NCBI RefSeq assembly: GCF_003426815.1
Contig: NZ_QKYK01000029.1
Location: forward strand, 1 to 64,000
DNA from: Desertimonas flava
GTDB taxonomy: Bacteria > Actinomycetota > Acidimicrobiia > Acidimicrobiales > Ilumatobacteraceae
Direction of reading: 5' to 3'
Length of the DNA stretch: 64,000 bases
Shown: positions 1 to 64,000 of the stretch, in pieces
How positions within the stretch are numbered: position 1 is the stretch's first letter
Layout of the letters: each line of letters opens with the position of its first letter
Notes under the pieces: generated by a model
What the model was told of the DNA's origin: nothing
Databases searched by the model: none
The model's input: only the letters and a program-made list of their open reading frames with translations
Program-made: the position numbers and the translations under genes

Positions 1-2
1 GG

Positions 3-341
3 CACGTGCGCCGCGTCGTCGTCGACGCCGCCGGGGTCGTCATCGACTTGGGCCGGCGCAGCCGGCTGTTCACCGGCACCGCCCGAGACGCCGCCATCCT
101 CCAAGGTGTGTTGGATCGGAACGGGCGATGTACCCATCCCGGTTGTGGCCGGGACTCGCATTGCCAGATCGACCACCTCATCGAATGGCAACACGGAGGC
201 AGCACCGATCTCGTCAACGCCGGGATCGGCTGCGGCCACCACAACCGCGTCAAATCCACCTCCGGGTTCTCGACGCGGCGCGACCCCCACGGCCACTGGC
301 ACACCTACCGACCCGACCACACCGAAATCCGCGCCGCCTGA
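3..341 (+). CDS. HNH endonuclease, 13E12/DUF222 type (C-terminal part only)
   Basis: This is the 3' end of a gene that begins before the window. The visible 113 residues hold an HNH nuclease core: a CTHPGC cysteine pair, then an IDHLIEW segment followed by GG, an Asn, and a C-x-HHN zinc/active-site segment. That order is typical of the C-terminal HNH domain of actinobacterial 13E12-repeat (DUF222) proteins. These are usually multicopy and possibly mobile, and their biological role is not settled. The DUF222 helical part would lie to the left of the window. The GTG at position 6 is probably internal. Confidence 0.8.
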   Translation, partial: HVRRVVVDAAGVVIDLGRRSRLFTGTARDAAILQGVLDRNGRCTHPGCGRDSHCQIDHLIEWQHGGSTDLVNAGIGCGHHNRVKSTSGFSTRRDPHGHWHTYRPDHTEIRAA

Positions 342-387
342 GCGCGACCCGGCCTGCCATGCTGCTTGCCATGCCGCGGAGCTCACC

Positions 388-1350
388 GTGAGCCGTCTCG
401 ATCTCGGCCGCATTCGCGCTGCGGTCGGATCGATCGATCCCGTCTTCCTCCAGTCGCCGCAGTTCGAGGCCCCGGCGCTCAGCGATGCCGTGGGTTGTGC
501 GCTCACGCTGAAGGTCGAGACGATGAACCCGGTGCGCAGCTTCAAGGGACGCGGCACCGAGACGGTGCTCGCCCGGCTCACGGCCGACGGCGACCCCGGA
601 TCCGTGGTCTGTGCGAGCGCAGGCAACCTCGGCCAAGCCCTTGCCTACAGCGCCGGTCGCCGCCGGATCCCGGCCACCGTGTTCGCGGCCGAGACGGCCA
701 ACCCGCTGAAGATCGAGCGGATGCGGGCGTTCGGCGCCGAGCTCCACCTCGAAGGCGATGACATCGAGCTCCCTCGGCGGCTCGCCCAGGCTCACGCCGA
801 GCGGACGGGGGCTCACCTCGTCGAGGACAGCCTCGACATCGGCACCTGCGAGGGCGCCGCCACCGTCGCACTCGAACTCCTCGACGGACCGGCACCGTTC
901 GACGTCGTCCTCGTCGCGCTGGGCGGGGGTGCCCTCGCCAGCGGCGTCGGACATGTCGTGCGCGAACTGTCGCCGGCGACCGAGGTCGTCACCGTGCAGC
1001 CGGCGGGCGCTCCGGCGATGACTCTGTCGTGGCGCCAGCGGTCGGTGGTCAACACCGAAACCATCGAGACGATCGCCGACGGCGTCGCTGGACGCTTCCC
1101 CATCCCGGAGGTGCTCGCCGACCTGCTCGATGTCGTCGACGACGCCGTACTCGTTTCCGAGGACGGCATCACGAACGGCATGCGAGCGCTCTACGAGCTC
1201 GCCGGCCTCGTCGTCGAGCCGTCGGCCGCGCTCGGCGTGGCGGCGATCCTCGAGGAGCCCGACCGTTTCCGCGGCCGCCAAGTCGCCACCATCATCTGCG
1301 GCAGCAACGTCGACCCGTCGGACTTCCGGAGCTGGGTCGCCCCCGCCTGA
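388..1350 (+). CDS. PLP-dependent threonine/serine dehydratase-like lyase
   Basis: A 320-residue fold-type II PLP enzyme related to threonine ammonia-lyase and threonine synthase. The Schiff-base lysine is K53 in the SFKGRG motif. An asparagine-containing SAGNLGQA loop follows (substrate/PLP ring contact), and a glycine-rich GGGALASG loop that binds the PLP phosphate. There is no C-terminal ACT regulatory domain, so it is the short catabolic-type form. The GTG at 388 is chosen because the SRLDLGRIR segment looks like a normal N-terminus and the frame upstream overlaps the HNH gene. The exact substrate (Thr, Ser or a hydroxy-amino acid) cannot be told from sequence. Confidence 0.8.
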   Translation: MSRLDLGRIRAAVGSIDPVFLQSPQFEAPALSDAVGCALTLKVETMNPVRSFKGRGTETVLARLTADGDPGSVVCASAGNLGQALAYSAGRRRIPATVFAAETANPLKIERMRAFGAELHLEGDDIELPRRLAQAHAERTGAHLVEDSLDIGTCEGAATVALELLDGPAPFDVVLVALGGGALASGVGHVVRELSPATEVVTVQPAGAPAMTLSWRQRSVVNTETIETIADGVAGRFPIPEVLADLLDVVDDAVLVSEDGITNGMRALYELAGLVVEPSAALGVAAILEEPDRFRGRQVATIICGSNVDPSDFRSWVAPA

Positions 1351-1379
1351 TCCGCCGCCTCCTATCGTGGGCTCCGGCC

Positions 1380-2432
1380 ATGCTGGAGTTCGTCATCGCC
1401 CGCAATCCCGACGAGGGATCATCGCTGCCGTATCTCATCCGGCTCCCCCTGGGACCGCGCGGCGTCGCGCTGAAGACCCGCGAGACGTGGCCACGGACCG
1501 CCAAGGTGTATTGCCATCGCGCCGACGAATGGCCTGACGACCTCGACGTGCTCGACCGGATCCCGGTCCGGTCGTGTGTGCGGCGCGGGGCGGCGGTCGA
1601 CCTGGTCCTCGATCGGGCCCGCGAGCACCGGTCACAGTTCGTCTTCACCCAGGCGCGCGGCCGCGAGGTGATCTTCTGGCAGAGCGCCCGTACGGCCAAA
1701 CAGGCCCGCCCGGCGGTGTCGGTGCCCACGGCGCGAGCGGCGGGACGAGTGCTCGAGATCGTCGTCGACAGCCACGAGCGCTACGCCTGGAACTTCGCCG
1801 GCCAGCAGGCGACCACGGCGCGCCGCGCCTTGCCGGCCGGCGATTACGCGGTCGAGGTCGACGGCTCGGTGATCGCGTCGGTCGAGCGCAAGAGCCTGAC
1901 CGACCTCGTGTCGACGTTGACGTCTGGCAAGCTGCGCTACCTCCTGGCCGACCTCGCCACGCTGCCCCGGGCCGCCCTCGCCGTCGAGGACCGGTGGTCG
2001 TCGGTCTTCAAGCTCGACCGTGTCCGTCCGGCCGTCGTCGCCGATGGGCTGGCCGAGGCGCAGGTTCGCTTCCCGACCGTGCCGATCGTGTTCTGCGAGA
2101 CCCGGCAGCTCGCCCAGGAGTGGACCTACCGCTTCCTCGGTGCGGCGCTGGCCCAGCACCACGAGGACACCCACGGCGACCGGCGTACCGCCGAACTCCC
2201 CGAGCCGGGCGAGGTGCCGCTGCCCACGGCGCCGGTCCACCCATCCGTTCGCACCACGTCGCCGGTCGGCCCGACCGCTCACCGCCCGCCCGTCGCGGTC
2301 GTCCGCGCCTGGGCGCTCGCCAACGGCATCGGCGTGTCGGACCGCGGTCGACTCCGTCCGGAGGTCTGGGATCGCTACCTCGCCGCCCACCCTGTTCCCA
2401 GCGACGAAGCCGGCGATGCGGGCGTGGGCTGA
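1380..2432 (+). CDS. ERCC4-type nuclease with C-terminal Lsr2-like DNA-binding tail
   Basis: A 350-residue protein. Residues about 125-255 form an ERCC4 (XPF-like) nuclease domain: EIVVDSHERY contains an early acidic residue (D130), GDYAVEV follows, and the ERK signature is present (VERKSLTD, E169-R170-K171). Residues about 305-336 (VVRAWALANGIGVSDRGRL) match the DNA-binding motif of the nucleoid protein Lsr2, including the RG dipeptide that would enter the AT minor groove. An ERCC4 nuclease guided by an Lsr2-type tail is plausible for repair or for trimming AT-rich DNA; that role is inference. The ATG at 1380 lies 11 nt after a possible -10 element (TATCGT, 1363-1368). The next feature is tRNA-Thr. 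Confidence 0.8.
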   Translation: MLEFVIARNPDEGSSLPYLIRLPLGPRGVALKTRETWPRTAKVYCHRADEWPDDLDVLDRIPVRSCVRRGAAVDLVLDRAREHRSQFVFTQARGREVIFWQSARTAKQARPAVSVPTARAAGRVLEIVVDSHERYAWNFAGQQATTARRALPAGDYAVEVDGSVIASVERKSLTDLVSTLTSGKLRYLLADLATLPRAALAVEDRWSSVFKLDRVRPAVVADGLAEAQVRFPTVPIVFCETRQLAQEWTYRFLGAALAQHHEDTHGDRRTAELPEPGEVPLPTAPVHPSVRTTSPVGPTAHRPPVAVVRAWALANGIGVSDRGRLRPEVWDRYLAAHPVPSDEAGDAGVG

Positions 2433-2455
2433 ACGCCAGTAGCGTGTTCCGTCAC

Positions 2456-2531
2456 GCCGGGTTAGCTCAGTTGGCAGAGCACCGCACTTGTAATGCGGTT
2501 GTCGTGGGTTCGATTCCCACACCCGGCTCCA
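2456..2531 (+). tRNA. tRNA-Thr (anticodon TGT)
   Basis: Full cloverleaf by eye. The acceptor stem GCCGGGT pairs with ACCCGGC. The D stem is GCTC/GAGC. The anticodon stem CCGCA/TGCGG encloses the loop CTTGTAA with anticodon TGT at 2489-2491. The T stem GTGGG/CCCAC encloses TTCGATT. The 3' CCA is encoded (2529-2531) after discriminator T. It reads ACA and ACG threonine codons. Confidence 0.96.
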
Positions 2532-2544
2532 CTTCGGGCCCGTG

Positions 2545-4410
2545 TCAGGCGGCGAGCGCCGGATCGGGGCCGGTCAACTGGGCGGCGGCGAGCTCGGCGT
2601 AGAGGCCGCCGGCGGCGACCAGTTCGGGGTGGGTGCCCCGCTCGACGACGCGGCCGCCGTCGACGACGGCGATCTCGTCGGCGGCGAGGACCGTGGCGAG
2701 GCGGTGGGCGATGACGATCGAGGTCCGCCCGGCCATCGCCACGTCCAGCGCGTCCTGCACGGCGGCCTCCGAGCGGGCGTCGAGATGGGCGGTCGCCTCG
2801 TCGAGCACGACGACAGCGGGGTCCTTGAGGAGCAGACGAGCGATCGCCACACGCTGCTTCTCGCCGCCCGACAGGCGGTGGCCACGGTCGCCGACGACGG
2901 TGTCGAGTCCGGCGGGAAGTGCAGCGACGACGTCCCACACCTGCGCGGCGCGCAGCGCCGATTCGATCTCGGCGTCGGTGGCGCCGGGCCGCGCGTACTC
3001 GAGGTTGGCGCGCAGCGTGTCGTGGAACAGGTGCGGGTCCTGGGCGACGACGCCGACGGCGTCGCGGACCGACGCCATCGTGAGACCTCGCACATCGTGG
3101 CCGCCGATGCGCACGGCGCCCTCCGTCGGGTCGTACAGCCGCGAGACCAGCCCGGCGATGGTCGACTTGCCGGCACCGGACGGACCGACGAGGGCCAGCA
3201 TCCTGCCCGGAGCCACTGACAGCGAGATGTCGTGCAGGATCTCCGTGGACACGGTGTCGTCGAGACGCGCCACGCCTTCGAGCGAGGCGAGCGACACCTC
3301 GCTCGCCGACGGGTACTGGAAGCGCACGCCGTCGAGCTCCACGCCCACCGGCCCGGAGAGCAGCGGCTCGGCGTCAGCAGCGTCGATGATGGTGGGCTCG
3401 AGGTCGAGCACCTCGAGCACGCGCTCGAAGCTGACGAGCGTGGTCATCACATCGACCTGCACGTTGGACAGCGACGTGAGCGGCCCATACAGCCGCTTGA
3501 GGTACGCCGTGAGAGCGACGAGCGTGCCGATTCCGAGCGTGCCGCCGATCGCGCTGAGGCCACCGACCCCGTAGACGAGGGCCGCCGCCAACGATGCGAG
3601 CAGCCCGAGCGAGGACATGAACACGCGGGAGTACATCGCCGAGGTCACGCCGATGTCGCGAACGCGGCCGGCCCGCCGGGCGAAGGCCTCGGATTCCCGC
3701 TGCGGGTCGCCGAAGAGCTTCACCAGCAGTGCGCCCGACACGTTGAAGCGCTCGGTCATCGTCTGGCCCATCTCGCCGTTGAGGCGGTACTGCTCACGGG
3801 TGATGTCGGCGAGTCGACGGCCCACCCAGCGCGCCGGCAGGAGGAACAGCGGAAGGAGCAGCAGGGCGAGCACGGTGATCTGCCACGACAGGACGAACAT
3901 CGCCACGAGCGTGGTGACGACGGCGATGAGGTTGCCGACGACATTGGAGAGTGTGGAGGTGAACGCCTGCTGGGCGCCGCGCACGTCGCTGTTGAGCCGG
4001 GTGACGAGGGCGCCGGTGTGGGCGCGGGTGAAGAACCCGATCGGCAAGCGCTGCACGTGGTCGAAGACCTGGGTGCGCAGATCGTGGATGAGTCCCTCGC
4101 CGATGCGGGCCGAGCACCATCGCTGCACCAGGCCGAGGACAGCCGAGACGACGGCGAGTGCCGCCACCACGACGGCGAGGCCGATGACGACCCCACGACG
4201 GCCGCTGACGATCCCGTCGTCGATGATGGCGCGGTAGATGAGGGGCGTGGCCGCGCCGGCGAGGGCGTCGACGACGACGAGAGCGAGGAAGACGGCGATC
4301 AGGCCGCGGTAGGGCCGGGCGAACGCGCCGATGCGGCGCAGCGTGCCCGGGGCGAGACGGTGGGCGGTGACGGACGAGTCGAGGGTGAATGACTTGAGCG
4401 CGCGAGGCAT
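2545..4410 (-). CDS. ABC exporter, fused transmembrane and ATPase domains
   Basis: A 621-residue half-transporter that would work as a homodimer in the inner membrane, exporting drugs, lipids or peptides. The first ~310 residues are a six-helix exporter domain. The ATPase domain has Walker A GPSGAGKST, signature LSGGEKQR, Walker B VVVLDEATAHLD with the catalytic Glu, and H-loop IAHRLATV, so it should hydrolyse ATP. The start at 4410 is preceded by a good Shine-Dalgarno (GAAGGAG, about 5 nt away). It is divergent from a MarR regulator, which probably represses both. The reading frame stays open upstream to 5250 but that part overlaps other genes and is not coding. Confidence 0.93.
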   Translation of the reverse strand: MPRALKSFTLDSSVTAHRLAPGTLRRIGAFARPYRGLIAVFLALVVVDALAGAATPLIYRAIIDDGIVSGRRGVVIGLAVVVAALAVVSAVLGLVQRWCSARIGEGLIHDLRTQVFDHVQRLPIGFFTRAHTGALVTRLNSDVRGAQQAFTSTLSNVVGNLIAVVTTLVAMFVLSWQITVLALLLLPLFLLPARWVGRRLADITREQYRLNGEMGQTMTERFNVSGALLVKLFGDPQRESEAFARRAGRVRDIGVTSAMYSRVFMSSLGLLASLAAALVYGVGGLSAIGGTLGIGTLVALTAYLKRLYGPLTSLSNVQVDVMTTLVSFERVLEVLDLEPTIIDAADAEPLLSGPVGVELDGVRFQYPSASEVSLASLEGVARLDDTVSTEILHDISLSVAPGRMLALVGPSGAGKSTIAGLVSRLYDPTEGAVRIGGHDVRGLTMASVRDAVGVVAQDPHLFHDTLRANLEYARPGATDAEIESALRAAQVWDVVAALPAGLDTVVGDRGHRLSGGEKQRVAIARLLLKDPAVVVLDEATAHLDARSEAAVQDALDVAMAGRTSIVIAHRLATVLAADEIAVVDGGRVVERGTHPELVAAGGLYAELAAAQLTGPDPALAA

Positions 4411-4459
4411 AGGGCTCCTTCGATGAAGCTGGTGATCTTCTAGTGATCGGATCTCATGA

Positions 4460-4472
4460 TGAGTTAAACTCA
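4460..4472. promoter_or_regulatory. Candidate MarR operator overlapping the marR -10
   Basis: Perfect inverted repeat TGAGTT-A-AACTCA in the 66-bp gap between the divergent ABC exporter and MarR genes. It overlaps TAAACT (4465-4470), a TANNNT -10 element exactly 6 nt before the marR ATG. A regulator bound here would block its own promoter; MarR proteins typically bind such palindromes. A direct repeat GTGATC also lies nearby at 4432-4437 and 4443-4448. Confidence 0.55.
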
Positions 4473-4476
4473 CGAC

Positions 4477-4950
4477 ATGGCCGGTTCTATTCCCGCCGAC
4501 GCCGGATCCGACGCCGAGATCGTCGAACTCCTCCACACGGTGCAGCGCCGGCTGCGCTCCGCCGCACGCGCCGAGCTCGAGCCGCTGGGGCTGACGCCGG
4601 CCCAGCTGCGGGCGCTGCGCACCATCGGCTACTCCCCCGAACCGATGCGGATGAGCGCCGTCGCCGATCGCCTCGGCGTCGCCCGGCGCTCGGCGACGAC
4701 GTTCGTCGACCAGCTCGTCGACGCCGGACTGGTGCAACGGTCGGCCGACAGCAACGATCGCCGCGGAGTCGCCGTGGCCACGACGGCGGCCGGCCGCAAG
4801 CTGCTGGCCACGGTGAAGGTTCGCCGCGCCGCGGTTGCCGGGTCGTTGCTCGGCGCGCTGTCCCCCGCTGAGCGGCGTCAGCTGGCCGACCTGTTGCGGC
4901 GCATGGCATCGGACCCACCGTCCGCCTCGTCGCCCGAGGGCCCGGCTTGA
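4477..4950 (+). CDS. MarR family transcriptional regulator
   Basis: A 157-residue winged-helix repressor. An N-terminal dimerisation helix (residues ~10-40) is followed by the winged helix: LTPAQLRALRTIG, the recognition helix region MSAVADRLGVARRSATTFVD, and a wing with SADSNDRRGV, matching the usual DRR of MarR proteins. It is divergent from an ABC exporter with a palindrome over its own promoter, so it most likely controls that exporter and itself in response to a small hydrophobic ligand. The mRNA is probably leaderless: TAAACT lies 6 nt before the ATG. Confidence 0.9.
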   Translation: MAGSIPADAGSDAEIVELLHTVQRRLRSAARAELEPLGLTPAQLRALRTIGYSPEPMRMSAVADRLGVARRSATTFVDQLVDAGLVQRSADSNDRRGVAVATTAAGRKLLATVKVRRAAVAGSLLGALSPAERRQLADLLRRMASDPPSASSPEGPA

Positions 4951-4962
4951 GAGCCTGGACCG

Positions 4963-5748
4963 ATGGCCGCCGACATCGAGATCACCCGCGACGAGTTCGT
5001 CGAGATCGTCACCATCAACCGCCCCGACGTCCGCAACGCACTGCGGTACCAGACCTACGACGAGCTCGAGCGAGCGGTGCGCTCTTCGACCGCGCGGGCG
5101 ATCGTCATCACCGGCGCCGACCCGGCGTTCTGCTCTGGCGACGACGTGCGCGAGGTGATGGGTGGCGGCGCCGAAGGTGCCGCGCCGACGGCGACGCCGA
5201 CGTCGTCGTCGGGTCCACGACTGACACCGGCGGCGGACGCCCTGCTGCACAGCGACATCCCGATCATCGCCGCCGTCAACGGCGCCGCGGTCGGCTGGGG
5301 CATGGAGCTGGCGCTGATGGCCGACATCCGGATCGCATCCGAGCGAGCCAAGTTCGGCGAGCTCTTCGTGCTACGCGGCCTGTGCACCGACGTCGCCGGC
5401 ATCGGGCGGCTGGCCACCGTCGTCGGCCGGGACACGGCGGCACGGCTGCTGTTCACCGGTGACGTCATCGAGGCCGAGGAGGCAGTCCGGATCGGCCTCG
5501 TCTCCGAGGTGGTCCCCCACGGCGAACTGCTGCCGACGGCGGTGGCGCTGGCGCACAAGATCGCCGCACGGCCGCCGCTGGCCGTGGCCAAGATCAAAGC
5601 AGGCATGCGGTCGGCGCTCGACCCCGACTGGCGCGAGCTCGGGACATGGGTGTCGTCGGCGCTCGGCGAGCTGTTCCGCACCGAGGACCACCGCGAGGGC
5701 GTCAAGTCGTTCCTCGAGAAGCGCCCGCCTCAGTTCGTCGGACGGTAG
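4963..5748 (+). CDS. Enoyl-CoA hydratase/isomerase family protein (crotonase)
   Basis: A 261-residue crotonase-fold protein. INRPDVRNAL is the N-terminal family motif, FCSGDDV contributes the first oxyanion-hole amide, and NGAAVGWGMELAL the second. The FGELF...DVAGIGRL stretch occupies the usual catalytic-Glu region, with one Glu kept. It would act on an acyl-CoA thioester in fatty-acid or branched-chain catabolism; the substrate is unknown. It follows the MarR gene by 12 bp and may be cotranscribed. Its last 19 bp overlap the end of the convergent LLM gene. Confidence 0.88.
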   Translation: MAADIEITRDEFVEIVTINRPDVRNALRYQTYDELERAVRSSTARAIVITGADPAFCSGDDVREVMGGGAEGAAPTATPTSSSGPRLTPAADALLHSDIPIIAAVNGAAVGWGMELALMADIRIASERAKFGELFVLRGLCTDVAGIGRLATVVGRDTAARLLFTGDVIEAEEAVRIGLVSEVVPHGELLPTAVALAHKIAARPPLAVAKIKAGMRSALDPDWRELGTWVSSALGELFRTEDHREGVKSFLEKRPPQFVGR

Positions 5749-6785
5749 GCCTCGACGACCGGCGCCAGCTGGTCGGGGCTGGCCCCGTGGAGGATCACGC
5801 CGTCACAGCCGAGGTCGAGCTGGTGACGCACGGCTGCGGCACATTGCCGCGGGCTGCCCGACGCCGATGGGGCCAGCCATTCCTCGGGGATCAAGGTGGC
5901 GACGTGCTCGAGCTCCCCGGTCGTCGCCACCTGATCGATCGCGCCGCGAACCGTCGAGACGTACTCGTCGGCGCGGAAACGCTCGAGCACGGCCGGGTCC
6001 CAGCGGTTGGTCGTCACGAGGAGATCGCCGTACGCCTGGAGATACGTCGCCATCCGGCCGACGGACTTCTTGAGCAACACGTCGTGGGGCAGGTGGTCGC
6101 CGAGCGTGGCGAAGCACGACCACACCTTCACCGCGGCGGGGTCGCGGCCGGCCTCCTCGGCGGCGCGCCGGACCGTTGCGACGCAGCGCGCCGTCGTCTC
6201 GTCGGTGAAATAGGTGTGGAGCATCACCTCGTCGAACGCCCGGCCGGCCATCGCCAGGGTGTCGGGGCCGAAGGCCGTGACGAGCAGCGGGATGTCCATC
6301 GAGAACCGCGGATCGAGCGCGAGGACCGGGTACGAACCGAGCACGCCGTCGTAGCCGACGATCACCTCGCCGTGCCACAGGCGCCGCATCAACCGGGCGA
6401 ACTCCTCGAGGTGCGCGGTGGTCACGGCGGACAGCCCGAGCGCCTTCTGCATCTGGGGGATGCCTCGACCGAGCCCGAGGACGAAGCGCCCGCCCGAGAG
6501 GTCGTGGAGTGTCGAGGCGAACGCTGCGGTGACCGCCGGATGCCGGATGTTGATGTTGGTCACCCCGGTAGCGATGCGCATCCCCGTCGACGCGGCGATG
6601 GCGGCTCCGGAGAGCCCCGCTGCCTCCTTGACGTTGAGGCGCTCTGAGATGAACGCCGTACCGAACCCCATGCGCTCGCCGGCCCGGACCTCGTCGAGCA
6701 TGACCGCCGACGTCGTCGCCCCGCCAGGCAGGAGGTAGTAGGCGAGTTCGTCGAGGCGCGGTGAGGGCGGCGCGGTGGGCTCCAT
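5730..6785 (-). CDS. LLM-class F420-dependent oxidoreductase
   Basis: A 351-residue luciferase-like TIM-barrel oxidoreductase. Recognisable parts are the VMLDEVRAGERMGFGTAFISER N-terminal strand, TGVTNINIRHP, and the GRFVLGLGRGIPQ segment that holds cofactor in this family. It most likely uses coenzyme F420, which Acidimicrobiia and mycobacteria make; FMN cannot be excluded. The ATG at 6785 is chosen because TACTGT (6793-6798, minus strand) is a -10 element 7 nt upstream, giving a leaderless mRNA. It is convergent with and overlaps the crotonase gene by 19 bp. Confidence 0.87.
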   Translation of the reverse strand: MEPTAPPSPRLDELAYYLLPGGATTSAVMLDEVRAGERMGFGTAFISERLNVKEAAGLSGAAIAASTGMRIATGVTNINIRHPAVTAAFASTLHDLSGGRFVLGLGRGIPQMQKALGLSAVTTAHLEEFARLMRRLWHGEVIVGYDGVLGSYPVLALDPRFSMDIPLLVTAFGPDTLAMAGRAFDEVMLHTYFTDETTARCVATVRRAAEEAGRDPAAVKVWSCFATLGDHLPHDVLLKKSVGRMATYLQAYGDLLVTTNRWDPAVLERFRADEYVSTVRGAIDQVATTGELEHVATLIPEEWLAPSASGSPRQCAAAVRHQLDLGCDGVILHGASPDQLAPVVEAYRPTN

Positions 6786-6792
6786 CGACCGG

Positions 6793-6798
6793 ACAGTA
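6793..6798 (-). promoter_or_regulatory. -10 element, leaderless LLM gene
   Basis: TACTGT on the minus strand, 7 nt before the ATG at 6785. No clear -35 is seen. Confidence 0.45.
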
Positions 6799-6876
6799 AC
6801 GACGGCGTTCGCTCCGGCTCGATCCGGCCGCACCGTCAGGGGAAGGGGGCGCGGCAAGCGGGCGGGAGGTGCTGGG

Positions 6877-6882
6877 TACCCT
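6877..6882 (+). promoter_or_regulatory. -10 element, leaderless secreted-protein gene
   Basis: TACCCT followed by 7 nt and the ATG at 6890. This spacing decides the start in favour of 6890 over the in-frame GTG at 6869. Confidence 0.45.
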
Positions 6883-6889
6883 CGGCCGC

Positions 6890-8077
6890 ATGAGGGCTAC
6901 ACGTTCGACACTCACCTCGCTCGCCGCGATGTCCGTCACGCTGACCGCGTGGAGCGCCCACGCCGGAAGCGTCGCGGCGACCACCGAGCCGGCCCCGGAC
7001 CCGTCCGACTCCCCGGCGTCCAGCGGGTTCACGGTGGCCGGAGCGCTCGCCGAACTGCCTGCCGACCTGGTCGACGAGGCGGCGGTCATCACGATGGCCG
7101 ACCTCGACGCCGTGACCGCCGCCGCTGGCATCACGGTCCCGGACGGCAGCACCGACGACTACCTCTCCTGGCTCATGACGATCACCGGAACGCCGCCTCG
7201 CGGGGACGGCGACAGCGAGATGCAGTTCCCGCCGGCCGTGGCCCTCCCGCCCATGAACCTGGTCCAGCACGCCGCGATGGCCGACGAGCTGGAGGCCGCA
7301 GTCGGATTCGACCTCGCCGACGTGTCGTGGTTCGCCGACGTCAGCCACCCGCCGTCGGGCTTCTCGGTGTTCGCCGGCGCCTTCGACGAGGCGACGCTTC
7401 CCGACACGCTCACACCCGTCGAGGACGGCATCGTCGGCCTCGGCGAGGGCGAGGACTTCTCCCAGCGGCTCGACGCGCCCAACCCGTTGAGTCGGATCGG
7501 GGTGCCGCAGCGGCTGGCTGTCACCGAGGGCCGCATCGCGGTCAGCCCGGACACCACCCTCGTGAGCGGGTGGCTCGGCGGTGCGAGCGGCGGCGAGGTC
7601 GACGACGACCTGGTGGCGGTCGCCACCGCACTCGACGAAGCGGGCGCGATCTCGGCGGTGCTCGGATCGCTCGGGGACCTTGAAGACACCCTCGGCCAGA
7701 ACGCCACGCCGGAACAGCGCGAGCAAGTGTTGGCTCGTCTCGGCGACATGGGGCTCGACGATCAGTTCGACGACGCCGTCGGCATCGGTTGGCACGCGGG
7801 CGACGGCCAGCCGGCGATCTCGATCGTCTACTCCCTCGACGACGACGTCGACGCCGCCGGCACCGAGGCCGCGGTCGACAGCGTCCGGCGAGTGTTCGAG
7901 GAGGGCACCCTGCTCCTCAACGCCGCGCCGGTGCCCGACTACCTCGTCCTCGACGACGTCACCACCGACGGGACGGTCGTCGTGGCGACCGTGCACCCAG
8001 GGCCCGAGGGCCGACCGGTCCATCCGTACCAGATGCTCGAACGTCACGACCTCCCGTTCGTCGTGATCGACGACTGA
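6890..8077 (+). CDS. Secreted protein of unknown function
   Basis: A 395-residue protein with a Sec signal peptide (residues 1 to ~28: Arg-containing n-region, LTSLAAMSVTLTAWS core, likely AHA cleavage site). A Pro/Ser/Asp-rich stretch and an acidic mature domain follow, rich in Asp/Glu with few Cys. I recognise no family. The acidic composition suggests it works outside the cell or at the surface. It is divergent from the LLM gene with 104 bp between them and ends 112 bp before the SigJ-like gene. Confidence 0.75.
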   Translation: MRATRSTLTSLAAMSVTLTAWSAHAGSVAATTEPAPDPSDSPASSGFTVAGALAELPADLVDEAAVITMADLDAVTAAAGITVPDGSTDDYLSWLMTITGTPPRGDGDSEMQFPPAVALPPMNLVQHAAMADELEAAVGFDLADVSWFADVSHPPSGFSVFAGAFDEATLPDTLTPVEDGIVGLGEGEDFSQRLDAPNPLSRIGVPQRLAVTEGRIAVSPDTTLVSGWLGGASGGEVDDDLVAVATALDEAGAISAVLGSLGDLEDTLGQNATPEQREQVLARLGDMGLDDQFDDAVGIGWHAGDGQPAISIVYSLDDDVDAAGTEAAVDSVRRVFEEGTLLLNAAPVPDYLVLDDVTTDGTVVVATVHPGPEGRPVHPYQMLERHDLPFVVIDD

Positions 8078-8189
8078 TCCCGTCCGCCGAGAAATCGGAA
8101 CGACCCCGTCACATCGGCGCTGGCCGAGACGTCAACTGGGCATGAACGCACGTCGACCCACCCCAGCCGAGTGACAGGGATCGGCACCG

Positions 8190-9149
8190 ATGACCGACAG
8201 ACTGGCCGTGATGAACGATCCGACGTCGCACTGCGGCGACCTCGGCGCACGTTTCGAGGAGCATCGGCGTCACCTGCTCGGCATCGCCTACCGCATGCTC
8301 GGCTCACACGCCGAGAGCGAGGACGTGGTGCAGGACACCTGGCTGCGGCTGTCCCGTATGACTGACGAGCAGATCGACGGGATCGACAACCTGGCGGGCT
8401 GGCTCACCACAACTGCCGGGCGCCTCAGCCTCGATCGGCTCCGGAGCCGATCGAGGCGGCGCACCGAGTCGCTCGAAGCCGCCGCCGAGCAGCGGCTGCC
8501 CGACCCCGTGGTCCGACGCTTCGACGACGCCGCGGAGGCCGACGATCCCGCCGCTGCGGCCGAGCTCGCCGAGTCGGTGAGTCTCGCCCTGCTCGTGGTG
8601 CTCGAGACACTTCCGCCCGCCGAAAGGCTGGCCTTCGTGCTCCACGACACGTTCGCCGTCCCGTTCGACGACATCGCCCCGATCGTCCAGCGGTCGCCCG
8701 AGGCGACCCGGCAACTGGCCAGCCGCGCCCGCCGGCGATTGCGCGACACCCCGGCCGATCTGGAAAGTCGCACCGCCGGCGACGTCACGCGCCAGCGTGA
8801 GGTCGTCGAAGCGTGGATCGCCGCGGCCCGGGGAGGCGACTTCGAGGCGTTGGTGTCGTTGCTCGACCCCGACGCCGTGCTCCAGGTGGACTCGGGACGC
8901 CCGCGGACGTCCAGGGTCATCCACGGCGCCGAGACCATCGCCCGCAATGCCACCTCGTTCCGCCGCCCCGACGCGATCATCGAGGTCGTGCTCGTCAACG
9001 GTGCGGCCGGGCTCCTCGCCGTCGAGCACGGCCGACCGCTGGCCCTCGGGTCGTTCGCGTTCGGGCCGGACGGCCGGATCGTCGCCGTGTCGATCATCGC
9101 CGACCGTCAGCGGCTCGGCCAGCTCGGCCTGCCCGAGATCGGCGGCTGA
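8190..9149 (+). CDS. ECF sigma factor with C-terminal SnoaL-like domain (SigJ type)
   Basis: A 319-residue sigma factor. Region 2 is at residues ~15-85 (HLLGIAYRMLGSHAESEDVVQDTWLRL) and region 4 at ~125-185 (LPPAERLAFVLHD...VQRSPEATRQLASRARRRL). The last ~120 residues form a SnoaL/NTF2-like domain (VVEAWIAAARGGDFEALVSLL). This architecture is that of the SigJ/ECF41-like group, where the fused domain takes over control of activity, so no separate anti-sigma factor is expected. I do not see the WLPEP linker motif described for ECF41. An alternative ATG is at 8211. The gene is convergent with the beta-propeller gene, 7 bp apart. Confidence 0.88.
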   Translation: MTDRLAVMNDPTSHCGDLGARFEEHRRHLLGIAYRMLGSHAESEDVVQDTWLRLSRMTDEQIDGIDNLAGWLTTTAGRLSLDRLRSRSRRRTESLEAAAEQRLPDPVVRRFDDAAEADDPAAAAELAESVSLALLVVLETLPPAERLAFVLHDTFAVPFDDIAPIVQRSPEATRQLASRARRRLRDTPADLESRTAGDVTRQREVVEAWIAAARGGDFEALVSLLDPDAVLQVDSGRPRTSRVIHGAETIARNATSFRRPDAIIEVVLVNGAAGLLAVEHGRPLALGSFAFGPDGRIVAVSIIADRQRLGQLGLPEIGG

Positions 9150-9163
9150 TCGGACGTCAGCCG
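9143..9163. terminator. Small hairpin spanning two convergent stop codons
   Basis: CGGCTGA/TCAGCCG, 7-bp arms and a 7-nt loop, built from the stop codons of the SigJ-like gene (+) and the propeller gene (-). It may end both transcripts; there is no T-run. Confidence 0.35.
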
Positions 9164-10422
9164 GCGCCGACCGGCACCCAGATCGCCGTACCGGCACCCG
9201 ACTTGGCGAAGATGCCGCCGTCGACCCACTGCGGCACCGACGGGCCGATGACGAGCTCGACGTCACTGAGGTCGATCGCGCCCACGAACTCACCCGTTGC
9301 CACGTCACCGACCACCAGGTACTGACCGCCGGCCTGCGGCGAGTGGTGGCGCCCGACCCACATCGAACCGTCCGGTGAGTACGCCTGCGGCCCCGTGGGC
9401 GGAACCAGACCGTCGGCGATCGCCGCTCCGGCGTCCTCCGGCGCGGGCGCCGGCACGAGCGCGCCGGACACGGGGTCGAACCACGGCCGGGCCGCCGATG
9501 ATCCCGTGACGAGGTCGAGGGTGGTCACCGCCGCCGCCGACCTCGGGTCACCGACGGCGAAGTCGTACTGGCTCAGCAACAGCGGGTCGACGACCAGCGC
9601 CGTGGTCCCGTCCGGATCGACACCGGTGAGTTCGAACGAGACATCCGGAGCGGCGACGACCTCGGTGACCTCACCCGTCGACGGGTCGAGGTGCCAGACC
9701 CCGTGTCCGGGGTCGTCGCGGTCGGCCGGGTTGGTCGTGAACAAGATGGTGTCCTCGGCCGCCCAGCTCATCGACGGCCAGATGGCGAACCGCGTCTCGA
9801 CCGGGGACGCGGCGAGGGCGACCGGCTCGCCGCCGGCCGCGTCGATCACCATGACCGTCGGCACGACGCCGGAGGTGTCGTCGCGCACGAAGGCCAGACG
9901 AGTCCCGTCGGGCGACCACGTAGGCAGCGTGTCGACGGCGAGCGCCTCGGGGGCGTCGGCGCCGATCAACCCGCCCTCGTAGCCGTCGTCGGTGAGGTTG
10001 ACCAGCGTCCCGTCGAGGTCCATGACGAGTACGTCACCGTCGCGGAGCTGCACGAAGACGTCCGGCGTGAAGGCCACGCGCTGGGAGTTCGGTGACCAGA
10101 CCATCGCGGGTCGAGACGGAGGGCTGACGGTGCCGATCCTCTGAACGGCGCACGTGGCGCTGAGCGAGCCCATCTCCCAGATGCACGGAGTGCGGTCGGG
10201 GCCGATCCCGGCGACGTGGCGACCGTCGGGCGAGACGGACTCGAGGAGCCCGTCGACGGCGATGGCCGTCGGCTCGCCGAGCGGACCGGCGTCCGGTCCG
10301 GTCTCGGAGGCCATCGACTCGGCGGTGCCGTCGTTCGGCGGGGACGACGCCCCGAACGTCGACACGGACAGCGACACGGACACGAGCGGTCCCACGACCG
10401 CGCCTGACAACCACCGGCTCAT
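9157..10422 (-). CDS. Secreted PD40/TolB-like beta-propeller protein
   Basis: A 421-residue protein with an N-terminal hydrophobic signal (residues ~5-25) and a mature part made of WD40/PD40-type blades: SPDGRHVAG, SPNSQRVAF, SPDGTRLAFVRDD and SPDGSMWVG recur at blade spacing. Such propellers bind proteins or cell-wall material; no catalytic residues are evident. It starts 10 bp after the stop of an ECF42-like sigma gene on the same strand, so the two are probably one transcript. That suggests a sensor or accessory role for the propeller, which is inference. Confidence 0.75.
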   Translation of the reverse strand: MSRWLSGAVVGPLVSVSLSVSTFGASSPPNDGTAESMASETGPDAGPLGEPTAIAVDGLLESVSPDGRHVAGIGPDRTPCIWEMGSLSATCAVQRIGTVSPPSRPAMVWSPNSQRVAFTPDVFVQLRDGDVLVMDLDGTLVNLTDDGYEGGLIGADAPEALAVDTLPTWSPDGTRLAFVRDDTSGVVPTVMVIDAAGGEPVALAASPVETRFAIWPSMSWAAEDTILFTTNPADRDDPGHGVWHLDPSTGEVTEVVAAPDVSFELTGVDPDGTTALVVDPLLLSQYDFAVGDPRSAAAVTTLDLVTGSSAARPWFDPVSGALVPAPAPEDAGAAIADGLVPPTGPQAYSPDGSMWVGRHHSPQAGGQYLVVGDVATGEFVGAIDLSDVELVIGPSVPQWVDGGIFAKSGAGTAIWVPVGAG

Positions 10423-10432
10423 CGGCGGGACC

Positions 10433-11638
10433 CTACCGGTCGACCTCCCCGGTGGGGCCGCGGGTGCCGCCGGCGCGTCGCTCGAGGTACCGCCGCTCCG
10501 CCTCGGTGCCGGCAACCCTGGCGGCGGCGGCGAACGCGGCGCCGGCGTCGGCGAATCGACCGAGCCGTTCGAGCAGCTCGCCCCGTGCGGCGAGGTACCT
10601 CGCCTGATGGGCGACGCGCCCGTCGTCACCCAGCGCCTCGAGCAGCCGGAGGCCGCGCTCGGCGCCGTGCACCTCAGCGGCGGCGATCGCTCGGTTCATC
10701 TCGGCGATCGGACCGGGCGACGCAGCGACCAGGAGGTCGTGCAGGCGCAGGATCTCGCTCCAGTCGGTGTCGGCAGCGGTGGGCGCTGCGGCGTGCACGG
10801 CGGCGATCGCCGCCTGCAGCCGGTACGGCCCGGGCGGGCCCATCGCCAGCGCCCCGGCGATCAGCCGGCGGCCTTCGGCGATGAGGTCGGCCCGCCAGCG
10901 GGTGCGGTCCTGCTGGGAGAGCGGGACGTACTCCCCGGCGGCGTTCACCCGCGCCGGCCGGCGGGCCTCGGTCAACAGCATCAGACCGAGCAGGCCCTGC
11001 ACCTCGTCGTCACCGGGGAGTTCGGCCTGCACGACGCGTGCGAGGCGGATCGCCGCGTCGGCGAGGCCGACGTTCGCCAGGTCACGGGCGACGAGGTGCC
11101 CTTCCGTGAAGACGAGGTGGAGCACTTGCAGGACGGCGGGCAGACGTGCCGCGCGATCGGCGTCGGTGAGCTCGACGAATGCCGGGCCGGAGGCGTCGAT
11201 GGTCTGCGTCGCCCGGTTGATGCGATCGTCCATCGCCCCTTCGGCCGCGAGGAAGGCACGGGCGATCTGGAGCGTGCTCAAGCCACCCACGGCACGGAGC
11301 GTGAGCGCGATCTGGCTCGTCACGCTCACGGCGGGGTGGCAGCAGAAGACGAGGAGACGGAGCGTGTCGTCGGCGTTCGGTGCGGCCACAGGATCGAGGT
11401 CGGTCGAACCGACCACCGGCTCCGGCGGCGAGTCGGCCAGGCTTCGCGCGGCAGCCGAGTGGATCCAGCCGCCCGGATCGGGCGGGACCCCGGTGACGGC
11501 CCAGCGCTCGGCGGCCGCGGCAAGAGCGAGATGGACGGCGCGCTCGCTCGCATCGAAACGGTGGCCGGCGCGCAACAGCGCGGTCAGTACGCGCGGTGCC
11601 TGAAGACGCAACACGGCGTCGACGTCCGGGGACTTCAT
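10433..11638 (-). CDS. ECF sigma factor, ECF42-like (DUF6596)
   Basis: A 401-residue protein. The C-terminal two thirds match the DUF6596/ECF42 pattern: the DDTLRLLVFCCHPAVS motif, then region 4 (LTLRAVGGLSTLQIARAFLA), the FTEGH motif, and TPR-like helices to the end. The N-terminal region 2 is degenerate: the expected acidic EELAQDA helix reads FDASERAVHLALAAA, so core-polymerase binding may be altered. The ATG at 11638 is the only good start. ECF42 genes usually sit beside a YCII/DGPF protein; here the partner is instead a secreted beta-propeller 10 bp downstream. Confidence 0.82.
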   Translation of the reverse strand: MKSPDVDAVLRLQAPRVLTALLRAGHRFDASERAVHLALAAAAERWAVTGVPPDPGGWIHSAAARSLADSPPEPVVGSTDLDPVAAPNADDTLRLLVFCCHPAVSVTSQIALTLRAVGGLSTLQIARAFLAAEGAMDDRINRATQTIDASGPAFVELTDADRAARLPAVLQVLHLVFTEGHLVARDLANVGLADAAIRLARVVQAELPGDDEVQGLLGLMLLTEARRPARVNAAGEYVPLSQQDRTRWRADLIAEGRRLIAGALAMGPPGPYRLQAAIAAVHAAAPTAADTDWSEILRLHDLLVAASPGPIAEMNRAIAAAEVHGAERGLRLLEALGDDGRVAHQARYLAARGELLERLGRFADAGAAFAAAARVAGTEAERRYLERRAGGTRGPTGEVDR

Positions 11639-11756
11639 CTCGTGGGGTGCCCGGGTTCGGACATCTCGGCTCGATCCTTCCGTCGACGCAGGCCACGGTG
11701 GCGGCGAAATCGCGGCGGCGACCGATTCGGGCCGTGGCGCACGGACGTTCGGAGCG

Positions 11757-11762
11757 TACCCT
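11757..11762 (+). promoter_or_regulatory. -10 element of the ABC exporter operon
   Basis: TACCCT ending 9 nt before the GTG at 11772, in the 133-bp gap divergent from the ECF42-like gene. Confidence 0.4.
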
Positions 11763-11771
11763 GACTCGACG

Positions 11772-13607
11772 GTGACGTTGAACGGCGAAGCGAACGACAG
11801 CTCACCGCGAGGGCCAGCACTCGAACGGTGGCGGCTCCTCGCGGTCACGCTCGGCGCCCAGCGGCGCGGGCTCGCCCTCGCCACCGCCGTCGGGCTCGGA
11901 TGGTCGGCCGCCAAGGTGGCGATCCCGCAGCTCACCAGGCTGGCGATCGACCGTGGGGTCGACGGTGGCGGGTCGCTGCTCGCCTGGACCGTGCTCATCG
12001 CAGCCGTCGGCATCGCCATCGGCACGTTCACGGCGTTCCGGCGCTACTACGCGTTCCGCGAGGCCCGCTGGACCGAGACCCGCCTGCGCGAGCGGCTGTT
12101 CGACCACGTGATGTCGCTGCACATCGGGTACCACGACCGGGCGCAGACGGGCCAGCTGATGAGCCGGGCATCGAGCGACCTCACGATGCTCCAGATGTTC
12201 GTCGTGATGGTGCCGATCACGATCGCCAACCTCGCCATGATGACCGCGGCCGTGGCCATCCTCGTGTCGACCGACGCCCTGCTGGCCGTCGTCGCCCTCC
12301 TGCCCCTCCCCCTCGTGATGATCACCGCCACCCGCTTCTCCAAGCGCATCCACCCGACGCTGATGGATGTGCAGGCCGAGCAAGCCGAACTGGCGACGGT
12401 CGTCGAGGAGTCGGTGGCCGGCGTCCGGGTCGTCAAGGGATTCGGCGCCGAGGAGACGCGCAGCCGCCGCGTCGAGCACGAGGCGGACGACATCCAGACG
12501 GCGTCACTGCGGGCCGCTCGTATCCGCGGCAAGTTCCTCCCCCTGGTGGAAGGCCTTCCCCAGCTCGGCCTCATCGCCGTGCTCGGCATCGGTGGGCACC
12601 GGGCGATCGACGGGCACCTGACGATCGGCCAGCTCGTCGCCTTCACCACCTACATCACGTTGCTCATCGCCCCACTGCGGATGACCGGCCTGACCGTCGC
12701 CTGGGGCCAGCGGGCGGGGGTCGCGCTCGAGCGCATCAACGAGGTGCTGTCGACGGTGCCGCGCATCGCCGATCCCGCCGAGCCAGAGTCACTGCCCGTG
12801 CGCCGCGCCGGCGAGCCGGTCGGTCGTGTCGAGATGCACGGGGTTCGCTTCGGCTACGACCCCGCCCAGCCGGTCCTCCAGGGGTTCGACCTCGTGGTTC
12901 CCGCCGGAGGTTCGGTCGCCCTCGTCGGCGGCACCGGGTCGGGCAAGTCCACGGTGGCCCGGTTGCTCGTGCGGTTCTACGAGCCGCAGGCGGGCACGAT
13001 CTCGGTCGACGGCGTGCCGATCGACCGGCTGCGCCTCCACGACCTGCGCCGGGCCGTCGGCATCGTGTTCGAGGACACGCTGCTGTTCCACGACACCGTC
13101 GCCGCCAACATCGCCTTCGCCTGCCCCGACGCCGAACCGCCGCAGATCGAACAGGCCGCTCGGCTGGCCGGTGCCCACGACTTCATCACCCGCCTTCCCG
13201 AGGGATATGCGACGCTGATCGGCGAGCGCGGCTTCTCGCTGTCGGGGGGACAACGACAGCGCATCGCCATCGCCCGGGCGATCCTCGCCGACCCGCGGGT
13301 GCTCGTGCTCGACGACGCCACCTCGGCGGTCGACCCCTCCAAGGAGCACGAGATCCGCGAGGCGATGCGGACGGTGATGGACGGCCGCACGACGTTCGTC
13401 ATCGCCCACCGGCCGGGCACGATCGCCCTCGCCGACTCCGTCGTGTTCATCTCCGGCGGCGTCGTCGCCGCTGCCGGCACCCACGATCACCTCGTGGCGA
13501 CCAACGCCGATTACCGCTCCGTCCTCGCCGCGATGTCCACCCGTGCCGCGGCGCTCGAGGGTGACGACGTTGCCGACGACTCCCGGGCCGCGACGGTGGG
13601 CGACTGA
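11772..13607 (+). CDS. ABC exporter half, subunit with degenerate ATPase site
   Basis: A 611-residue fused TMD-NBD exporter subunit: six helices in residues ~25-320, then the ATPase. Walker A is GGTGSGKST and the signature LSGGQRQR is canonical. The Walker B end reads VLVLDDATSAVD, so the catalytic Glu is Asp, and the H-loop is IAHRPGT. In heterodimeric exporters (TM287/288 type) the subunit lacking the Glu forms the non-hydrolysing site. The gene is coupled to its partner by a TGATG junction. Substrate is not predictable; drugs or lipids are usual. Confidence 0.9.
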   Translation: MTLNGEANDSSPRGPALERWRLLAVTLGAQRRGLALATAVGLGWSAAKVAIPQLTRLAIDRGVDGGGSLLAWTVLIAAVGIAIGTFTAFRRYYAFREARWTETRLRERLFDHVMSLHIGYHDRAQTGQLMSRASSDLTMLQMFVVMVPITIANLAMMTAAVAILVSTDALLAVVALLPLPLVMITATRFSKRIHPTLMDVQAEQAELATVVEESVAGVRVVKGFGAEETRSRRVEHEADDIQTASLRAARIRGKFLPLVEGLPQLGLIAVLGIGGHRAIDGHLTIGQLVAFTTYITLLIAPLRMTGLTVAWGQRAGVALERINEVLSTVPRIADPAEPESLPVRRAGEPVGRVEMHGVRFGYDPAQPVLQGFDLVVPAGGSVALVGGTGSGKSTVARLLVRFYEPQAGTISVDGVPIDRLRLHDLRRAVGIVFEDTLLFHDTVAANIAFACPDAEPPQIEQAARLAGAHDFITRLPEGYATLIGERGFSLSGGQRQRIAIARAILADPRVLVLDDATSAVDPSKEHEIREAMRTVMDGRTTFVIAHRPGTIALADSVVFISGGVVAAAGTHDHLVATNADYRSVLAAMSTRAAALEGDDVADDSRAATVGD

Positions 13608-15391
13608 TGCCGCCGATCCCGTCCGACGACCTCCGTCCGCTCGACCGCGAGGTCGCCCAGCAGGTGGCCAGGCGGACCGTGCAGATGGCGCGGCCGCTGC
13701 GCCGCCTGATGCTGATCGCTGTGGGATTCGTCCTCTTGTCGACGCTGGCCACCCTGCTCGGCCCGGTGCTGTTGCGATACGGCATCGACCGGGGCATCCG
13801 ACGCGGCGATGTCGGTCCCGTCAACTTCGCCGTCGTGCTGTTCGGCGTGATCTTCGTCGTCGCCTACCTGGCGGGCCGCCAGCAGTACGTCTACATCAAC
13901 CGGGCGGGTGAGGCGTTCCTCCGCACCCTGCGGGTGCGCGTGTTCCGCCACATCCAGCGCCAACCCCTCGCGTTCTACGACCGCTGGCCGGCCGGGGTCC
14001 TCGTCTCGAGGATGACCTCAGACATCGAGGCGATGGCCGAGCTCGTGCAGTGGGGATTGCTGCAGTTCGTCTCGACGTTCATCGTCATCGGCCTGTCCCT
14101 CGTGCTGCTGTTCGTCCTGTCGTGGCAGCTGGCTCTCGTCGCCCTCGCCGTGTTCCCGCTGATCATCCTCGCCACCCGGCGCTTCCAGCGGGACTCGAAC
14201 GAGGCCTACCTCACGGTCCGCGAGCGCGTCGGTGAGAACCTGTCCAGCCTGCAGGAAGGCATCTCCGGGGTCCGCGTCATCCAGGCCTACAGCCGCGAAC
14301 GCGAACAGTCACGCCGGTTCCGGCACTCCAACCGGTCGCTGTACAAGTCGCACCTCCACAGCCTTCGCGTCTCGACGTGGTACTTCGGTGTGGTCGAGGC
14401 GTGCGGGGTGCTGGCCACCGCCCTCGTCATCGGCGTCGGCGGTTTCCTCGTGCACCGCGGCTCGGTCACGGTCGGCACCGTCATCGGCGTCGTGCTCCTC
14501 GTCGCCAACCTGTTCGAGCCGATCCAGCAGCTCTCGCAGCTCTACAACGGCGTGCAGCAGGCCGGCGCGGCGATGAACAAGCTGTTCGGCATCCTCGACA
14601 CCGACCCCGAGATCGCCGACCGACCGAACGCCGTCGCGGCCCCGCCGACCGGCGACATCGTCGTCGACGACGTCACGTTCCACTATCCGAGCACGACGAC
14701 GCCGGCGCTCGAACACTTCTCGCTGACGATCGCCGACGGCGAACGGGTGGCCTTCGTCGGACCGACCGGCGCCGGCAAGTCCACCGCGGCCAAGCTGATC
14801 GCCCGCTTCTACGATCCGACGTCCGGCACGATCACCTACGGTGGGCTCGACGTCCGCGACGCCACGATGGCCTCACTGCGCGAGCGCATGGTCGTCGTGC
14901 CGCAGGAGGGCTTCCTGTTCGGCGGCACGATCGCCGAGAACATCCGCGTGGCCCGCGCCGAGGCGACCGACGACGACATCCGCGCGGCGTTGGCGTCACT
15001 CGGGGTGCTCGAACGCTTCGAGGCGTTTCCCGAGGGTCTGCACACCGAGGTGCGCGAGCGCGGCTCGCGCCTGTCGGCGGGTGAGCGACAGCTGGTCTCG
15101 CTGGCCCGGGCCGCCCTGGTCGATCCCGCGGTGCTGGTGTTGGACGAGGCGACGTCCAATCTCGACCCCGGTACCGAGCTGGTCGTCGAGGCCGCGTTGG
15201 AACGGCTGATGACCGGGCGGACGACCATCGTCGTCGCCCACCGTCTGTCCACGGTGCGCCGGGCCGACCGCATCGCCGTGATCGACCACGGGCGCCTCGT
15301 CGAGCTCGGCACGCACGACGAGCTCGTCGCCGAGGGAGGGCGCTACGCCGCCCTGGCCGCGGCGTGGGAGCGCAACCAGATCGTCAGCTGA
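13607..15391 (+). CDS. ABC exporter half, catalytic subunit
   Basis: A 594-residue partner of the preceding subunit; its ATG shares one base with that gene's TGA. Six helices precede the ATPase. Walker A is GPTGAGKST and Walker B VLVLDEATSNLD with the catalytic Glu, but the signature is LSAGERQL rather than LSGGQ. The two defects are complementary: the Asp Walker B of subunit 1 and the altered signature of subunit 2 fall in the same composite site, leaving one competent ATP site. That is the expected arrangement of an asymmetric heterodimer. Confidence 0.92.
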   Translation: MPPIPSDDLRPLDREVAQQVARRTVQMARPLRRLMLIAVGFVLLSTLATLLGPVLLRYGIDRGIRRGDVGPVNFAVVLFGVIFVVAYLAGRQQYVYINRAGEAFLRTLRVRVFRHIQRQPLAFYDRWPAGVLVSRMTSDIEAMAELVQWGLLQFVSTFIVIGLSLVLLFVLSWQLALVALAVFPLIILATRRFQRDSNEAYLTVRERVGENLSSLQEGISGVRVIQAYSREREQSRRFRHSNRSLYKSHLHSLRVSTWYFGVVEACGVLATALVIGVGGFLVHRGSVTVGTVIGVVLLVANLFEPIQQLSQLYNGVQQAGAAMNKLFGILDTDPEIADRPNAVAAPPTGDIVVDDVTFHYPSTTTPALEHFSLTIADGERVAFVGPTGAGKSTAAKLIARFYDPTSGTITYGGLDVRDATMASLRERMVVVPQEGFLFGGTIAENIRVARAEATDDDIRAALASLGVLERFEAFPEGLHTEVRERGSRLSAGERQLVSLARAALVDPAVLVLDEATSNLDPGTELVVEAALERLMTGRTTIVVAHRLSTVRRADRIAVIDHGRLVELGTHDELVAEGGRYAALAAAWERNQIVS

Positions 15392-15394
15392 CGT

Positions 15395-16189
15395 TCAGCG
15401 CCGCCTGACGTGGCATCCGGCGGCGAGGCGCGCCGGCGTGGTGCCGGCGAGTCGACCACACCACCGCGCGAGGTGCGACTGGTCGTAGTAGCCGGCCGTG
15501 ACGGCGACGGTGGCGAGATCGGCCGACCCGAAGGCATCGAACGCGCGGCGGAATCGCAGGATCTCGTGCATCTGCTTGGGCGCCAGCCCGACGTCGCCGA
15601 GGACGCGCCGGTGCATCGTTCGCTCGCTCACGCCGAGGGCCGCGGCCACCCCGCCGACGGTCGGCCCCGGCTCGTCCAGGCAGCGGATCGCGTGGGCCAC
15701 GCTGGGATCGGGCCGATTCGAGAGCTCGGTGGAGCGTTCGACAACGGCCGCCGTCAGGATGGCAATCGCGTCGTCCGGCGCCGGGCTCGACGCGCACGTC
15801 GTCAGCGCGGCGAGCAGCACCTCGACGACGGAAGGCGGCCACAGTTCGTCGAGCCGCATGGGCGCATCGAGCTGCGGCATCGGTCGACCGAACACGGCGA
15901 CCGCGGCGTGCGGGTGCAGGCGGATCCCCGCCGTGACGGGCCTGTCGGAGACCTCGACGGTGGTCGGCGCCGCCCGGGCCGGCGTCACCCGAAGTCGGCA
16001 CCCGTCCCAGGAGACGTCGACGCACCCGTCGGGCAGCAGCCGCAGCGGACGGGACCAGCCGGGAGCAGCGCTCCATCCGCACGACACCAGGTCCGCCCCC
16101 GCAGCCGGTGGCCGGTGTTCGACGTACCACGACCGCACGGCGCGTCCGCAGATGATTCGTCCGGCGAACGTCGCCCGCGGCGTCGACAT
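15395..16189 (-). CDS. AraC-family regulator with DUF6597-type N-terminal domain
   Basis: A 264-residue regulator. Residues ~20-110 carry the LRLLPDGCVDVSW stretch typical of DUF6597 (a ligand-domain family in AraC regulators). The last ~100 residues are the two helix-turn-helices: GGVAAALGVSERTMHRRV and LATVAVTAGYYDQSHLARWCGR, ending before RLAGTTPARL. The start at 16189 is chosen for the natural N-terminus; an in-frame ATG at 16240 would add 17 residues. It is divergent from the nitrilase-family gene, with 72 bp between, and may control it. Confidence 0.88.
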   Translation of the reverse strand: MSTPRATFAGRIICGRAVRSWYVEHRPPAAGADLVSCGWSAAPGWSRPLRLLPDGCVDVSWDGCRLRVTPARAAPTTVEVSDRPVTAGIRLHPHAAVAVFGRPMPQLDAPMRLDELWPPSVVEVLLAALTTCASSPAPDDAIAILTAAVVERSTELSNRPDPSVAHAIRCLDEPGPTVGGVAAALGVSERTMHRRVLGDVGLAPKQMHEILRFRRAFDAFGSADLATVAVTAGYYDQSHLARWCGRLAGTTPARLAAGCHVRRR

Positions 16190-16261
16190 CACCACGAAGT
16201 GTGCCCGGTCTGACCGATTCGTCCAAGACGGTGTGCGCATCGCTGCGTCACCGTCGGGCGG

Positions 16262-17029
16262 ATGAGGCTCGCACTGGTCCAACCGTCACGATGGCACCGC
16301 GACGGACACGCCAACCTCGCCGCCGCCCACGAGGCGATCGGGCGACAGGGACCCGGAGGCGACCCGCTCGTGGTGGTCCTTCCCGAGCTCATCGGCGGTG
16401 ACCTCGCCGACGCCGACTACGTCGCGCACCTACGACAGATCGCCGTGTCGGCCGAGGCCTGGGTGGTGGGCGGGTCCCACCACCGCCGCACCGGCAGGTC
16501 GATCAGCAACTGTGGCGCCGTCGTCGACCCGCACGGTGAGGTCGTCGCCCGGTACGCGAAGGCCACGCCGTTCGGCTCCGAGCGCACCGATGGGGTCGAA
16601 CCTGGCCCGCCCGGTGTGACGGTCCGCATCGCGGGGTGCCACGTCGCCGTCCTCATCTGCGCCGACGCCTGGTTCGCCGAGCACCTCCTGGCCCTGGAGC
16701 CGTCCCCGGATCTGGTGATCGTGACGAGCTTCTCGGTGACTCGTCGCGATCCTGCTGCTGCTCGGCGCTTGTGGCATCACCTCGCCGTGAGCCGGGCCTA
16801 CGAGTTCGGCGCCTACGTCGCCGTTGCCGACTGGCGCGCAGGAGCGCGCTACCGGGGAGTGCGCGCCGCCGGCGCGAGCGGGCTCGCCGAGCCCGAGCCC
16901 CACCGTCTCGGCGACCACTTCTCGAGCGCCGGCGACGCCGATGTCTGGGTCCGCGACCTCGACCTCGCTCGGCTCCGCGAGCACCGTCGCGATCGCGCGG
17001 CGCTGGGCTTGTTCCGGGGCGTCCTCTAG
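16262..17029 (+). CDS. Carbon-nitrogen hydrolase (nitrilase superfamily)
   Basis: A 255-residue amidase-type enzyme. The catalytic triad is visible: E42 (VLPELIGG), K100 (RYAKATPF) and C133 (LICADAW). It would cleave a C-N bond of an amide or carbamoyl group in the cytoplasm; the substrate is unknown. The family is normally ~260-300 residues, so this is complete but compact. It is divergent from an AraC regulator, and its stop overlaps by 4 bp the stop of the convergent PPOX gene. Confidence 0.88.
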   Translation: MRLALVQPSRWHRDGHANLAAAHEAIGRQGPGGDPLVVVLPELIGGDLADADYVAHLRQIAVSAEAWVVGGSHHRRTGRSISNCGAVVDPHGEVVARYAKATPFGSERTDGVEPGPPGVTVRIAGCHVAVLICADAWFAEHLLALEPSPDLVIVTSFSVTRRDPAAARRLWHHLAVSRAYEFGAYVAVADWRAGARYRGVRAAGASGLAEPEPHRLGDHFSSAGDADVWVRDLDLARLREHRRDRAALGLFRGVL

Positions 17030-17454
17030 CGCGGCAGCTGGAGCATCCCGTAGGCGCGGGTGGGACGGAACGTCACCAGCACTCGCTTCTCGTCCACCAT
17101 GGCTCGGCGGAACTCGTCCCAGTCGGGGTGCTCTCCGGCGGCCGTGCGATACCACGTCACGAGAGCTTCGACGGCGTCATCGTCGGGAGCGCCGGCGATC
17201 GCCGACATCTCGACCTCGCCTTCGAGCACGGCGTAGGCGTAGAAGTCATCGCGCGTGATGTGGAGGGCGGCCCACGGATCGCGGGCGAGGTTGTGGTACT
17301 TGGCTCGGGTCGCGGTGATCGAGATCTGCGCGGCGCCGTCGTCGCTGACGCTGTAGAGGATGTTCGACAGCTGTGGCTTGCCGTCGCGCTTGAGCGTGAC
17401 GAGCACGCCGTGCTTGTTGGTGCGGGCGAAGTCGAGGGCGGTGGAGAGCTCCAT
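17026..17454 (-). CDS. PPOX-class F420-dependent protein
   Basis: A 142-residue split-barrel flavin/deazaflavin-binding protein. The pattern KHGVLVTLKRDGKPQLSNI followed by RAKYHNLARDPWAALHI is typical of actinobacterial PPOX-class F420-dependent reductases (Rv1155/Rv2991-like). It would bind F420 as a homodimer and reduce a small substrate. Three bp separate it from the upstream DUF4395 gene on the same strand, so the two are probably cotranscribed. Confidence 0.86.
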   Translation of the reverse strand: MELSTALDFARTNKHGVLVTLKRDGKPQLSNILYSVSDDGAAQISITATRAKYHNLARDPWAALHITRDDFYAYAVLEGEVEMSAIAGAPDDDAVEALVTWYRTAAGEHPDWDEFRRAMVDEKRVLVTFRPTRAYGMLQLPR

Positions 17455-17457
17455 GCG

Positions 17458-18000
17458 TCAGTCAACGCCGGGAGACAGCGATTGCTTCCGCCGGAGGGAC
17501 AGATCGGCGCACGCCGCGCAGACCTCGTCGGAGAGGACACCCGAGCGGATCAACAGAGCGAAGACCTTACACCCGATGCAGTAGCCGAGCGCCGATTCCA
17601 GCGTCGCGGCGATGGCGATCATGGCGACGAGGACGACGGCCACGATGGTGGCGCCGAACGCCATGTGGGCGACGAGGGCGGTCACCGACAGAACGGCCCC
17701 GATGCCCTGGGCGAACCGCTTCGGCGGACCGTCGACCGGGCGGGCGGCGAACGGGAGCCGCGGCACGACGACCTGCGTGGCGAGGCGACCGAGCGGGCTG
17801 AACGTCGGTCCGGCGGCCACCCTGGCGACGAACCCGAAGGCGAGCGGCCACAGCACCCAGGTCCATCGAGGCACCACGACGGCGAGCGACATGGCGACGA
17901 CGCCCGCCGCCACCGTGCGGGCGGCGACCTCGTTGACGGGGTTCGGGAAGGAAAATACTCGACTTATGTAGTCAACATTAGCGCTCGACTCGTGCCTCAC
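17458..18000 (-). CDS. DUF4395 membrane protein
   Basis: A small polytopic membrane protein. The SFPNPVNEVAART N-terminal signature and a C-terminal part with the CIGCK and CAAC cysteine pairs identify DUF4395, whose function is unknown. About four membrane helices are visible. The start is unclear. I give the GTG at 18000; a TTG at 18018 is also in frame. Family members usually begin just before FSFPNP. At that point (17967) the codon is ATA, placed 7 nt after TAATGT (17975-17980), exactly the leaderless-promoter geometry seen elsewhere here. The true start may be that ATA. Confidence 0.72.
   Translation of the reverse strand: MRHESSANVDYISRVFSFPNPVNEVAARTVAAGVVAMSLAVVVPRWTWVLWPLAFGFVARVAAGPTFSPLGRLATQVVVPRLPFAARPVDGPPKRFAQGIGAVLSVTALVAHMAFGATIVAVVLVAMIAIAATLESALGYCIGCKVFALLIRSGVLSDEVCAACADLSLRRKQSLSPGVD
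17975..17980 (-). promoter_or_regulatory. -10-like element before an ATA codon (DUF4395)
   Basis: TAATGT on the minus strand, 7 nt before ATA at 17967-17965, in frame with the DUF4395 protein. Confidence 0.35.
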
Positions 18001-18025
18001 GCACCCCGGGGCCGACAATCACCCC

Positions 18026-18829
18026 ATGACCGCCGTCGAACGTTCGCTGCTCGATCCTCACGTGGCCCTGCTCACCCTGAACCGTCCGGAACGGCTCAAC
18101 GCCATGACGTCGGAGCTCGTCCAAGGGTTGCACGATCACCTCGACGCCATCGCCGTCGATCCGACGATCAGGGTGGTCGTGCTGACGGGCGCCGGCCGGG
18201 GGTTCTGCGCCGGCCTGGACATCACCGGGTACGGCCAGGCACCGCACACCGAGGGCTTCGGGCGCACGCAGGGTGGCCTGGCCGTGCAGAAGCACATCGC
18301 CTCGCTGATCCCTCACCTTCGCTCGCTGCCGCAGCCGGTGATCGCCGCAGCCAACGGGCCGGCCCACGGCGGCGGGTTCGCGCTCGTCCTCGGCTCCGAC
18401 GTGCGGCTCGCCGCCCGCTCGGCCAACTTCAGCGCCGCCTTCCTGCGCATCGGGGTATCGGCGTGCGACATCGGCACGAGCTGGCTACTGCCGCGCATCG
18501 TTGGTGTCGCCCGGGCCCAGGAACTGATGGTGACGGCCCGCAACTTCGATGCCGACGAGGCCTACCGCATCGGTCTCGTCGTCGAACTCCATGACGACGA
18601 CAAGCTGCTCGATGCGGCGCGGGCCAAGGCCCAGCACATCTTGTCCAACGCCCCCTTCGCCGTCGCCTTGACGAAGGAGGCGATGTGGACGTCCCTCGAG
18701 ATCCCCGGCTTACAGGCGGCGATCGACCTCGAGAACCGTCAGCAGATCATGGCCAGCGCCACCGCCGACCACGTCGAGGCGATGCGGGCGTTCGTCGAGA
18801 AGCGCCCGCCGAACTTCACCAACACCTGA
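18026..18829 (+). CDS. Enoyl-CoA hydratase/isomerase family protein
   Basis: A 267-residue crotonase. LNRPERLNAM, FCAGLDITG (first oxyanion-hole amide) and NGPAHGGGFALVLGSD (second) are intact. The usual catalytic-Glu pair is not kept: the FGxPE position reads FSAAF, and the second acid is Asp in SACDIGTSW. Variants of this kind are common among actinobacterial EchA proteins and may act as isomerases, as hydrolases or as acyl-CoA binders rather than hydratases. Downstream lies the repeat-rich gap at 18830-19194. Confidence 0.88.
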   Translation: MTAVERSLLDPHVALLTLNRPERLNAMTSELVQGLHDHLDAIAVDPTIRVVVLTGAGRGFCAGLDITGYGQAPHTEGFGRTQGGLAVQKHIASLIPHLRSLPQPVIAAANGPAHGGGFALVLGSDVRLAARSANFSAAFLRIGVSACDIGTSWLLPRIVGVARAQELMVTARNFDADEAYRIGLVVELHDDDKLLDAARAKAQHILSNAPFAVALTKEAMWTSLEIPGLQAAIDLENRQQIMASATADHVEAMRAFVEKRPPNFTNT

Positions 18830-18852
18830 CCGCTGCCAGACGAACCCGGCGA

Positions 18853-19047
18853 CCGGTCGCAAAGCGACCAACGCGCCGACGCCGTCGGGGGATGCTCGAA
18901 CCGGTCGCGAACGGACCAACGCGCCGACGCCGTTGGGGGGAAGCTCGAACCGGTCGCGAACCGACCAACGCGCCGACGCCGTCGGGGGGATGCTCGAACC
19001 GGTCGCGCACCGACCAACGCGCCGACGCCGTCGGGGGGATGCTCGAA
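18853..19047. repeat. Four tandem 49-bp repeats
   Basis: Copies at 18853-18900 (48 bp), 18901-18949, 18950-18998 and 18999-19047. Each starts CCGGTCGC and ends GCTCGAA, with ACCAACGCGCCGACGCCGT in the middle; copies differ at a few positions. There are no unique spacers, so this is not a CRISPR array. Confidence 0.92.
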
Positions 19048-19067
19048 GGGGGGATTCCCCCCTTCGA
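19043..19067. terminator. Perfect hairpin after the tandem repeats
   Basis: TCGAAGGGGGG, a 3-nt ATT loop, and the exact complement CCCCCCTTCGA (11-bp arms). It sits between convergent genes, so it could stop transcription from either side. No T-run follows. Confidence 0.5.
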
Positions 19068-19194
19068 TGCGGCGACCAGCGCAGCTTGCTGCGCCGCCGC
19101 CTCTTTCAACTCTTCGTGCGAGCGAAGCGAGCTCGTTACAACTCGCCGCAGGCGAGCGAGGAGCGAAGCGACGATGCTCGCCGAGGACGAAACG

Positions 19195-20301
19195 TCAGGC
19201 ACGGTGGCGGGCGACCTCGTAGGTGGCGAGGGCGGCGGCAGCCGACACGTTGAGCGAGCTGAGGCGACCGAGCATCGGGATGCTGACGATCATGTCGCAG
19301 CGCTCGCGGACGAGCCGCGACAGTCCAGCGCCCTCGGCACCGAGCACGAGGCAGATGCCTTCGACGGCGAGATCGGCGATGTCGAACAACGAACGGTCGG
19401 CGGCGTCGTCGAGGCCGACCACCCACACCTTGTGCTGGCGCAGCTGATTGATCGCCGTCGGCAGGCCGCCGACGAGCACGAGCGGTACGTACTCGACGGC
19501 GCCGGCGGCCGACTTGGTGACCGTCGGCGTGACGTGGACCGCACGATGGCTCGGCAGGATCACCCCGTCGACTCCCGCGCCCTCACAGTTGCGCAGGATC
19601 GCGCCGAGGTTGCCCGGGTCGGTGACGCCGTCGACGGCGACGAGGAAGGGCGGCTTGCCGTTCTTGCCACGGATGAGAGCGCCGAGATCGCCCTCCTCGA
19701 GCGGGGCGGCGTAGGCGATGATGCCCTGTGGCGCCTCGGTGCGCGCCCGGGCGTCGAGCTTGTTGCGGGCCACCGATGCGACGGGGACCCGGTTGGCCTT
19801 GGCGATCTCGAGGATGTCGGCGACGGCCTCGTCGTCGAACAGTTCGGCCGACAGCCAGATCTCGTGGATGCGGCGCCGTCCGGCGATCAACAGTTCGCGC
19901 ACCGCCTGGCGCCCTTCGACCTGCTCGCCACCGAGCCCCTTCTCCGAGCGCTTCGGCAACGGATCGCCCGACAGCCGGCGGACGCCACCGACGCGAGCGG
20001 CGCCTCGGGACCGATCGACGCCGATGTGGGTCTGGGTCGCCCGCGACGGCACGAGGCGCGTGCGGGGCGGGCGGGCCACGCCTTGGTTGGCGTTGGCCGC
20101 GGGCGCATCGACGCGGGATCCGCGCGTGGACCCGCGGGCCGACTTGGCGGCGGGGCGACCGGGCTTGGCGCCGCTCCGTCCCGGCTTCGCCGGCGCCCGG
20201 CCCTGTCCGCGCGGCGATCCCTTGCCGGACCCCCGGCCCTGACCGGACCGGCTGTTGCCGCCTCCGCGGCCAGATCCCGACCGTTGCTGTCGCGGACTCA
20301 T
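19195..20301 (-). CDS. rlmB: 23S rRNA 2'-O-methyltransferase, TrmH/SpoU family
   Basis: A 368-residue SPOUT methyltransferase expected to methylate a ribose of 23S rRNA (G2251 by analogy with RlmB). The first ~105 residues are a Gly/Arg/Ser/Pro-rich basic tail, not in the E. coli enzyme but common in actinobacteria. The substrate-binding domain (EGRQAVRELL) and the knotted domain follow, with DPGNLGAILRNCEGAG, LVLGAEGAGLSRL and IPMLGRLSSLNVSAAAALA, the three SpoU motifs. Its ATG overlaps the ispF stop (ATGA), making it the third gene of an ispD-ispF-rlmB operon. Confidence 0.93.
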   Translation of the reverse strand: MSPRQQRSGSGRGGGNSRSGQGRGSGKGSPRGQGRAPAKPGRSGAKPGRPAAKSARGSTRGSRVDAPAANANQGVARPPRTRLVPSRATQTHIGVDRSRGAARVGGVRRLSGDPLPKRSEKGLGGEQVEGRQAVRELLIAGRRRIHEIWLSAELFDDEAVADILEIAKANRVPVASVARNKLDARARTEAPQGIIAYAAPLEEGDLGALIRGKNGKPPFLVAVDGVTDPGNLGAILRNCEGAGVDGVILPSHRAVHVTPTVTKSAAGAVEYVPLVLVGGLPTAINQLRQHKVWVVGLDDAADRSLFDIADLAVEGICLVLGAEGAGLSRLVRERCDMIVSIPMLGRLSSLNVSAAAALATYEVARHRA

Positions 20302-20816
20302 CGGGTTACCTCGCTTGTCTGGGTGCTGGTCCCGGCGGTGGCCCGGGTGATGACGACGGAGGCGAAACAGACGATGCCCTCGCCGCGGCCGAGCGCTCCG
20401 AGCCCTTCGGGCCGACGTCCCTTCACCGACACGGGCGCACCGACGGCCGCCGACAGGCGGTGCTGCATCTCCTCACGCAGCGGCGCCAGCTTCGGAGCCT
20501 CGCACACCACGCTGCAATCGGCGTTGCCGACGCTCCAACCGTCGCCCCGCACGAGCTCGACGACCCGGCGGAGCAGCTCGATCGAGTCGGCGCCGGCGTA
20601 CTCGGGATCGGTGTCGGGGAACTGCTGACCGATGTCGGCGAAGCCGGCGGCACCGAGCAGGGCGTCGGCGACGGCGTGAGCGACGGCGTCGCCGTCGCTG
20701 TGGCCGACGAGCCCCGGCACGCCGGGAAAGACGCACCCGCCGAGCACCATCGGACGCTCGGGGTCGTCACCGACGCGGTGGACGTCGAACCCGTTTCCGA
20801 CCCGGACGTCGATCAC
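20298..20816 (-). CDS. ispF: 2-C-methyl-D-erythritol 2,4-cyclodiphosphate synthase
   Basis: A 172-residue enzyme of the MEP isoprenoid pathway; it forms ME-cPP from CDP-ME-2-phosphate with loss of CMP. The Zn ligands are visible: D11 and H13 (GFDVHRVG) and H47 (AVAHAVADALLGA). The HSDGD and DIGQQFPDTDPEY segments are family signatures. It starts with GTG, overlapping the ispD stop as GTGA, so translation is coupled. Trimeric and cytoplasmic. Confidence 0.96.
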   Translation of the reverse strand: MIDVRVGNGFDVHRVGDDPERPMVLGGCVFPGVPGLVGHSDGDAVAHAVADALLGAAGFADIGQQFPDTDPEYAGADSIELLRRVVELVRGDGWSVGNADCSVVCEAPKLAPLREEMQHRLSAAVGAPVSVKGRRPEGLGALGRGEGIVCFASVVITRATAGTSTQTSEVTR

Positions 20817-21517
20817 GACAGCGCCGTTTCGTGCCGGTCGGCGAGCAGGGCCCGGGCCCGATCGAGGTCGGCGGGATCGGTGATCTTGTGATTCCAGGAC
20901 TCGCCCGTGACCACCACGACACGACCACCGGCCTGTTCCACCAGTGACGCATCGTCGGTGCCCTCGGCGCCCGACGCGTGGGCCGCCCGTAGCACCGACG
21001 CGGCGAACGCCTGCGGCGTCTGCACGGTGACGAGCGTGGACCGGTCGGGCGTCGACACGACGGCGCCCGAGGGATCGACGACCTTGACGGTGTCGGTGAC
21101 GGGCAGGGCCGGCACCGCCCCGTCGGCGCCGGCGCGCACGGCCGCGACCACCGCTTCGAACAGGGCCGCGGTGGCCAGCGGGCGGGCGGCATCGTGCACG
21201 CAGACGATGTCGGCGTCGGCGGGGACCGCAGCGAGACCAGCCCGGACCGACTCGCTCCGGGTCGACCCACCCACCACGGCGACGTCGTCGGGCCGGGCCG
21301 CCCGCCAGTTCTCCACCTGGTCGGCCGACGGCAGCACGACGACCACGCGGCCGGCGCACGACCGGGCGACGTCACAGGATCGGTCGATCACACGTTCGTC
21401 TCCGAACAGCGAGGCGAACTGCTTGGGCGCCCCGAACCGCTGTCCGGAGCCGCCGGCGACGACGATCGTCCAGACGCGCACCGCGGCCGCGGCGTCGAAA
21501 ACGGGCGTCCCAGGCAT
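20813..21517 (-). CDS. ispD: 2-C-methyl-D-erythritol 4-phosphate cytidylyltransferase
   Basis: A 234-residue MEP-pathway enzyme that transfers CMP to MEP. The nucleotide loop VVAGGSGQRFGAPKQF (with the conserved R and K), the VHDAARPL motif and the TQTPQ-like TVQTPQAF motif are all present. The start at 21517 is supported by TACCCT (21525-21530, minus strand) 7 nt upstream, indicating a leaderless transcript. First gene of the ispD-ispF-rlmB operon, divergent from a Crp/Fnr regulator 46 bp away. Confidence 0.96.
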   Translation of the reverse strand: MPGTPVFDAAAAVRVWTIVVAGGSGQRFGAPKQFASLFGDERVIDRSCDVARSCAGRVVVVLPSADQVENWRAARPDDVAVVGGSTRSESVRAGLAAVPADADIVCVHDAARPLATAALFEAVVAAVRAGADGAVPALPVTDTVKVVDPSGAVVSTPDRSTLVTVQTPQAFAASVLRAAHASGAEGTDDASLVEQAGGRVVVVTGESWNHKITDPADLDRARALLADRHETALS

Positions 21518-21524
21518 CGGGAGC

Positions 21525-21530
21525 AGGGTA
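21525..21530 (-). promoter_or_regulatory. -10 element of the ispDF-rlmB operon
   Basis: TACCCT on the minus strand, 7 nt before the ispD ATG. On the other strand of the same 46-bp gap TAACCT (21548-21553) serves the Crp/Fnr gene. Confidence 0.5.
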
Positions 21531-21563
21531 CTGGGGCGCCGGGGCACTAACCTGCTGGCCAGC

Positions 21564-22241
21564 ATGGGGAACGACACGCACGCCTACCGGGACGTCCTAG
21601 CCGGCACCGAGTTCTTCGCCGACGCCCCGTCCGACATCCTCGCCGCCCTGGCCGAGCATTGCACCGAACAGCAGCTCGTTCGGGGTGACGTGCTCTTCCA
21701 AGAGGGAGATGCACCCGACGCCCTGTACGTCGTCACGTACGGCCGACTCGCCATCGCCCTCGCCAATCCGATCGACAAACGCGAGAGCGTCGTCGCGTTG
21801 ATGGAGACGGGCGACCTGTTCGGCGACATGGGCCTGCTCGACGATCGGCCACGGTCGGCGATGGCCCGGGCGCTCGAGCCGTCCCGGGTGCTGTCGATCC
21901 CCTACGCACCGGTCATCGAGATGTTCAAGGAACAGCCGACGATGCTCTGGAACGTCACTCGGATGCTCGCCCAGCGACTCCGTGCGATGGACGAGGCGCT
22001 CGCCGACTCGGTGTTCCTCGACGTCACCGGGCGCACCGCCAAGCGGCTGCTCGAGTTGGCCGGGAGCGACAACGAGTTCATCCTGCCCGTCACCCAGGAG
22101 GAGCTGGCCGGCATGGTCGGCGCCTCCCGCGAGCGGGTCAACAAGGCGATCGCCAGCTTCATCCGGCTCGGCTGGCTGGAGCAGCGCGACCGTCACTACA
22201 CCATCACGCAGCGCGATCGGCTCGAGCTCCGCGCTCGCTGA
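21564..22241 (+). CDS. Crp/Fnr family transcriptional regulator
   Basis: A 225-residue regulator: cyclic-nucleotide-binding-type barrel at residues ~10-125 (GDVLFQEGDAPDALYVVTYGRL, GDLFGDMGLLDDRPRSAMARA) and a winged HTH at ~155-220 (TQEELAGMVGASRERVNKAIASFIRLGWL). It resembles actinobacterial GlxR/Crp. The PRSAMA segment in the phosphate-binding cassette fits a cAMP-type ligand, though this is not proven. There are no cysteines for an Fe-S cluster. Its stop codon touches that of the convergent ABC permease with no spacing. Confidence 0.9.
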   Translation: MGNDTHAYRDVLAGTEFFADAPSDILAALAEHCTEQQLVRGDVLFQEGDAPDALYVVTYGRLAIALANPIDKRESVVALMETGDLFGDMGLLDDRPRSAMARALEPSRVLSIPYAPVIEMFKEQPTMLWNVTRMLAQRLRAMDEALADSVFLDVTGRTAKRLLELAGSDNEFILPVTQEELAGMVGASRERVNKAIASFIRLGWLEQRDRHYTITQRDRLELRAR

Positions 22242-23006
22242 TCAGGCGTCGCTGCGGTTGGTCCGCCAGAGGCCGAGCACGGTGATCGCGGCGACCCAGA
22301 CGAAGAAGTAGATGCCGCCGGGCACCCGTCCCATCAGGTCGTCGGTGCCGGGATTCCACGAGGCCATGTTGATGCCCTCGACGTAGGGCAGGAACCGCAC
22401 GGCTTCGTCGTTGTCGAGCGCGGACAGCAGGGCGGCGACCAGGCCCTCGGCCACGAGCGGCCACAACAACAGCACGCTCACCGTGGCCGGCGTGTTGCGA
22501 ATGAGCATGCCGAGCCCGAAACCGAGCATGGTCAGCCCGACCCCGAGGAGTCCGGCACCCGCCAGGGCGGCGAGGGCCGGCACCGGGAACCCGTTGAACT
22601 CCCGCAGGGGGAAGTTGTCCGACGGGGCGTCGGAGAGGCCGACGCCGAGGAGCCACGAGACGGCGAGGACGATCAGCATCAGCACGGCGGCGAAGGCGAG
22701 GTGCACGAGGAGCTTGGCCAGCAGGGGTTGGAGCCGCCGCGGCTGGGCCGCGAAGGTGGGGCGGATCGTGCCGTGGTTGAACTCGTTGGTCATGCCGATG
22801 GCCGCGACGACACCGACGAGCATCGCCGAGAGCACGGCGACGACGTTGATGAGGTCGATCAGGTCCTTGCTGGTGACGATGTCGTCACTGAGGGCCGACA
22901 CCAGGGCGACGACGATGACGGGGAAGGCGACGGCGACGATCGCCAGCACCTTGACCACGGTGAGCGTGGACAGCTTGATCCACTCGCTGCGCAGGCTGTC
23001 GATCAT
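22242..23006 (-). CDS. ABC-2 type transporter permease
   Basis: A 254-residue protein with about six membrane helices and the N-terminal MIDSLRSEWIKLSTL segment typical of ABC-2 permeases, followed by NEFNHGTIRPTF. Its ATG overlaps the stop of the ATPase gene (ATGA), so the two form one exporter. The substrate is unknown; such pairs often confer resistance to peptides or antibiotics. The reading frame is open upstream through the ATPase gene, but that part is not coding. Confidence 0.88.
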   Translation of the reverse strand: MIDSLRSEWIKLSTLTVVKVLAIVAVAFPVIVVALVSALSDDIVTSKDLIDLINVVAVLSAMLVGVVAAIGMTNEFNHGTIRPTFAAQPRRLQPLLAKLLVHLAFAAVLMLIVLAVSWLLGVGLSDAPSDNFPLREFNGFPVPALAALAGAGLLGVGLTMLGFGLGMLIRNTPATVSVLLLWPLVAEGLVAALLSALDNDEAVRFLPYVEGINMASWNPGTDDLMGRVPGGIYFFVWVAAITVLGLWRTNRSDA

Positions 23007-23971
23007 CGCCCACCCCCCGGCGGACCGAGCTGCCCCGGTGGTGGCGGAATCTGCTGGCCCGGAGCCGGAGCGCCGGAGTGGTACTCCTGCGCGCCCGCCG
23101 TCGCCTGCAGGAAGGCGTCCTCGAGGGACTCGCTCTGCGGCGACAGCTCGTGTAACACGGTGCCGGTCTGCATCGCCAGCTCGCCGATCTGCTCGATGGC
23201 CAAGCCGGCCACGTCGATGCCGTCGGCGCCGAAGGCCCGCCACTCGCCGCCGGCTCGCGACAGCGCCTCGGCGAAGGGTCGGGGCGTGGGAGTGCGCACG
23301 CGAACCCAACGGCGGGCGTAGCGGTCGATGAACTGGCTGACCGGGCCCTGCTCGATGAGCCGGCCGCGGCCGATGACGACCAGATCGTCGGCCATGAGGG
23401 AGATCTCCGACAGGAGGTGGCTGCTGACGAGGATCGTCCGTCCCTCCCGCGCGAGGGCGACGAGGAAGTCGCGGATCCACCGCACGCCCTCGGGGTCGAG
23501 ACCGTTGGCCGGCTCGTCGAGGATGATCGTCGTCGGGTCGCCGAGCATCACGCCGGCCAGGCCGAGGCGCTGGCGCATGCCGAGGGAGTACCCGCGCACC
23601 TTGCGGCCGCCGACGTCGGCAAGGCCCACCATGGCGAGGCACTCGTCGACCCGCTGGCTGGGGACGCCGTTGCTCGCCGCCATCCACCGCAGGTGATTGC
23701 GTCCCGTCCGGGCCGGATGGACGTAGCCGGCGTCGAGCAGCGCGCCCACCTGGAACAGGGGCTTGGACAGGCTGCGGAACGGCTGGCCGTCGAACATCGT
23801 GGTGCCGCCCTCGTGGCGATCGAGGCCGAGCATGCACCGCATCGTGGTGCTCTTGCCCGACCCATTCGGTCCGAGGAAGCCGGTGACCCGTCCGGGATGC
23901 ACGTCGAAACTGAGGTCGTCGACGGCCACGGTGGAGCCGAAGCGCTTGGTGATGTGGCGGATCTCGATCAC
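23003..23971 (-). CDS. ABC transporter ATP-binding protein (drug/antibiotic exporter type)
   Basis: A 322-residue ATPase of the NatA/BcrA type: Walker A GPNGSGKST, Q-loop near GALLDAGYVHP, signature YSLGMRQRLGLA, Walker B TIILDEPANGLDPEG and H-loop SSHLLSEI. The C-terminal ~100 residues form the extension usual for this group and end in a Pro/Gly-rich tail. It starts with GTG, 10 nt after TACGGT (23982-23987, minus strand). Cotranscribed with the permease. Confidence 0.92.
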   Translation of the reverse strand: MIEIRHITKRFGSTVAVDDLSFDVHPGRVTGFLGPNGSGKSTTMRCMLGLDRHEGGTTMFDGQPFRSLSKPLFQVGALLDAGYVHPARTGRNHLRWMAASNGVPSQRVDECLAMVGLADVGGRKVRGYSLGMRQRLGLAGVMLGDPTTIILDEPANGLDPEGVRWIRDFLVALAREGRTILVSSHLLSEISLMADDLVVIGRGRLIEQGPVSQFIDRYARRWVRVRTPTPRPFAEALSRAGGEWRAFGADGIDVAGLAIEQIGELAMQTGTVLHELSPQSESLEDAFLQATAGAQEYHSGAPAPGQQIPPPPGQLGPPGGGR

Positions 23972-24007
23972 GGTCCGCTCGACCGTAGCTGTCTCCCCGG
24001 GCGCGAA

Positions 24008-24052
24008 TCGGGCACCCCACCTGCGCCGACGTGGCGCGGGCGAGGTGCCCGA
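24008..24052 (-). terminator. Two-part hairpin after the osmoprotectant operon
   Basis: Outer arms TCGGGCACC/GGTGCCCGA and inner arms GCGCC/GGCGC around a GACGT loop, in the 103-bp gap downstream of the binding-protein gene (minus strand). A likely terminator insulating the next ABC genes. Confidence 0.55.
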
Positions 24053-24074
24053 TCAGCAGTTGGTGGTGACGAGG

Positions 24075-25091
24075 TCAGGCGGCGGTGGTTGCCGGAGCCT
24101 CGGTCGACGGGGCGCCGCTCGAGGGCGGCCCGCTGGTGGGCCCGCCGGCGGCGAGGCTGGCCAGCCACTCGGCGGCCACGACGTCGGCACCCAGCTGATC
24201 GACCTCGACCTGGGCGACCAGGCCGGTGAGGATCTCGGTGGTGAGGGCGGCGCTGATGGCATCGAGCGTCGCCGACAGCTCGGGCGTGACGACCTCGCTA
24301 CGAACCAGGGGGACGACGTTCTGCGGCGAGATCACGCCGAGGTCGTCCTCGAGCTGGATCAGGTTGTCGTTGTCGATCAACGCCGACCCGGTGGTGTTGA
24401 GGTTGCCGCAGTCGATCTCTCCGGCCTCGAGGGCGGCGGGGATGTCGCCGAACGCCAGTGGCACGAACTCCTCGAACTCGACACCAAGGGCGTCTTGGAG
24501 GGCGGTGAAGCCGTAGGGCGACCGCGCCTCGAACTCGGGCGGGGCACCGATGCTGATGTCGCCGGCGCTCTCGGCGAGCGACGAGAAGTCGCTGAGGCCG
24601 AACTCCTCGACGGCCGCGGCGGTGCACACGAGCGTGTCGGCGTCCTCGGCCGCCGACGGCGTGAGCACTTCGAGGCCCTCGGGCAGGTTCTCGGCGAGGG
24701 CCGTGACCTGATCGTCGACCGTCTCCGCCTCGGCGTCGGGATCGGTGACGTAGTTCAGCAGGTTGCCGGTGTACTCCGGGATGAGCTGGAGCTCGTTGTT
24801 CTCGAGCGCCGGGATGTACACCTCGCGCGAGCCGATGGCCAGCTGGAAGCTGACCGAGAACCCGGCGGCCGACAGGGCCTGACCGTAGATCTGGGCGAGC
24901 AGCTCGCTCTCGGGGAAGTCGGCGGAACCGACGACGATCTCGCCGGTCGGGGTGGGGGCATCCGAGGCCGCAGCATCGGAGCCGGTCGGCTCGGTACCCG
25001 GCGGCTCGGTGCCGGCGGAGACGGAGACGGCCGAGCCGAGCGAGGCGAGGATCGCTGTTGCGGCGACGACCGCCGTGGAGCGCTTGCGCAT
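24075..25091 (-). CDS. Osmoprotectant (glycine betaine/choline) ABC transporter, substrate-binding protein
   Basis: A 338-residue secreted or anchored binding protein with a signal peptide (residues 1-~26). A Thr/Pro/Ser/Asp linker and an OpuAC-type domain follow, beginning IVVGSADFPESELLAQIYGQAL and including LIPEYTGNLLNYV, the family signature of ProX/OpuCC proteins. The C-terminus ends in a Gly/Pro/Ser/Ala-rich tail. There is no lipobox Cys, so anchoring is unclear. A strong Shine-Dalgarno (AGGAGGT) lies 8 nt before the ATG. Last gene of the four-gene importer. Confidence 0.92.
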   Translation of the reverse strand: MRKRSTAVVAATAILASLGSAVSVSAGTEPPGTEPTGSDAAASDAPTPTGEIVVGSADFPESELLAQIYGQALSAAGFSVSFQLAIGSREVYIPALENNELQLIPEYTGNLLNYVTDPDAEAETVDDQVTALAENLPEGLEVLTPSAAEDADTLVCTAAAVEEFGLSDFSSLAESAGDISIGAPPEFEARSPYGFTALQDALGVEFEEFVPLAFGDIPAALEAGEIDCGNLNTTGSALIDNDNLIQLEDDLGVISPQNVVPLVRSEVVTPELSATLDAISAALTTEILTGLVAQVEVDQLGADVVAAEWLASLAAGGPTSGPPSSGAPSTEAPATTAA

Positions 25092-25184
25092 GGTCAGGGA
25101 CCTCCTGAGGGGCTATCGAGCTCCCCGCGCTGGGAGCCCGGCCCGAACCCTAGCGCGCCAATTTCCGACACGTTCGCTCAGATT

Positions 25185-25850
25185 TTACAGCGGCCGGGTG
25201 GCCCGGCCGCCGATCAGGCGCTGGAGCGAGGCGAAGAGGAGCTCGACGACGAGGACGAGGGTGATCACGCCGATCGAGGCGCCGGCGACCTTGTCGTACT
25301 GCCGGGTGCCGATGCCGCTGAAAATGAACACGCCGAACGTGCCGAGTCCGACGAAACCGGCGATCGTCGCCGTGGCGATCACCTGGTTGGCCGCCGACCG
25401 GACACCGGCGAGGATGAGCGGCACGGCGTTGGGCACCTCGACCTGCCACAACGACTGCCACCCGGTGAGACCCATCCCCCGCGCTGCGTCGCGCACGTCG
25501 GGCGGGACGCTGTCGATGCCGGCGGCCGTGTTGAGCATGATCGGCGGGACGGCGAGGATGATCAGCGCCACGAGCACCGGCCACAGTGTGAGCGGCTTCC
25601 AGTCGAACAGCACGCCAACGACCCCGATGGTGGGGATGGCCCGCCACAGCCCGGCGAGGTTGGCGGCGACGAACCGCCCGCGACCGGTGTGGCCGATGAA
25701 CAGACCGATCGGGAAGCCGATGGCGGCCGCCCCGAGCAAGGCATACAGCGAGTAGCGCAGGTGCTCGCCGAGGGCGACGGCGATGCCGTTCTTACCCCAC
25801 CAGTTGTCGGCGGTGGTGAGCCAGCCGAAGCCGTCGAGGATGTCGCGCAT
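25185..25850 (-). CDS. Osmoprotectant ABC transporter permease (OpuCB/ProW-like), second
   Basis: A 221-residue permease with five to six helices and the EAA loop region (DVRDAARGMGLTGWQSLWQVEVPNA). The N-terminal part (HLRYSLYALLGAAAIGFPIGLFIGH) is typical for glycine-betaine/carnitine/choline permeases. It would form the channel with the other permease. Its ATG shares one base with the stop of the preceding permease gene. A 93-bp gap with a hairpin (25120-25137) separates it from the binding-protein gene. Confidence 0.92.
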   Translation of the reverse strand: MRDILDGFGWLTTADNWWGKNGIAVALGEHLRYSLYALLGAAAIGFPIGLFIGHTGRGRFVAANLAGLWRAIPTIGVVGVLFDWKPLTLWPVLVALIILAVPPIMLNTAAGIDSVPPDVRDAARGMGLTGWQSLWQVEVPNAVPLILAGVRSAANQVIATATIAGFVGLGTFGVFIFSGIGTRQYDKVAGASIGVITLVLVVELLFASLQRLIGGRATRPL

Positions 25851-26674
25851 CAGGCGGGCTCCGCCGCGGTGGGTGCCGCCTGGGGACGCAGGCGCAGGCG
25901 GGACGTCCGGCGCGTGCCGGCTCGAGTCCACGGCGTGGCGAGCCGCCCGATCAGCACGAGGATGGCGTCGAGCACGAGAGCGAGCACGACGATCGCCACG
26001 ATGCCCGACCACAGTTCGACGACGATTCCACGACGGCGCCCGTCGGCGAAGAGGCGACCGAGCCCACCGCGGCCGGTCAGGGCGCCGACGCTGATGAGTG
26101 ACACGGTGCTGACGGTCGCCAGCCGGAGGCCGGCGATCACGCCGGGAAGGGCGAGCGGGAACTCCACCGTGGTGAAGCGGACGATGCGCCGGTACCCCAT
26201 GCCGTCGGCCGCGCGCACCACCGAGTCGGGTACCGATCGCACCGCCTCGACGATGTTCCGCACGAGGATGATCAGGGTGTAGAGCGTCATCGCGGCCACG
26301 ATCGGCGCGTCACTGAGGTACGAGAACCTCACGACGCCGAGGACGTCGGCGTTCAGCGAGGCGAGCATCACGATGAGGGCGATCGACGGAACGGCGTAGA
26401 GGACGTTGGTCGCCGTCAGCATCGCCGGGTAGGTCTTGGGCCAGCGGATCGACACGTAGGCCAGGGGCAGAGAGATCAACGTGCCCAGGCTGACGGCCGT
26501 GATCGTGAAGCGGACGTGTTCGACGAACCAGTGGGCGATCACGTCCCAGTTCCCGGCCAGCTGCGGTCCGCTCCACGTCGCCACCTCGGTGTCGATGACG
26601 AAGGCGGCGATCGCGGCGCCGAGCACGCCCGCGACGACCAGGAGCAGGGCACTCCGCCGCATCGCCGGGCTCAC
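25850..26674 (-). CDS. Osmoprotectant ABC transporter permease, first
   Basis: A 274-residue permease. The first helix is at ~8-28, a short periplasmic stretch follows, then the core with HVRFTITAVSLGTLISLPLAYVS and the EAA-type SVVRAADGMGYRRIVRFTTVEFP. The last ~35 residues are a basic cytoplasmic tail. The GTG start overlaps the ATPase stop (GTGA). It pairs with the next permease as a heterodimeric channel. Confidence 0.92.
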   Translation of the reverse strand: MSPAMRRSALLLVVAGVLGAAIAAFVIDTEVATWSGPQLAGNWDVIAHWFVEHVRFTITAVSLGTLISLPLAYVSIRWPKTYPAMLTATNVLYAVPSIALIVMLASLNADVLGVVRFSYLSDAPIVAAMTLYTLIILVRNIVEAVRSVPDSVVRAADGMGYRRIVRFTTVEFPLALPGVIAGLRLATVSTVSLISVGALTGRGGLGRLFADGRRRGIVVELWSGIVAIVVLALVLDAILVLIGRLATPWTRAGTRRTSRLRLRPQAAPTAAEPA

Positions 26675-27456
26675 GGGAAGGGCGTCTCCAGCTTGTAGCC
26701 CGAGGCGTTGCCGGCCTGGTCGTACACGACGGTCCGATTGCCGACGAAGTCGTGGACGAACTCCGACGCCGGGTTCGCCAGTAGATCGGCCGGGGCGTCG
26801 AGCTGAGCGATGTGGCCAGGCGTCTGCATGACGGCGATGCGCGTGCCGAGGACGATCGCTTCGTCGACGTCGTGGGTGACGAAGACGACCGTCTTGCCGA
26901 GATCCTTCACGAGCCGTTTGAACTCGCGCTGCAGCTGGGCCCGCACGATCGGATCGACGGCACCGAACGGCTCGTCCATCAGCATCACCGGCGGGTCGGC
27001 GGCCAGCGCCCGGGCGACGCCGACGCGCTGCTGCTGCCCGCCCGACAGCTGAGCCGGATACTTCTTCGCCAGCTCCGGCTCGAGGCCGACGAGCTCGAGC
27101 AGCTCGTGGGCCCGGGCGTTGCGGCGCTTGCGGTCCCAGCCGAGCAGGCGGGGCACCGTCGTCACGTTGTCGACGATGGTGCGGTGGGGGAACAGACCGG
27201 ACTGCTGGATCACGTACCCGATCCCGCGCCGCAGCTCGTGGACCGGCATCGACTGGACGTCACGACCGTCGATGGTGATCGTGCCCGACGTCGGCTCGAT
27301 CAGGCGGTTGATCATGCGTAAGGTCGTCGTCTTGCCGCAGCCCGAGCTGCCGAGCAGCACGAGCACCTCGCCGTCGTCGATCGTCAACGAGAGATCCTCG
27401 ACCGCCGGCGGCGCCGACGGAGCGAAGCGCTTGGACACCCGATCGAGCTCGATCAT
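26671..27456 (-). CDS. Osmoprotectant ABC transporter ATP-binding protein
   Basis: A 261-residue ATPase of the OpuCA/ProV type: Walker A GSSGCGKTT, Q-loop VIQQSGLFPH, signature LSGGQQQRVG, Walker B VMLMDEPFGAVDP and H-loop VTHDVDEA. It lacks the C-terminal CBS domains that sense ionic strength in OpuA/OpuCA, so osmotic gating must come from elsewhere or be absent. First gene of the operon. TACGGT (27464-27469, minus strand) is 7 nt before the ATG, and the promoter overlaps that of the divergent SDR gene. Confidence 0.94.
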   Translation of the reverse strand: MIELDRVSKRFAPSAPPAVEDLSLTIDDGEVLVLLGSSGCGKTTTLRMINRLIEPTSGTITIDGRDVQSMPVHELRRGIGYVIQQSGLFPHRTIVDNVTTVPRLLGWDRKRRNARAHELLELVGLEPELAKKYPAQLSGGQQQRVGVARALAADPPVMLMDEPFGAVDPIVRAQLQREFKRLVKDLGKTVVFVTHDVDEAIVLGTRIAVMQTPGHIAQLDAPADLLANPASEFVHDFVGNRTVVYDQAGNASGYKLETPFP

Positions 27457-27463
27457 CCGCCTG

Positions 27464-27473
27464 ACCGTAACCT
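27464..27473. promoter_or_regulatory. Overlapping divergent -10 elements
   Basis: Minus strand TACGGT (27464-27469) for the importer operon, leaderless with a 7-nt spacer. Plus strand TAACCT (27468-27473) for the SDR gene. The two overlap by two bases, so the promoters should exclude each other. Confidence 0.4.
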
Positions 27474-27499
27474 CTGGCCGTCGACGGATGGAGGGGCAG

Positions 27500-28567
27500 A
27501 TGGCAGAAATTCGCACGGGCGACGTCGTCGCGGTCACCGGCGCGGCCGGATTCATCGGCGGGTGGGTGGTCCGCGAACTTCTCGATCGCGGCTACCGGGT
27601 GCGGGCATGCGTGCGAGCTACGGACGACGAGACGAAGGTGGGTTTCCTGCGGGCCATGCCGGCGTTCGCGTCGGGGCGTCTCACGTTGCACGCTGCCGAT
27701 CTGGACGAGGCGGGCTGCTTCGACGACGTGTTCCGCGGCTGTGACGGCGTCGCCCACGTGTCGCATGTGAGCACCTACGACGATCCCGACTACGTGCGCC
27801 GGACGTGCGATCACATCATCGCCAGCATCGAGGGCTCCGGCTCGGTGCGGCGGGTCGTCGTGACCTCCAGCATCGCCGCGGTGATCTCCGAGGCCGACAT
27901 CGGCGAGCTCGCCCGCCGGCCGGTCGTCGACGAGGACCGCCTGCCCGACGAGTCCAATCCCAAGCGCACACCGGAGCGGGGCCAGGGCTATTCGATGGGC
28001 AAGGTGATCGCCGAGCGCTCGTTCGCCGACGCCGCCGCCTCGTCACCGAGCGGCCGGTGGGACGCGATCACGGTCTGCCCGGCCGACAACATCGGTCCGA
28101 TCCTGTCGGCCCACCAGGGGCGGGTGAACTGGCAGGGGCTGATCGGCAAGATGGTCGCCGGCCGCTGCGAGATCTTCCACGGCACCGGGCCGTACCGGCC
28201 GTGGATGATCGTCGACGTGCGCGACAACGCGGCGTGCCATGTGGGGCTGCTGGAGTCGACCACGGTGCGCAATGGCGAGCGGTTCATCGCCATGTCGACG
28301 GAGACCCGTGACTACGAGACGATCGCCCGGTCGATCGACCGCGTCCTGCCCGAGCTGCACCACGACCCGGGCCCGATCGCCGACAACGCCCCCGACCGCT
28401 GGAAGGAGCGTGAGGACGAGTTCCGCTCGATCTGGGCCGGCCTGGAACTGCACAACGAGCGCATCCGCGCCGCCGTGCCCATCGAGTTCCGCCCGTTCGA
28501 CGACTCACTCCGCGACTGCGTCGAGTCGCTCATCGCCGTCGGCGGCATCGAGGTCAACCGCAAGTGA
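27500..28567 (+). CDS. NAD(P)-dependent epimerase/dehydratase (extended SDR)
   Basis: A 355-residue Rossmann-fold reductase resembling dihydroflavonol-4-reductase/cinnamoyl-CoA reductase proteins. The nucleotide motif is VTGAAGFIGG, the catalytic Tyr-Lys pair is YSMGK, and a TSSIAAV Ser/Thr segment precedes it. It would reduce a carbonyl or act on a sugar/lipid intermediate; substrate unknown. The ATG at 27500 is preferred over 27488 because GGAGGGG stands just before it. It ends just before a perfect two-way hairpin. Confidence 0.88.
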   Translation: MAEIRTGDVVAVTGAAGFIGGWVVRELLDRGYRVRACVRATDDETKVGFLRAMPAFASGRLTLHAADLDEAGCFDDVFRGCDGVAHVSHVSTYDDPDYVRRTCDHIIASIEGSGSVRRVVVTSSIAAVISEADIGELARRPVVDEDRLPDESNPKRTPERGQGYSMGKVIAERSFADAAASSPSGRWDAITVCPADNIGPILSAHQGRVNWQGLIGKMVAGRCEIFHGTGPYRPWMIVDVRDNAACHVGLLESTTVRNGERFIAMSTETRDYETIARSIDRVLPELHHDPGPIADNAPDRWKEREDEFRSIWAGLELHNERIRAAVPIEFRPFDDSLRDCVESLIAVGGIEVNRK

Positions 28568-28568
28568 C

Positions 28569-28601
28569 CGTTACGGAAGGTGCCAGGCACCTTCCGTAAC
28601 G
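28569..28601. terminator. Perfect 15-bp hairpin between convergent genes
   Basis: Arms 28569-28583 and 28587-28601 are exact complements with a CAG loop. The centre reads GGTGCCAGGCACC. It fills the 35-bp gap between the stops of the SDR gene (+) and LLM gene (-). It shares its core with the hairpin at 40420-40456. Confidence 0.75.
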
Positions 28602-28602
28602 C

Positions 28603-29622
28603 TCAGGTGCGGCGGAACGTCTCCAGCATCAGGTCGACGTCAGGCCCGAGCGGGTAGAGGATCGGGCACGTCGCCCCGGCGGCGACGTACTCGTCCACCT
28701 TGGCGACCACCTCGTCGGGCGAGCCCGACGCCGTGCAGCGCTGCACCACCTCGTCGGGCACGAGCCGGCTGGCCGCCTCGACCTCGTCGTGCGTGGCCGG
28801 CCACGTGAGCACCTTGCCGATCTCGTCGAGCAGCTCCTGGGGCACGCCCGACGCCTTCATGATGTGGGGCTGCTGGCCGAGGTACTGCGTGACCATCAGG
28901 CGAGCGGCGTCGAGGGCTCGCTGACGATCCTCGTCGACGCTGCACACCACGAGCTGGGGACGGTCGATGTCGTCGACGCTGCGCCCCGCCCGCGTTGCGC
29001 CGGTCGCCAGGGCCTCCATCGCCCGGGCGTTGTAGGCCGGGTCGACGAGGTAGTTGAGCACCACCCCGTCGGCGATCTCGCCGCTGAGCTCCATCATCTG
29101 CATACCGGTGGCACCGATGTAGATCGGCACGTCCTTCACCCGGCGCGGCTGGTACACGTAGTCGAGCTCGACGCCGTCGAGCCGGGCATGGATGCCGTGG
29201 ATGCTGACCGTCTCGTTGCCGAGCAGTCCACGCATCGCGGCGACCACCTCGCGCATCACCGTGAGTGGCCGGGCGCGCTGGATGCCCACCTTGGTCGCCA
29301 GCGGATCCCACCAGGCGCCGAGGCCGGCGAGGATGCGGCCCGGCGCGAGATCGTCGAGGGTCGAGAACGTGCTGGCCAAGCGGGCCGGATTGCGGGTCCA
29401 GATGTCGATGACGCCCGAGCCGATCTTGATGCGCTCGGTCGCCGCGGCGAACGCCGCCATCGGCACGACGGCGTCGCGCACGAGACGGCTGTCGGCCTGC
29501 CACACGGCGGCGAATCCGGCCGCCTCCGCTCGGCGCACGATCCCGATGCCCTCCCGGATGTCGTGGGCGTCCTGCAGGTAGAGAGCGACGGGATAGCGAC
29601 GGTTGCCAGCAGATTCGGCCAT
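28603..29622 (-). CDS. LLM-class F420-dependent oxidoreductase
   Basis: A 339-residue luciferase-like oxidoreductase with [32 protein letters not shown] and [13 protein letters not shown], the regular LLM cofactor-barrel segments. It is closer to F420-dependent methylene-H4MPT-reductase-like proteins than to the first LLM protein in this window. It likely uses F420H2; substrate unknown. The ATG at 29622 is chosen as the start of the recognisable domain; the frame continues upstream without coding features. Confidence 0.87.
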
Positions 29623-29706
29623 GGCTGCATGATCGCACAAGACCCCACCATCCGCCGTGGGGCCTCCCCCACTGCAATCGACTCCGGAATCAGGTTGAGT
29701 ACAGGC

Positions 29707-30096
29707 ATGCGCCTTCGCCATCTGATCGCCCTGCCCATCGCCGTCGCGTCCATCGGCCTCGTTGCCGGCTGCTCCGAGGACGACCGCGAGAACCTCCTCG
29801 ACGACGGCGTCGAGCTCGCCGTCCGCAACTTCGCCGCGCTCCAGGGCGCCGAGCAGTTCAACCACGCTGGCCACGAGATCGACGACGACGGCCTGAAGTG
29901 CACGGCGACCGTCAGCGAGGGAGGCCGTGAGGCGGTCGACGTGGAGTGCACGGGCACCACCGTCGACGGCGGTGAGGCCGTGCTGAGCGGCCGCACGTCC
30001 GAGCTGCCGGGAGCGTCGATCACCGAGCTCGAGGGCGACTTCACGGCCACCGTCGACGGCGAGACCGTCTTCACCACCCAGGAGCTCGGCGGCTGA
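29707..30096 (+). CDS. Small lipoprotein of unknown function
   Basis: A 129-residue protein with a lipoprotein signal: Arg at 2 and 4, hydrophobic core, lipobox LVAGC (Cys near residue 22). The mature part is ~105 residues with two further Cys (LKCTATV, VECTGT) that could form a disulfide. The pattern recalls DUF4333-type actinobacterial lipoproteins, but the match is weak. It should be anchored on the outer face of the membrane. Confidence 0.75.
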
Positions 30097-30103
30097 CGCC
30101 GCC
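30088..30103. terminator. Short hairpin between convergent genes
   Basis: GGCGGC-TGAC-GCCGCC across the end of the lipoprotein gene and the 10-bp gap to the convergent aminohydrolase. A small stem without a T-run. Confidence 0.3.
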
Positions 30104-30106
30104 GCG

Positions 30107-31129
30107 TCAGAGGAGCGCGAAGAGGCGGGCGGCCTGCTCGGCGGCGTGGGCCCTGACCTCGTCGAGATGCACCCGGGTCGGCCGGCCGCCCTCGACGAGC
30201 ACCTCGCCGTCGGCGGCCACGACATCGAGCGCCCTGATGCCCGGGGTGAAGGCGACGTGCCATGGCGAGTCGGCGTGGTCGTAGGACCACGTGACCCGGT
30301 CGCCCTCGCACTCAGGAAGTAGGCGGTAGCCGTTGGTGATCCAGCTCCAGGCCGTGTCGGGCGAGGCCGTCACGTCGTCCGCACGGTGGGCGACGTAGGC
30401 GAGGCGGAACTCCTCGAGCATGTCGGCCCCGATGCCGTCCGTGCCGAGCACGACATCGTTGCGTTTGCGGGCCGGGCGGCCGTAGCCGACGGCGTTGTTC
30501 ATGTTGCTGCGCGGGTTGTGGGCGAGCAGGCCGGGCAGCTCCCGGTCGAGCCGAACGCAGTGGACGATGAGCCAATCGTCGGCGGCAAGGGGCTCGAGGC
30601 GGGCACCGGCCGCCTCGTCGGGCGAGCCCTCGGCGACGTGGATGTGCACGCCGACGCCGAGCTCGGCGGCCAGGCCGGCTGCGGCGGCGAGCGTGTCGTC
30701 GGTACACGTGAACGCGGCGTGCACCCCCACCATGCCCCGGCCGCCGGCGCGCAGGAACCGCTCGTTCTCGGCGAGGCCGCGGCGGGCGCCGTCGGGCCCG
30801 TGGCGATCGGTCACGCCGTAGGCCAGCGATGTCCTGACGCCGACCTCGGCGCATGCGTCGGCGATCACGTCGAGGCTGCCCTCGATGGCGTTCGGGCTCT
30901 CGTGGTGGTCGACGATCCCCGTCGTCCCGGCGAGCAGCGCCTCCACGGCCCCGAGCCGCGCCGATGCCCGAAGCATGTCGAGGTCGAGGGCGGTGTCGAG
31001 GCGCCACCAGATCTGCTCGAGGATCTCGGCGAAGCCGGTTGGGGTACGCGGCGGCGCAGGCATCCCCCGCGCCAGGGTCGAGTAGAGGTGGTGGTGCGAA
31101 CAGACCAGTCCGGGGGTCACGGCTCCCAT
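30107..31129 (-). CDS. SsnA-like amidohydrolase/deaminase (short N-terminus)
   Basis: A 340-residue member of the amidohydrolase superfamily. [20 protein letters not shown] carries the HxH metal pair (H12, H14) and resembles SsnA/chlorohydrolase proteins. [25 protein letters not shown] and [16 protein letters not shown] (final Asp ligand) follow. Typical SsnA proteins are ~440 residues and begin with a ~55-residue beta strand region; here the protein starts right at the metal motif. An ATG at 31183 would add 18 residues, still short. It may be a natural compact form or N-terminally truncated. Confidence 0.78.
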
Positions 31130-31189
31130 CGCCCCGAGGTTACGACCCGCGCGTGACACGTTCGGGGGGCTCGTTGCCTTCATCGGGCA

Positions 31190-31717
31190 ATGGGACCGAC
31201 GCCGGTGGACGAGACTGACGACGTGGCCGACATCCGGTGGGTCGACTTCGCCGCGTTCTATCGCGAGACGGAGCCGCGAGTGCGGCGGGCTCTGGTGGCC
31301 GCGTGCGGGGTGGAGATCGGCGTGGAGGCTGCGTCGCGGGCAATGGAACTCGGCTTCCAGCGCTGGTCCGACCTCCGGCTGATGGACAACCCGGCCGGGT
31401 ACCTGTACCGCGTCGGACGCAACGCCGCGCGGGACCGACGCAAGGCGCTGCCGGCCGTCGTGCCCGAGGCGGCGGAGCGCTACGGGTTCGAGCCGGCGCT
31501 CCCCGACGCCCTCAACGCACTGACCGAACAGCAACGCCAAGCGGTCCTGCTCGTGCACGGTGCGGGCGAGACGTTGGCGAGCGCCGCGGCGATGCTCGAC
31601 ATCTCGGTCTCGACGCTCCGCAACCATCTCAGCCGCGGCCTCGACCATCTCCGCCGGCGCCTCGGGGTGGAACCTGCACGCCACAGCATCAACGACGACC
31701 CGGAGTCCGACCGATGA
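31190..31717 (+). CDS. ECF-type RNA polymerase sigma factor
   Basis: A 175-residue minimal sigma factor. Region 2 (FAAFYRETEPRVRRALVAACG ... ELGFQRWSDLRLMDNPAGYLYRVGRNAARD) is diverged but complete. Region 4 has LTEQQRQAVLLVHGAGETLASAAAMLDISVSTLRNHLSRGLDHLRRRL. The next gene starts at the ATGA overlap with this stop codon and encodes a single-pass membrane protein with an outer beta-propeller, the position normally held by an anti-sigma factor. It is divergent from the SsnA-like gene, whose start is 60 bp away. Confidence 0.87.
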   Translation: MGPTPVDETDDVADIRWVDFAAFYRETEPRVRRALVAACGVEIGVEAASRAMELGFQRWSDLRLMDNPAGYLYRVGRNAARDRRKALPAVVPEAAERYGFEPALPDALNALTEQQRQAVLLVHGAGETLASAAAMLDISVSTLRNHLSRGLDHLRRRLGVEPARHSINDDPESDR

Positions 31718-33048
31718 TCGACCTCGACGACCAACTCAGCGCCTACAGCCGCTACCTCGACGACCTCGAACGACCGCTCGTGCCGGTCGTCCCGCTCGAC
31801 GAACCGGCCGCCGCGCCGATCCGCACCAGCCGCCGGCGGCTTCTGTCGATGAGTGCCGCCGCGGCGGTGGCGATCGCCGGCGGCGCGGTCATCGCCCGCA
31901 TCGCAACTCGCGGTGACGGCGGCTGGTCGAACCCGTCACCTCCCGACCCCGACTGGAAGCTCGTCCCCGACCTCGACGGCTTGTTCCTCCCGGCGCCGAT
32001 GGGCGAGGACATCATCGCCAGCGCCACGCCGAACGCGATCGCCATCGCCTCCGTCGCCGACACCAGCTTCGGCCTCATCGCCGTCGGCAGCGAGCGTCGT
32101 GATCTGATCACCTACAACGCGATGTGGCGGTCCGCCGACGGTCTCACGTGGGAGCGGCTCCCGAACGACGACGACTTCGGCCCCACCGAGTTCACGGGGT
32201 CGAGCGCCCGGACGCTCGTCAACCTCGTCGAGTTCGACGGCCGGCTGGTCGGGTCCGACGGCTCGAACTTCTGGAGGACCGACGACCTCGAACACTGGGA
32301 GTCGATCACGATCCCGCGTGCCAGCTCGCTGGACTACGGACGGCTCGCCACCAGCATCGCAGCCGGACCTCACGGCGTCTTCGCCGCCAGCTTCGGCCTG
32401 TGGTTCTCACCGGATGGTGCGGACTGGCAGGTCGTCGACGGCTACGGGGACTTCAACACGGCCTTCACCAACGCCGCCACCTTCGTCGACGACCTATTCG
32501 TGGTGACCGGGTCCACACGGTCGGAGCGGCTGGTCCTGACTTCGACGGACGGACGCGAGTGGTCCGCCATCGAACTGCCCGGCAGCGACGGCGATCATCC
32601 GGTTGCCGTCGCCGGCACCGAGGATCGCCTGGTGGTCCTCGGAGCGACATCTTCGGAGGACATGGGATGGATCCAGACACTCGCATGGACGTCGACGGAC
32701 CGCGGCTCGACATGGACTCGTACCACGCTCGGCGCGGTCGACCAGGACGGTGTCGCTCCGAGTGCGATCGTTCACGTCGGCGGCGAGTTCGTCGCCCTCG
32801 CTGCGCGTGGGCTGCAGGCCGACCCCGCCTCCAGGCAGTACCGGTCACCGGACGGACTCGAGTGGACCGAGTACTCGGTGGAGCCCGACGGGTTCCGCTG
32901 GGCGGCCACGGCATTCGGCGACGGCGCGGTGGCCGTCGGCGAGAGGGGCTGGCCGTGGACGATCGGCGGCCCGGAGGGGACGCTGCTGCCCGACGAGGCC
33001 GCGGCCGACGCGGCCAACTCGGCGAGCATCTGGACGCTCGGTCTCTGA
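31714..33048 (+). CDS. Membrane-anchored beta-propeller, putative regulator of the upstream sigma factor
   Basis: A 444-residue protein: a ~40-residue cytoplasmic N-terminus, one membrane helix (~44-63, after RTSRRRLL), and an outer domain of repeated blades with sialidase/BNR-like strands: WRSADGLTWERL, WRTDDLEHWESI, WFSPDGADWQVV, TSTDGREWSAI, TSTDRGSTWTRT and YRSPDGLEWTEY. There are six to seven such blades, so probably one propeller. The N-terminal stretch would face the sigma factor. It lacks the Cys/His zinc motif of ZAS anti-sigma factors, so it would be a new type if it does hold the sigma factor; that function is inference. Confidence 0.78.
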   Translation: MIDLDDQLSAYSRYLDDLERPLVPVVPLDEPAAAPIRTSRRRLLSMSAAAAVAIAGGAVIARIATRGDGGWSNPSPPDPDWKLVPDLDGLFLPAPMGEDIIASATPNAIAIASVADTSFGLIAVGSERRDLITYNAMWRSADGLTWERLPNDDDFGPTEFTGSSARTLVNLVEFDGRLVGSDGSNFWRTDDLEHWESITIPRASSLDYGRLATSIAAGPHGVFAASFGLWFSPDGADWQVVDGYGDFNTAFTNAATFVDDLFVVTGSTRSERLVLTSTDGREWSAIELPGSDGDHPVAVAGTEDRLVVLGATSSEDMGWIQTLAWTSTDRGSTWTRTTLGAVDQDGVAPSAIVHVGGEFVALAARGLQADPASRQYRSPDGLEWTEYSVEPDGFRWAATAFGDGAVAVGERGWPWTIGGPEGTLLPDEAAADAANSASIWTLGL

Positions 33049-33060
33049 CTCGCCGTGGAC

Positions 33061-33108
33061 TTCCTGTACTGATTTCTTGTCGCCGGTGACGCGAAATCAG
33101 TACAAGAA
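33061..33108. terminator. Long hairpin between convergent genes
   Basis: Arms 33061-33076 and 33093-33108 (core TGTACTGATTTC / GAAATCAGTACA) match at 15 of 16 positions with a 16-nt loop. It lies between the propeller gene (+) and the Rieske gene (-). It is unusually A/T-rich for this genome. Confidence 0.65.
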
Positions 33109-33117
33109 CTTCGGGGG

Positions 33118-34755
33118 TCAGTCGCGTTGGGTGCGGCCGGAGATGAAGTCGATGGCGCGGGTGACGTTGGCGGCGACGAAGCGTTCGAGCTTGGGGGCTT
33201 CGAGGAAGCGCTGGGCGGCCTGCAGGGGGCGGGGCGAGCCGGTGGCGACGGCTTCCTCGGTGGCCGCCACGGTGGTCTTCACGGCGTGGGCGTGGACGAT
33301 CTGCGCCGATGTCGTGTCGTCGAGGGCGCGGCGCTGGAGCCGCTCCCCCGCCGCCCGGAGGTCAGCGGGGGTCGGCGCCGAGGCACCAAATCCGAGATCG
33401 ACGTCCGCGGGCTCGCCGACAGTCGAGTGCCACTCGTGGCGGCCGGTCCACTGGGCCTGGAACACGCACCACAGAGCCAGGCGTAGGACGTCGGGGTCGG
33501 AGCGACCGGCGGCGTGCCAGCGCACGGCGTTGGCGTACGTCATGCCATGCGTGATGTCGAGCCAGCCGAAGTCGTCGTGGAACTCGAACTCGCCGGCGAC
33601 GTCGTAGCGGAGCATGCGCTCGGCGACGGCGAGCGACACGACATCGAGCACGCCGTCGATGCCGGCACCGGACCGAAGCGCGCCGGCGGCGGCAGCGAGC
33701 CCCGCCCGGCGATCGTCGCCGAGCAGGGCGGCCAGCAACGCACCGTCGTCCTGCCACGACGGATCGGGAACGACCTCGCACAGGGCGGCCAGGTCGACCG
33801 CGCCCATCGCCCGCACGAACGGGCGCATGTAGGGCAACGTGTCCTCACGGGTGCCGTAGATGATCGTCGGCACGAGATGCGGCAACACGGTTGCCGCCCG
33901 GTCCCAGCCGAGGCGATCGAGCAGTTGGAAGGCCTTCTGCGAGTAGATCGCGGCGTGACCGTACGACAGGTGATGGTCGCTGACGACCGCCGTGAACCAG
34001 CGGCGCAACGTCGCCGCGTCGACGCCGCTGTCGACGGCGGCGAGGAGCACCGCCTGAGCATCCTCCACCGACTCCGCCTCGACGTGGGCCCGGAAGGCTC
34101 CGAGCGGGTCGGCCGGCAGTGACGGCAGCGGCGGGGGCAGCGGGCGCGGCGGACGACCCCGCTCGGTCTCGGCGATGCCCGCGATCGCCTGCACCACCGG
34201 CAGCGCCCTGGCGTCGCCGTCGTAGTGGTCGACCATCGCGAGGCAGTCGGTTGCCGACGCCACGGAGTGGCCCCAACCGAACTCGGCGCGGGGCGCGCCG
34301 TACTGCACGGCCTCCCAGACCAGCTCGCCGGGGTCGGCGTCGGCACGCAGCAGGCGCACGACGTCCCGCGACACCTGACCGACGCGCTGGCGTTCGATGC
34401 CACTGCGTAGGCTCGCCGTCAGGCGGGTCCGCAGTTCCGCCGGCTCGGGCGCGTTGATCGTCACCGACAGCGTGCCGTCGTCGGCGACCTCGACGTCGTG
34501 CGCGGTCACCGCCTCCTCGCCCTGCACGCACGCTCCCGACCTGACGTCGAACTTCCAGTTGTGCCATGCGCACGTCAGCAGGTCGCCCGAGAGGTCGCCT
34601 TGGGTCAGGCCGTAACCCTCGTGGGGGCAGGCATGGTCGAGGGCGTGGACCCCAGACGAGGTGCGGACGAGCAGGACACGGCGCTCGCCCACCCGGGCGA
34701 GGCGCATCGAACCGACCTCGAGGTCGGACAGGGTGATGTCGGAGACGACGGACAT
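33118..34755 (-). CDS. Rieske [2Fe-2S] protein with large C-terminal domain of unknown function
   Basis: A 545-residue protein. Residues ~8-105 are a Rieske ferredoxin domain: C43-P-H45 and C62-A-W-H65 are the cluster ligands (ACPHEGYGL ... LLTCAWHNWKFD). The remaining ~430 residues are mainly helical, with conserved-looking His motifs (VVSDHHLSYGHAAIYSQKAF, ITHGMTYANAVRWHA, TGRHEWHS) that could bind a second metal or a heme; I do not recognise the family. The ATG at 34755 is 7 nt after TACCGT, so the mRNA is leaderless. It is divergent from the CapA-like gene with a palindrome between. Confidence 0.78.
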   Translation of the reverse strand: MSVVSDITLSDLEVGSMRLARVGERRVLLVRTSSGVHALDHACPHEGYGLTQGDLSGDLLTCAWHNWKFDVRSGACVQGEEAVTAHDVEVADDGTLSVTINAPEPAELRTRLTASLRSGIERQRVGQVSRDVVRLLRADADPGELVWEAVQYGAPRAEFGWGHSVASATDCLAMVDHYDGDARALPVVQAIAGIAETERGRPPRPLPPPLPSLPADPLGAFRAHVEAESVEDAQAVLLAAVDSGVDAATLRRWFTAVVSDHHLSYGHAAIYSQKAFQLLDRLGWDRAATVLPHLVPTIIYGTREDTLPYMRPFVRAMGAVDLAALCEVVPDPSWQDDGALLAALLGDDRRAGLAAAAGALRSGAGIDGVLDVVSLAVAERMLRYDVAGEFEFHDDFGWLDITHGMTYANAVRWHAAGRSDPDVLRLALWCVFQAQWTGRHEWHSTVGEPADVDLGFGASAPTPADLRAAGERLQRRALDDTTSAQIVHAHAVKTTVAATEEAVATGSPRPLQAAQRFLEAPKLERFVAANVTRAIDFISGRTQRD

Positions 34756-34762
34756 ACCGCGC

Positions 34763-34793
34763 ACGGTACGGCTTCAATCGCGCTTGAAGTCAA
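34763..34793 (-). promoter_or_regulatory. Promoter with internal operator, Rieske gene
   Basis: Minus strand -35 TTGACT (34788-34793), -10 TACCGT (34763-34768), spacer 19 nt. The inverted repeat CTTCAA-N6-TTGAAG (34772-34789) lies between them, where a repressor would block polymerase. The -10 stands 7 nt from the ATG. Confidence 0.5.
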
Positions 34794-34841
34794 GGCCGAC
34801 CATCCGCGCCGCAGCGTCGGCCACGAACGACACTTTGCTGC

Positions 34842-36179
34842 GTGGCCGGAGGCCGCACAGCATCCAGGGCGATCGCGTCGGCGATGATGGCCGTCGTCCT
34901 CACCGCATCGGGGCCGGAGGTCGGTGGAGATGGCCCAGCGGACGCGTTCGGCACACGCGCCGGCATCGGCGCGCCACGCCCCTGGTGGCCGACGACGACG
35001 TCGGGAGCGTGGTGGCCGGGCCCGACGACGACGTCGAGCACCACGACCACGACGTCCACGTCCAGCTCCACAACAACGGCCACGTCCACAACAACGGCCA
35101 CGTCGACGACGACCAGCAGCACCACGACGACGACGACGATCGCCACGCCGACCGACGGCGTGCTGTCGATGGCCTTCACCGGTGACTCGTTGTGGCACAG
35201 CCCGCTGTGGGCCGGGGCGCAGGCCAACTGGGCCGCCGCCCACCCCGACGGACCGGCGGGCTACGACTTCACGCCGATGCTCGCCGGGCTGGCCCCACTC
35301 GTCGCCAACGTCGACCTCGCCGTCTGTCACCTCGAGACCCCCATCGCCCCGGAGGGCGAGGGGTTCACCACCGCCCCGCGTTACGGCGTGCCGGCGGAGG
35401 TGGCCGCGGCCACCGCCGCCGCCGGCTTCGACCGGTGCTCGACGGCGAGCAATCACACGCTCGATCGTGGCGTGGCCGGCATCGACCGCACGGTGACCGT
35501 GCTCGAGGCGGCCGGCCTGGGGGTCTCCGGCATGGCCCGCACACCCGACGAGATCGCCCCGCGCGTGTTCATCGTCGACGGCGTGCGGGTGACGCACCTG
35601 TCGTACACGTTCAGCTACAACGGCCTGCGGATGCCCGCCGGCGAAGAGTGGCGATCGGCCACCATCGATCCCGCCCGGATCGTCGCCGACGCCACGGCCG
35701 CCCGAGCCCTGGGCGCCCAGCTCGTGATCGTCAGCATGCACTGGGGCAACGAGAAGGACCACACGATCACCAGCTCCCAGCGCGAGGTCGCGGCGGCGAT
35801 CACCGCGAGCGGGCAGATCGACCTCGTCGTCGGCCACCACGCCCATGTGCTGCAGGGCATCGAGCAGGTCAACGGGGTGTGGGTGATCTACGGACTGGGC
35901 AACGTGGTCTCCAACATGCCCACCGGTTCCACCTGGCCGGCGGCCAGTCAGGACGCCGCCGTCGCAGCCGTGTCGTTCACCCCGCGATCCGACGGGAGCG
36001 GCTTCGACGTCTCGACGCCGGTCATCCATCCCACCTGGTGTGACCGCGACGCCGGCTGGATCGTCCGGCTCGTCCAGCCCACGCTGGCCGACCCGGCCAC
36101 CCCGCCCGGGCTGCGCGCCCGGCTCGAGGCGTCGCTCGCCCGAACGATGACGATCCTCGGACCTTTTGTGCCGCCGTAG
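34842..36179 (+). CDS. CapA-like (PGA-synthesis type) metallophosphatase-fold protein, secreted
   Basis: A 445-residue protein. The N-terminus (1-24) is a signal-like hydrophobic segment. Residues ~50-103 are a low-complexity Trp/Thr/Ser linker. The CapA domain starts near 108: MAFTGDSLWH, VDLAVCHLETP, STASNHTLDRG, VSMHWGNEKDH and DLVVGHHAHVLQG are the metal-ligand motifs of the CapA/PgsA fold. It may act on poly-glutamate or another envelope polymer; in the absence of capB/C genes the substrate is open. The GTG at 34842 was chosen for the signal peptide; 34884 is an alternative. Confidence 0.82.
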   Translation: MAGGRTASRAIASAMMAVVLTASGPEVGGDGPADAFGTRAGIGAPRPWWPTTTSGAWWPGPTTTSSTTTTTSTSSSTTTATSTTTATSTTTSSTTTTTTIATPTDGVLSMAFTGDSLWHSPLWAGAQANWAAAHPDGPAGYDFTPMLAGLAPLVANVDLAVCHLETPIAPEGEGFTTAPRYGVPAEVAAATAAAGFDRCSTASNHTLDRGVAGIDRTVTVLEAAGLGVSGMARTPDEIAPRVFIVDGVRVTHLSYTFSYNGLRMPAGEEWRSATIDPARIVADATAARALGAQLVIVSMHWGNEKDHTITSSQREVAAAITASGQIDLVVGHHAHVLQGIEQVNGVWVIYGLGNVVSNMPTGSTWPAASQDAAVAAVSFTPRSDGSGFDVSTPVIHPTWCDRDAGWIVRLVQPTLADPATPPGLRARLEASLARTMTILGPFVPP

Positions 36180-36190
36180 CCTCCCGGCCG

Positions 36191-36196
36191 TACAGT
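36191..36196 (+). promoter_or_regulatory. -10 element of the folB-folK gene
   Basis: TACAGT, 8 nt before the GTG at 36205; leaderless geometry. Confidence 0.45.
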
Positions 36197-36204
36197 GACC
36201 CGCC

Positions 36205-37074
36205 GTGGGCACTGCACCGCCGACGGGGCCGGCACTCGACCGCATCGAGATACGGGGCCTCGTCGTCACCACGATCGTCGGCGTGCTCACGCACGAACGG
36301 CAGATCGCCCAGCCCCTGCGCATCGACCTCGATCTGCACGTCGACCTGCGCGACGCCGGCCGTTCCGACGACCTCGGCGACACGGCCAACTACGGCGACG
36401 TGGCCGAGCGCGTGGCGGCGGTCGTGCGCGACGCCGACGACCAGCTCCTGGAACGGCTCGCCGACCGTGTCGCGGCGACCGTCCTGACCATCGACCGTGT
36501 CGAGGCGGTCGATGTCACCGTCACCAAGCTTCGTCCGCCGATCCCCGAGCACCTGGACAGCACGGCGGTGCGGATCCACCGCCGCGCCGTCGAGTACACG
36601 GCGACCGGCTCCCACGACGCGATCGTCGCGCTGGGCTCGAACCTCGGCGATCGCGTCGGCTTCCTCCGCCTGGCGGTGTCGTCCCTCCCGGGCGTGGACC
36701 GCGTCTCGCAGGTCTTCGAGACCGACCCGATCGGTGGACCGGATGGTCAGGGCGCGTACCTCAACATGGTGGTCGGCCTGAGGACCTCGCTCGACCCGTA
36801 CGCGCTGCTGCGCCGCTGCCGCCGGATCGAGGTGGCCGCCGGTCGTGAGCGCGTCGTCCACTGGGGCCCCCGCACGCTCGATGTCGACGTGCTGTTCTAC
36901 GACGATGTGAAGCTCGACGACCCCGAGCTGACGATCCCCCACCCCCGGTTCGCCGAGCGGCGCTTCGTCTTGACGCCGCTCGCCGAGGTGGCCCCGGAAC
37001 GCTGTCCTCCGGACTGGAACGAGACGTTGCCACCCGATGGCGTCCACCCCCGCGGTCCGCTCGCCGAGCAGTGA
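36205..37074 (+). CDS. folK: Bifunctional dihydroneopterin aldolase / HPPK (FolB-FolK fusion)
   Basis: A 289-residue fusion for two consecutive folate steps. Residues ~13-118 are dihydroneopterin aldolase (DRIEIRGLVVTTIVGVLTHER, TANYGDVAERV, VTKLRPPIPEHL). Residues ~134-280 are 6-hydroxymethyl-dihydropterin pyrophosphokinase: ALGSNLGDRVGFLRLA, QVFETDPIGGPDGQGAYLNMV, WGPRTLDVDVLFYDD and IPHPRFAERRFVLTPLAE are the HPPK signatures, including the two Mg-binding Asp residues. Separate folB and folK are usual in actinobacteria, and fusions occur in several lineages. It is convergent with a FolP2-like gene, 27 bp apart. Confidence 0.94.
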   Translation: MGTAPPTGPALDRIEIRGLVVTTIVGVLTHERQIAQPLRIDLDLHVDLRDAGRSDDLGDTANYGDVAERVAAVVRDADDQLLERLADRVAATVLTIDRVEAVDVTVTKLRPPIPEHLDSTAVRIHRRAVEYTATGSHDAIVALGSNLGDRVGFLRLAVSSLPGVDRVSQVFETDPIGGPDGQGAYLNMVVGLRTSLDPYALLRRCRRIEVAAGRERVVHWGPRTLDVDVLFYDDVKLDDPELTIPHPRFAERRFVLTPLAEVAPERCPPDWNETLPPDGVHPRGPLAEQ

Positions 37075-37101
37075 GCCCAACGTGAGTCGGTGGCCGGCGA
37101 T

Positions 37102-37854
37102 CTACGCGTCGGGGAGCAGGCGCGCCTCCAGCTCCCGGACCCGCTCGGGGTGGTGCACCCGGCCGTACTCGGGCCGGGCCCGGACGACGATCTCGAGGAG
37201 CTCGTCGTGCTGGTCCGTGCGCTTCCACGGCAGGGCGATGTACAGCGGCAACCCGAAGTGACGCAGCTCGTCGAGGCGCGTGTAGACGTCGCGCTGGTAG
37301 AGGTACCGCTCCTCCCAGGGCCAGTTCGGCGGGGCGAAGCCGGTCCCCGGATCGAGGATGCACCGCGCCCGCATCCCGTACCGGTCGGCCTCAGCGAGGC
37401 GAGCGGCGAAGAACTCCGTGATCGCCTCGATCGGGTCGCTGCCCACCATGGTCATCGCCCGCGGGTTCGGGCCCGACAGGAACGGCAGCACCACAGGCAC
37501 TTCATGCTCCGCGGCGACACGCCACATGTCGTCCTGCTGCATCCCGTCGGCGGCGTTCAGCACGGTCGCCCCGGCCGACAGCGCCCGCTCGGCGACCTCG
37601 GGGCGCCAGGTGTCGACACTGACGTCGATACCGAGTGCGGCGACGGCCGGGATGATGTCGCGCAGGCGCTCCCACTCCACGCGCCAGTCGACGACGGTGG
37701 CGATGTCCGTCGACCCTTGGCCACCGATGTCGATGGCATCGGCGCCGGCGGCGAGCAGCGACCTGGCGCGAGTGAGCGCCGACTCGGGACCGTCGACGAT
37801 CGACTCGGTGTGCAACGAGTCGGGGCTGGCGTTGACGACGCCGAACAAGCGCAT
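37102..37854 (-). CDS. Dihydropteroate synthase-like protein (FolP2-like, atypical)
   Basis: A 250-residue pterin-binding TIM barrel. GVVNASPDSLH matches the start of DHPS, and LNAADGM and LDPGTGFAP match later strands. The catalytic loop that reads DVGGESTRPG in true DHPS is DIGGQGSTDIA here, and the C-terminal SxR phosphate motif is replaced (ALPWKRT). It therefore may not make dihydropteroate. In mycobacteria the FolP2 paralogue, also reported to lack DHPS activity, sits beside gpgS as here. TAGGGT (37863-37868, minus strand) 8 nt upstream supports the ATG at 37854. Confidence 0.8.
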   Translation of the reverse strand: MRLFGVVNASPDSLHTESIVDGPESALTRARSLLAAGADAIDIGGQGSTDIATVVDWRVEWERLRDIIPAVAALGIDVSVDTWRPEVAERALSAGATVLNAADGMQQDDMWRVAAEHEVPVVLPFLSGPNPRAMTMVGSDPIEAITEFFAARLAEADRYGMRARCILDPGTGFAPPNWPWEERYLYQRDVYTRLDELRHFGLPLYIALPWKRTDQHDELLEIVVRARPEYGRVHHPERVRELEARLLPDA

Positions 37855-37862
37855 GGGGAGGC

Positions 37863-37868
37863 ACCCTA
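37863..37868 (-). promoter_or_regulatory. -10 element of the FolP2-like gene
   Basis: TAGGGT on the minus strand, 8 nt before the ATG at 37854, inside the 14-bp gap to the divergent gpgS. The promoters of the two genes must therefore overlap each other's coding regions. Confidence 0.45.
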
Positions 37869-38747
37869 GTGACCGTGATCCGCACCTTCCCGACCGCCGG
37901 CTGGACCCCGGCGGCGGCCGCCGCGGCGAAGGGCGACACGACAGTGACGCTGTGCTTCCCGTGCCGTGACGAGGCGGCGACCATCGGACCGCTCGTCGCC
38001 GCGGCACGGGCCCGGCTGGTCGACGACACCGGGCTGGTCGACGAGTTGCTCGTGCTCGACGACCGCTCGACCGACGCGACGGCCGCCACGGCCGCATCGG
38101 CCGGGGCGACCGTCGTGTCGATCGACGACGTCCACCGCGTTCATGGCGCCGGCCACGGGAAGGGCAATGCGCTGTGGGCGTCGCTGCTGGTGTCGCAAGG
38201 CGATCTGGTCGTCTGGTGCGACGGTGACGTGACGACGTTCGAACCGGTGTGGGTCGCCCACCTGCTCGCCCCGCTGCTCACCGATCCCACGGTCGATCTC
38301 GTCAAGGCGCTGTACCACCGACCCACCACCGACGGCGGTGGTGGCCGGACCACCGAGCTGGTCGCCCGGCCGTTGCTCTCGCTGTTCGCCCCCGACCTCG
38401 CCGGGCTCGCCCAACCGCTGTCGGGCGAGTACGCCGGTCGGCGGAGCGCCCTGGAGGCGATCCCGTTCGTCGAGGGATGGGGCGCCGAGATCGGCATGGT
38501 GCTCGACATCACCGCCCGCTCCGGTGCGCGGGCGATCGCCCAGGTCGATCTCGGCGAACGGAGGCACCGGCACCGCAGTCTCCACGAGTTGTCGGTCCAG
38601 GCCGCCGAAGTGCTGGCGACGGCGCTCGGCCGTGTCGGCCGCGGCGCCGACCAGGGGGCCGAAGCAGTCCCTGCGTTGCACCGAGCCGACGGTTCGGTCG
38701 TGCCGCTGCATCTCGCCGAGCGACCGCCGATCGCCAGCCTCGCCTGA
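37869..38747 (+). CDS. gpgS: Glucosyl-3-phosphoglycerate synthase
   Basis: A 292-residue GT-A glycosyltransferase (GT81). It transfers glucose from NDP-glucose to 3-phosphoglycerate, the first step to glucosylglycerate and, in mycobacteria, to methylglucose lipopolysaccharides. Visible motifs: LCFPCRDEAATIG, LLVLDDRSTDATA, GKGNALWASL, the DGD metal motif (VVWCDGDVT), TELVARPLLSLFAPDLAG, QPLSGEYAGRRSALEAIPF and AIAQVDLGERRHRHR. The product helps under salt or nitrogen stress, which fits the nearby osmoprotectant importer. It is divergent from the FolP2-like gene. Confidence 0.92.
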   Translation: MTVIRTFPTAGWTPAAAAAAKGDTTVTLCFPCRDEAATIGPLVAAARARLVDDTGLVDELLVLDDRSTDATAATAASAGATVVSIDDVHRVHGAGHGKGNALWASLLVSQGDLVVWCDGDVTTFEPVWVAHLLAPLLTDPTVDLVKALYHRPTTDGGGGRTTELVARPLLSLFAPDLAGLAQPLSGEYAGRRSALEAIPFVEGWGAEIGMVLDITARSGARAIAQVDLGERRHRHRSLHELSVQAAEVLATALGRVGRGADQGAEAVPALHRADGSVVPLHLAERPPIASLA

Positions 38748-38833
38748 AGCGGGCCGCCGGCGAACGGTGTATCACGCGGCGTCGCCGTGGCTCCCCATCT
38801 CCGGGCGGTGTTGGGGCGAACCAGGAGGGCACG

Positions 38834-40393
38834 ATGCCATCGACCACGACCGCCACGCGCCGCACGTCCCGTGCGGCGACCACCTCGTCCCGCAAGCGTG
38901 CTGCCACCCGCAGCGTGAGCAGTCCGCTCGCCGACGTCGGGGTGCCCAGTCCCTACGCCCTGGCCGAGCTCATCGTCGGCCGGCCGATCGACTGGAAGGC
39001 GGTCGACGATCGCCCGGCCCTGCTCGAGTCGATCTTCCAGATGCCCTACGCCGACCTCTTCTCGCCGGCCAACGGCTCGCCGCTCTACATCGGTCAGGTA
39101 CAGGGCAAGGACGGGCGGATCCAGCACGGTCGACCGACGCTGGACCGGACCGCGCCGCGCGACCACGAACTCGACGACGTCCGCACGCTCGCCGACCTCG
39201 TCGCCCGCCTCGGCGCCAAGGCGGCCGACGTGCCGATCCGGGCCGTGTCCCAGGGCAGCAACGACGTGATGGTCCGGCTCGGTGAGACAGCGGCGCAGCG
39301 CAACCGCAGGTGGGCCGACCTGTTCGACGACCAGCTGATCGACCTCATCTTCCCGCCGCTGCTCGGGTACCACCCCGATGGGCTCACGTGGACCGACGGC
39401 GGACGTTTCTACAACGAGGGCACCGAGTTCCTCGATCCCGTGCAGGGCGCGGTCGGCGACTGCTACGTGATCGCCGCCATGTCCTCGGTCGCCTGGTCGA
39501 TGCCGTTCACGATCGCCGACCGCAACCGGGCGACGGCGCTGGACAATGAGGCGTTCCGCCACCAGATCGGCTTCTACGGCGACGGCGGCGTGGAGAACGT
39601 CGAGGTGACCGATCGCATCCTCCTCAACTCGTGGGGTGGCACGCACTTCGCTCGCTCGAACGAGGCGGGCGAGATCTGGCCAGCCGTGTACGAGAAGGCT
39701 TACGCCAAGTGGCGGCTCGGCGAGATCACCGACTACCCGGCGATCCCCAACATCGCCGGCGGCGACCCGTCGATCGCCTGCCGGCAGCTGACCGGCCTGA
39801 GCGACTACCGCAACTGGCACAACTCGTACTCGGCGTCGCAGATCCTCGATCTCGTCAAGGCCCACACGGTCAACGGGCGCACGACGACCCCGATGGTCTC
39901 GTGGACGCACTGGGACGATCCCGAGCAGACCGACGACGCCGCCGACGTCGCGTACCGCGATGCCAACGTCGTCGCATCGCACGCCTATTCGGTGCTCGGT
40001 TGGCTGCAACGACGTGAGTTCGTCATCGACTGGAACCATCTCGTGATCCCCGATCGGGTCATCCCCGACTGGGTGATCCCCGACGGTCCGTTCCCCGGGC
40101 CCGGTCCCGACCCGGGTCCGTTCGTGGGCGGTTCGATACCCGTCACCCCGGCGAACCGCGTGTACCTGGAGACCCGCTTCCGGTTCCCCCTGCGCACACG
40201 GCTCGTCGACTACGTGGTCCTCCGCAACCCGTGGGGCTACTGCGAGGCGACGGGCACGTCCGTCACGTCGGGCACCCATCGTGCCAACGACATCTCGTGG
40301 TGGCGCGACATCCCGCTCGGCACGGACGGCGTGTTCGCCATGGAGATCGGCGCCTATCACCGGTACTTCGCCGGGACGGGCGGCGCGCACTGA
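38834..40393 (+). CDS. Calpain-family (C2) cysteine protease-like protein
   Basis: A 519-residue protein with a basic, Ser/Thr/Arg-rich N-terminus (1-30). The papain-fold calpain core is clear: oxyanion Q204 and nucleophile C210 (DPVQGAVGDCYVIAAMSSVAW), His H383 (ASHAYSVLG) and Asn N465 (VLRNPWGY). All three catalytic residues are kept, so it is probably active. A Pro-rich insert (~404-430, with VIPD repeats and PGPGPDPGP) separates His and Asn. There is no signal peptide and no calcium EF-hands, so it is likely cytoplasmic. A Shine-Dalgarno (AGGAGGG) precedes the ATG. Target unknown. Confidence 0.86.
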   Translation: MPSTTTATRRTSRAATTSSRKRAATRSVSSPLADVGVPSPYALAELIVGRPIDWKAVDDRPALLESIFQMPYADLFSPANGSPLYIGQVQGKDGRIQHGRPTLDRTAPRDHELDDVRTLADLVARLGAKAADVPIRAVSQGSNDVMVRLGETAAQRNRRWADLFDDQLIDLIFPPLLGYHPDGLTWTDGGRFYNEGTEFLDPVQGAVGDCYVIAAMSSVAWSMPFTIADRNRATALDNEAFRHQIGFYGDGGVENVEVTDRILLNSWGGTHFARSNEAGEIWPAVYEKAYAKWRLGEITDYPAIPNIAGGDPSIACRQLTGLSDYRNWHNSYSASQILDLVKAHTVNGRTTTPMVSWTHWDDPEQTDDAADVAYRDANVVASHAYSVLGWLQRREFVIDWNHLVIPDRVIPDWVIPDGPFPGPGPDPGPFVGGSIPVTPANRVYLETRFRFPLRTRLVDYVVLRNPWGYCEATGTSVTSGTHRANDISWWRDIPLGTDGVFAMEIGAYHRYFAGTGGAH

Positions 40394-40419
40394 CACCATC
40401 CCGACGCGACGTGTCAGCT

Positions 40420-40456
40420 GACGTAACAGATGGTGCCAGGCACCATCTGTTACGTC
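40420..40456. terminator. Perfect 17-bp hairpin between convergent genes
   Basis: Arms 40420-40436 and 40440-40456 are exact complements with a CAG loop and core GGTGCCAGGCACC. It lies in the 101-bp gap between the calpain-like gene (+) and the molybdenum hydroxylase (-). Outer arm bases differ from those of the related hairpin at 28569 but still pair. Confidence 0.75.
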
Positions 40457-40494
40457 CGAGGTGGGGCGGGGCGCTTATTGGGGCTAGCCCGGGG

Positions 40495-43122
40495 CTAGGC
40501 CGGGTCGGTCCCGGGGCGCATGGGAAGGGTGGTGCGCCACCCGCCGTCGAGGTCGTGGAGCGCGGCCGCGACGGCGGGTGCGGTGGGCACCAGGCCGATC
40601 TCGCCCACCCCCTTGATGCCGTAGGGCGACCGTGGCTGGGGAACCTCGACGAGGTGCACCTCGATCTCGGGCACGTCCTTGGCCCGCAGGATGCCGAGCT
40701 GGCGCAGCGTCGAGAACTGCGGGAACCCGGTCTCGGGATCGGTGGGGAACTCCTCGGTCAGGGCGTAGCCGAGGCCCATGTGCACGCTGCCCTCGATCTG
40801 ACCGGTGCACAGCTGCGGGTTGACGGCCCGACCGACGTCGTGTACGGCGACGACGCGCTCGATCTTGCCCGACTCTCGGTCGACGATGACGAGCTGCGCC
40901 GCATACCCGAACGCCGAGTGGATGGTCGGGGTCGGATTGGCCGGGTCGCCGAGCTTGGCCGTCCAGTCGATGACGTGCTCGCCGTGGTGATCGACGTCGG
41001 GCGTGCAACCGGCCGCGATGGCGGCGGCGCAGGCGCGCTGAACGGCGCCGGCGGCCATCAGGGTCCCGCGCGAACCGGTGGTCTGACCGAAGCCGAGTTG
41101 TCGTGACGTGTCGACGATGACGTCGATGCGATCGGGGTCGATGCCCAGCTCCTCGGCGGCGACCTGGACGGCGACGGTGTGGACGCCTTGGCCCATCTCG
41201 GTCCAGCCGTGGCGCACCTCGACCCGTTGGTCGGACGAGCGGAACCGCACGACGGCGCCGGACACCTCGCGGAACCCGTTGCCGAGTCCGGAGTTCTTCA
41301 GGCCGAGCCCGAGCCCGACGGCCTTGCCCGCGGCGCGGGCGGCGTCGTAGGCCGGCCGGATGGCGTCGAGGCAGGCCTCGGCCCCGGCGGCGCCGTCGTC
41401 CATGATCTGTCCCGGCCCCCACAGCACCCCGGGCCGGATGACGTTGCGCTTGCGGATCTCCCACCCGCTGATCCCGACGGCTGCGGCGAGCCGGTCGAGC
41501 ACGCCGTCCATGGCGAACTGGGCCTGGTTGGCCCCGAAGCCGCGGAACGCGCCGCAGACGAGGTTGTTGGTGCGGGCGGCGATCGCCTCGACGTCGACGT
41601 TGGGCACGTGGTACGGGCCGGTGGCGTGTCCGGCCGCCCGCTCGAGCACCTTCATGCCGACCGACGCGTAAGCGCCGGAATCGCCGACGGCCCGGACCTT
41701 GATGGCCGTGAGGACGCCGGCGGCGTCGCAGCCGGCCCAGTACTCGAGGCGCACCGGGTGGCGCTTGGCGTGCATGCGGAAGCTCTCCTCGCGCGACAGC
41801 GTGCACTTGACCGGCCGGCCGATGAGCCAGGCCGCGAGTGAGGCGTGCGCCTGGTTGCTCATGTCCTCCTTGCCGCCGAACGCGCCGCCGTTGGAGACGA
41901 GCTCGACGGTGACCCGATCGGTGGCGACGCCGAGCATCCGGCAGATGTCGTCACGGTCGTCCCACACGCCCTGCCCGCCGGAGTACACGTGCATCGTGTC
42001 CGTGGTGCCGTCGGGGCCCAGCGTGGGCACGGCGAGCGTGGATTCCGGCTCGAGGAAGGCGTGCTCGATGCGTTGGGTCTGGAACACCTCGTGCACGGTG
42101 TGGGCACTGGCTGTGAGCGCCGCGTCGACGTCGCCGCGTGCGTAGGCACTGACCGACAAGACGTTGGTGTCGGTGCCCCAGACGGCGACGTCGGCCGTGG
42201 GTTCGATGGCGGCCAAGGGATCGGTGACGGGAGGCAGGACATCGTAGGAGACGTCGACGAGCGTGGCCGCCGCCCGGGCCTGCTGGCGGGTCTCGGCGAT
42301 GACGACGGCGAGCACGTCGCCGGCGTACGACGTGCGCCCGCCGACCGGGATCATCACCGGCCAGTCCTTGTAGATGATGCCGACCCGCAGCTCGGCGGGG
42401 ATGTCGGCCGCGGTCAGCACGGCGACGGCACCAGGCGCAGCGGCGGCTGCCACCGTGTCGATGGCAATGATGTCGGCGCGGGCGTGGTCGGTGTAGCGGA
42501 GGGCGGCGTGCAGCATTCCCGGTACGCGGATGTCGTCGACGTAGCCGCGGTCGCCCAGCGTGAGCTCGGCTGCCTGGTACTTGGACCCCGACGCTCCGAT
42601 CCCGCGACCCAGTTCCGGCTCGAACGTCTTGCCCTTGGCGACCGCCTCGATGGCGTCGAGCACCTTGACGTACCCAGTGCAGCGGCACAGGTGGGCGCCG
42701 AGATGCGGGGCCATGGCCGCCCGGTCGAGCTCCGCGCCCTTGCGGTCGATCTGCGACTTCGCGCGCATGACGATGCCGGGGATGCAGAACCCACACTGCA
42801 GACCGCCGCACGCGGCGAAGGCACCGGCGAAGCTGTCGCGCTCGGCCTGATCGACCCCCTCGAGCGTGACGACCGACTTACCGGCCACCTTCTCCAGCGG
42901 AAGGTTGCAGCTGACGACGGCCTTGCCGTCGACGTGCACCGTGCAGCAGCCGCACTGCCCCGAGGGCGAGCACCCGTCCTTGGGCGAGGTGATGTCGAGC
43001 TCCTCGCGCAACGCCGCCAGCAGGTGGGGATGGTCGCCCCTCACCGTGACCGGCGTGCCGTTGACCGTGAACGCAACGCTCGCCGCCGATGGGGACGCGG
43101 GGGCCTCGCTCTCGGTCGTCAT
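40495..43122 (-). CDS. Fused [2Fe-2S]/molybdopterin hydroxylase, Se-dependent xanthine dehydrogenase-like
   Basis: An 875-residue molybdenum hydroxylase. Residues ~15-165 hold two [2Fe-2S] domains (GCSPSGQCGCC; LQCGFCIPG with HLCRCTGY). Residues ~185-870 are the Mo-cofactor domains: GGAFGGKEDM, CGAFRGFGANQ, TEMGQGVHT, and the catalytic Glu in KGVGEIGLVPTA. The order, the missing FAD domain and the KDWPVMIPVG segment resemble proteins annotated as selenium-dependent xanthine dehydrogenase. An unknown heterocyclic compound or aldehyde could be the substrate. No FAD subunit, Mo-chaperone or selenium genes adjoin; an SsnA-like gene, often linked with this family, lies about 9.4 kb away. Confidence 0.86.
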   Translation of the reverse strand: MTTESEAPASPSAASVAFTVNGTPVTVRGDHPHLLAALREELDITSPKDGCSPSGQCGCCTVHVDGKAVVSCNLPLEKVAGKSVVTLEGVDQAERDSFAGAFAACGGLQCGFCIPGIVMRAKSQIDRKGAELDRAAMAPHLGAHLCRCTGYVKVLDAIEAVAKGKTFEPELGRGIGASGSKYQAAELTLGDRGYVDDIRVPGMLHAALRYTDHARADIIAIDTVAAAAAPGAVAVLTAADIPAELRVGIIYKDWPVMIPVGGRTSYAGDVLAVVIAETRQQARAAATLVDVSYDVLPPVTDPLAAIEPTADVAVWGTDTNVLSVSAYARGDVDAALTASAHTVHEVFQTQRIEHAFLEPESTLAVPTLGPDGTTDTMHVYSGGQGVWDDRDDICRMLGVATDRVTVELVSNGGAFGGKEDMSNQAHASLAAWLIGRPVKCTLSREESFRMHAKRHPVRLEYWAGCDAAGVLTAIKVRAVGDSGAYASVGMKVLERAAGHATGPYHVPNVDVEAIAARTNNLVCGAFRGFGANQAQFAMDGVLDRLAAAVGISGWEIRKRNVIRPGVLWGPGQIMDDGAAGAEACLDAIRPAYDAARAAGKAVGLGLGLKNSGLGNGFREVSGAVVRFRSSDQRVEVRHGWTEMGQGVHTVAVQVAAEELGIDPDRIDVIVDTSRQLGFGQTTGSRGTLMAAGAVQRACAAAIAAGCTPDVDHHGEHVIDWTAKLGDPANPTPTIHSAFGYAAQLVIVDRESGKIERVVAVHDVGRAVNPQLCTGQIEGSVHMGLGYALTEEFPTDPETGFPQFSTLRQLGILRAKDVPEIEVHLVEVPQPRSPYGIKGVGEIGLVPTAPAVAAALHDLDGGWRTTLPMRPGTDPA

Positions 43123-43125
43123 GAC

Positions 43126-43140
43126 TTAACAGTTTGTCAA
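43126..43140. promoter_or_regulatory. Candidate operator upstream of the molybdenum hydroxylase
   Basis: Minus strand TTGACAAACTGTTAA is a near-perfect palindrome TTnACA-N3-TGTnAA ending 3 nt before the ATG at 43122. It is A/T-rich against a G/C-rich background, as for a GntR- or TetR-type site. Confidence 0.45.
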
Positions 43141-43200
43141 AGGATCGATCCCGCCGCCATGTTCACGACGCTTCTGTCACACGGCGTTCACGCCGTCCGT

Positions 43201-43298
43201 CTGCCTGCGCCGAGGTGCAGGCAGCGATCCTGCTCAACGGCGCCGTGCCCCTTCCAGGCCATGGCGACCCTGTTAGAGGCTCCGGCCTCCTGAGCAGG
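43201..43298 (-). other. Structured leader region of the molybdenum hydroxylase gene
   Basis: CTGCCTGC/GCAGGCAG (43201-43208 with 43217-43224) and CCTGCTCA/TGAGCAGG (43229-43236 with 43291-43298) are perfect stems. The second encloses ACGGCGCCGT and GAGGC-TCCG-GCCTC hairpins, giving a multi-branched fold. It lies about 80-180 nt upstream of the start. It could be a structured 5' leader or a small RNA; no known class is recognised. Confidence 0.35.
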
Positions 43299-43323
43299 CC
43301 TCGACGACGCTGGCCGCAGGACA

Positions 43324-43351
43324 GCGGCCCGACCAGTGCTGGTCGGGCCGC
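43324..43351 (-). terminator. 13-bp hairpin terminator after the NlpC/P60-like gene
   Basis: GCGGCCCGACCAG (43324-43336) and CTGGTCGGGCCGC (43339-43351) are exact complements with a 2-nt loop, 24 bp after the stop of the minus-strand gene at 43375. Confidence 0.65.
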
Positions 43352-43374
43352 CGCCTCGCAGAAGCGCGGCTCGG

Positions 43375-44691
43375 TCAGCCGTCCGCCCACGCGTCGGTGG
43401 CGCCGGCGTCGTCGGCGTACGACGAGTCGTCGACAGGCGCCATGCCGACGTCGTCGCTCGACGACAACGACGTCTCGACGTCATCGCTGCCGGCGCTGCT
43501 GAGGGCCGGATCCTCGTATGACGACGACTCGTACGCAGGTGCGTCGTACGACGCGATCTCGACGTCGCTCATCGTCACGTCGATCGAGCCGGCCGAGTCG
43601 TCCACCGAGTCGTCCGCGGACCAGACGGGCGCGGCCCCCTCGTCGGCGGGGGCGTCAGCGTCCGCCGACGCCGCGGCCACCGCGGTCGCATCGCCGCCCG
43701 CGGCGCCGGCATCGTCGGATGCCGGTGAGCTCGACGAGACGTTCGGGTCGTTCGGATCGACGTCCTCGGCGTCGCTGACGCCGTCGCCATCGGTGTCCAT
43801 GTCCCTCGTGTTGCGCCACGGCTTCGTCATCCCGGTCGTCGGGTCGCCACCCATCAGTTCTTCGTCGAGGTCATGGTGACCGTCGCCGTCGGTGTCGTCG
43901 AACGCGTCGGCGTGGAACTCGGGGATCGTCGCGGCGTGGGTGTAGTCGCGCCCAGCGGCATCGACCTCCTTCAGCTCGCCGGTCCGCTCCGAGATCTCCA
44001 GCACCTTGCCGTTGCCCAGGCTGATCGCCACGTAGGCACGGTCGGGCCGATCCGCAGACGCCATCGGGTCCCCGGAGAAGCCGAACAGCAACGCCCCCTT
44101 GGTGCCGATGGCCGCCTCGACCGACACGTCGTTGCCGCTCAGCGCCAACGAGCGGTACTGCTTCCACGACCCGTCGGGCAGCTCGGCGCCCGCCTGGTGG
44201 GCGGCCCACTGCACGAGCTCGGAGGAGTCGAACTCGCTCGATCCCATTCCGTCGTCCAGGTCGACCTCGGCGCCGAACCGGTTCTTGGCGCCGATCTGCG
44301 ATTGCGCCCGGTCGATGAACGCGTCGAGGGGGTTGGGATTCGCCCCCGACTTGTTGATGGCGTCTGGGTCGAGATCGGCGACGGTGCGGCTCGACCCGCC
44401 CCGCATCTCCTCGACCCAGTCGGCGAACCCGTCGCCGTCGGTGTCGACGTTGTGCTCGGTGATGCCGGCCGCCTGCTCGATACCGGTGACCAGGTCCTCC
44501 ACGATCTTGGCACTGGCCGCCGGATCCTTCACTCCGAGGTCGCGGACCCGGGGGTGGTCGACGGCCACCTCGAATCCGTCGATCAGCCCGTCCCCGTCGC
44601 TGTCGGGGTTGTGGACATTCGTTCCGAGGCGCCGCTCGACCGCATCGCTCAAGCCGTCGCGATCGGAATCGGTGCGTGATTCGTCGCTCAT
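43375..44691 (-). CDS. Calcium-repeat (thrombospondin-3-like) protein with inactive NlpC/P60-type domain
   Basis: A 438-residue acidic protein without a signal peptide. DxDxDG calcium loops occur near 8-15, 30-36, 83-89, 267-273 and 299-305. Between them, ~120-240 resembles an NlpC/P60 peptidase: EFDSSELVQWAAHQAG and YVAISLGNGKVLEIS align with the FDCSGLVQW and HVAIYLGNG motifs, but the catalytic Cys is S156 and the His is Y220, so it cannot act as a cysteine peptidase. The last ~115 residues are a disordered Ser/Asp/Ala tail. Probably a binding protein; export route unknown. TACCGT (44698-44703, minus) supports the start. Confidence 0.78.
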   Translation of the reverse strand: MSDESRTDSDRDGLSDAVERRLGTNVHNPDSDGDGLIDGFEVAVDHPRVRDLGVKDPAASAKIVEDLVTGIEQAAGITEHNVDTDGDGFADWVEEMRGGSSRTVADLDPDAINKSGANPNPLDAFIDRAQSQIGAKNRFGAEVDLDDGMGSSEFDSSELVQWAAHQAGAELPDGSWKQYRSLALSGNDVSVEAAIGTKGALLFGFSGDPMASADRPDRAYVAISLGNGKVLEISERTGELKEVDAAGRDYTHAATIPEFHADAFDDTDGDGHHDLDEELMGGDPTTGMTKPWRNTRDMDTDGDGVSDAEDVDPNDPNVSSSSPASDDAGAAGGDATAVAAASADADAPADEGAAPVWSADDSVDDSAGSIDVTMSDVEIASYDAPAYESSSYEDPALSSAGSDDVETSLSSSDDVGMAPVDDSSYADDAGATDAWADG

Positions 44692-44697
44692 GAGGCG

Positions 44698-44703
44698 ACG
44701 GTA
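44698..44703 (-). promoter_or_regulatory. -10 element of the calcium-repeat gene
   Basis: TACCGT on the minus strand, 6 nt before the ATG at 44691; leaderless. Confidence 0.45.
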
Positions 44704-44833
44704 CGACGCCCGGAACAGGCTGTCGCCGGGAGCATTCCCGGTTTCCGCGCGACGGTCCCGGAATGCGCTCCAGAGCGCGCCGGACCCGCCCTGATACGTC
44801 GTATCTCGGCCCGGCACGGCCGCTCCAGAAGAC

Positions 44834-45424
44834 ATGGGCCGGGGAACCATCGAACTGGCGTCTGCGGCCCTGACAGCGGGCAGCTCGATGCCGTACCTCG
44901 TCTCGATCAGTCGGCATGCGGCCCGGCCGCAACGCATGTCGTGGTTCGTGTTCACCGCGCTCTCGGCGGTCGCTGCGGTGAGCCAGCTGCGAACCGGGTC
45001 GTCAGCGGGGGCGTGGCTCGCCGCCGGTTCGGCGGTCGGCTTCGGCGCCATCTTCGCCTGCTCGCTGCGCTGGGGAGCCGGAGGCTGGAGCCGCGCGGAT
45101 CGCGGCACGCTCGCCGTCGCCGTGCTTGCCGTGGTCCTGCTGCTGGCCGACCGTCCCCTCGCGTCGCTGCTGACGGTGATCGCAGCCGAAGTCGCCGCGG
45201 TGGCGCTCACGGTGGCGAAGGTCTCGGCGGCGCCCACCGAGGAGGTCTGGACATCGTGGGCGATCGACGCCGTGGCCGGCGTGGCGGCCCTGGCCGGCGT
45301 CGCGACGTGGTCGTTCGGCTCGGTGGTGTACCCCGCCCATCACGTCGCGGTGAACGTGTGGGTGGTGCTCGCCGTTCGCCGCGGCCGCGCGCGGCAGGGT
45401 CAACTCAGCCCGCGTCACGCGTGA
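44834..45424 (+). CDS. Multi-pass membrane protein of unknown function
   Basis: A 196-residue protein with about five membrane helices (around 35-50, 58-78, 90-107, 110-128 and 140-180) and short loops; the C-terminus is basic (RRGRARQGQ). No family recognised. It is divergent from the calcium-repeat protein gene, 142 bp apart, and convergent with the next gene. Confidence 0.65.
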   Translation: MGRGTIELASAALTAGSSMPYLVSISRHAARPQRMSWFVFTALSAVAAVSQLRTGSSAGAWLAAGSAVGFGAIFACSLRWGAGGWSRADRGTLAVAVLAVVLLLADRPLASLLTVIAAEVAAVALTVAKVSAAPTEEVWTSWAIDAVAGVAALAGVATWSFGSVVYPAHHVAVNVWVVLAVRRGRARQGQLSPRHA

Positions 45425-45452
45425 CGATCGGCCGAGCGGACCGGGCCGTCGC

Positions 45453-45992
45453 TCAGGACGTGAGGAACACGATGGCGGTGATGACGGCGACGATGGCCAG
45501 GGTGACGCCGACCACCGTGAGCCAGATCGCCCAGGTCGGCCACGGCCTGCGTACCTTCACGCCGGGCGGCGCCGTAGCGATCAACGGCTCGAGGACGTCG
45601 AACCACTGGCCCCGGGAGTCCTTCATCTTGCGGTCGGCGTCGAAGGCCTTGCCGATGCGGCCGGCGTTGACGGCGAGGTTCACCACGTCGCTGCTCGCCT
45701 GGAACTCGTGCACCGCCGTGTAGTCGGGCACGAGCTTGTAGCAACGGTCGGCGTGCCAGAGGTGGAATCCGACGACGCCGGAGGCGGCGAGCGAATGGAA
45801 TTCGTGCACTGGGTGGTCGAACACGGTGCCGCGGCGCGTGACGAACGACAGGCGACCGTCGCGCAACGCCAGGGTCCCGTCCTTCATGAACAACGTGATC
45901 GGCACCGTTCCGAGCAGCGACGCCGCCGACTCGTGATGCGGAGCGCCAGCCGGGGTGGCTGACGGCTCGGTCGATTCTGCGGGCGTACTCAC
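45453..45992 (-). CDS. C-tail-anchored protein with PH-like domain
   Basis: A 179-residue protein. Residues ~30-130 look like a small PH/GRAM-type beta domain (ITLFMKDGTLALRDGRLSFVTRRGTVFDHPVHEF), and one membrane helix sits at the C-terminus (~155-177), so the domain faces the cytoplasm. Function unknown. The GTG at 45992 is chosen because GAGGAGG precedes it by 6 nt. It lies 80 bp downstream of the acetyltransferase gene. Confidence 0.68.
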   Translation of the reverse strand: MSTPAESTEPSATPAGAPHHESAASLLGTVPITLFMKDGTLALRDGRLSFVTRRGTVFDHPVHEFHSLAASGVVGFHLWHADRCYKLVPDYTAVHEFQASSDVVNLAVNAGRIGKAFDADRKMKDSRGQWFDVLEPLIATAPPGVKVRRPWPTWAIWLTVVGVTLAIVAVITAIVFLTS

Positions 45993-46072
45993 GATGTCCT
46001 CCTCGACTGCGGTGAGGGACGAGAGTGTGGCCGCCAGCGGCGTCGGGCGCAGCGAATTCCCGCCGCCAGCGG

Positions 46073-47101
46073 TCACCCCGGCGTCAGCTCCAGTCGGGCT
46101 TCCACTTCGCCCTCGACCATCTCGCCGGTCGGGACGAAGCCGAGTCGCTCGTAGAACGGGCGAGGGCTGCCCGGCCCGTCGACCCAGCTCGTGTACAGCG
46201 TCGAGTGGCCCTCCTGCCGCAGGCGGTCGACGAGCTGGTCGAGCGCGCGTTTGGCGATCCCGCGCCGCTGATGACGACGGTCGATCAGCAGGCGCCAGAG
46301 GTAGGGGTCGGGATTGGTGGGCGAGACCTCGGCCGTCATCACGAATCCCGCCGGCTCGCCGTCCGCCGTGATCCCCCGCAGCCACGGCACGAGGGCTCCG
46401 CCGTTGTCGACGTCGGGGAAGAGCGCGTCGGCGTACGACGCCGAGACGGGAGCGACGAAGCGTTCCTCGGACTTGTGCGTCGCCAGCCGGGCGAATTGGC
46501 CGGCGTTGCGGTGATCGAGCTCGACCAGCTCGACGCGCTCGGGAGCGCCGGTCGGACGGGTGCGCCACGCCTCGTACTCGTCCCGGGTGACGGCGTACGA
46601 CATGTTGTCGACCCACTCGCCGCGCCACAGGAACGACCGCTTGGTGACGGCCTCGAACGTGAGGCCGAGCGATTCGAGCACTCGCTGCGACGCCACGTTC
46701 TCGGGATCGAGCTCACCGAACACGCGCCCGACGCCGATTTCGTCGAACAGCTCGTCGACCAGTGCTCGCGCCGCCTCGCGCGCGTAGCCGTGGCCCTGGT
46801 GCTCCCGGGCGAGCGTGTAGCCGATCTCGGCGACGTTGGCGGTTTCGTCGATGTGCGTGCACACGTCGCCTACCACCACGCCGTCGGCCTCGACCGCCAG
46901 CTGGTTCCAGGAACCGATGACCATCTGGTCGTTGTCGTCCTGATCGGCCAGCACCTTGATCGCGTCCTCCACCGTGAAGGGCAGGTTCCACAGTTGATAC
47001 CGGACCACCTCGGGGTCGTTGCGATATGCGGCGAATCGAGGCGCGTCGGCGGTCGTCATCATGCGGATGAGAAGTCGGTCGGTGCGCAGGGGCAGCGGCA
47101 T
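46073..47101 (-). CDS. Tandem GNAT acetyltransferase
   Basis: A 342-residue protein with two GNAT domains. The N-terminal one (1-~175) is RimJ/RimL-like: RTDRLLIRMMTTADAPRFAAY, GYTLAREHQGHGYAREAARALVDE (acetyl-CoA loop) and NVASQRVLESLGL. The C-terminal one (~185-340) has RLLIDRRHQRRGIAKRALDQLVDRL, again with an acetyl-CoA loop. Both seem able to bind acetyl-CoA. Acceptors unknown. TACCGT (47108-47113, minus strand) lies 6 nt before the ATG, so the start is well supported. Confidence 0.86.
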   Translation of the reverse strand: MPLPLRTDRLLIRMMTTADAPRFAAYRNDPEVVRYQLWNLPFTVEDAIKVLADQDDNDQMVIGSWNQLAVEADGVVVGDVCTHIDETANVAEIGYTLAREHQGHGYAREAARALVDELFDEIGVGRVFGELDPENVASQRVLESLGLTFEAVTKRSFLWRGEWVDNMSYAVTRDEYEAWRTRPTGAPERVELVELDHRNAGQFARLATHKSEERFVAPVSASYADALFPDVDNGGALVPWLRGITADGEPAGFVMTAEVSPTNPDPYLWRLLIDRRHQRRGIAKRALDQLVDRLRQEGHSTLYTSWVDGPGSPRPFYERLGFVPTGEMVEGEVEARLELTPG

Positions 47102-47107
47102 CGTGTC

Positions 47108-47113
47108 ACGGTA
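47108..47113 (-). promoter_or_regulatory. -10 element of the tandem GNAT gene
   Basis: TACCGT on the minus strand, 6 nt before the ATG at 47101; leaderless. Confidence 0.45.
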
Positions 47114-47257
47114 GGCAGCGCCGCGCGCCAGATTCGACGGAATTGCCTGATCGCCACGCCGTGGGCCGAGCGGTGCCGCCGGCGATACAGCGAATAAGGC
47201 ATGCGATGAGGTACTTACCCGATGTGGCTCAGGGGCTCGATCCCGCACGATCGCCGC

Positions 47258-49327
47258 ATGAGTACACGTCATGGTTCACGCGCCCGGAGCCGACGCGCTC
47301 TGGCCACGCTCGCCGTGCTCGGCAGCGCTGCCGGCACGGTCGTCATCTCCGCCGGCGCGGCCTCCGCCGCGCCGCCGGTCTTCAACGAGCCGCCGACGCG
47401 GGTCTACACGGGTGCCGGGCAGGACCTGCTGTTCGCTGGTGCCGACCCGATCATCGGCGAGTCGAGGGCGATCGACGTGACGATCGAGGGTGATGACAGC
47501 ACCTGCTCGGTGCTGAGCCCAGGAGGAGAAGGTCACGACGGCACCTGCGCGTACGCCCAGATCCAGATCCTCGAGCCGAATCGCGGCGGGCTGACGATCG
47601 ACGACTCGGCGATCGCCTACATCGGCCCCAACCGCAGTGGCGACATCGTGTACAACATCGGCGGCCCGATCTCCGATGTCCGGGCGGCGCTCGCGTCGCT
47701 CACCTACGTCCCGCCCGACGACGACTTCGAGACGACGGATCAAGCCACCGTGACCGCTCGGCTGTCGATCCAGGACGCCACGGCCCCGGCACCCCAGACC
47801 GCCAACATCGACATCGACATCCGCGTCGAGGGCGACAACGACTGGCCCGAGCTCACCGCTCCCGCCGATGCCCCGTTTTCGGTCGATGCCGGCCAGACGT
47901 TCTCCGTCTTGGAGTCCGCCGGTACCGACGTCTTCCGTGTCACCGACGACGATGCCGACCAGGGCGAGATCGACGACTACCTGCTCGGCGTCGCCTGGGT
48001 CGACTGCGGTCTCGTGTCGTTCCCGACCCTCTCGACGTATGCCACCTACATCGGTGACCCGGCGACGATCCTCGCCGACGCCGGCTTCGACCCGACGCTG
48101 ATTCCGGGTGAGGTGGCCAACGGCCTGACGATCAGCAGCGACACGGACGAGGTCACCGCCGTCGCCTGGCTGGCCCAGATCGACGAGGACAACAGCGACG
48201 ACTCCGACAGCTTCAACAGCGCGATCCGCTGGATCGACTTCCACGCTCCGGCCCAGGCGGCCAGCTGCACGCTGACGATGGTGGTCAGCGATCTGGGCAA
48301 CAACGGCATGCCGCTCCCGGAGGAGCTCCCCAACCCCGGCATCGACGTCGCCCAGATCGTCGTCGAGGTGGCCGCCGAGACCCCGTCGTCGACCGACCCG
48401 CCCGCCTCCACAGAACCGACCGACACGACCGAACCACCGGCATCAACCGAACCGACCGACACCACCGAACCACCAGCTTCCACCGAGCCGACCGACACCA
48501 CCGAACCCACGGACACCACCGAACCGCCGGTCGACTCGACCGAGCCTCCCGTCGACTCGACCGAGCCGACCGAAACCACCGAACCCGCCGAAACCACCGA
48601 GCCGACCGAGACCACCGAACCCGCCGACACGACCGAGCCGACCGAGCCGACCGAGACCACCGAACCCGCCGACACGACCGAGCCGATCGAGCCGACCGAA
48701 ACGACCGAACCGCCGGTCGACACCACGGAACCGCCGGTCGACTCGACCGAGCCTCCCGTCGACTCGACCGAGCCCCCCGTCGACACGGAGGCCGCGACGA
48801 CCACCACGACCACATCGACCACCGAGGTGCCGGTCGACACTGCGGTCTCCGCCACCACGACGACGATCGCTGGCGAGCCGAGCGGAACGACGCCGGTGCC
48901 GGCGGGGAACGTGAGCGCCGACGTCGTGACGCCGTCGCTGGAGCGGGGCCAGCAGCAGACCGGTCACGGATACGGCTTCGTCCCGGGTGAGATCGTGACC
49001 GGCGTCCAACAGTCGACGCCATTCGAACTCGGCACGGCGATCGCCGACATCAACGGCGTCGCCACGTTCACCTGGACCATTCGCGACGACGAGTCGGTCG
49101 GGCCCCACACCTTCACCGTCACGGGCCCGTCGGGCACGGCGTCGGCGAGGTTCGAGGTGGCCGCTCCCGCCGCTCCCAACGGCCCCACCGTCCCGACGGG
49201 TGGCCCGGGCTCGGTCGACGACCCGTTGCCCGACACGGGCACCGCCGCTCTGCCGATCGTCGTGCTCGCCACGCTCCTGGTGATCCTCGGCGGCGCCGCG
49301 ATCAGCCTGCGACGCACTCCCCGCTGA
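47258..49327 (+). CDS. LPxTG-type surface protein with Thr/Pro/Glu repeat stalk
   Basis: A 689-residue cell-wall protein. A signal peptide (1-~38, ending SAGAASA) is followed by an Asp-rich N-terminal domain with cadherin-like spacing (ITGs such as IDIDIRVEGDNDWPEL). The stalk (~375-530) is built of TEPTDT, TEPPVD and TEPPAS units. An Ig-like domain (~550-640, ending VGPHTFTVTGPSGTASARFEV) and a sorting signal follow: LPDTG (L657-G661), a hydrophobic helix and RRTPR. A sortase should attach it to peptidoglycan; none is in this window. It could serve adhesion or aggregation; that is inference. Confidence 0.88.
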   Translation: MSTRHGSRARSRRALATLAVLGSAAGTVVISAGAASAAPPVFNEPPTRVYTGAGQDLLFAGADPIIGESRAIDVTIEGDDSTCSVLSPGGEGHDGTCAYAQIQILEPNRGGLTIDDSAIAYIGPNRSGDIVYNIGGPISDVRAALASLTYVPPDDDFETTDQATVTARLSIQDATAPAPQTANIDIDIRVEGDNDWPELTAPADAPFSVDAGQTFSVLESAGTDVFRVTDDDADQGEIDDYLLGVAWVDCGLVSFPTLSTYATYIGDPATILADAGFDPTLIPGEVANGLTISSDTDEVTAVAWLAQIDEDNSDDSDSFNSAIRWIDFHAPAQAASCTLTMVVSDLGNNGMPLPEELPNPGIDVAQIVVEVAAETPSSTDPPASTEPTDTTEPPASTEPTDTTEPPASTEPTDTTEPTDTTEPPVDSTEPPVDSTEPTETTEPAETTEPTETTEPADTTEPTEPTETTEPADTTEPIEPTETTEPPVDTTEPPVDSTEPPVDSTEPPVDTEAATTTTTTSTTEVPVDTAVSATTTTIAGEPSGTTPVPAGNVSADVVTPSLERGQQQTGHGYGFVPGEIVTGVQQSTPFELGTAIADINGVATFTWTIRDDESVGPHTFTVTGPSGTASARFEVAAPAAPNGPTVPTGGPGSVDDPLPDTGTAALPIVVLATLLVILGGAAISLRRTPR
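48379..48850 (+). repeat. Low-complexity coding repeat (Thr-Glu-Pro stalk)
   Basis: Short imperfect units such as ACCGAACCGACCGACAC and GACTCGACCGAGCC repeat within the surface-protein gene and encode the TEP-rich stalk. It is prone to slippage, so its length may vary among strains. Confidence 0.85.
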
Positions 49328-49350
49328 CGGATCACCCGGCCCGCCAAACC

Positions 49351-49392
49351 GGAGGGTAGATACCGGACGCTTCGGTGGGGTATTTACCCTCC
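49351..49392. terminator. Long hairpin between convergent genes
   Basis: Arms GGAGGGTAGATACC (49351-49364) and GGTATTTACCCTCC (49379-49392) pair at 13 of 14 positions around a 14-nt loop. It sits between the surface-protein gene (+) and the small membrane-protein gene (-). Confidence 0.65.
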
Positions 49393-49394
49393 CG

Positions 49395-49829
49395 TCAGCC
49401 GACGCCGGCCGACCGCAGCGCTGTCAACCAGCGCTGTGGGTCCCGCACCTGCACCGCGAGCTGATCGACGCCGTCGGGGGTCATCCACGACAAGCGCAGC
49501 ACCGGGCTACCGACCGACTTACCGAGATGCGAGGTGGTCGTGTCGGCCGACGTGATCGTCGTGAACGGCATGTCGACCACGGAGTGTGGAACCCACTGCA
49601 CGAAGATCACCCGATCGTGGCAGAGCGCGAGGGTGCCAGTGCCTCGGACCTGACGCTTGCCCCGCGACGATACTCCGAGCGAGCGCGCCGGCTCCGCCGT
49701 GACGACCTTGTGACCCGCCAGGGAGTCGACGGCGCGCCGCTGGGCTCCGCCGACCATGCGGCGCAAGCCGAGTACGCCGACGACCAGCACGATGGCCAGC
49801 AGCACGACGATGACGAGGACGATGATCAT
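49395..49829 (-). CDS. Single-pass membrane protein with small PH-like domain
   Basis: A 144-residue protein: an N-terminal membrane helix (1-~25, mostly Ile/Val/Leu) and a ~100-residue cytoplasmic beta domain (GTGTLALCHDRVIFVQWVPHSVVDMPFTTI ... LAVQVRDPQRWLTAL) that recalls PH-like/DUF2550 proteins. Function unknown. Its ATG overlaps the stop of the carbamoylase gene (ATGA), so the two are translationally coupled. Confidence 0.7.
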   Translation of the reverse strand: MIIVLVIVVLLAIVLVVGVLGLRRMVGGAQRRAVDSLAGHKVVTAEPARSLGVSSRGKRQVRGTGTLALCHDRVIFVQWVPHSVVDMPFTTITSADTTTSHLGKSVGSPVLRLSWMTPDGVDQLAVQVRDPQRWLTALRSAGVG

Positions 49830-50767
49830 TCGTCGCTGAGTACGACGCCGCGTTGCGAGGTGATCCGCGTGTACACCTTAGGTCGCCGGTACCGATCGAA
49901 GTCGAACAGCGTCCCGGTGTAGCGCTTGCACCAGTCGAGGTCGCACGAGGCCACGACCAGCTCGTCGCCAGCCGTGTAGGCCTGGGCGACGATCTGCCCC
50001 GACGGGGCGACGATCATGCTCTGCGCCAGCGAGTCGACGCCGGCCTCCACCCCGCCCTTCGCCACACCGACCACCCAGGCACCGTTCTGGTAGGCGCCGG
50101 CCTGCATCACGAGGGCGTTGTGGAATCCCTGCAGGACGTCCTGGCTCGGGTCGGGCACGTAGTGCAGCGGCGTGTTGTATCCGCACAGGATCAGCTCGAC
50201 GCCCTGGAGCCCCATCACGCGGTAGGACTCCGGCCAGCGGCGGTCGTTGCAGATCATCATGCCGACGCGTCCGCCGAACGCCGGCCAGACACCGAAGCCG
50301 TCCGGGCCCGGCTCGAAGTAGTAGCGCTCGGCGTGCTGGAACGGCCGATCGGGTTCGTGGTGCTCGTGACCGGGGATGTGCACCTTGCGGTACCGGGCCA
50401 CCACCGACCCGTCGCGCTCGACGAGGATCTGCGTGTTGAACCGGTGCACGGTGCCGTCGGCATCCGGAGGCGTGAGCTCGGCGTAGCCCAGACAGAACCC
50501 GACGCCGAGGCGGGCGGCCTCGTCGAACAGCGGCTTCGTGTCCGGCCCGGGCATCTCGGTCTCGTACCAGTGATCGGCCTCGGCGATGTCGTCCACGAAC
50601 CAGCGTGGGAAGAACGTCGTGAGGGCGAGCTCGGGGAAGACGACGGCGTCGCAGCCCCGCGCTGCGCCATCGCGCAGCAACACCAGTAGGCGCTCGACGA
50701 CCTCGGCCCGTGTGTGCTCGGCCTCGATCGGTCCGAGTTGGGCAGCTCCGACGACGACCGTACGCAC
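49826..50767 (-). CDS. N-carbamoyl-D-amino acid hydrolase-like amidohydrolase
   Basis: A 313-residue nitrilase-superfamily enzyme with the full set of D-carbamoylase features: E46 (VVFPELALTTFFPRW), K128 (RYRKVHIPGH), C173 (MMICNDRRWPE), then GYNTPLHYVP and MQAGAYQNGAW. It would turn N-carbamoyl-D-amino acids into D-amino acids, CO2 and ammonia, as in hydantoin or pyrimidine breakdown. No hydantoinase is nearby. The GTG start at 50767 lies 7 nt after TACGCT (50775-50780, minus strand). Coupled to a small membrane protein. Confidence 0.9.
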   Translation of the reverse strand: MRTVVVGAAQLGPIEAEHTRAEVVERLLVLLRDGAARGCDAVVFPELALTTFFPRWFVDDIAEADHWYETEMPGPDTKPLFDEAARLGVGFCLGYAELTPPDADGTVHRFNTQILVERDGSVVARYRKVHIPGHEHHEPDRPFQHAERYYFEPGPDGFGVWPAFGGRVGMMICNDRRWPESYRVMGLQGVELILCGYNTPLHYVPDPSQDVLQGFHNALVMQAGAYQNGAWVVGVAKGGVEAGVDSLAQSMIVAPSGQIVAQAYTAGDELVVASCDLDWCKRYTGTLFDFDRYRRPKVYTRITSQRGVVLSDE

Positions 50768-50774
50768 GACGCCG

Positions 50775-50780
50775 AGCGTA
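50775..50780 (-). promoter_or_regulatory. -10 element of the carbamoylase gene
   Basis: TACGCT on the minus strand, 7 nt before the GTG at 50767; leaderless. Confidence 0.45.
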
Positions 50781-50880
50781 TCCGGACGGCAGATCTCGAC
50801 CCCGACCTGGCCCCGCCCTCAGCCGGCTTCGCTCGCGGACACCGCCGGGGATGGCGGTCGGGTCACGACAGATCGCCCGT

Positions 50881-50886
50881 TAGGGT
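50881..50886 (+). promoter_or_regulatory. -10 element of the NatAB-like exporter
   Basis: TAGGGT, 8 nt before the GTG at 50895; leaderless, and it supports the short start. Confidence 0.45.
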
Positions 50887-50894
50887 CGGGCCGC

Positions 50895-51863
50895 GTGCTC
50901 GACGTCGACGACCTGCAACGCGCGTACGGAGAGGTGCGAGCCCTCGACGGCATGACGTTCTCGGTGCGTCCCGGCGCCGTCACCGGCTTCCTCGGCCCGA
51001 ACGGCGCCGGGAAGACCACCACGATGCGCGCCATCTTCGGACTCACGTCGCTCGACGGCGGCGAGGTGCGGTGGGACGGACGAGTCCCCGACGCCGACGC
51101 GCGACGGCGGTTCGGCTACCTGCCCGAGGAGCGCGGGCTCTACGCCGACATGCGGATCGGCGACCAACTCGTCTACCTCGGCCGCCTTCATGGCCTCAGC
51201 GTCGCCGACGCCCGCAGCCGGACCGTCTCGTGGCTCGAACGGCTCGGACTCGGCGACCGCGTCGACAGCAAGCTCGAAGACCTCTCCCTCGGCAACCAGC
51301 AGCGAGTGCAGCTGATCGGCGCGCTCGTGCACGAGCCCGAGCTGCTGGTCCTCGACGAGCCGTTCTCGGGGCTCGATCCGGTCGCCGTCGACGCCCTGTC
51401 GAACGTCCTCGTGAGCGAAGCCCGCCGGGGCACCACCGTGTTGTTCTCGTCGCACCAACTCGACCTCGTCGAGCATCTCTGCGAGGAGGCGATCATCGTC
51501 GATCACGGCCGCACGGTGGCGAGCGGTCCGCTCGACGACCTCACGGCCGGCGCCGAGCCGGTGCTCGCTGTCGAGGTCCCCAGCGATCCCGACGGAGCGT
51601 GGGCGTCGACGCTCGACCCCACCGACTACCGCGTGCTCGGTGTCGCCAACGGCACCGTGCGGCTGTCCGTCGCCGACGGTGCCGGCAGCGTGGTCGAGCG
51701 CGCACAACCGGCGCTCGACAGGGCTCGCGCCGCCGGTCCCGTCAGCCACTTCGGCGTCGAACGGCGCACGCTGGCCGAGACGTTCCTCGCCCTCGTCGGA
51801 CGGCCGGTCGACCAGGCCGACGAAGCGGCCGGAGCGACGACGGAGCAGGCGGTGCTGTCATGA
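50895..51863 (+). CDS. ABC transporter ATP-binding protein (NatA-like)
   Basis: A 322-residue ATPase: Walker A GPNGAGKTT, signature LSLGNQQRVQL, Walker B LLVLDEPFSGLDPVAVD and H-loop SSHQLDLVEH. The C-terminal ~100 residues carry the extension typical of NatA-type sodium or drug exporters. It overlaps the permease gene as ATGA. Confidence 0.92.
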   Translation: MLDVDDLQRAYGEVRALDGMTFSVRPGAVTGFLGPNGAGKTTTMRAIFGLTSLDGGEVRWDGRVPDADARRRFGYLPEERGLYADMRIGDQLVYLGRLHGLSVADARSRTVSWLERLGLGDRVDSKLEDLSLGNQQRVQLIGALVHEPELLVLDEPFSGLDPVAVDALSNVLVSEARRGTTVLFSSHQLDLVEHLCEEAIIVDHGRTVASGPLDDLTAGAEPVLAVEVPSDPDGAWASTLDPTDYRVLGVANGTVRLSVADGAGSVVERAQPALDRARAAGPVSHFGVERRTLAETFLALVGRPVDQADEAAGATTEQAVLS

Positions 51864-53068
51864 CCCTCGGCGACACTCCGATGGTGCTCGTGGCGAAGCG
51901 TGAGATCACCGAGGCCTTCCGCGCCCGCTCGACGCGGATCCTGCTCGCCATCTCGGCGGTGGCGGTCGCGGCGATCGTCGTGATCGCCCACTTCGCCGCA
52001 GGCGACGACGACACACCGACGACCGACCTCGCGGTGGTGGGTGAGCCGACGGCCGCCGAGGCCGGCGCCTACGAGGCGCTCGGTGACGCCCTCGGCACGA
52101 ATCTCGTGGTGACCCCCTACGCGGACGACGCCGCCGCCCGCGAGGCGGTCAGCGACGGTGCCGACCTGGCGATCCTCGACGACGGGGCCACGTTGTTGAC
52201 CGAGGATCCGGTCGACCTCACGTCCAACGATTCGACGCTGGCGACCGTCATCAACGTGCTGCGGTCGGACCTCGCCCTGTCCATCGGGCTGGCCGACGCC
52301 GGCCTCGACGCCGCCGACATCGCCGCGGTCCGCAGCACCCCGCTCCCCGACGTCGAGAGCGTCAATCCCGAGGACCCGAACGAGACCAACTCCGGACGGA
52401 TCGGGCTCGCCGTCGTCACCAACGTCCTGCTGTTCCTGCTGCTCCAGACGTACGGCGGCTGGATCCTCCAGGGCGTCACCCGCGAGAAGTCCACGCGCGT
52501 CGTCGAGGTGCTGCTGTCGGCGATCCGCCCGCGCCAGCTTCTCATCGGCAAGGTCATCGGCATCGGCGTCGTGGCGCTGGCCAACGCCGCCGTCCTCATC
52601 GCCGTCGCCCTGTTCACGTCGCGCGTCGTCGGTCTCGACGTCCTCGCCGGCTTCAACGTGGGCGACATCGCCATGGGCGGCGTGTGGTTCATCGCCGGCT
52701 ACGCCCTCTACTGCAGCGCCTTCGCCGCCGCTGGGGCCCTCTGCAACCGACCCGAGGACGCCCAGGGCGCGGCGATGCCGATCATGCTGCCGATGCTCGC
52801 CGGCTACATCGTCGGCTTCACTGCGTTCGGCGGCGCCACGCCGCTGCTCTGGGTGCTCGCCTTCTTCCCGCCGACGGCGGTGCTGGCGATGCCCGTCCTC
52901 TACGCCCTCGGTGACGTCCCGGTCGCCGGCATGCTCCTCAGCCTGGCGATGACGCTGGCTGCGGCGTGGCTGATCGCCCAGCTGGCCGCCAAGATCTACG
53001 AGCGGTCGATCCTGCGCACCGGCAAGCGGCTGTCGTGGAAGGACGCCCTGCGCCGCACGGCGCACTGA
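51860..53068 (+). CDS. ABC-2 type permease (NatB-like)
   Basis: A 402-residue permease: an N-terminal helix (~25-45), a large extracytoplasmic domain (~50-190), then five helices with QGVTREKSTRVVEVLLSAIRPRQLLIGKVIG, the characteristic NatB segment. It forms an exporter (Na+, bacitracin-type or peptide substrates) with the preceding ATPase. It ends 29 bp before a convergent histidine-kinase gene. Confidence 0.92.
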   Translation: MTLGDTPMVLVAKREITEAFRARSTRILLAISAVAVAAIVVIAHFAAGDDDTPTTDLAVVGEPTAAEAGAYEALGDALGTNLVVTPYADDAAAREAVSDGADLAILDDGATLLTEDPVDLTSNDSTLATVINVLRSDLALSIGLADAGLDAADIAAVRSTPLPDVESVNPEDPNETNSGRIGLAVVTNVLLFLLLQTYGGWILQGVTREKSTRVVEVLLSAIRPRQLLIGKVIGIGVVALANAAVLIAVALFTSRVVGLDVLAGFNVGDIAMGGVWFIAGYALYCSAFAAAGALCNRPEDAQGAAMPIMLPMLAGYIVGFTAFGGATPLLWVLAFFPPTAVLAMPVLYALGDVPVAGMLLSLAMTLAAAWLIAQLAAKIYERSILRTGKRLSWKDALRRTAH

Positions 53069-53088
53069 CGGCCCCGACACCGGCCGTC
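53067..53088. terminator. Hairpin between exporter and histidine-kinase genes
   Basis: GACGGCC (53067-53073) and GGCCGTC (53082-53088), 7-bp arms around an 8-nt loop in a 29-bp convergent gap. Confidence 0.4.
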
Positions 53089-53097
53089 GCCGTTCGA

Positions 53098-54285
53098 TCA
53101 GGTCCCCGACGCGACCGGCAGCCGCAGGCGGACCACGGCGCCGCCCGCCGCCCCGTTGGCCGCCTCGGCACGGCCCTTGTGCGCCTCCACCAGCGACCGG
53201 GCGATGGCCAGGCCGAGTCCGGACGAGCCCCTCGAGTCGCCCCGCCGGAACCGCTCGAACACCTCCGGCAGCAGCTCGGCGGGAAAGCCGGGACCGTCGT
53301 CGGCGACCTCGACGACGGCGTCCTTGCCCTCGACGCGCGCCGTCACCGTGACGTTCCTCGCCCGCGACGCGGCGTTGCGCACGATGTTCTCGACGGCGTG
53401 ATGAAGCAGGGCGTAGTCGGCATCGACGGTGATCGAGCGGGCCGTGTCGGCGACGATGTCGCACCCTTCCACCCGCACGCCGGCGACCACCTCCTCGACG
53501 AGCAGGTCGAGACGCAACGGCGCCAACCGCGGCGCGAACTGACCGGAATCGATGCGGGCGAGCTCGAGCAGCTCACTCACCGCGGCACCGGCGGACTCTG
53601 CGGCGCTGTCGATCTCCCGCAACGACTCCATGTAGGCATTGGCTTCACGCGGTCTGGACAACGCCTGCGACGCCGACGCCCGGATGACGGCGAGCGGTGT
53701 GCGCAATTGGTGGGCAGCGTCGGCGATGAAGTCGCGTTGACGGGCGTTGGCCGCCCGCACCGGCGAGAGCGCCCGGCCCGACACGAACCAGCCGACCACG
53801 GCGATGCCGACCACCGCTCCCGCCCCGGCCAGCCAGAGCCGCAGGCGTAGGGATGACGAGCGATCGCGGTAGTACTCCAGGTCGATCAGCGTCACCGCCG
53901 CCTCCGTGGCGGACACCTTCTCGCCGTACGCGAGGTATGCCGTGCCGTCCTGGGAGAACTCCGTCCACGCCTGCTCGTAGTCGACGGCGTCGCGACCCAC
54001 CGACTCGAGCGGCGGCTCCACCCAGACATCGCCCAGCGGGTACGACGACGCATCGCCCGACTCGGGATCGACCGACACCATCCAGAAGTTGTCCGGCGTC
54101 GGATCCTCGCCGAGGTTCCAGGCGCGCACCGTGTCGGCGACGGCCTGCCCGCCCTCGCGGACCGCGCCGTCCTCGATCGGCTCGGTGCCGACGCGGATGC
54201 CGACGACGACGAGCGCCGCGACGGCGATCGCCGAGAGCAGGGTGTACAGCAACGTCAACCGCAACCGGACGGAACGCAGGTTCAC
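53098..54285 (-). CDS. Two-component sensor histidine kinase
   Basis: A 395-residue membrane kinase: helix at ~10-31, an extracytoplasmic sensor (~32-148), helix at ~150-170, then the dimerisation domain with H192 in DAAHQLRTPLAV and the ATPase domain (N-box ENIVRNAASRA, G1 VADDGPGFP, G2 GSSGLGLAIARSL). Its GTG overlaps the regulator stop (GTGA), so the two are coupled. The sensor domain is rich in acidic residues and recognises an unknown signal. It is convergent with a NatAB-type exporter, a possible target by analogy with antibiotic-sensing modules. Confidence 0.93.
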   Translation of the reverse strand: MNLRSVRLRLTLLYTLLSAIAVAALVVVGIRVGTEPIEDGAVREGGQAVADTVRAWNLGEDPTPDNFWMVSVDPESGDASSYPLGDVWVEPPLESVGRDAVDYEQAWTEFSQDGTAYLAYGEKVSATEAAVTLIDLEYYRDRSSSLRLRLWLAGAGAVVGIAVVGWFVSGRALSPVRAANARQRDFIADAAHQLRTPLAVIRASASQALSRPREANAYMESLREIDSAAESAGAAVSELLELARIDSGQFAPRLAPLRLDLLVEEVVAGVRVEGCDIVADTARSITVDADYALLHHAVENIVRNAASRARNVTVTARVEGKDAVVEVADDGPGFPAELLPEVFERFRRGDSRGSSGLGLAIARSLVEAHKGRAEAANGAAGGAVVRLRLPVASGT

Positions 54286-54950
54286 TGCGCGCTCGCCCGC
54301 ATCCGGTACCCGACGCCGCGCACCGTCTCGATCATCTCGGGAGCGCCGAGCTTGCGGCGGAGGTTGCCGACGTGCACGTCGACGACGTTCGACAGACCGT
54401 CGTAGTCGCCGTCCCACACATGGTCGATCAAGTCGCTGCGACTCACCACGGTGCTGACACGGCGGGCGAGGTAGTCGAGCAGCGAGAACTCCCGTGCCGT
54501 GAGCGGGAGGCGCCGCCCGCCACGGGTGGCGACGTGCTCGGCGGGATCGACGCGCAGGTCGCCGACCTCGATGACCGGACCGTGGGCGAGCGGGGGCCGC
54601 CGCAACAGCGCCCGCACCCTCGCTGTGAGCTCGGGAAAGTGGAACGGCTTGGTGAGGTAGTCGTCGGCGCCGAGGTCGAGGCTGCGCACCTTCTCCCCGA
54701 CTTCGTCCCGTGCCGTGAGGACGAGCACCGGCGTCGCCATGCCGGCGCTTCGCATCCAGCGACAGACGTCGGCACCATCTCCGTCGGGCAGGCCGAGATC
54801 GAGCACGACGATGTCGTACGGCGTCGAGGCGAGCGCGTGCGTCGCGTCGACGACCGACACGGCGAGATCGACGGCATGACCCTCGTCCACGAGCCCGCGC
54901 ACGACCACGGTCCCGAGAGCCCGGTCGTCCTCGACCACCAGCACGCGCAC
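54282..54950 (-). CDS. OmpR-family response regulator
   Basis: A 222-residue regulator. The receiver domain has E7-D8-D9, phospho-acceptor D51 (VVLDLGLPDGDG), T79 and K101 (TKPF). The C-terminal winged helix has LTAREFSLLDYLARRVSTVVSRSDLIDHVWDGDYDGLSNVVDVHVGNLRRKL. First gene of the pair with the kinase. It probably binds the phased repeats at 54974-55021, directly upstream, and thus regulates itself and perhaps the divergent DUF1800 gene. Confidence 0.94.
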   Translation of the reverse strand: MRVLVVEDDRALGTVVVRGLVDEGHAVDLAVSVVDATHALASTPYDIVVLDLGLPDGDGADVCRWMRSAGMATPVLVLTARDEVGEKVRSLDLGADDYLTKPFHFPELTARVRALLRRPPLAHGPVIEVGDLRVDPAEHVATRGGRRLPLTAREFSLLDYLARRVSTVVSRSDLIDHVWDGDYDGLSNVVDVHVGNLRRKLGAPEMIETVRGVGYRMRASAQ

Positions 54951-54973
54951 TGCGCCATCCTCGCAGGCCCGAC

Positions 54974-55021
54974 GTGAAGACGCGATGAAGGCCGACGACG
55001 GCCGTTCACGATCGCTTCATC
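54974..55021. promoter_or_regulatory. Phased direct repeats, candidate OmpR-type binding region
   Basis: On the plus strand GTGAAG (54974) and ATGAAG (54985) start 11 bp apart. On the minus strand ATGAAG (55020-55015) and GTGAA (55009-55005) again have an 11-bp period. The two pairs face each other around GGCCG-ACGA-CGGCC, between the regulator gene and the divergent DUF1800 gene. Confidence 0.55.
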
Positions 55022-55043
55022 CTCGTGTCGCCATGGTGATCCC

Positions 55044-56282
55044 ATGGCTCCGGACCGCCCCGACGCTCCCGCGATCGCCCATCTGCTCCGTCGCACGGGG
55101 TTCGGCCCGGCGCCGGGCGAGGTCGAGTCGTACGGCTCGTTCGACGAGGCCCTCGAGTCGGTGCTCGCCGGGGCCACCGACGACCGCGCCGAGATGCCCG
55201 ACCCGGTCGACGACGACACCGACGCTGCGGTGGTGTGGTGGCTGCGCCGACTCCGGCGCAGCCCGAATCCGCTGCACGACAAGCTCGTGCTGTTCTGGCA
55301 CGGTCATCTCACGTCGTCGGCCGACAAGGCGAGCGCCGACATGATGGCCCGCCAGCACAACCTCCTGCGCCGCCACGCCACGGGAAACGTCCGCGAACTG
55401 CTCCACGCCATCGTCCGCGACGCAGCGATGCTGATCTTCCTCGACGGCGCCGGCTCGCAGGCCGACGCCCCCAACGAGAACCTGGCACGCGAGTTCATGG
55501 AGCTCTTCGCCCTCGGCCGCGGCAACTACACCGAAGCCGACGTCCGCGCCGGAGCCAGGGCGCTGGCCGGGTTCACCGTCGACTGGGAGTCCGAGGCAGT
55601 CGGCTTCGACGAAGAAGCAGCCGCACGCGGCCGCCTGACCGTGCTCGGCGTCACCGACTCGTTCGACGCCGACCGGTTCGTCGACGTCGTCTGCGAGCAG
55701 CCGGCGTGTGCGGCGTTCATCGCGACCAAGCTCCACCGCTTCCTCGCCGGCTCCGACCCGAGCGAGGCACGACGCGACGAATTGGCCGCGGTGTTGCGCG
55801 ATCACGACTTCACCGTCATGCCCCTCGTCGAAGCGATCCTGCGCCACGACGAGTTCGCCGCCAACCGGCTGAACCGGCCGCGCTTCCCCATCGAGTGGTT
55901 CCTCGCCGCGCACCACGCGATGGGCACCGACGTCGATGCCGACTCGATCTGGACCCTCGCCGACATGGGCCAGATGCCCCTGTACCCACCGAACGTCGCC
56001 GGGTGGCCCGTCGGTCCGCAATGGATCGGGACCGGCCGGCAGCTGCTGAAGACCTCCTTGGCGATCGACGCCGCGTCGGGCGAGTCGTCGATCTTCGTCG
56101 ACTTCGGCGAGAGCCCCGCCGAGCGGGCAACGGGCGCGCTCCGCCACTGCGGTCTGTTCGAGGCGTCGGTCGCCACGACCAGCGCCCTCGAGGCGGCGGC
56201 GCGCCAGGTCGCGTCCGTCGACGGCGGGGACCTCCTGCTGCTCGCCCTCACCCTGGCGAGCCCCGAAGCCGCGTGCGCCTGA
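55044..56282 (+). CDS. DUF1800 family protein
   Basis: A 412-residue helical protein with DUF1800 signatures: IAHLLRRTGFGPAPGEV, NPLHDKLVLFWHGHL, NENLAREFMELFALGRGNYTEADV and NRPRFPIEWFLAAH. The function is unknown; it is always found with a DUF1501 protein, as here (46 bp). No signal peptide, unlike many members, so the complex may assemble in the cytoplasm before Tat export with its partner. It is divergent from a two-component system and shares its control region. Confidence 0.86.
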   Translation: MAPDRPDAPAIAHLLRRTGFGPAPGEVESYGSFDEALESVLAGATDDRAEMPDPVDDDTDAAVVWWLRRLRRSPNPLHDKLVLFWHGHLTSSADKASADMMARQHNLLRRHATGNVRELLHAIVRDAAMLIFLDGAGSQADAPNENLAREFMELFALGRGNYTEADVRAGARALAGFTVDWESEAVGFDEEAAARGRLTVLGVTDSFDADRFVDVVCEQPACAAFIATKLHRFLAGSDPSEARRDELAAVLRDHDFTVMPLVEAILRHDEFAANRLNRPRFPIEWFLAAHHAMGTDVDADSIWTLADMGQMPLYPPNVAGWPVGPQWIGTGRQLLKTSLAIDAASGESSIFVDFGESPAERATGALRHCGLFEASVATTSALEAAARQVASVDGGDLLLLALTLASPEAACA

Positions 56283-56328
56283 CCCGATCCGAAGACGATC
56301 CGATGACGATCCGAAGAAGGGACGCTCG

Positions 56329-57579
56329 ATGCCCCAGCTGATCAGCCGCCGCGACTTCCTCGCCCTCGCCGGGCTCGGCGCCGGAGCCGTGGCGACAGGG
56401 ACCGTCGCGCACCGACCCGCCGCGACCGCGGCCACGAAGACCGTCGGAGGCCGAGCAGCACTGCTTCCCGTGAGCGACCACGCCGCGCGCCTGCTCGTCG
56501 TGATCGAGATGGCCGGTGGCAACGACGGCCTGTCGATGGCCCCGCCGGCCGACGCTGCTCGGCTGACCGATCTCCGCGGCGACGGATTCGACGAGGCGGC
56601 GCTGCTCCGGCCGGGCAACGACGTCGTCCTCCACCCGGCGTTCGAGCGTCTGCAGCGCCGGCCCGTCACGATCGTCGATGGGCTCGGCACCCCGTCGCCC
56701 GACGGCTCGCACTTCGAGATGCTGCGACGGTGGTGGACCGGTGACCCCGACGGCACCGTCCACCCCACCACCGGCTTCCTCGGCCGCCTTTGCGACGCCC
56801 TCGATGTTGGCGCGCCGGTCACGGGTCTGTCGATCGGAAGTGGCGCCTCACCGATGCTGATGGCCGCTCGGGCCGGCACGCTCGGGCTCCCGGACCCCGG
56901 CTGGCTCTGGTGGCTCGCGCCGGACGAGGAACCCGACGACCCGTGGCTGGCGGCCTTTCGCTCCGGGCTCGTCGCTCTGGGGCAGGATCGGGGGCCGACC
57001 GACGGCACGGAGACCGTGGCCCTCGCCAGACGGGCGATCGCCGGCGGCCTCCGCGCCGGTGAGATGCTGCATGGCCTCGGCGACTCCCCCGAGTATCCCG
57101 GCACGGACCTCGGCTGGAAGCTCGCCCTCACCGCGCAGGCGCTCGACGCCGATGTCGGTGTCCGGGTCGTCCACGTGCCGATGGACGGCGATTTCGACAC
57201 CCACGAGGACCACTTCTCGCGCCACGGCTCGCTGATGGCCGAGCTCGACGAGGCCCTCGACACCTTCCTCGACGACCTGGCGGAGCGCGGCATCGCCGAT
57301 CGGGTGCTCGTCGCGACCGTCAGCGAGTTCGGGCGCCGGCCGGAGCTCAACGGCAGCGGCGGACTCGACCACGGCACGGCATCGACGGCACTCATCGCCG
57401 GACCTGTCCCACTCGGCCGGCTCGGCGATCCGGTCGATCTCTCCCGCGTCGACGAGGACGACAACTTCATCGCCACCACGACGATGGACCAGTACTACGC
57501 CACGCTCGCCGAGTCCTGGTTCGGCGTTCCCGCCTCGGACGTCCTCGCCGGATCCGTGCAGCCGTTCGCCCTGACCTGA
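56329..57579 (+). CDS. DUF1501 family protein, Tat-exported
   Basis: A 416-residue alkaline-phosphatase/sulfatase-fold-like DUF1501 protein. The Tat signal SRRDFLALAGLGAGAVATG (residues 6-24) predicts export of the folded protein. VIEMAGGNDGLSMAPPAD, RVVHVPMDGDFDTHEDHFSRH and TVSEFGRRPELNGSGGLDHGTA hold the conserved Asp/His residues for a metal site. Forms an operon with the DUF1800 gene. Its last 85 bp overlap the end of the convergent FtsK-type gene. Confidence 0.9.
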   Translation: MPQLISRRDFLALAGLGAGAVATGTVAHRPAATAATKTVGGRAALLPVSDHAARLLVVIEMAGGNDGLSMAPPADAARLTDLRGDGFDEAALLRPGNDVVLHPAFERLQRRPVTIVDGLGTPSPDGSHFEMLRRWWTGDPDGTVHPTTGFLGRLCDALDVGAPVTGLSIGSGASPMLMAARAGTLGLPDPGWLWWLAPDEEPDDPWLAAFRSGLVALGQDRGPTDGTETVALARRAIAGGLRAGEMLHGLGDSPEYPGTDLGWKLALTAQALDADVGVRVVHVPMDGDFDTHEDHFSRHGSLMAELDEALDTFLDDLAERGIADRVLVATVSEFGRRPELNGSGGLDHGTASTALIAGPVPLGRLGDPVDLSRVDEDDNFIATTTMDQYYATLAESWFGVPASDVLAGSVQPFALT

Positions 57580-60500
57580 CCGTCTCCCGCTCCCGGTGGC
57601 CCGACGTGGGACCCCGTCCCACCGGGCCCGTGGCGCGCCACTTGGACGAGCCGACGCCCCGTCCCGTCGACGAGCCAGCCGAGGCCCCGACGCGCCGGAA
57701 TCGGCAGTCGCCTCGGCATGTGCTCGCCGAGCAGTTCGGCGTCGGTGTCCGCGCCACCCGCCATCACGATGCCGATACGGCTGCGGCGGACGATCGACGT
57801 CCAGTGCCCGTACATCGAGCGCAGCGCGTCGGGCCGCGCCGCGGCCATCACCACGACCAACGGATGGCGGGCGCTGACGAGATCGAGCAGGTCGTGCTCG
57901 GCGTCGTCGACTCGTTCCGCGTCGTCGACGACGAGGGCGATGCGTTCCACACCGGTCGTCGCAGCCACACGTGCCGACAGCGTTGCGGCATCGACGATCT
58001 CGACGGCGCCGCCGGTCGCGAGCGCCCACGTCACCAGTGGGGACGTGGGCCGCGGCGAGTGGACGATCACCCGACCGTCCCGATGCGCGTCCCGCCAGGC
58101 CGATGCCAGTGTGACCAATGCCGTGCTGCGCCCGCTCCGCGCCGGCCCGACGACCAGGGCGTGCTCGCCGTCGGGGATCTCCATGGCGGTCGGCCGCATC
58201 GTCGCGAACTCGAGGCCGGTGACGAGCGACGTGCTGCCCGACGGACTCGCAGCCGAGTGCGGGAGATCGGCGACCGCCACGTCGTCGGGCAACGTGGCGA
58301 TCGGCTCGGGCGCGGCGGAAGCGAGATCCCAGTCGGATCGATCGGGCGCGGCGCTTGGGATCGGGAGCACCGCCAGTTGCGCCTCGAGCTTCGACGACGT
58401 CACGACGATGCGGCCGGGGATCGCGGGCGGCACGTGCGGCGGTCGCACCCCGACCGCCGCGCCGTCGGCGGGATCGTCGAGGTGGAACAGCCAACGCTGC
58501 CCGAACGCGGCCAGCACCGACATCGAGACGGCGCCACCGCGCTCGAGCGTGGCCACGCAGTGCACCCCGACCGCCACGCCGTCGTTGAGGATCCGGACGA
58601 GGGTGGCATGCTCGTCGGCGTCGCCCGGCGCCGACACGGCGTCGAGCAGCCCGGGCAGGCCGTCGATCGCCAGGACGATCGGTGGCACCGCCGTGGAGGC
58701 GGCGGCATCGGACTGGCGCCGCGCCACCTCGCCGCCCACCAGGCGGAGCACCCGAGCACGACGTTCCGCGTCGTACCGGCCCACCACGCCGCCGCAGCCG
58801 GGCAGACCCGCCAGTTCCTCGAGTCGGCCGTCGCCGCGTGCGTCCAGCACGTACACGTGGTGGTCGGCGCGTGCGGCGGCGAGCACGGTGCGCAGCGCCG
58901 TGGTCGTGCCCGAACCGAACGAGCCGATGAGGGCGAGGTTGCCGCCCGCCGGCTCCCAGCGCAGGGCGAGGCGACGCTGCGCGGCGGGATCGTCGATCAC
59001 CCCGACCACGCGCGGGGTCGTGCCGTCCGGCTGGTCGACGCCGAGCAGGGCGGCGATCGCCCCCGGCGACACCGACTCGGGGAGGGCCTCGAGCCACGGA
59101 CGGAACGGCGGTGAGATCTCGCACAGCGACGCCGCCTGCCGGATCGTGCGGGTGAGCACGGTGAGTTCGCTCGGCGCAGCATCCTCGACTGCCTCCGCGA
59201 CTGCCTGCTGGGCAGTCGTGCCGACGACGGCGATCGCGGCCCCCGAGGCGGCCCGGTACGGCGACAGCGACGTGGCCGCCTGGAAGACGATCGTCTCCGC
59301 GGGTCCGAGGCGCATCATCGCTCGGCCCGGGGTTCCTCGCGGAAAGCTCGCCGGCGTGCTGTCGCCGACGATGTCGTTGGCGTCGGAGCGGTCGTTGAGC
59401 CGCAGCGCGATGCGCAGATTGGTGTTGGCCCTGATGTCGTCGCTGACGATGCCGGCCGGGCGCTGGGTGGCCAGCACGAGGTGGATCCCCAGGCTGCGGC
59501 CGCGCTGGGCGACGCCGACGAGTGCCGACACGAACCCGGGCAGCTCCGTCTTCAGGGCGGCGAACTCGTCGATCACCACGACGAGCCGGGGCAGCGACGG
59601 CGGGCTCGCTCCGTCGCTGTACCCAGGATGAGCTCGTCCCGCGGCAGCGTCGCGGAGTGTCCGGTAGGCGTCGAGATCGTCGGCCGCGACGGCGCGGAGG
59701 AGGCGCTCACGGCGACGGATCTCGGCCTCGAGGCTGGACAGGGCCCGAGCGGCCAGGTGCTCGTCGAGATCGGTGACCAGGCCCACCGTGTGCGGAAGGT
59801 CGGCGCAGGCGTCGAACGTCGAGCCGCCCTTGTAGTCGACGAGGACGAACGTCAGCTCCTCGGGGCTGCTGCGGGCCGCCATCGACACGACGAGGGTTCG
59901 CAGCAGCTCACTCTTTCCCGAACCGGTGGTGCCGGCGACGAGGGCGTGCGGTCCGTCGCGGACGAGGTCGACCTCGACGACGCCGTCGGCGGTCGCGCCG
60001 ATCAGCGCCGTCGGGTGGCCTGTCCGTCCGTGTCGGGGGACGCCGTCCCCGGGTCGCCACGCCGCGGCCAGGGCGATCGGATCGTCGATCGCCACGCCGT
60101 CCACCGCCCGCGTCAACGCACCGAGCCCGATGGACGACGGCACGGCTCCGGACGCCTCGGTCGGGTCCTCGGGGTCGTGGACCGAGGCGAGCCGGCGGGC
60201 GACGTGCTCGGCCGTACTCAGGGTGAGACCGGCCGCGTGCACCGCGTCGGTCGCCGTGGCATCCGACGTGTCCGGACACCACCGCCCGACGCAGCGCGAC
60301 CCGATGTCGAGCACGCTCCGGCACATGGACGGCACCGCGACATCGTGACGGACGACGGTGAGCACGGCAACGGAGGCGGCACTCCCGAGGTAGCGGCGAA
60401 GGGCGCCGGTGCGGTTCGCCAACAGGTCGGCGCGGTCGGTCACCACGACGACGTGCCTCGTGTCGCCGTCGTCGATGCGGCGCAGCGCGGCGTCCACAGC

Positions 60501-61994
60501 GGTGACATCCGTCGGATCGACGAGACCGGACCGGCCCGACGGTTGGGGATGCACGGCATGAGGAAGCCATGACGTCCATCCCCAGCTGTCGGGCCGGTCC
60601 GACAGCACGATCAGACGCCAGTCAGCCGGACCGGTGTGAGCGGCGAGCTGGACGACGAGCGAGCGGGCGACGCCGTCGGCCTGATCACCGACCAGGGCCA
60701 CGGCCGCACCCGGGCCGAGATCGAGGCGGACGGGCGCGTCGGCGAACCGCGCCGCCCCGTCGACGATGGCCGCCAGATCGGCCGACTCGGCGGCCCCGTC
60801 GATGACGGGGGTCCAACGGACGGTGCCCCACCCGAGCGTGACCCCGAAGGCATCGTCGTGGTCGGCGCGCCGTTCCCACAGCGCCCCCTGGGCCCCGACG
60901 GCCGCCGCGACAGCCTCGTTCGCCAGCGGCGAGACGGCGCGGTGATACGCGGCTCGCTCCGAGCGTTGCGCGGCGATGTCGGCGACGAACCGCTCACGCT
61001 CCTGTCGCGACGTCACCCGGTGCCGGCGCTCCTCCTTGCGGCGGGCGAGGCGACCGGACAGGCGGGTGCCGAGCGCCACGAGCAGTCCGACGGCGCTGAA
61101 GAGCAGGAACAACGGATTGCGCATCACCAGGGCGATCACCACCCCGCCGAGCACCGACAGCAGGGCGGCGAGCACACCGCCGGGCACACCGGCCGGCGAG
61201 TGCGTCGCGGCGGGCGCGATCACCGCGTTCGGGTTCCAGGTCGGCAGGGAGCGTGGGGAGCGGTGGATGCTGCGCCGCCACGGATCGTTGTCGCGGCGGG
61301 TCAGCACCGCGGCGCGCGGCCGGCCATCGCCGTGGAACGCGAAGCGCAGCCGGCTCGCACCGATCAGCACCACGGCGTCGGTCTCGATCCACCGGCACGG
61401 CACGCGACCGGCGACCTGAGTGAGCGAGATCCGGCCGTCGGCGGTGACATCGACCACGGCGTGGTGGAGCTCGACCGTGGCATCGTCGAGCCTGACTCGC
61501 GCGCCGGCGGCCCGGCCGATGACGTGGCGGCCGGGAGGCAGCGCCAACCGCTGTCCCGAATCGGGACCGGCCTCCACGGTCACGACCACCGAGGAGCGCT
61601 CAGGATCGGCGCTCTCGGAGTCGGAGTCGGCGTTGTCGGCGGCCTCGTTGTCAGCGGCCGGGTTGTCGTCATGGGCGCCGCACCCGCGCGCCGCGGCAGG
61701 ACCGAGCGCGCGAGCGCCGTCGAACGCGGTGACCCTGCTTCCCTGGATGACGCCGGCTCGCGTCACGGGGAGCGACCGGTCCACGACGCGTCCGTCGACG
61801 AGCACGGTGCTGCGCCGACCGATCCCGACGGCGTCGGCGAGATCACCGACCGTCGCCACTCCCGCGGAAGGATCGACGACCAACGTGACCCGCCGGCCGC
61901 GCGGGCCGCTGATCGACAGGGGCGGCAACACGACCGGAGCGCCGGAGGAGGAGCAGGACGAGGCGGAGGCGACGGAGGCGGGAGGGGAGTCCAC
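57495..61994 (-). CDS. FHA-FtsK/SpoIIIE ATPase, EssC/EccC-like
   Basis: A 1,499-residue protein. Residues ~25-95 form a beta domain, an acidic linker (~105-135) follows, then an FHA domain (~140-225, HVIGRAAGARVRL ... VELHHAVV), two membrane helices (~271-291, 294-310) and three FtsK-type ATPase modules. Module 1 is canonical (P-loop GTTGSGKS, ~690; Walker B VVVIDEFAAL, ~808). Module 2 has GSFGSGTT without the Lys (~1026); module 3 has GPARSGRS (~1285). The layout matches the type VII secretion motor EssC. The last ~45 residues look non-homologous and overlap the DUF1501 gene. GTG start after GGGAGG. Confidence 0.88.
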   Translation of the reverse strand: MDSPPASVASASSCSSSGAPVVLPPLSISGPRGRRVTLVVDPSAGVATVGDLADAVGIGRRSTVLVDGRVVDRSLPVTRAGVIQGSRVTAFDGARALGPAAARGCGAHDDNPAADNEAADNADSDSESADPERSSVVVTVEAGPDSGQRLALPPGRHVIGRAAGARVRLDDATVELHHAVVDVTADGRISLTQVAGRVPCRWIETDAVVLIGASRLRFAFHGDGRPRAAVLTRRDNDPWRRSIHRSPRSLPTWNPNAVIAPAATHSPAGVPGGVLAALLSVLGGVVIALVMRNPLFLLFSAVGLLVALGTRLSGRLARRKEERRHRVTSRQERERFVADIAAQRSERAAYHRAVSPLANEAVAAAVGAQGALWERRADHDDAFGVTLGWGTVRWTPVIDGAAESADLAAIVDGAARFADAPVRLDLGPGAAVALVGDQADGVARSLVVQLAAHTGPADWRLIVLSDRPDSWGWTSWLPHAVHPQPSGRSGLVDPTDVTAVDAALRRIDDGDTRHVVVVTDRADLLANRTGALRRYLGSAASVAVLTVVRHDVAVPSMCRSVLDIGSRCVGRWCPDTSDATATDAVHAAGLTLSTAEHVARRLASVHDPEDPTEASGAVPSSIGLGALTRAVDGVAIDDPIALAAAWRPGDGVPRHGRTGHPTALIGATADGVVEVDLVRDGPHALVAGTTGSGKSELLRTLVVSMAARSSPEELTFVLVDYKGGSTFDACADLPHTVGLVTDLDEHLAARALSSLEAEIRRRERLLRAVAADDLDAYRTLRDAAAGRAHPGYSDGASPPSLPRLVVVIDEFAALKTELPGFVSALVGVAQRGRSLGIHLVLATQRPAGIVSDDIRANTNLRIALRLNDRSDANDIVGDSTPASFPRGTPGRAMMRLGPAETIVFQAATSLSPYRAASGAAIAVVGTTAQQAVAEAVEDAAPSELTVLTRTIRQAASLCEISPPFRPWLEALPESVSPGAIAALLGVDQPDGTTPRVVGVIDDPAAQRRLALRWEPAGGNLALIGSFGSGTTTALRTVLAAARADHHVYVLDARGDGRLEELAGLPGCGGVVGRYDAERRARVLRLVGGEVARRQSDAAASTAVPPIVLAIDGLPGLLDAVSAPGDADEHATLVRILNDGVAVGVHCVATLERGGAVSMSVLAAFGQRWLFHLDDPADGAAVGVRPPHVPPAIPGRIVVTSSKLEAQLAVLPIPSAAPDRSDWDLASAAPEPIATLPDDVAVADLPHSAASPSGSTSLVTGLEFATMRPTAMEIPDGEHALVVGPARSGRSTALVTLASAWRDAHRDGRVIVHSPRPTSPLVTWALATGGAVEIVDAATLSARVAATTGVERIALVVDDAERVDDAEHDLLDLVSARHPLVVVMAAARPDALRSMYGHWTSIVRRSRIGIVMAGGADTDAELLGEHMPRRLPIPARRGLGWLVDGTGRRLVQVARHGPGGTGSHVGPPGAGDGQVRANGCTDPARTSEAGTPNQDSASVA

Positions 61995-62031
61995 GCCCTC
62001 CCGGAGCGCGGCGGCGTGACCGAAACGGACA

Positions 62032-62059
62032 GGATTTCTCGCCGGGCCGCAGAAATTCC
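62032..62059 (-). terminator. Weak hairpin between crotonase and FtsK-type gene
   Basis: GGATTTCT and AGAAATTCC pair with one bulge around an 11-nt loop, just after the stop of the crotonase gene (minus strand). Confidence 0.35.
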
Positions 62060-62064
62060 GGTGA

Positions 62065-62847
62065 TCAGCGAGCGAAGCGGGCCGGCCGCTTGGCGAGGAA
62101 GGCGGCGATCCCCTCCTGGGCGTCCGGTGTCACGGCGGCTTCCGACATGACGGCGACGGCGAACTCGTAGGCGAGATCCTGGGTCATGTCGACCTGGCGG
62201 TAGAACGCCGCCTTGCCGCGCGCCTTGGAGTCGCGCGATCCGCGGGTGGCCCGGCGCATCAGGTCGGCCACCGCCTCATCGAGCTCGTCGTCGGGAACCG
62301 CCCGGTTGATGAGACCCCACTCCGCGGCCGTGGCGGCGTCGATGGCGTCACCGGTGAACGCCATCTCGAGCGCCCGCTTGCGGCCGATGTTGCGCGCGAC
62401 GGCGACGAGCGGTGTGTGGCAGAAGAGGCCGCCCTTGCCTCCCGGGATCGCGAATCCGGCCGACTCGGCGGCGACGGCGAGGTCGCAGCTGGCGACGAGC
62501 TGGCATCCGGCGGCGGTGGCGAGCGCGTGCACCTTGGCGCACACCGGCTGCGGCACCGACTGCACGGCCTGCATCATCGCCGTGCAGATCTCGAAGACCC
62601 GGGTGACGTCCTCCAGCGAGGCCCCGGCCATGTCGCCGAAGTTGTGCCCCGCCGAGAACACCGGGCCGGAGGCCGCGATGACGATGCCCAGCGCATCGCT
62701 GTGCCCGGCGGCGACCAGGGCCGCGGTGAGCTCCTCCATGACGTCGACGGCGAGGGCGTTGCGCTTCTCGGGCCGGTCGAGTGTGAGCGAGACGATGTCA
62801 CCGTCGCGCTCGGACCGCACGGCCGGACGATGCTCGATGGCGGTCAT
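62065..62847 (-). CDS. Enoyl-CoA hydratase/isomerase family protein (ECHDC3-like)
   Basis: A 260-residue crotonase. LDRPEKRNAL, FSAGHNFGDM (first oxyanion hole) and ATAAGCQLVASCDLAVA (second) are present. The typical catalytic Glu positions read IPGGKGGLFCHTPLVAVAR, the form found in ECHDC3-like proteins; hydratase activity is uncertain. Its ATG overlaps the stop of the upstream secreted-protein gene as ATGA. Confidence 0.88.
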   Translation of the reverse strand: MTAIEHRPAVRSERDGDIVSLTLDRPEKRNALAVDVMEELTAALVAAGHSDALGIVIAASGPVFSAGHNFGDMAGASLEDVTRVFEICTAMMQAVQSVPQPVCAKVHALATAAGCQLVASCDLAVAAESAGFAIPGGKGGLFCHTPLVAVARNIGRKRALEMAFTGDAIDAATAAEWGLINRAVPDDELDEAVADLMRRATRGSRDSKARGKAAFYRQVDMTQDLAYEFAVAVMSEAAVTPDAQEGIAAFLAKRPARFAR

Positions 62848-63677
62848 GCCGGCGCGATCTGGATGCTCGAGTCGGCACTGAGGGGTGTCGTCACGCCGTT
62901 GGAGGTGGTCACGCCGTCGACGGTCTGGGTGATCGCGCCGCTGACGAGGAGCACGTTGTCGAGCGACCCCTGCAGGGTGCCCTGACCGGAGATCGTCGCG
63001 TCGATCTGACCGTGCAACGGGTCGGCGATGCTGAAGTCCTGGGCGAAGGAGACCTCGATCGTGAACGTGCGTCCCTCGACGGCCACGAGTCGACATTGGT
63101 AGACGACGTCGACACTGATCCCGCTGGTGTCGGAGGCGGTCCCGCTGCTGGACCACGACGCGCCGACGGCGACGGGCTCGCTGGGGTAGCCGACGGTGGT
63201 CACGGCCATCAGGCGCATCAGGCGCCGCCCGCCGTCGCTCTGCTCGTCCGACACCGCGTTCTCGGCGACGCCGGGACCGAGGGGCGCGCCCGTGGCGTCG
63301 AACTGCTGGAGCACCGACATGCTCCGCACCGACTCGAGCACGCTCACGTCGAAGCCGGGGGGCGCCTGGCCCACGGCGATGTCTTCCATCACCGATCGCG
63401 TGGAGTATGCACCGGTGTTCGCGTCGACGCCGGTGACCTCGCGAGACACACCGAGGTCGACCGACAGCGGGCCGGCGGTGGTCGATCCGACGATCTCGGA
63501 GTCGACCATCACGGCGAGCCGGGCGGTCTGCCCCACGGCCGGGGCCGCCGGCAACTGGATGGTCGCCGAGTCGACGTGGCGGGCGGGATCGGGGGCGGCT
63601 GCGGCCGTGGCGAGCGCGGGGCCGGCGACGACGGCGAACGTCGCCACAAGCGTCACCCCGATCCCTCGTCGTCTCAC
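62844..63677 (-). CDS. Secreted beta-rich protein of unknown function
   Basis: A 277-residue protein with a signal peptide (residues 1-~24: RRRGIG, then VTLVATFAVVAGPALA, AAA). The mature part is Ser/Thr/Val-rich with beta-strand character and a single Cys. The region VAVGASWSSSG with later VEGRTFTIEVSFAQDF recalls DUF6263-type secreted proteins, a weak resemblance only. The GTG at 63677 is preferred over the ATG at 63773, whose 32-residue extension is Arg-rich and would bury the signal peptide. Confidence 0.7.
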   Translation of the reverse strand: MRRRGIGVTLVATFAVVAGPALATAAAAPDPARHVDSATIQLPAAPAVGQTARLAVMVDSEIVGSTTAGPLSVDLGVSREVTGVDANTGAYSTRSVMEDIAVGQAPPGFDVSVLESVRSMSVLQQFDATGAPLGPGVAENAVSDEQSDGGRRLMRLMAVTTVGYPSEPVAVGASWSSSGTASDTSGISVDVVYQCRLVAVEGRTFTIEVSFAQDFSIADPLHGQIDATISGQGTLQGSLDNVLLVSGAITQTVDGVTTSNGVTTPLSADSSIQIAPA

Positions 63678-63831
63678 GTCCAGTGCACCATCGATCTCGT
63701 CCGGCGTTCGACCATAGTCACGCCCGCGGCCACGCCTGGCGACGCTGCGCAATTCGTCCCGAGGTTGGAACATGATCGCAACATCAGGTTCAGGCCGATC
63801 CTCGCGACGACGGCGACGACCGTTCGTCCTC

Positions 63832-64000
63832 TCAGCCGCCGATCGGCCTGCTCACGGTCGCCGCGGTGTACTCGGTGACCACGGTCAGATCGTCGGTCAG
63901 CGCGCCGCCGGACCCTCCCTCCGTGGTCACGGTGGTGCGGTCGGCCACGCGGTAGGTGCTGTCGAGGCGGCGCGCCAGCGATCCGTCGTAGTCACCATGG
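63832..64000 (-). CDS. C-terminal part of a secreted-type protein (gene runs off the window)
   Basis: An open reading frame enters from the right edge on the minus strand and stops at 63832. It gives 55 residues, including DYDGSLARRLDSTYRVAD and DDLTVVTEYTAATVSRPIGG at the end. Thr/Val-rich alternating strands resemble the mature part of the neighbouring secreted protein. It is likely a separate gene upstream of it on the same strand; 154 bp separate them. Confidence 0.6.
   Translation of the reverse strand, partial: HGDYDGSLARRLDSTYRVADRTTVTTEGGSGGALTDDLTVVTEYTAATVSRPIGG

Follow-up and report, generated by a model that had tools for sequence, protein, structure and literature searches.

The two overlapping genes described here, one for an ECF sigma factor and one for a single-pass membrane protein with an outer beta-propeller, probably form a two-gene membrane signalling module in which the sigma factor is held by the cytoplasmic tail of its co-translated partner. 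The computation supports a conserved gene pair, a tail motif, a common topology, the propeller and a specific, family-wide coevolution of tail and sigma factor. Binding at the level of the family is well supported, and we interpret the pair as a surface sensor of sigma/anti-sigma-like type, built from a minimal tail and exchangeable outer domains, in which the tail would inhibit the sigma factor until an outside signal brought about its release. The main interest lies in the short, specific tail and in the swapping of outer domains, the propeller being one of many. Positions in Table 1 and throughout are those of the window, the whole 64-kb stretch of DNA that was analysed.

Table 1. Features of the sigma/propeller gene pair, with nucleotide positions in the window
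Feature	Position	Strand	Evidence
ECF sigma factor, 175 aa, SigE-family-like	31190..31717	+	ORF, Pfam, NCBIfam, AlphaFold2, relatives in other genomes
Sigma-4 domain, residues 104-157	31499..31660	+	AlphaFold2 helices; Pfam r4_2 at 104-154; coupling
Sigma residue G124	31559-31561	+	Site of the family's strongest coupling to the tail
Single-pass membrane protein with outer propeller, 444 aa	31714..33048	+	ORF, ATGA overlap, AlphaFold2
Cytoplasmic tail, residues 1-42, motif DLDDQLSAYSRYLDD at residues 3-17	31714..31839	+	Profile score; predicted helix 4-18
Membrane helix, about residues 43-64, SRRR just before	31840..31905	+	Hydropathy; low-confidence helix; borderline Tat signal
Outer sialidase/asp-box-type beta-propeller, about residues 95-444	31996..33045	+	Asp-box motifs, AlphaFold2, fold matches, homologous outer parts elsewhere

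The original prediction, made on this DNA alone, named the first gene as that of an ECF sigma factor, and this is confirmed by a region 4 above cut-off (Pfam Sigma70_r4_2, 45 bits against 25.7) and by a helical AlphaFold2 model with two domains (mean pLDDT 89.3, pTM 0.53); region 2 gives no Pfam match at E ≤ 1. On the SigE-fam_strep model (TIGR02983) the protein scores 56.2 bits, below the cut-off of 141.55, and by that model it would be a relative of the family and not a member. The predicted ATGA overlap is seen at 31714-31717, where the ATG of the propeller-protein gene (31714) overlaps the TGA stop codon of the sigma gene (31715-31717). Because the next long frame downstream (33118-34764) lies on the minus strand, the sigma and propeller genes seem to form a separate unit.

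The second protein had been predicted to be a single-pass protein with a short cytoplasmic tail, and indeed a 42-residue tail is followed by one hydrophobic helix (hydropathy peak of 2.0 from residue 43). AlphaFold2 places a helix at residues 4-18 of the tail (pLDDT about 66-70), a helix at 44-64 on the hydrophobic stretch, but with residues 20-98 under pLDDT 50, and beta sheets at 100-442; the model as a whole (mean pLDDT 62.6, with 272-317 and 413-435 mostly under 50) is good over most of the propeller only and fair over the tail helix. Its best structural matches are mainly propellers, sialidases and neuraminidases being prominent: the top Foldseek match is a putative neuraminidase (E 3.5e-7, with a TM-score of only 0.40 and an rmsd of 7.8), and VIA-align gives 5hx0_A (Z 23.4, 278 residues, 3.5 Å) and the bacterial sialidase 1wcq_C (Z 22.6). 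Asp-box-like motifs number five by a strict pattern, a count that none of 2000 shuffles equals, and about six by eye, so that a propeller fold and repeated SxDGxxW motifs are both found in the outer domain, by model, fold search and pattern. The prediction of a sialidase-like propeller with about six blades therefore holds for the type of propeller, and six blades are plausible, not settled. Pfam matches to this part of the protein are all below cut-off (BNR_2, 18.5 against 31.4), the first 67 residues match nothing in Pfam at E ≤ 1, and inspection of the tail sequence finds no HxxxCxxC. The tail had been said to lack the usual anti-sigma motifs, which is correct for Pfam and HxxxCxxC, but it has a motif of its own.

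Relatives of the sigma factor were found in 45 of 150 genomes of its own family (E ≤ 1e-8), in 77 of 296 sampled genomes of the class (E ≤ 1e-12) and in 9 of 396 genomes of a phylum sample (E ≤ 1e-14), eight of these nine being inside the class. A scan of named genomes gave relatives with an alignment as query and none with the single sigma sequence; among the best 80 of 163 named sigma relatives, 58 are named within Acidimicrobiia and 22 more broadly (e.g., Actinomycetota), and the class that holds the module is probably Acidimicrobiia. The higher-scoring rows of the family searches (30 + 40) and class searches (29 + 60) provided 159 loci with 163 sigma frames and 162 distinct pairs. A downstream partner with a membrane helix and a start between -25 and +5 nt from the sigma stop is present in 150 of the 162; over all 162 pairs, the offsets of the start are mostly -8 (58 pairs), -4 (56), -11 (21) and -14 (12). 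Of the 12 pairs left out, six have truncated partners of 16-62 residues (L140, L095, L041, L184, L180, L064) and one contains ambiguous bases (L050); in three the partner starts 64 to 120 nt downstream (L067, L051, L069_b), in one the membrane helix is weak (L065), and one lacks such a partner (L071). It should be noted that the gene picker prefers frames that encode a membrane helix and begin closest to the sigma stop, a bias towards the expected arrangement; the tests of motif, coupling and partner choice described below do not rest on the picker alone. Named genomes and the phylum search added a further 94 sigma frames (49 duplicates, three cut short, one not fitting [L205] and 41 new), bringing the total to 191 pairs. 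A search for the gene pair in other genomes had been named beforehand as a test, and it found the genes together in these 150 of 162 pairs and in 41 more.

The original prediction centred on the propeller, a focus that the comparison reverses: the short tail is conserved and the outer domains are swapped. The full-length propeller protein was rejected as the conserved unit, its own genome alone (one of the 150 family genomes) giving a match at E ≤ 1e-5. That genome has a second copy of the pair (contig C3:145584-146018, minus strand; locus L037), whose sigma factor is 49% identical over residues 19-159 and whose 227-residue partner has the tail motif and falls outside the outer-domain cluster of the propeller protein.

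Conservation among the partners is confined to about the first 20-25 residues, with a consensus of about DLEDQLRAYGDTLDE followed by a P-P-V/I stretch (giving a motif of about DLEDQLRAYGDTLDE..PV); the propeller protein reads DLDDQLSAYSRYLDDLERPLVPV at the motif, with the pattern DLxxQLxxYxxxLD. A motif profile built from 86 pairs of other families placed 49 of the 64 held-out family tails above the 99th percentile of shuffles and 55 above the 95th, and on a profile trained on other families the propeller-protein tail scores 13.7, which none of 2000 shuffles reaches. Among the best 30 of the 69 region-4 loci in its own genome, the motif is present in the sigma/propeller pair (21.2) and the L037 paralogue (20.5) only, the remaining loci of the 30 scoring 3.8 or less; the profile used here includes both scoring copies, and some of the other loci have no close downstream gene. 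The membrane helix lies at a median of 49 residues from the start, and the positive-inside rule is obeyed (mean R+K of 3.08 in the 12 residues before the helix vs 1.12 after it). Seven of the 150 tails were left out of alignment A3.

Two weak NCBIfam matches, to 'anti-sigma factor' and CU044_5270 models (18 of 71 members each, in alignment A1 only), were set aside, because they fall mainly on the arginine-rich junction and the membrane helix and, the partner at locus L100 apart, lie far below cut-off; match positions were checked singly in ten proteins, two of which had neither match. The L100 partner is a CU044_5270 protein (104.5 bits against a cut-off of 100), a family named in no paper of the literature searched. 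A match to a Shiga-toxin model (E 0.15) was put down to chance.

A more mundane account of the tail would make it the mere N-region of a Tat signal or signal anchor, the gene overlap a by-product of a compact genome, and the propeller a target or a neighbour. The juxtamembrane SRRRLLSM does let the whole propeller protein just pass the NCBI Tat-signal model (17.0 against 16.7; the 67-residue piece scores 15.9, below the cut-off), and judged by sequence this protein might be exported by Tat; by the Tat or the other route, the propeller would end up outside the cell. A Tat-like motif occurs, however, in only 8 of 191 members, so that Tat export was rejected as the family-wide route; over 20 residues separate the end of the tail motif (residues 3-17) from the arginines at 39-41; and tail-sigma coupling and partner prediction exceed a control made at the membrane junction. 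We give this account very little credence.

Covariation between tails and sigma factors was analysed in 190 pairs (effective number 167). The top coupling, with a score of 3.64, joins sigma residue 124, at the end of the sigma-4 helix 113-124, to column 9 of the tail motif (columns are counted from 0, and column 9 is residue 12 of the propeller protein). This score exceeds all couplings within the sigma factor at a distance of 5 or more (top 2.86), all of 30 free permutations (highest 2.07), the maxima of within-clade permutations (2.46 and 1.71, with 25 at each of two levels) and the membrane-junction control, computed on 189 of the pairs (1.36). The second coupling, P105 with column 8, scores 2.08, and these two are the only ones above the highest permutation; a longer alignment has three couplings above its permutation maximum. 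Weaker couplings concentrate on sigma-4 residues 105 and 119-126, paired with columns 2-9. Residues 32, 36, 43 and 61 of sigma-2 couple to columns 15-17 in the longer alignment with a maximum of 1.70, under the permutation maximum of 1.74, so a second contact is a suggestion only.

At the top-coupled site, glycine tends to occupy one side or the other: it is found on both sides in 6 of the 190 pairs, in the sigma factor only in 83, in the tail only in 44 and on neither side in 57 (p = 2.8e-9, uncorrected for relatedness, with both halves of the data in agreement). Size compensation between sigma 124 and tail column 9 is thus partial, as is evident from the 57 pairs without glycine on either side and from 18 cases of alanine with phenylalanine. 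In the pair described here, sigma glycine 124 meets a tail serine.

The same coupling model also predicts partners. In the 11 genomes with three or more pairs (51 sigma factors), a model trained without the loci of the test genome and without any sigma factor at or above 90% identity put the true tail at the top for 36 of the 51, where 11.0 are expected by chance, and stricter identity limits left 27 (60%) and 21 (55%). The membrane-junction control gave near-chance results of 13, 9 and 10 of 51 at the 90%, 60% and 55% limits, and a membrane-core control 14 of 51. Tail-sigma coupling and partner prediction both outdo the membrane-junction control, so a specific contact of the tail with the sigma factor is very probable across the family. 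For the pair in the window, the true tail comes 29th among 190, and that of the L037 paralogue scores slightly higher (148.3 vs 143.9); its own tail is not singled out, and the claim of a contact therefore rests on the family and not on this pair alone. Of the sensing sigma/anti-sigma module that had been proposed, the conserved pair is upheld, a contact at family level is indicated by coevolution and partner prediction, and inhibition is what we infer.

Coevolution shows matching and not the direction of an effect, and it would also fit an activating or delivering tail. The partner could then be a membrane recruiter that delivers or stabilises the sigma factor and does not silence it, and RskA is reported to be a dual activator-inhibitor of SigK (PMC7509140). 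The place of the gene, the overlap and the topology are nevertheless those of anti-sigma factors, and contact with sigma-4, perhaps joined by sigma-2, is the pattern reported for inhibitors, a dual contact being described for those of class I, II and III (PMC7406223); we consider a recruiting or activating tail unlikely.

We favour a sigma factor held by the tail. On this reading, the N-terminal amphipathic helix (residues 3-17) would pack on sigma-4 around residues 105 and 119-126, and the stretch that follows it, usually P-P-V/I, would lie perhaps against sigma-2. The bound sigma factor would be kept from RNA polymerase, and an event at the outer propeller would release it, perhaps through regulated proteolysis. 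The sigma-2 contact, inhibition of the sigma factor, the signal, the release step and a set of target genes would all belong to this scheme. A site-2 protease gene is present, but it is also present in 14 of 14 control genomes and so is uninformative. Upstream of the sigma genes, a search for promoter dyads found none that was convincing (best counts of 14 vs five-shuffle maxima of 12-13).

The outer parts differ widely between the partners. At a phmmer threshold of 1e-5, 186 outer parts fall into 103 clusters, 66 of them single, with the caveats that contig ends truncate some of the proteins and that separate clusters may yet share a remote relationship. The largest cluster, with 19 of the 186, is that of the propeller protein, and a profile search started from this protein finds 18 other outer parts at 1e-3. 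Pfam domains were scanned in 144 of the 150 partners (six short ones were left out; 25 of 35 families are listed), and at E ≤ 0.01 they include propellers (Kelch, BNR, PQQ, PD40, Reg_prop), wall-related domains (PASTA, LysM, peptidoglycan-binding, L,D-transpeptidase) and, among others, FtsX and MreC outer domains and discoidin-like and thioredoxin-like domains, every type being present in one to six of the 144 proteins. Many of these types would suit binding partners in the cell wall or among glycans. Because outer domains are exchanged while tail and sigma factor stay matched, one cell could own several insulated sensors. More tentatively, the tail may be a separate, minimal class of anti-sigma domain of ~25 residues, with one helix and a P-P-V stretch, that draws its specificity from a few matched positions and serves throughout the class as the inner plug for about a hundred distinct outer domains; on balance we lean somewhat against so strong a claim.

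The arrangement resembles class I anti-sigma factors (RseA, RskA and those with a zinc anti-sigma domain) in having a membrane protein, here a presumed inhibitor, encoded beside an ECF sigma factor. In class I, helix 1 contacts sigma-4 and helix 4 contacts sigma-2, and the domains average 101 residues (PMC7406223), whereas the tail here has 42 residues and neither the zinc motif nor a Pfam match. By size, Pfam and the HxxxCxxC motif, its sequence would place the module outside class I (ASDI/ZAS). About a third of ECF sigma factors are reported to have a recognised class I partner nearby (PMC7406223), and some sigma factors that seem to have no partner may accordingly be held by tails that present models miss because they are so short.

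The class II anti-sigma factors CnrY and NepR likewise have a very short cytoplasmic sigma-binding part, and CnrY of Cupriavidus metallidurans has, from its sequence, one membrane helix. The tail could be a divergent member of this class, with two short helices wrapping the sigma factor and a large outer domain added, which would be compatible with the explanation we prefer. The similar cytoplasmic size, the single membrane helix and the layout of helix, linker and second hydrophobic stretch all speak for such a relation, as does the report that helix 1 of CnrY binds sigma-4 and its second helix sigma-2 (PMC7406223, PMC4598750); here coupling to sigma-4 is strong and that to sigma-2 is within the permutation range. 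CnrY itself scores only -4.6 on the tail profile, however, a value matched or bettered by 1242 of 5000 CnrY shuffles, and profile comparison gives a probability of 0.3%, so that homology of the tail to CnrY, alike as the two are by eye, was rejected as unsupported. Against the PDB, the tail profile gives two chance-level matches (E 2.2 and 2.6), neither of them to an anti-sigma factor. CnrY also differs in having 95 residues, no large outer domain and a separate protein, CnrX, through which it responds (PMC4598750), where the module has a large, variable outer domain in the same protein. The CnrY complex and the PhyR-NepR complex are reported to superimpose without primary sequence similarity (PMC4598750), which means that the tail may have a class II fold despite the missing relation to CnrY; we regard class II descent as a serious candidate, slightly on the doubtful side. 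The CnrY tail of pMOL28 (L288:3310-3444), DVEEWLTHARKVTQEASIGVDV, can be aligned by eye, gaplessly and without score support, to the class consensus, a likeness that is due to chance, convergence or very distant descent.

In its way of working, the nearest parallel would be RsgI of Clostridium thermocellum, which by analogy also combines an inner N-terminal part, one membrane helix and swapped outer sensors, with several pairs per cell (PMC12203970). Likened here by description, RsgI differs in its N-terminal domain, its self-cleaving periplasmic domain and its SigI partner (PMC12203970).

A looser version of the arrangement exists outside the class. Among 30 SigE-family loci from there (L289-L318), 21 have a short-tailed one-helix partner whose gene overlaps or abuts that of the sigma factor, and seven, all of one genus with genomes of 7-10 Mb (family f73), have no such partner; just 6 of the 30 score above 2.5 on the class motif. 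With the looser version in 21 of the 30 loci and the class motif in so few, the module resembles a branch of its own within a habit that is more widespread in actinobacteria. We recognised no description of the module in the literature searched, a body with few subscription papers and without the main published ECF classification. The earlier suggestion that it could be undescribed is to that extent uncertain, as is its priority, and a looser arrangement is common in the phylum.

If the proposal is right, these bacteria, a little-studied class, monitor their environment with sigma switches that keep a short, specific plug on the inside and freely exchange the sensor on the outside. The matched tail-sigma positions would then amount to a small code, directly testable and usable for building insulated switches.

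The window contains a second sigma-like frame at 8190-9149 on the plus strand, with a region-4 match of 37.2 bits and a long extension at its C-terminus, which resembles the SigJ type with a fused domain. The frame at 33118-34764, convergent with the sigma/propeller pair, has an N-terminus that by eye resembles a Rieske 2Fe-2S domain (CPHEGYGL...CAWHNWKF), and the frame at 36205-37074 (plus strand) has, also by eye, the look of a fused folB-folK gene. The sole Rfam match at gathering threshold within the 64 kb is a tRNA gene at 2456-2528 on the plus strand.
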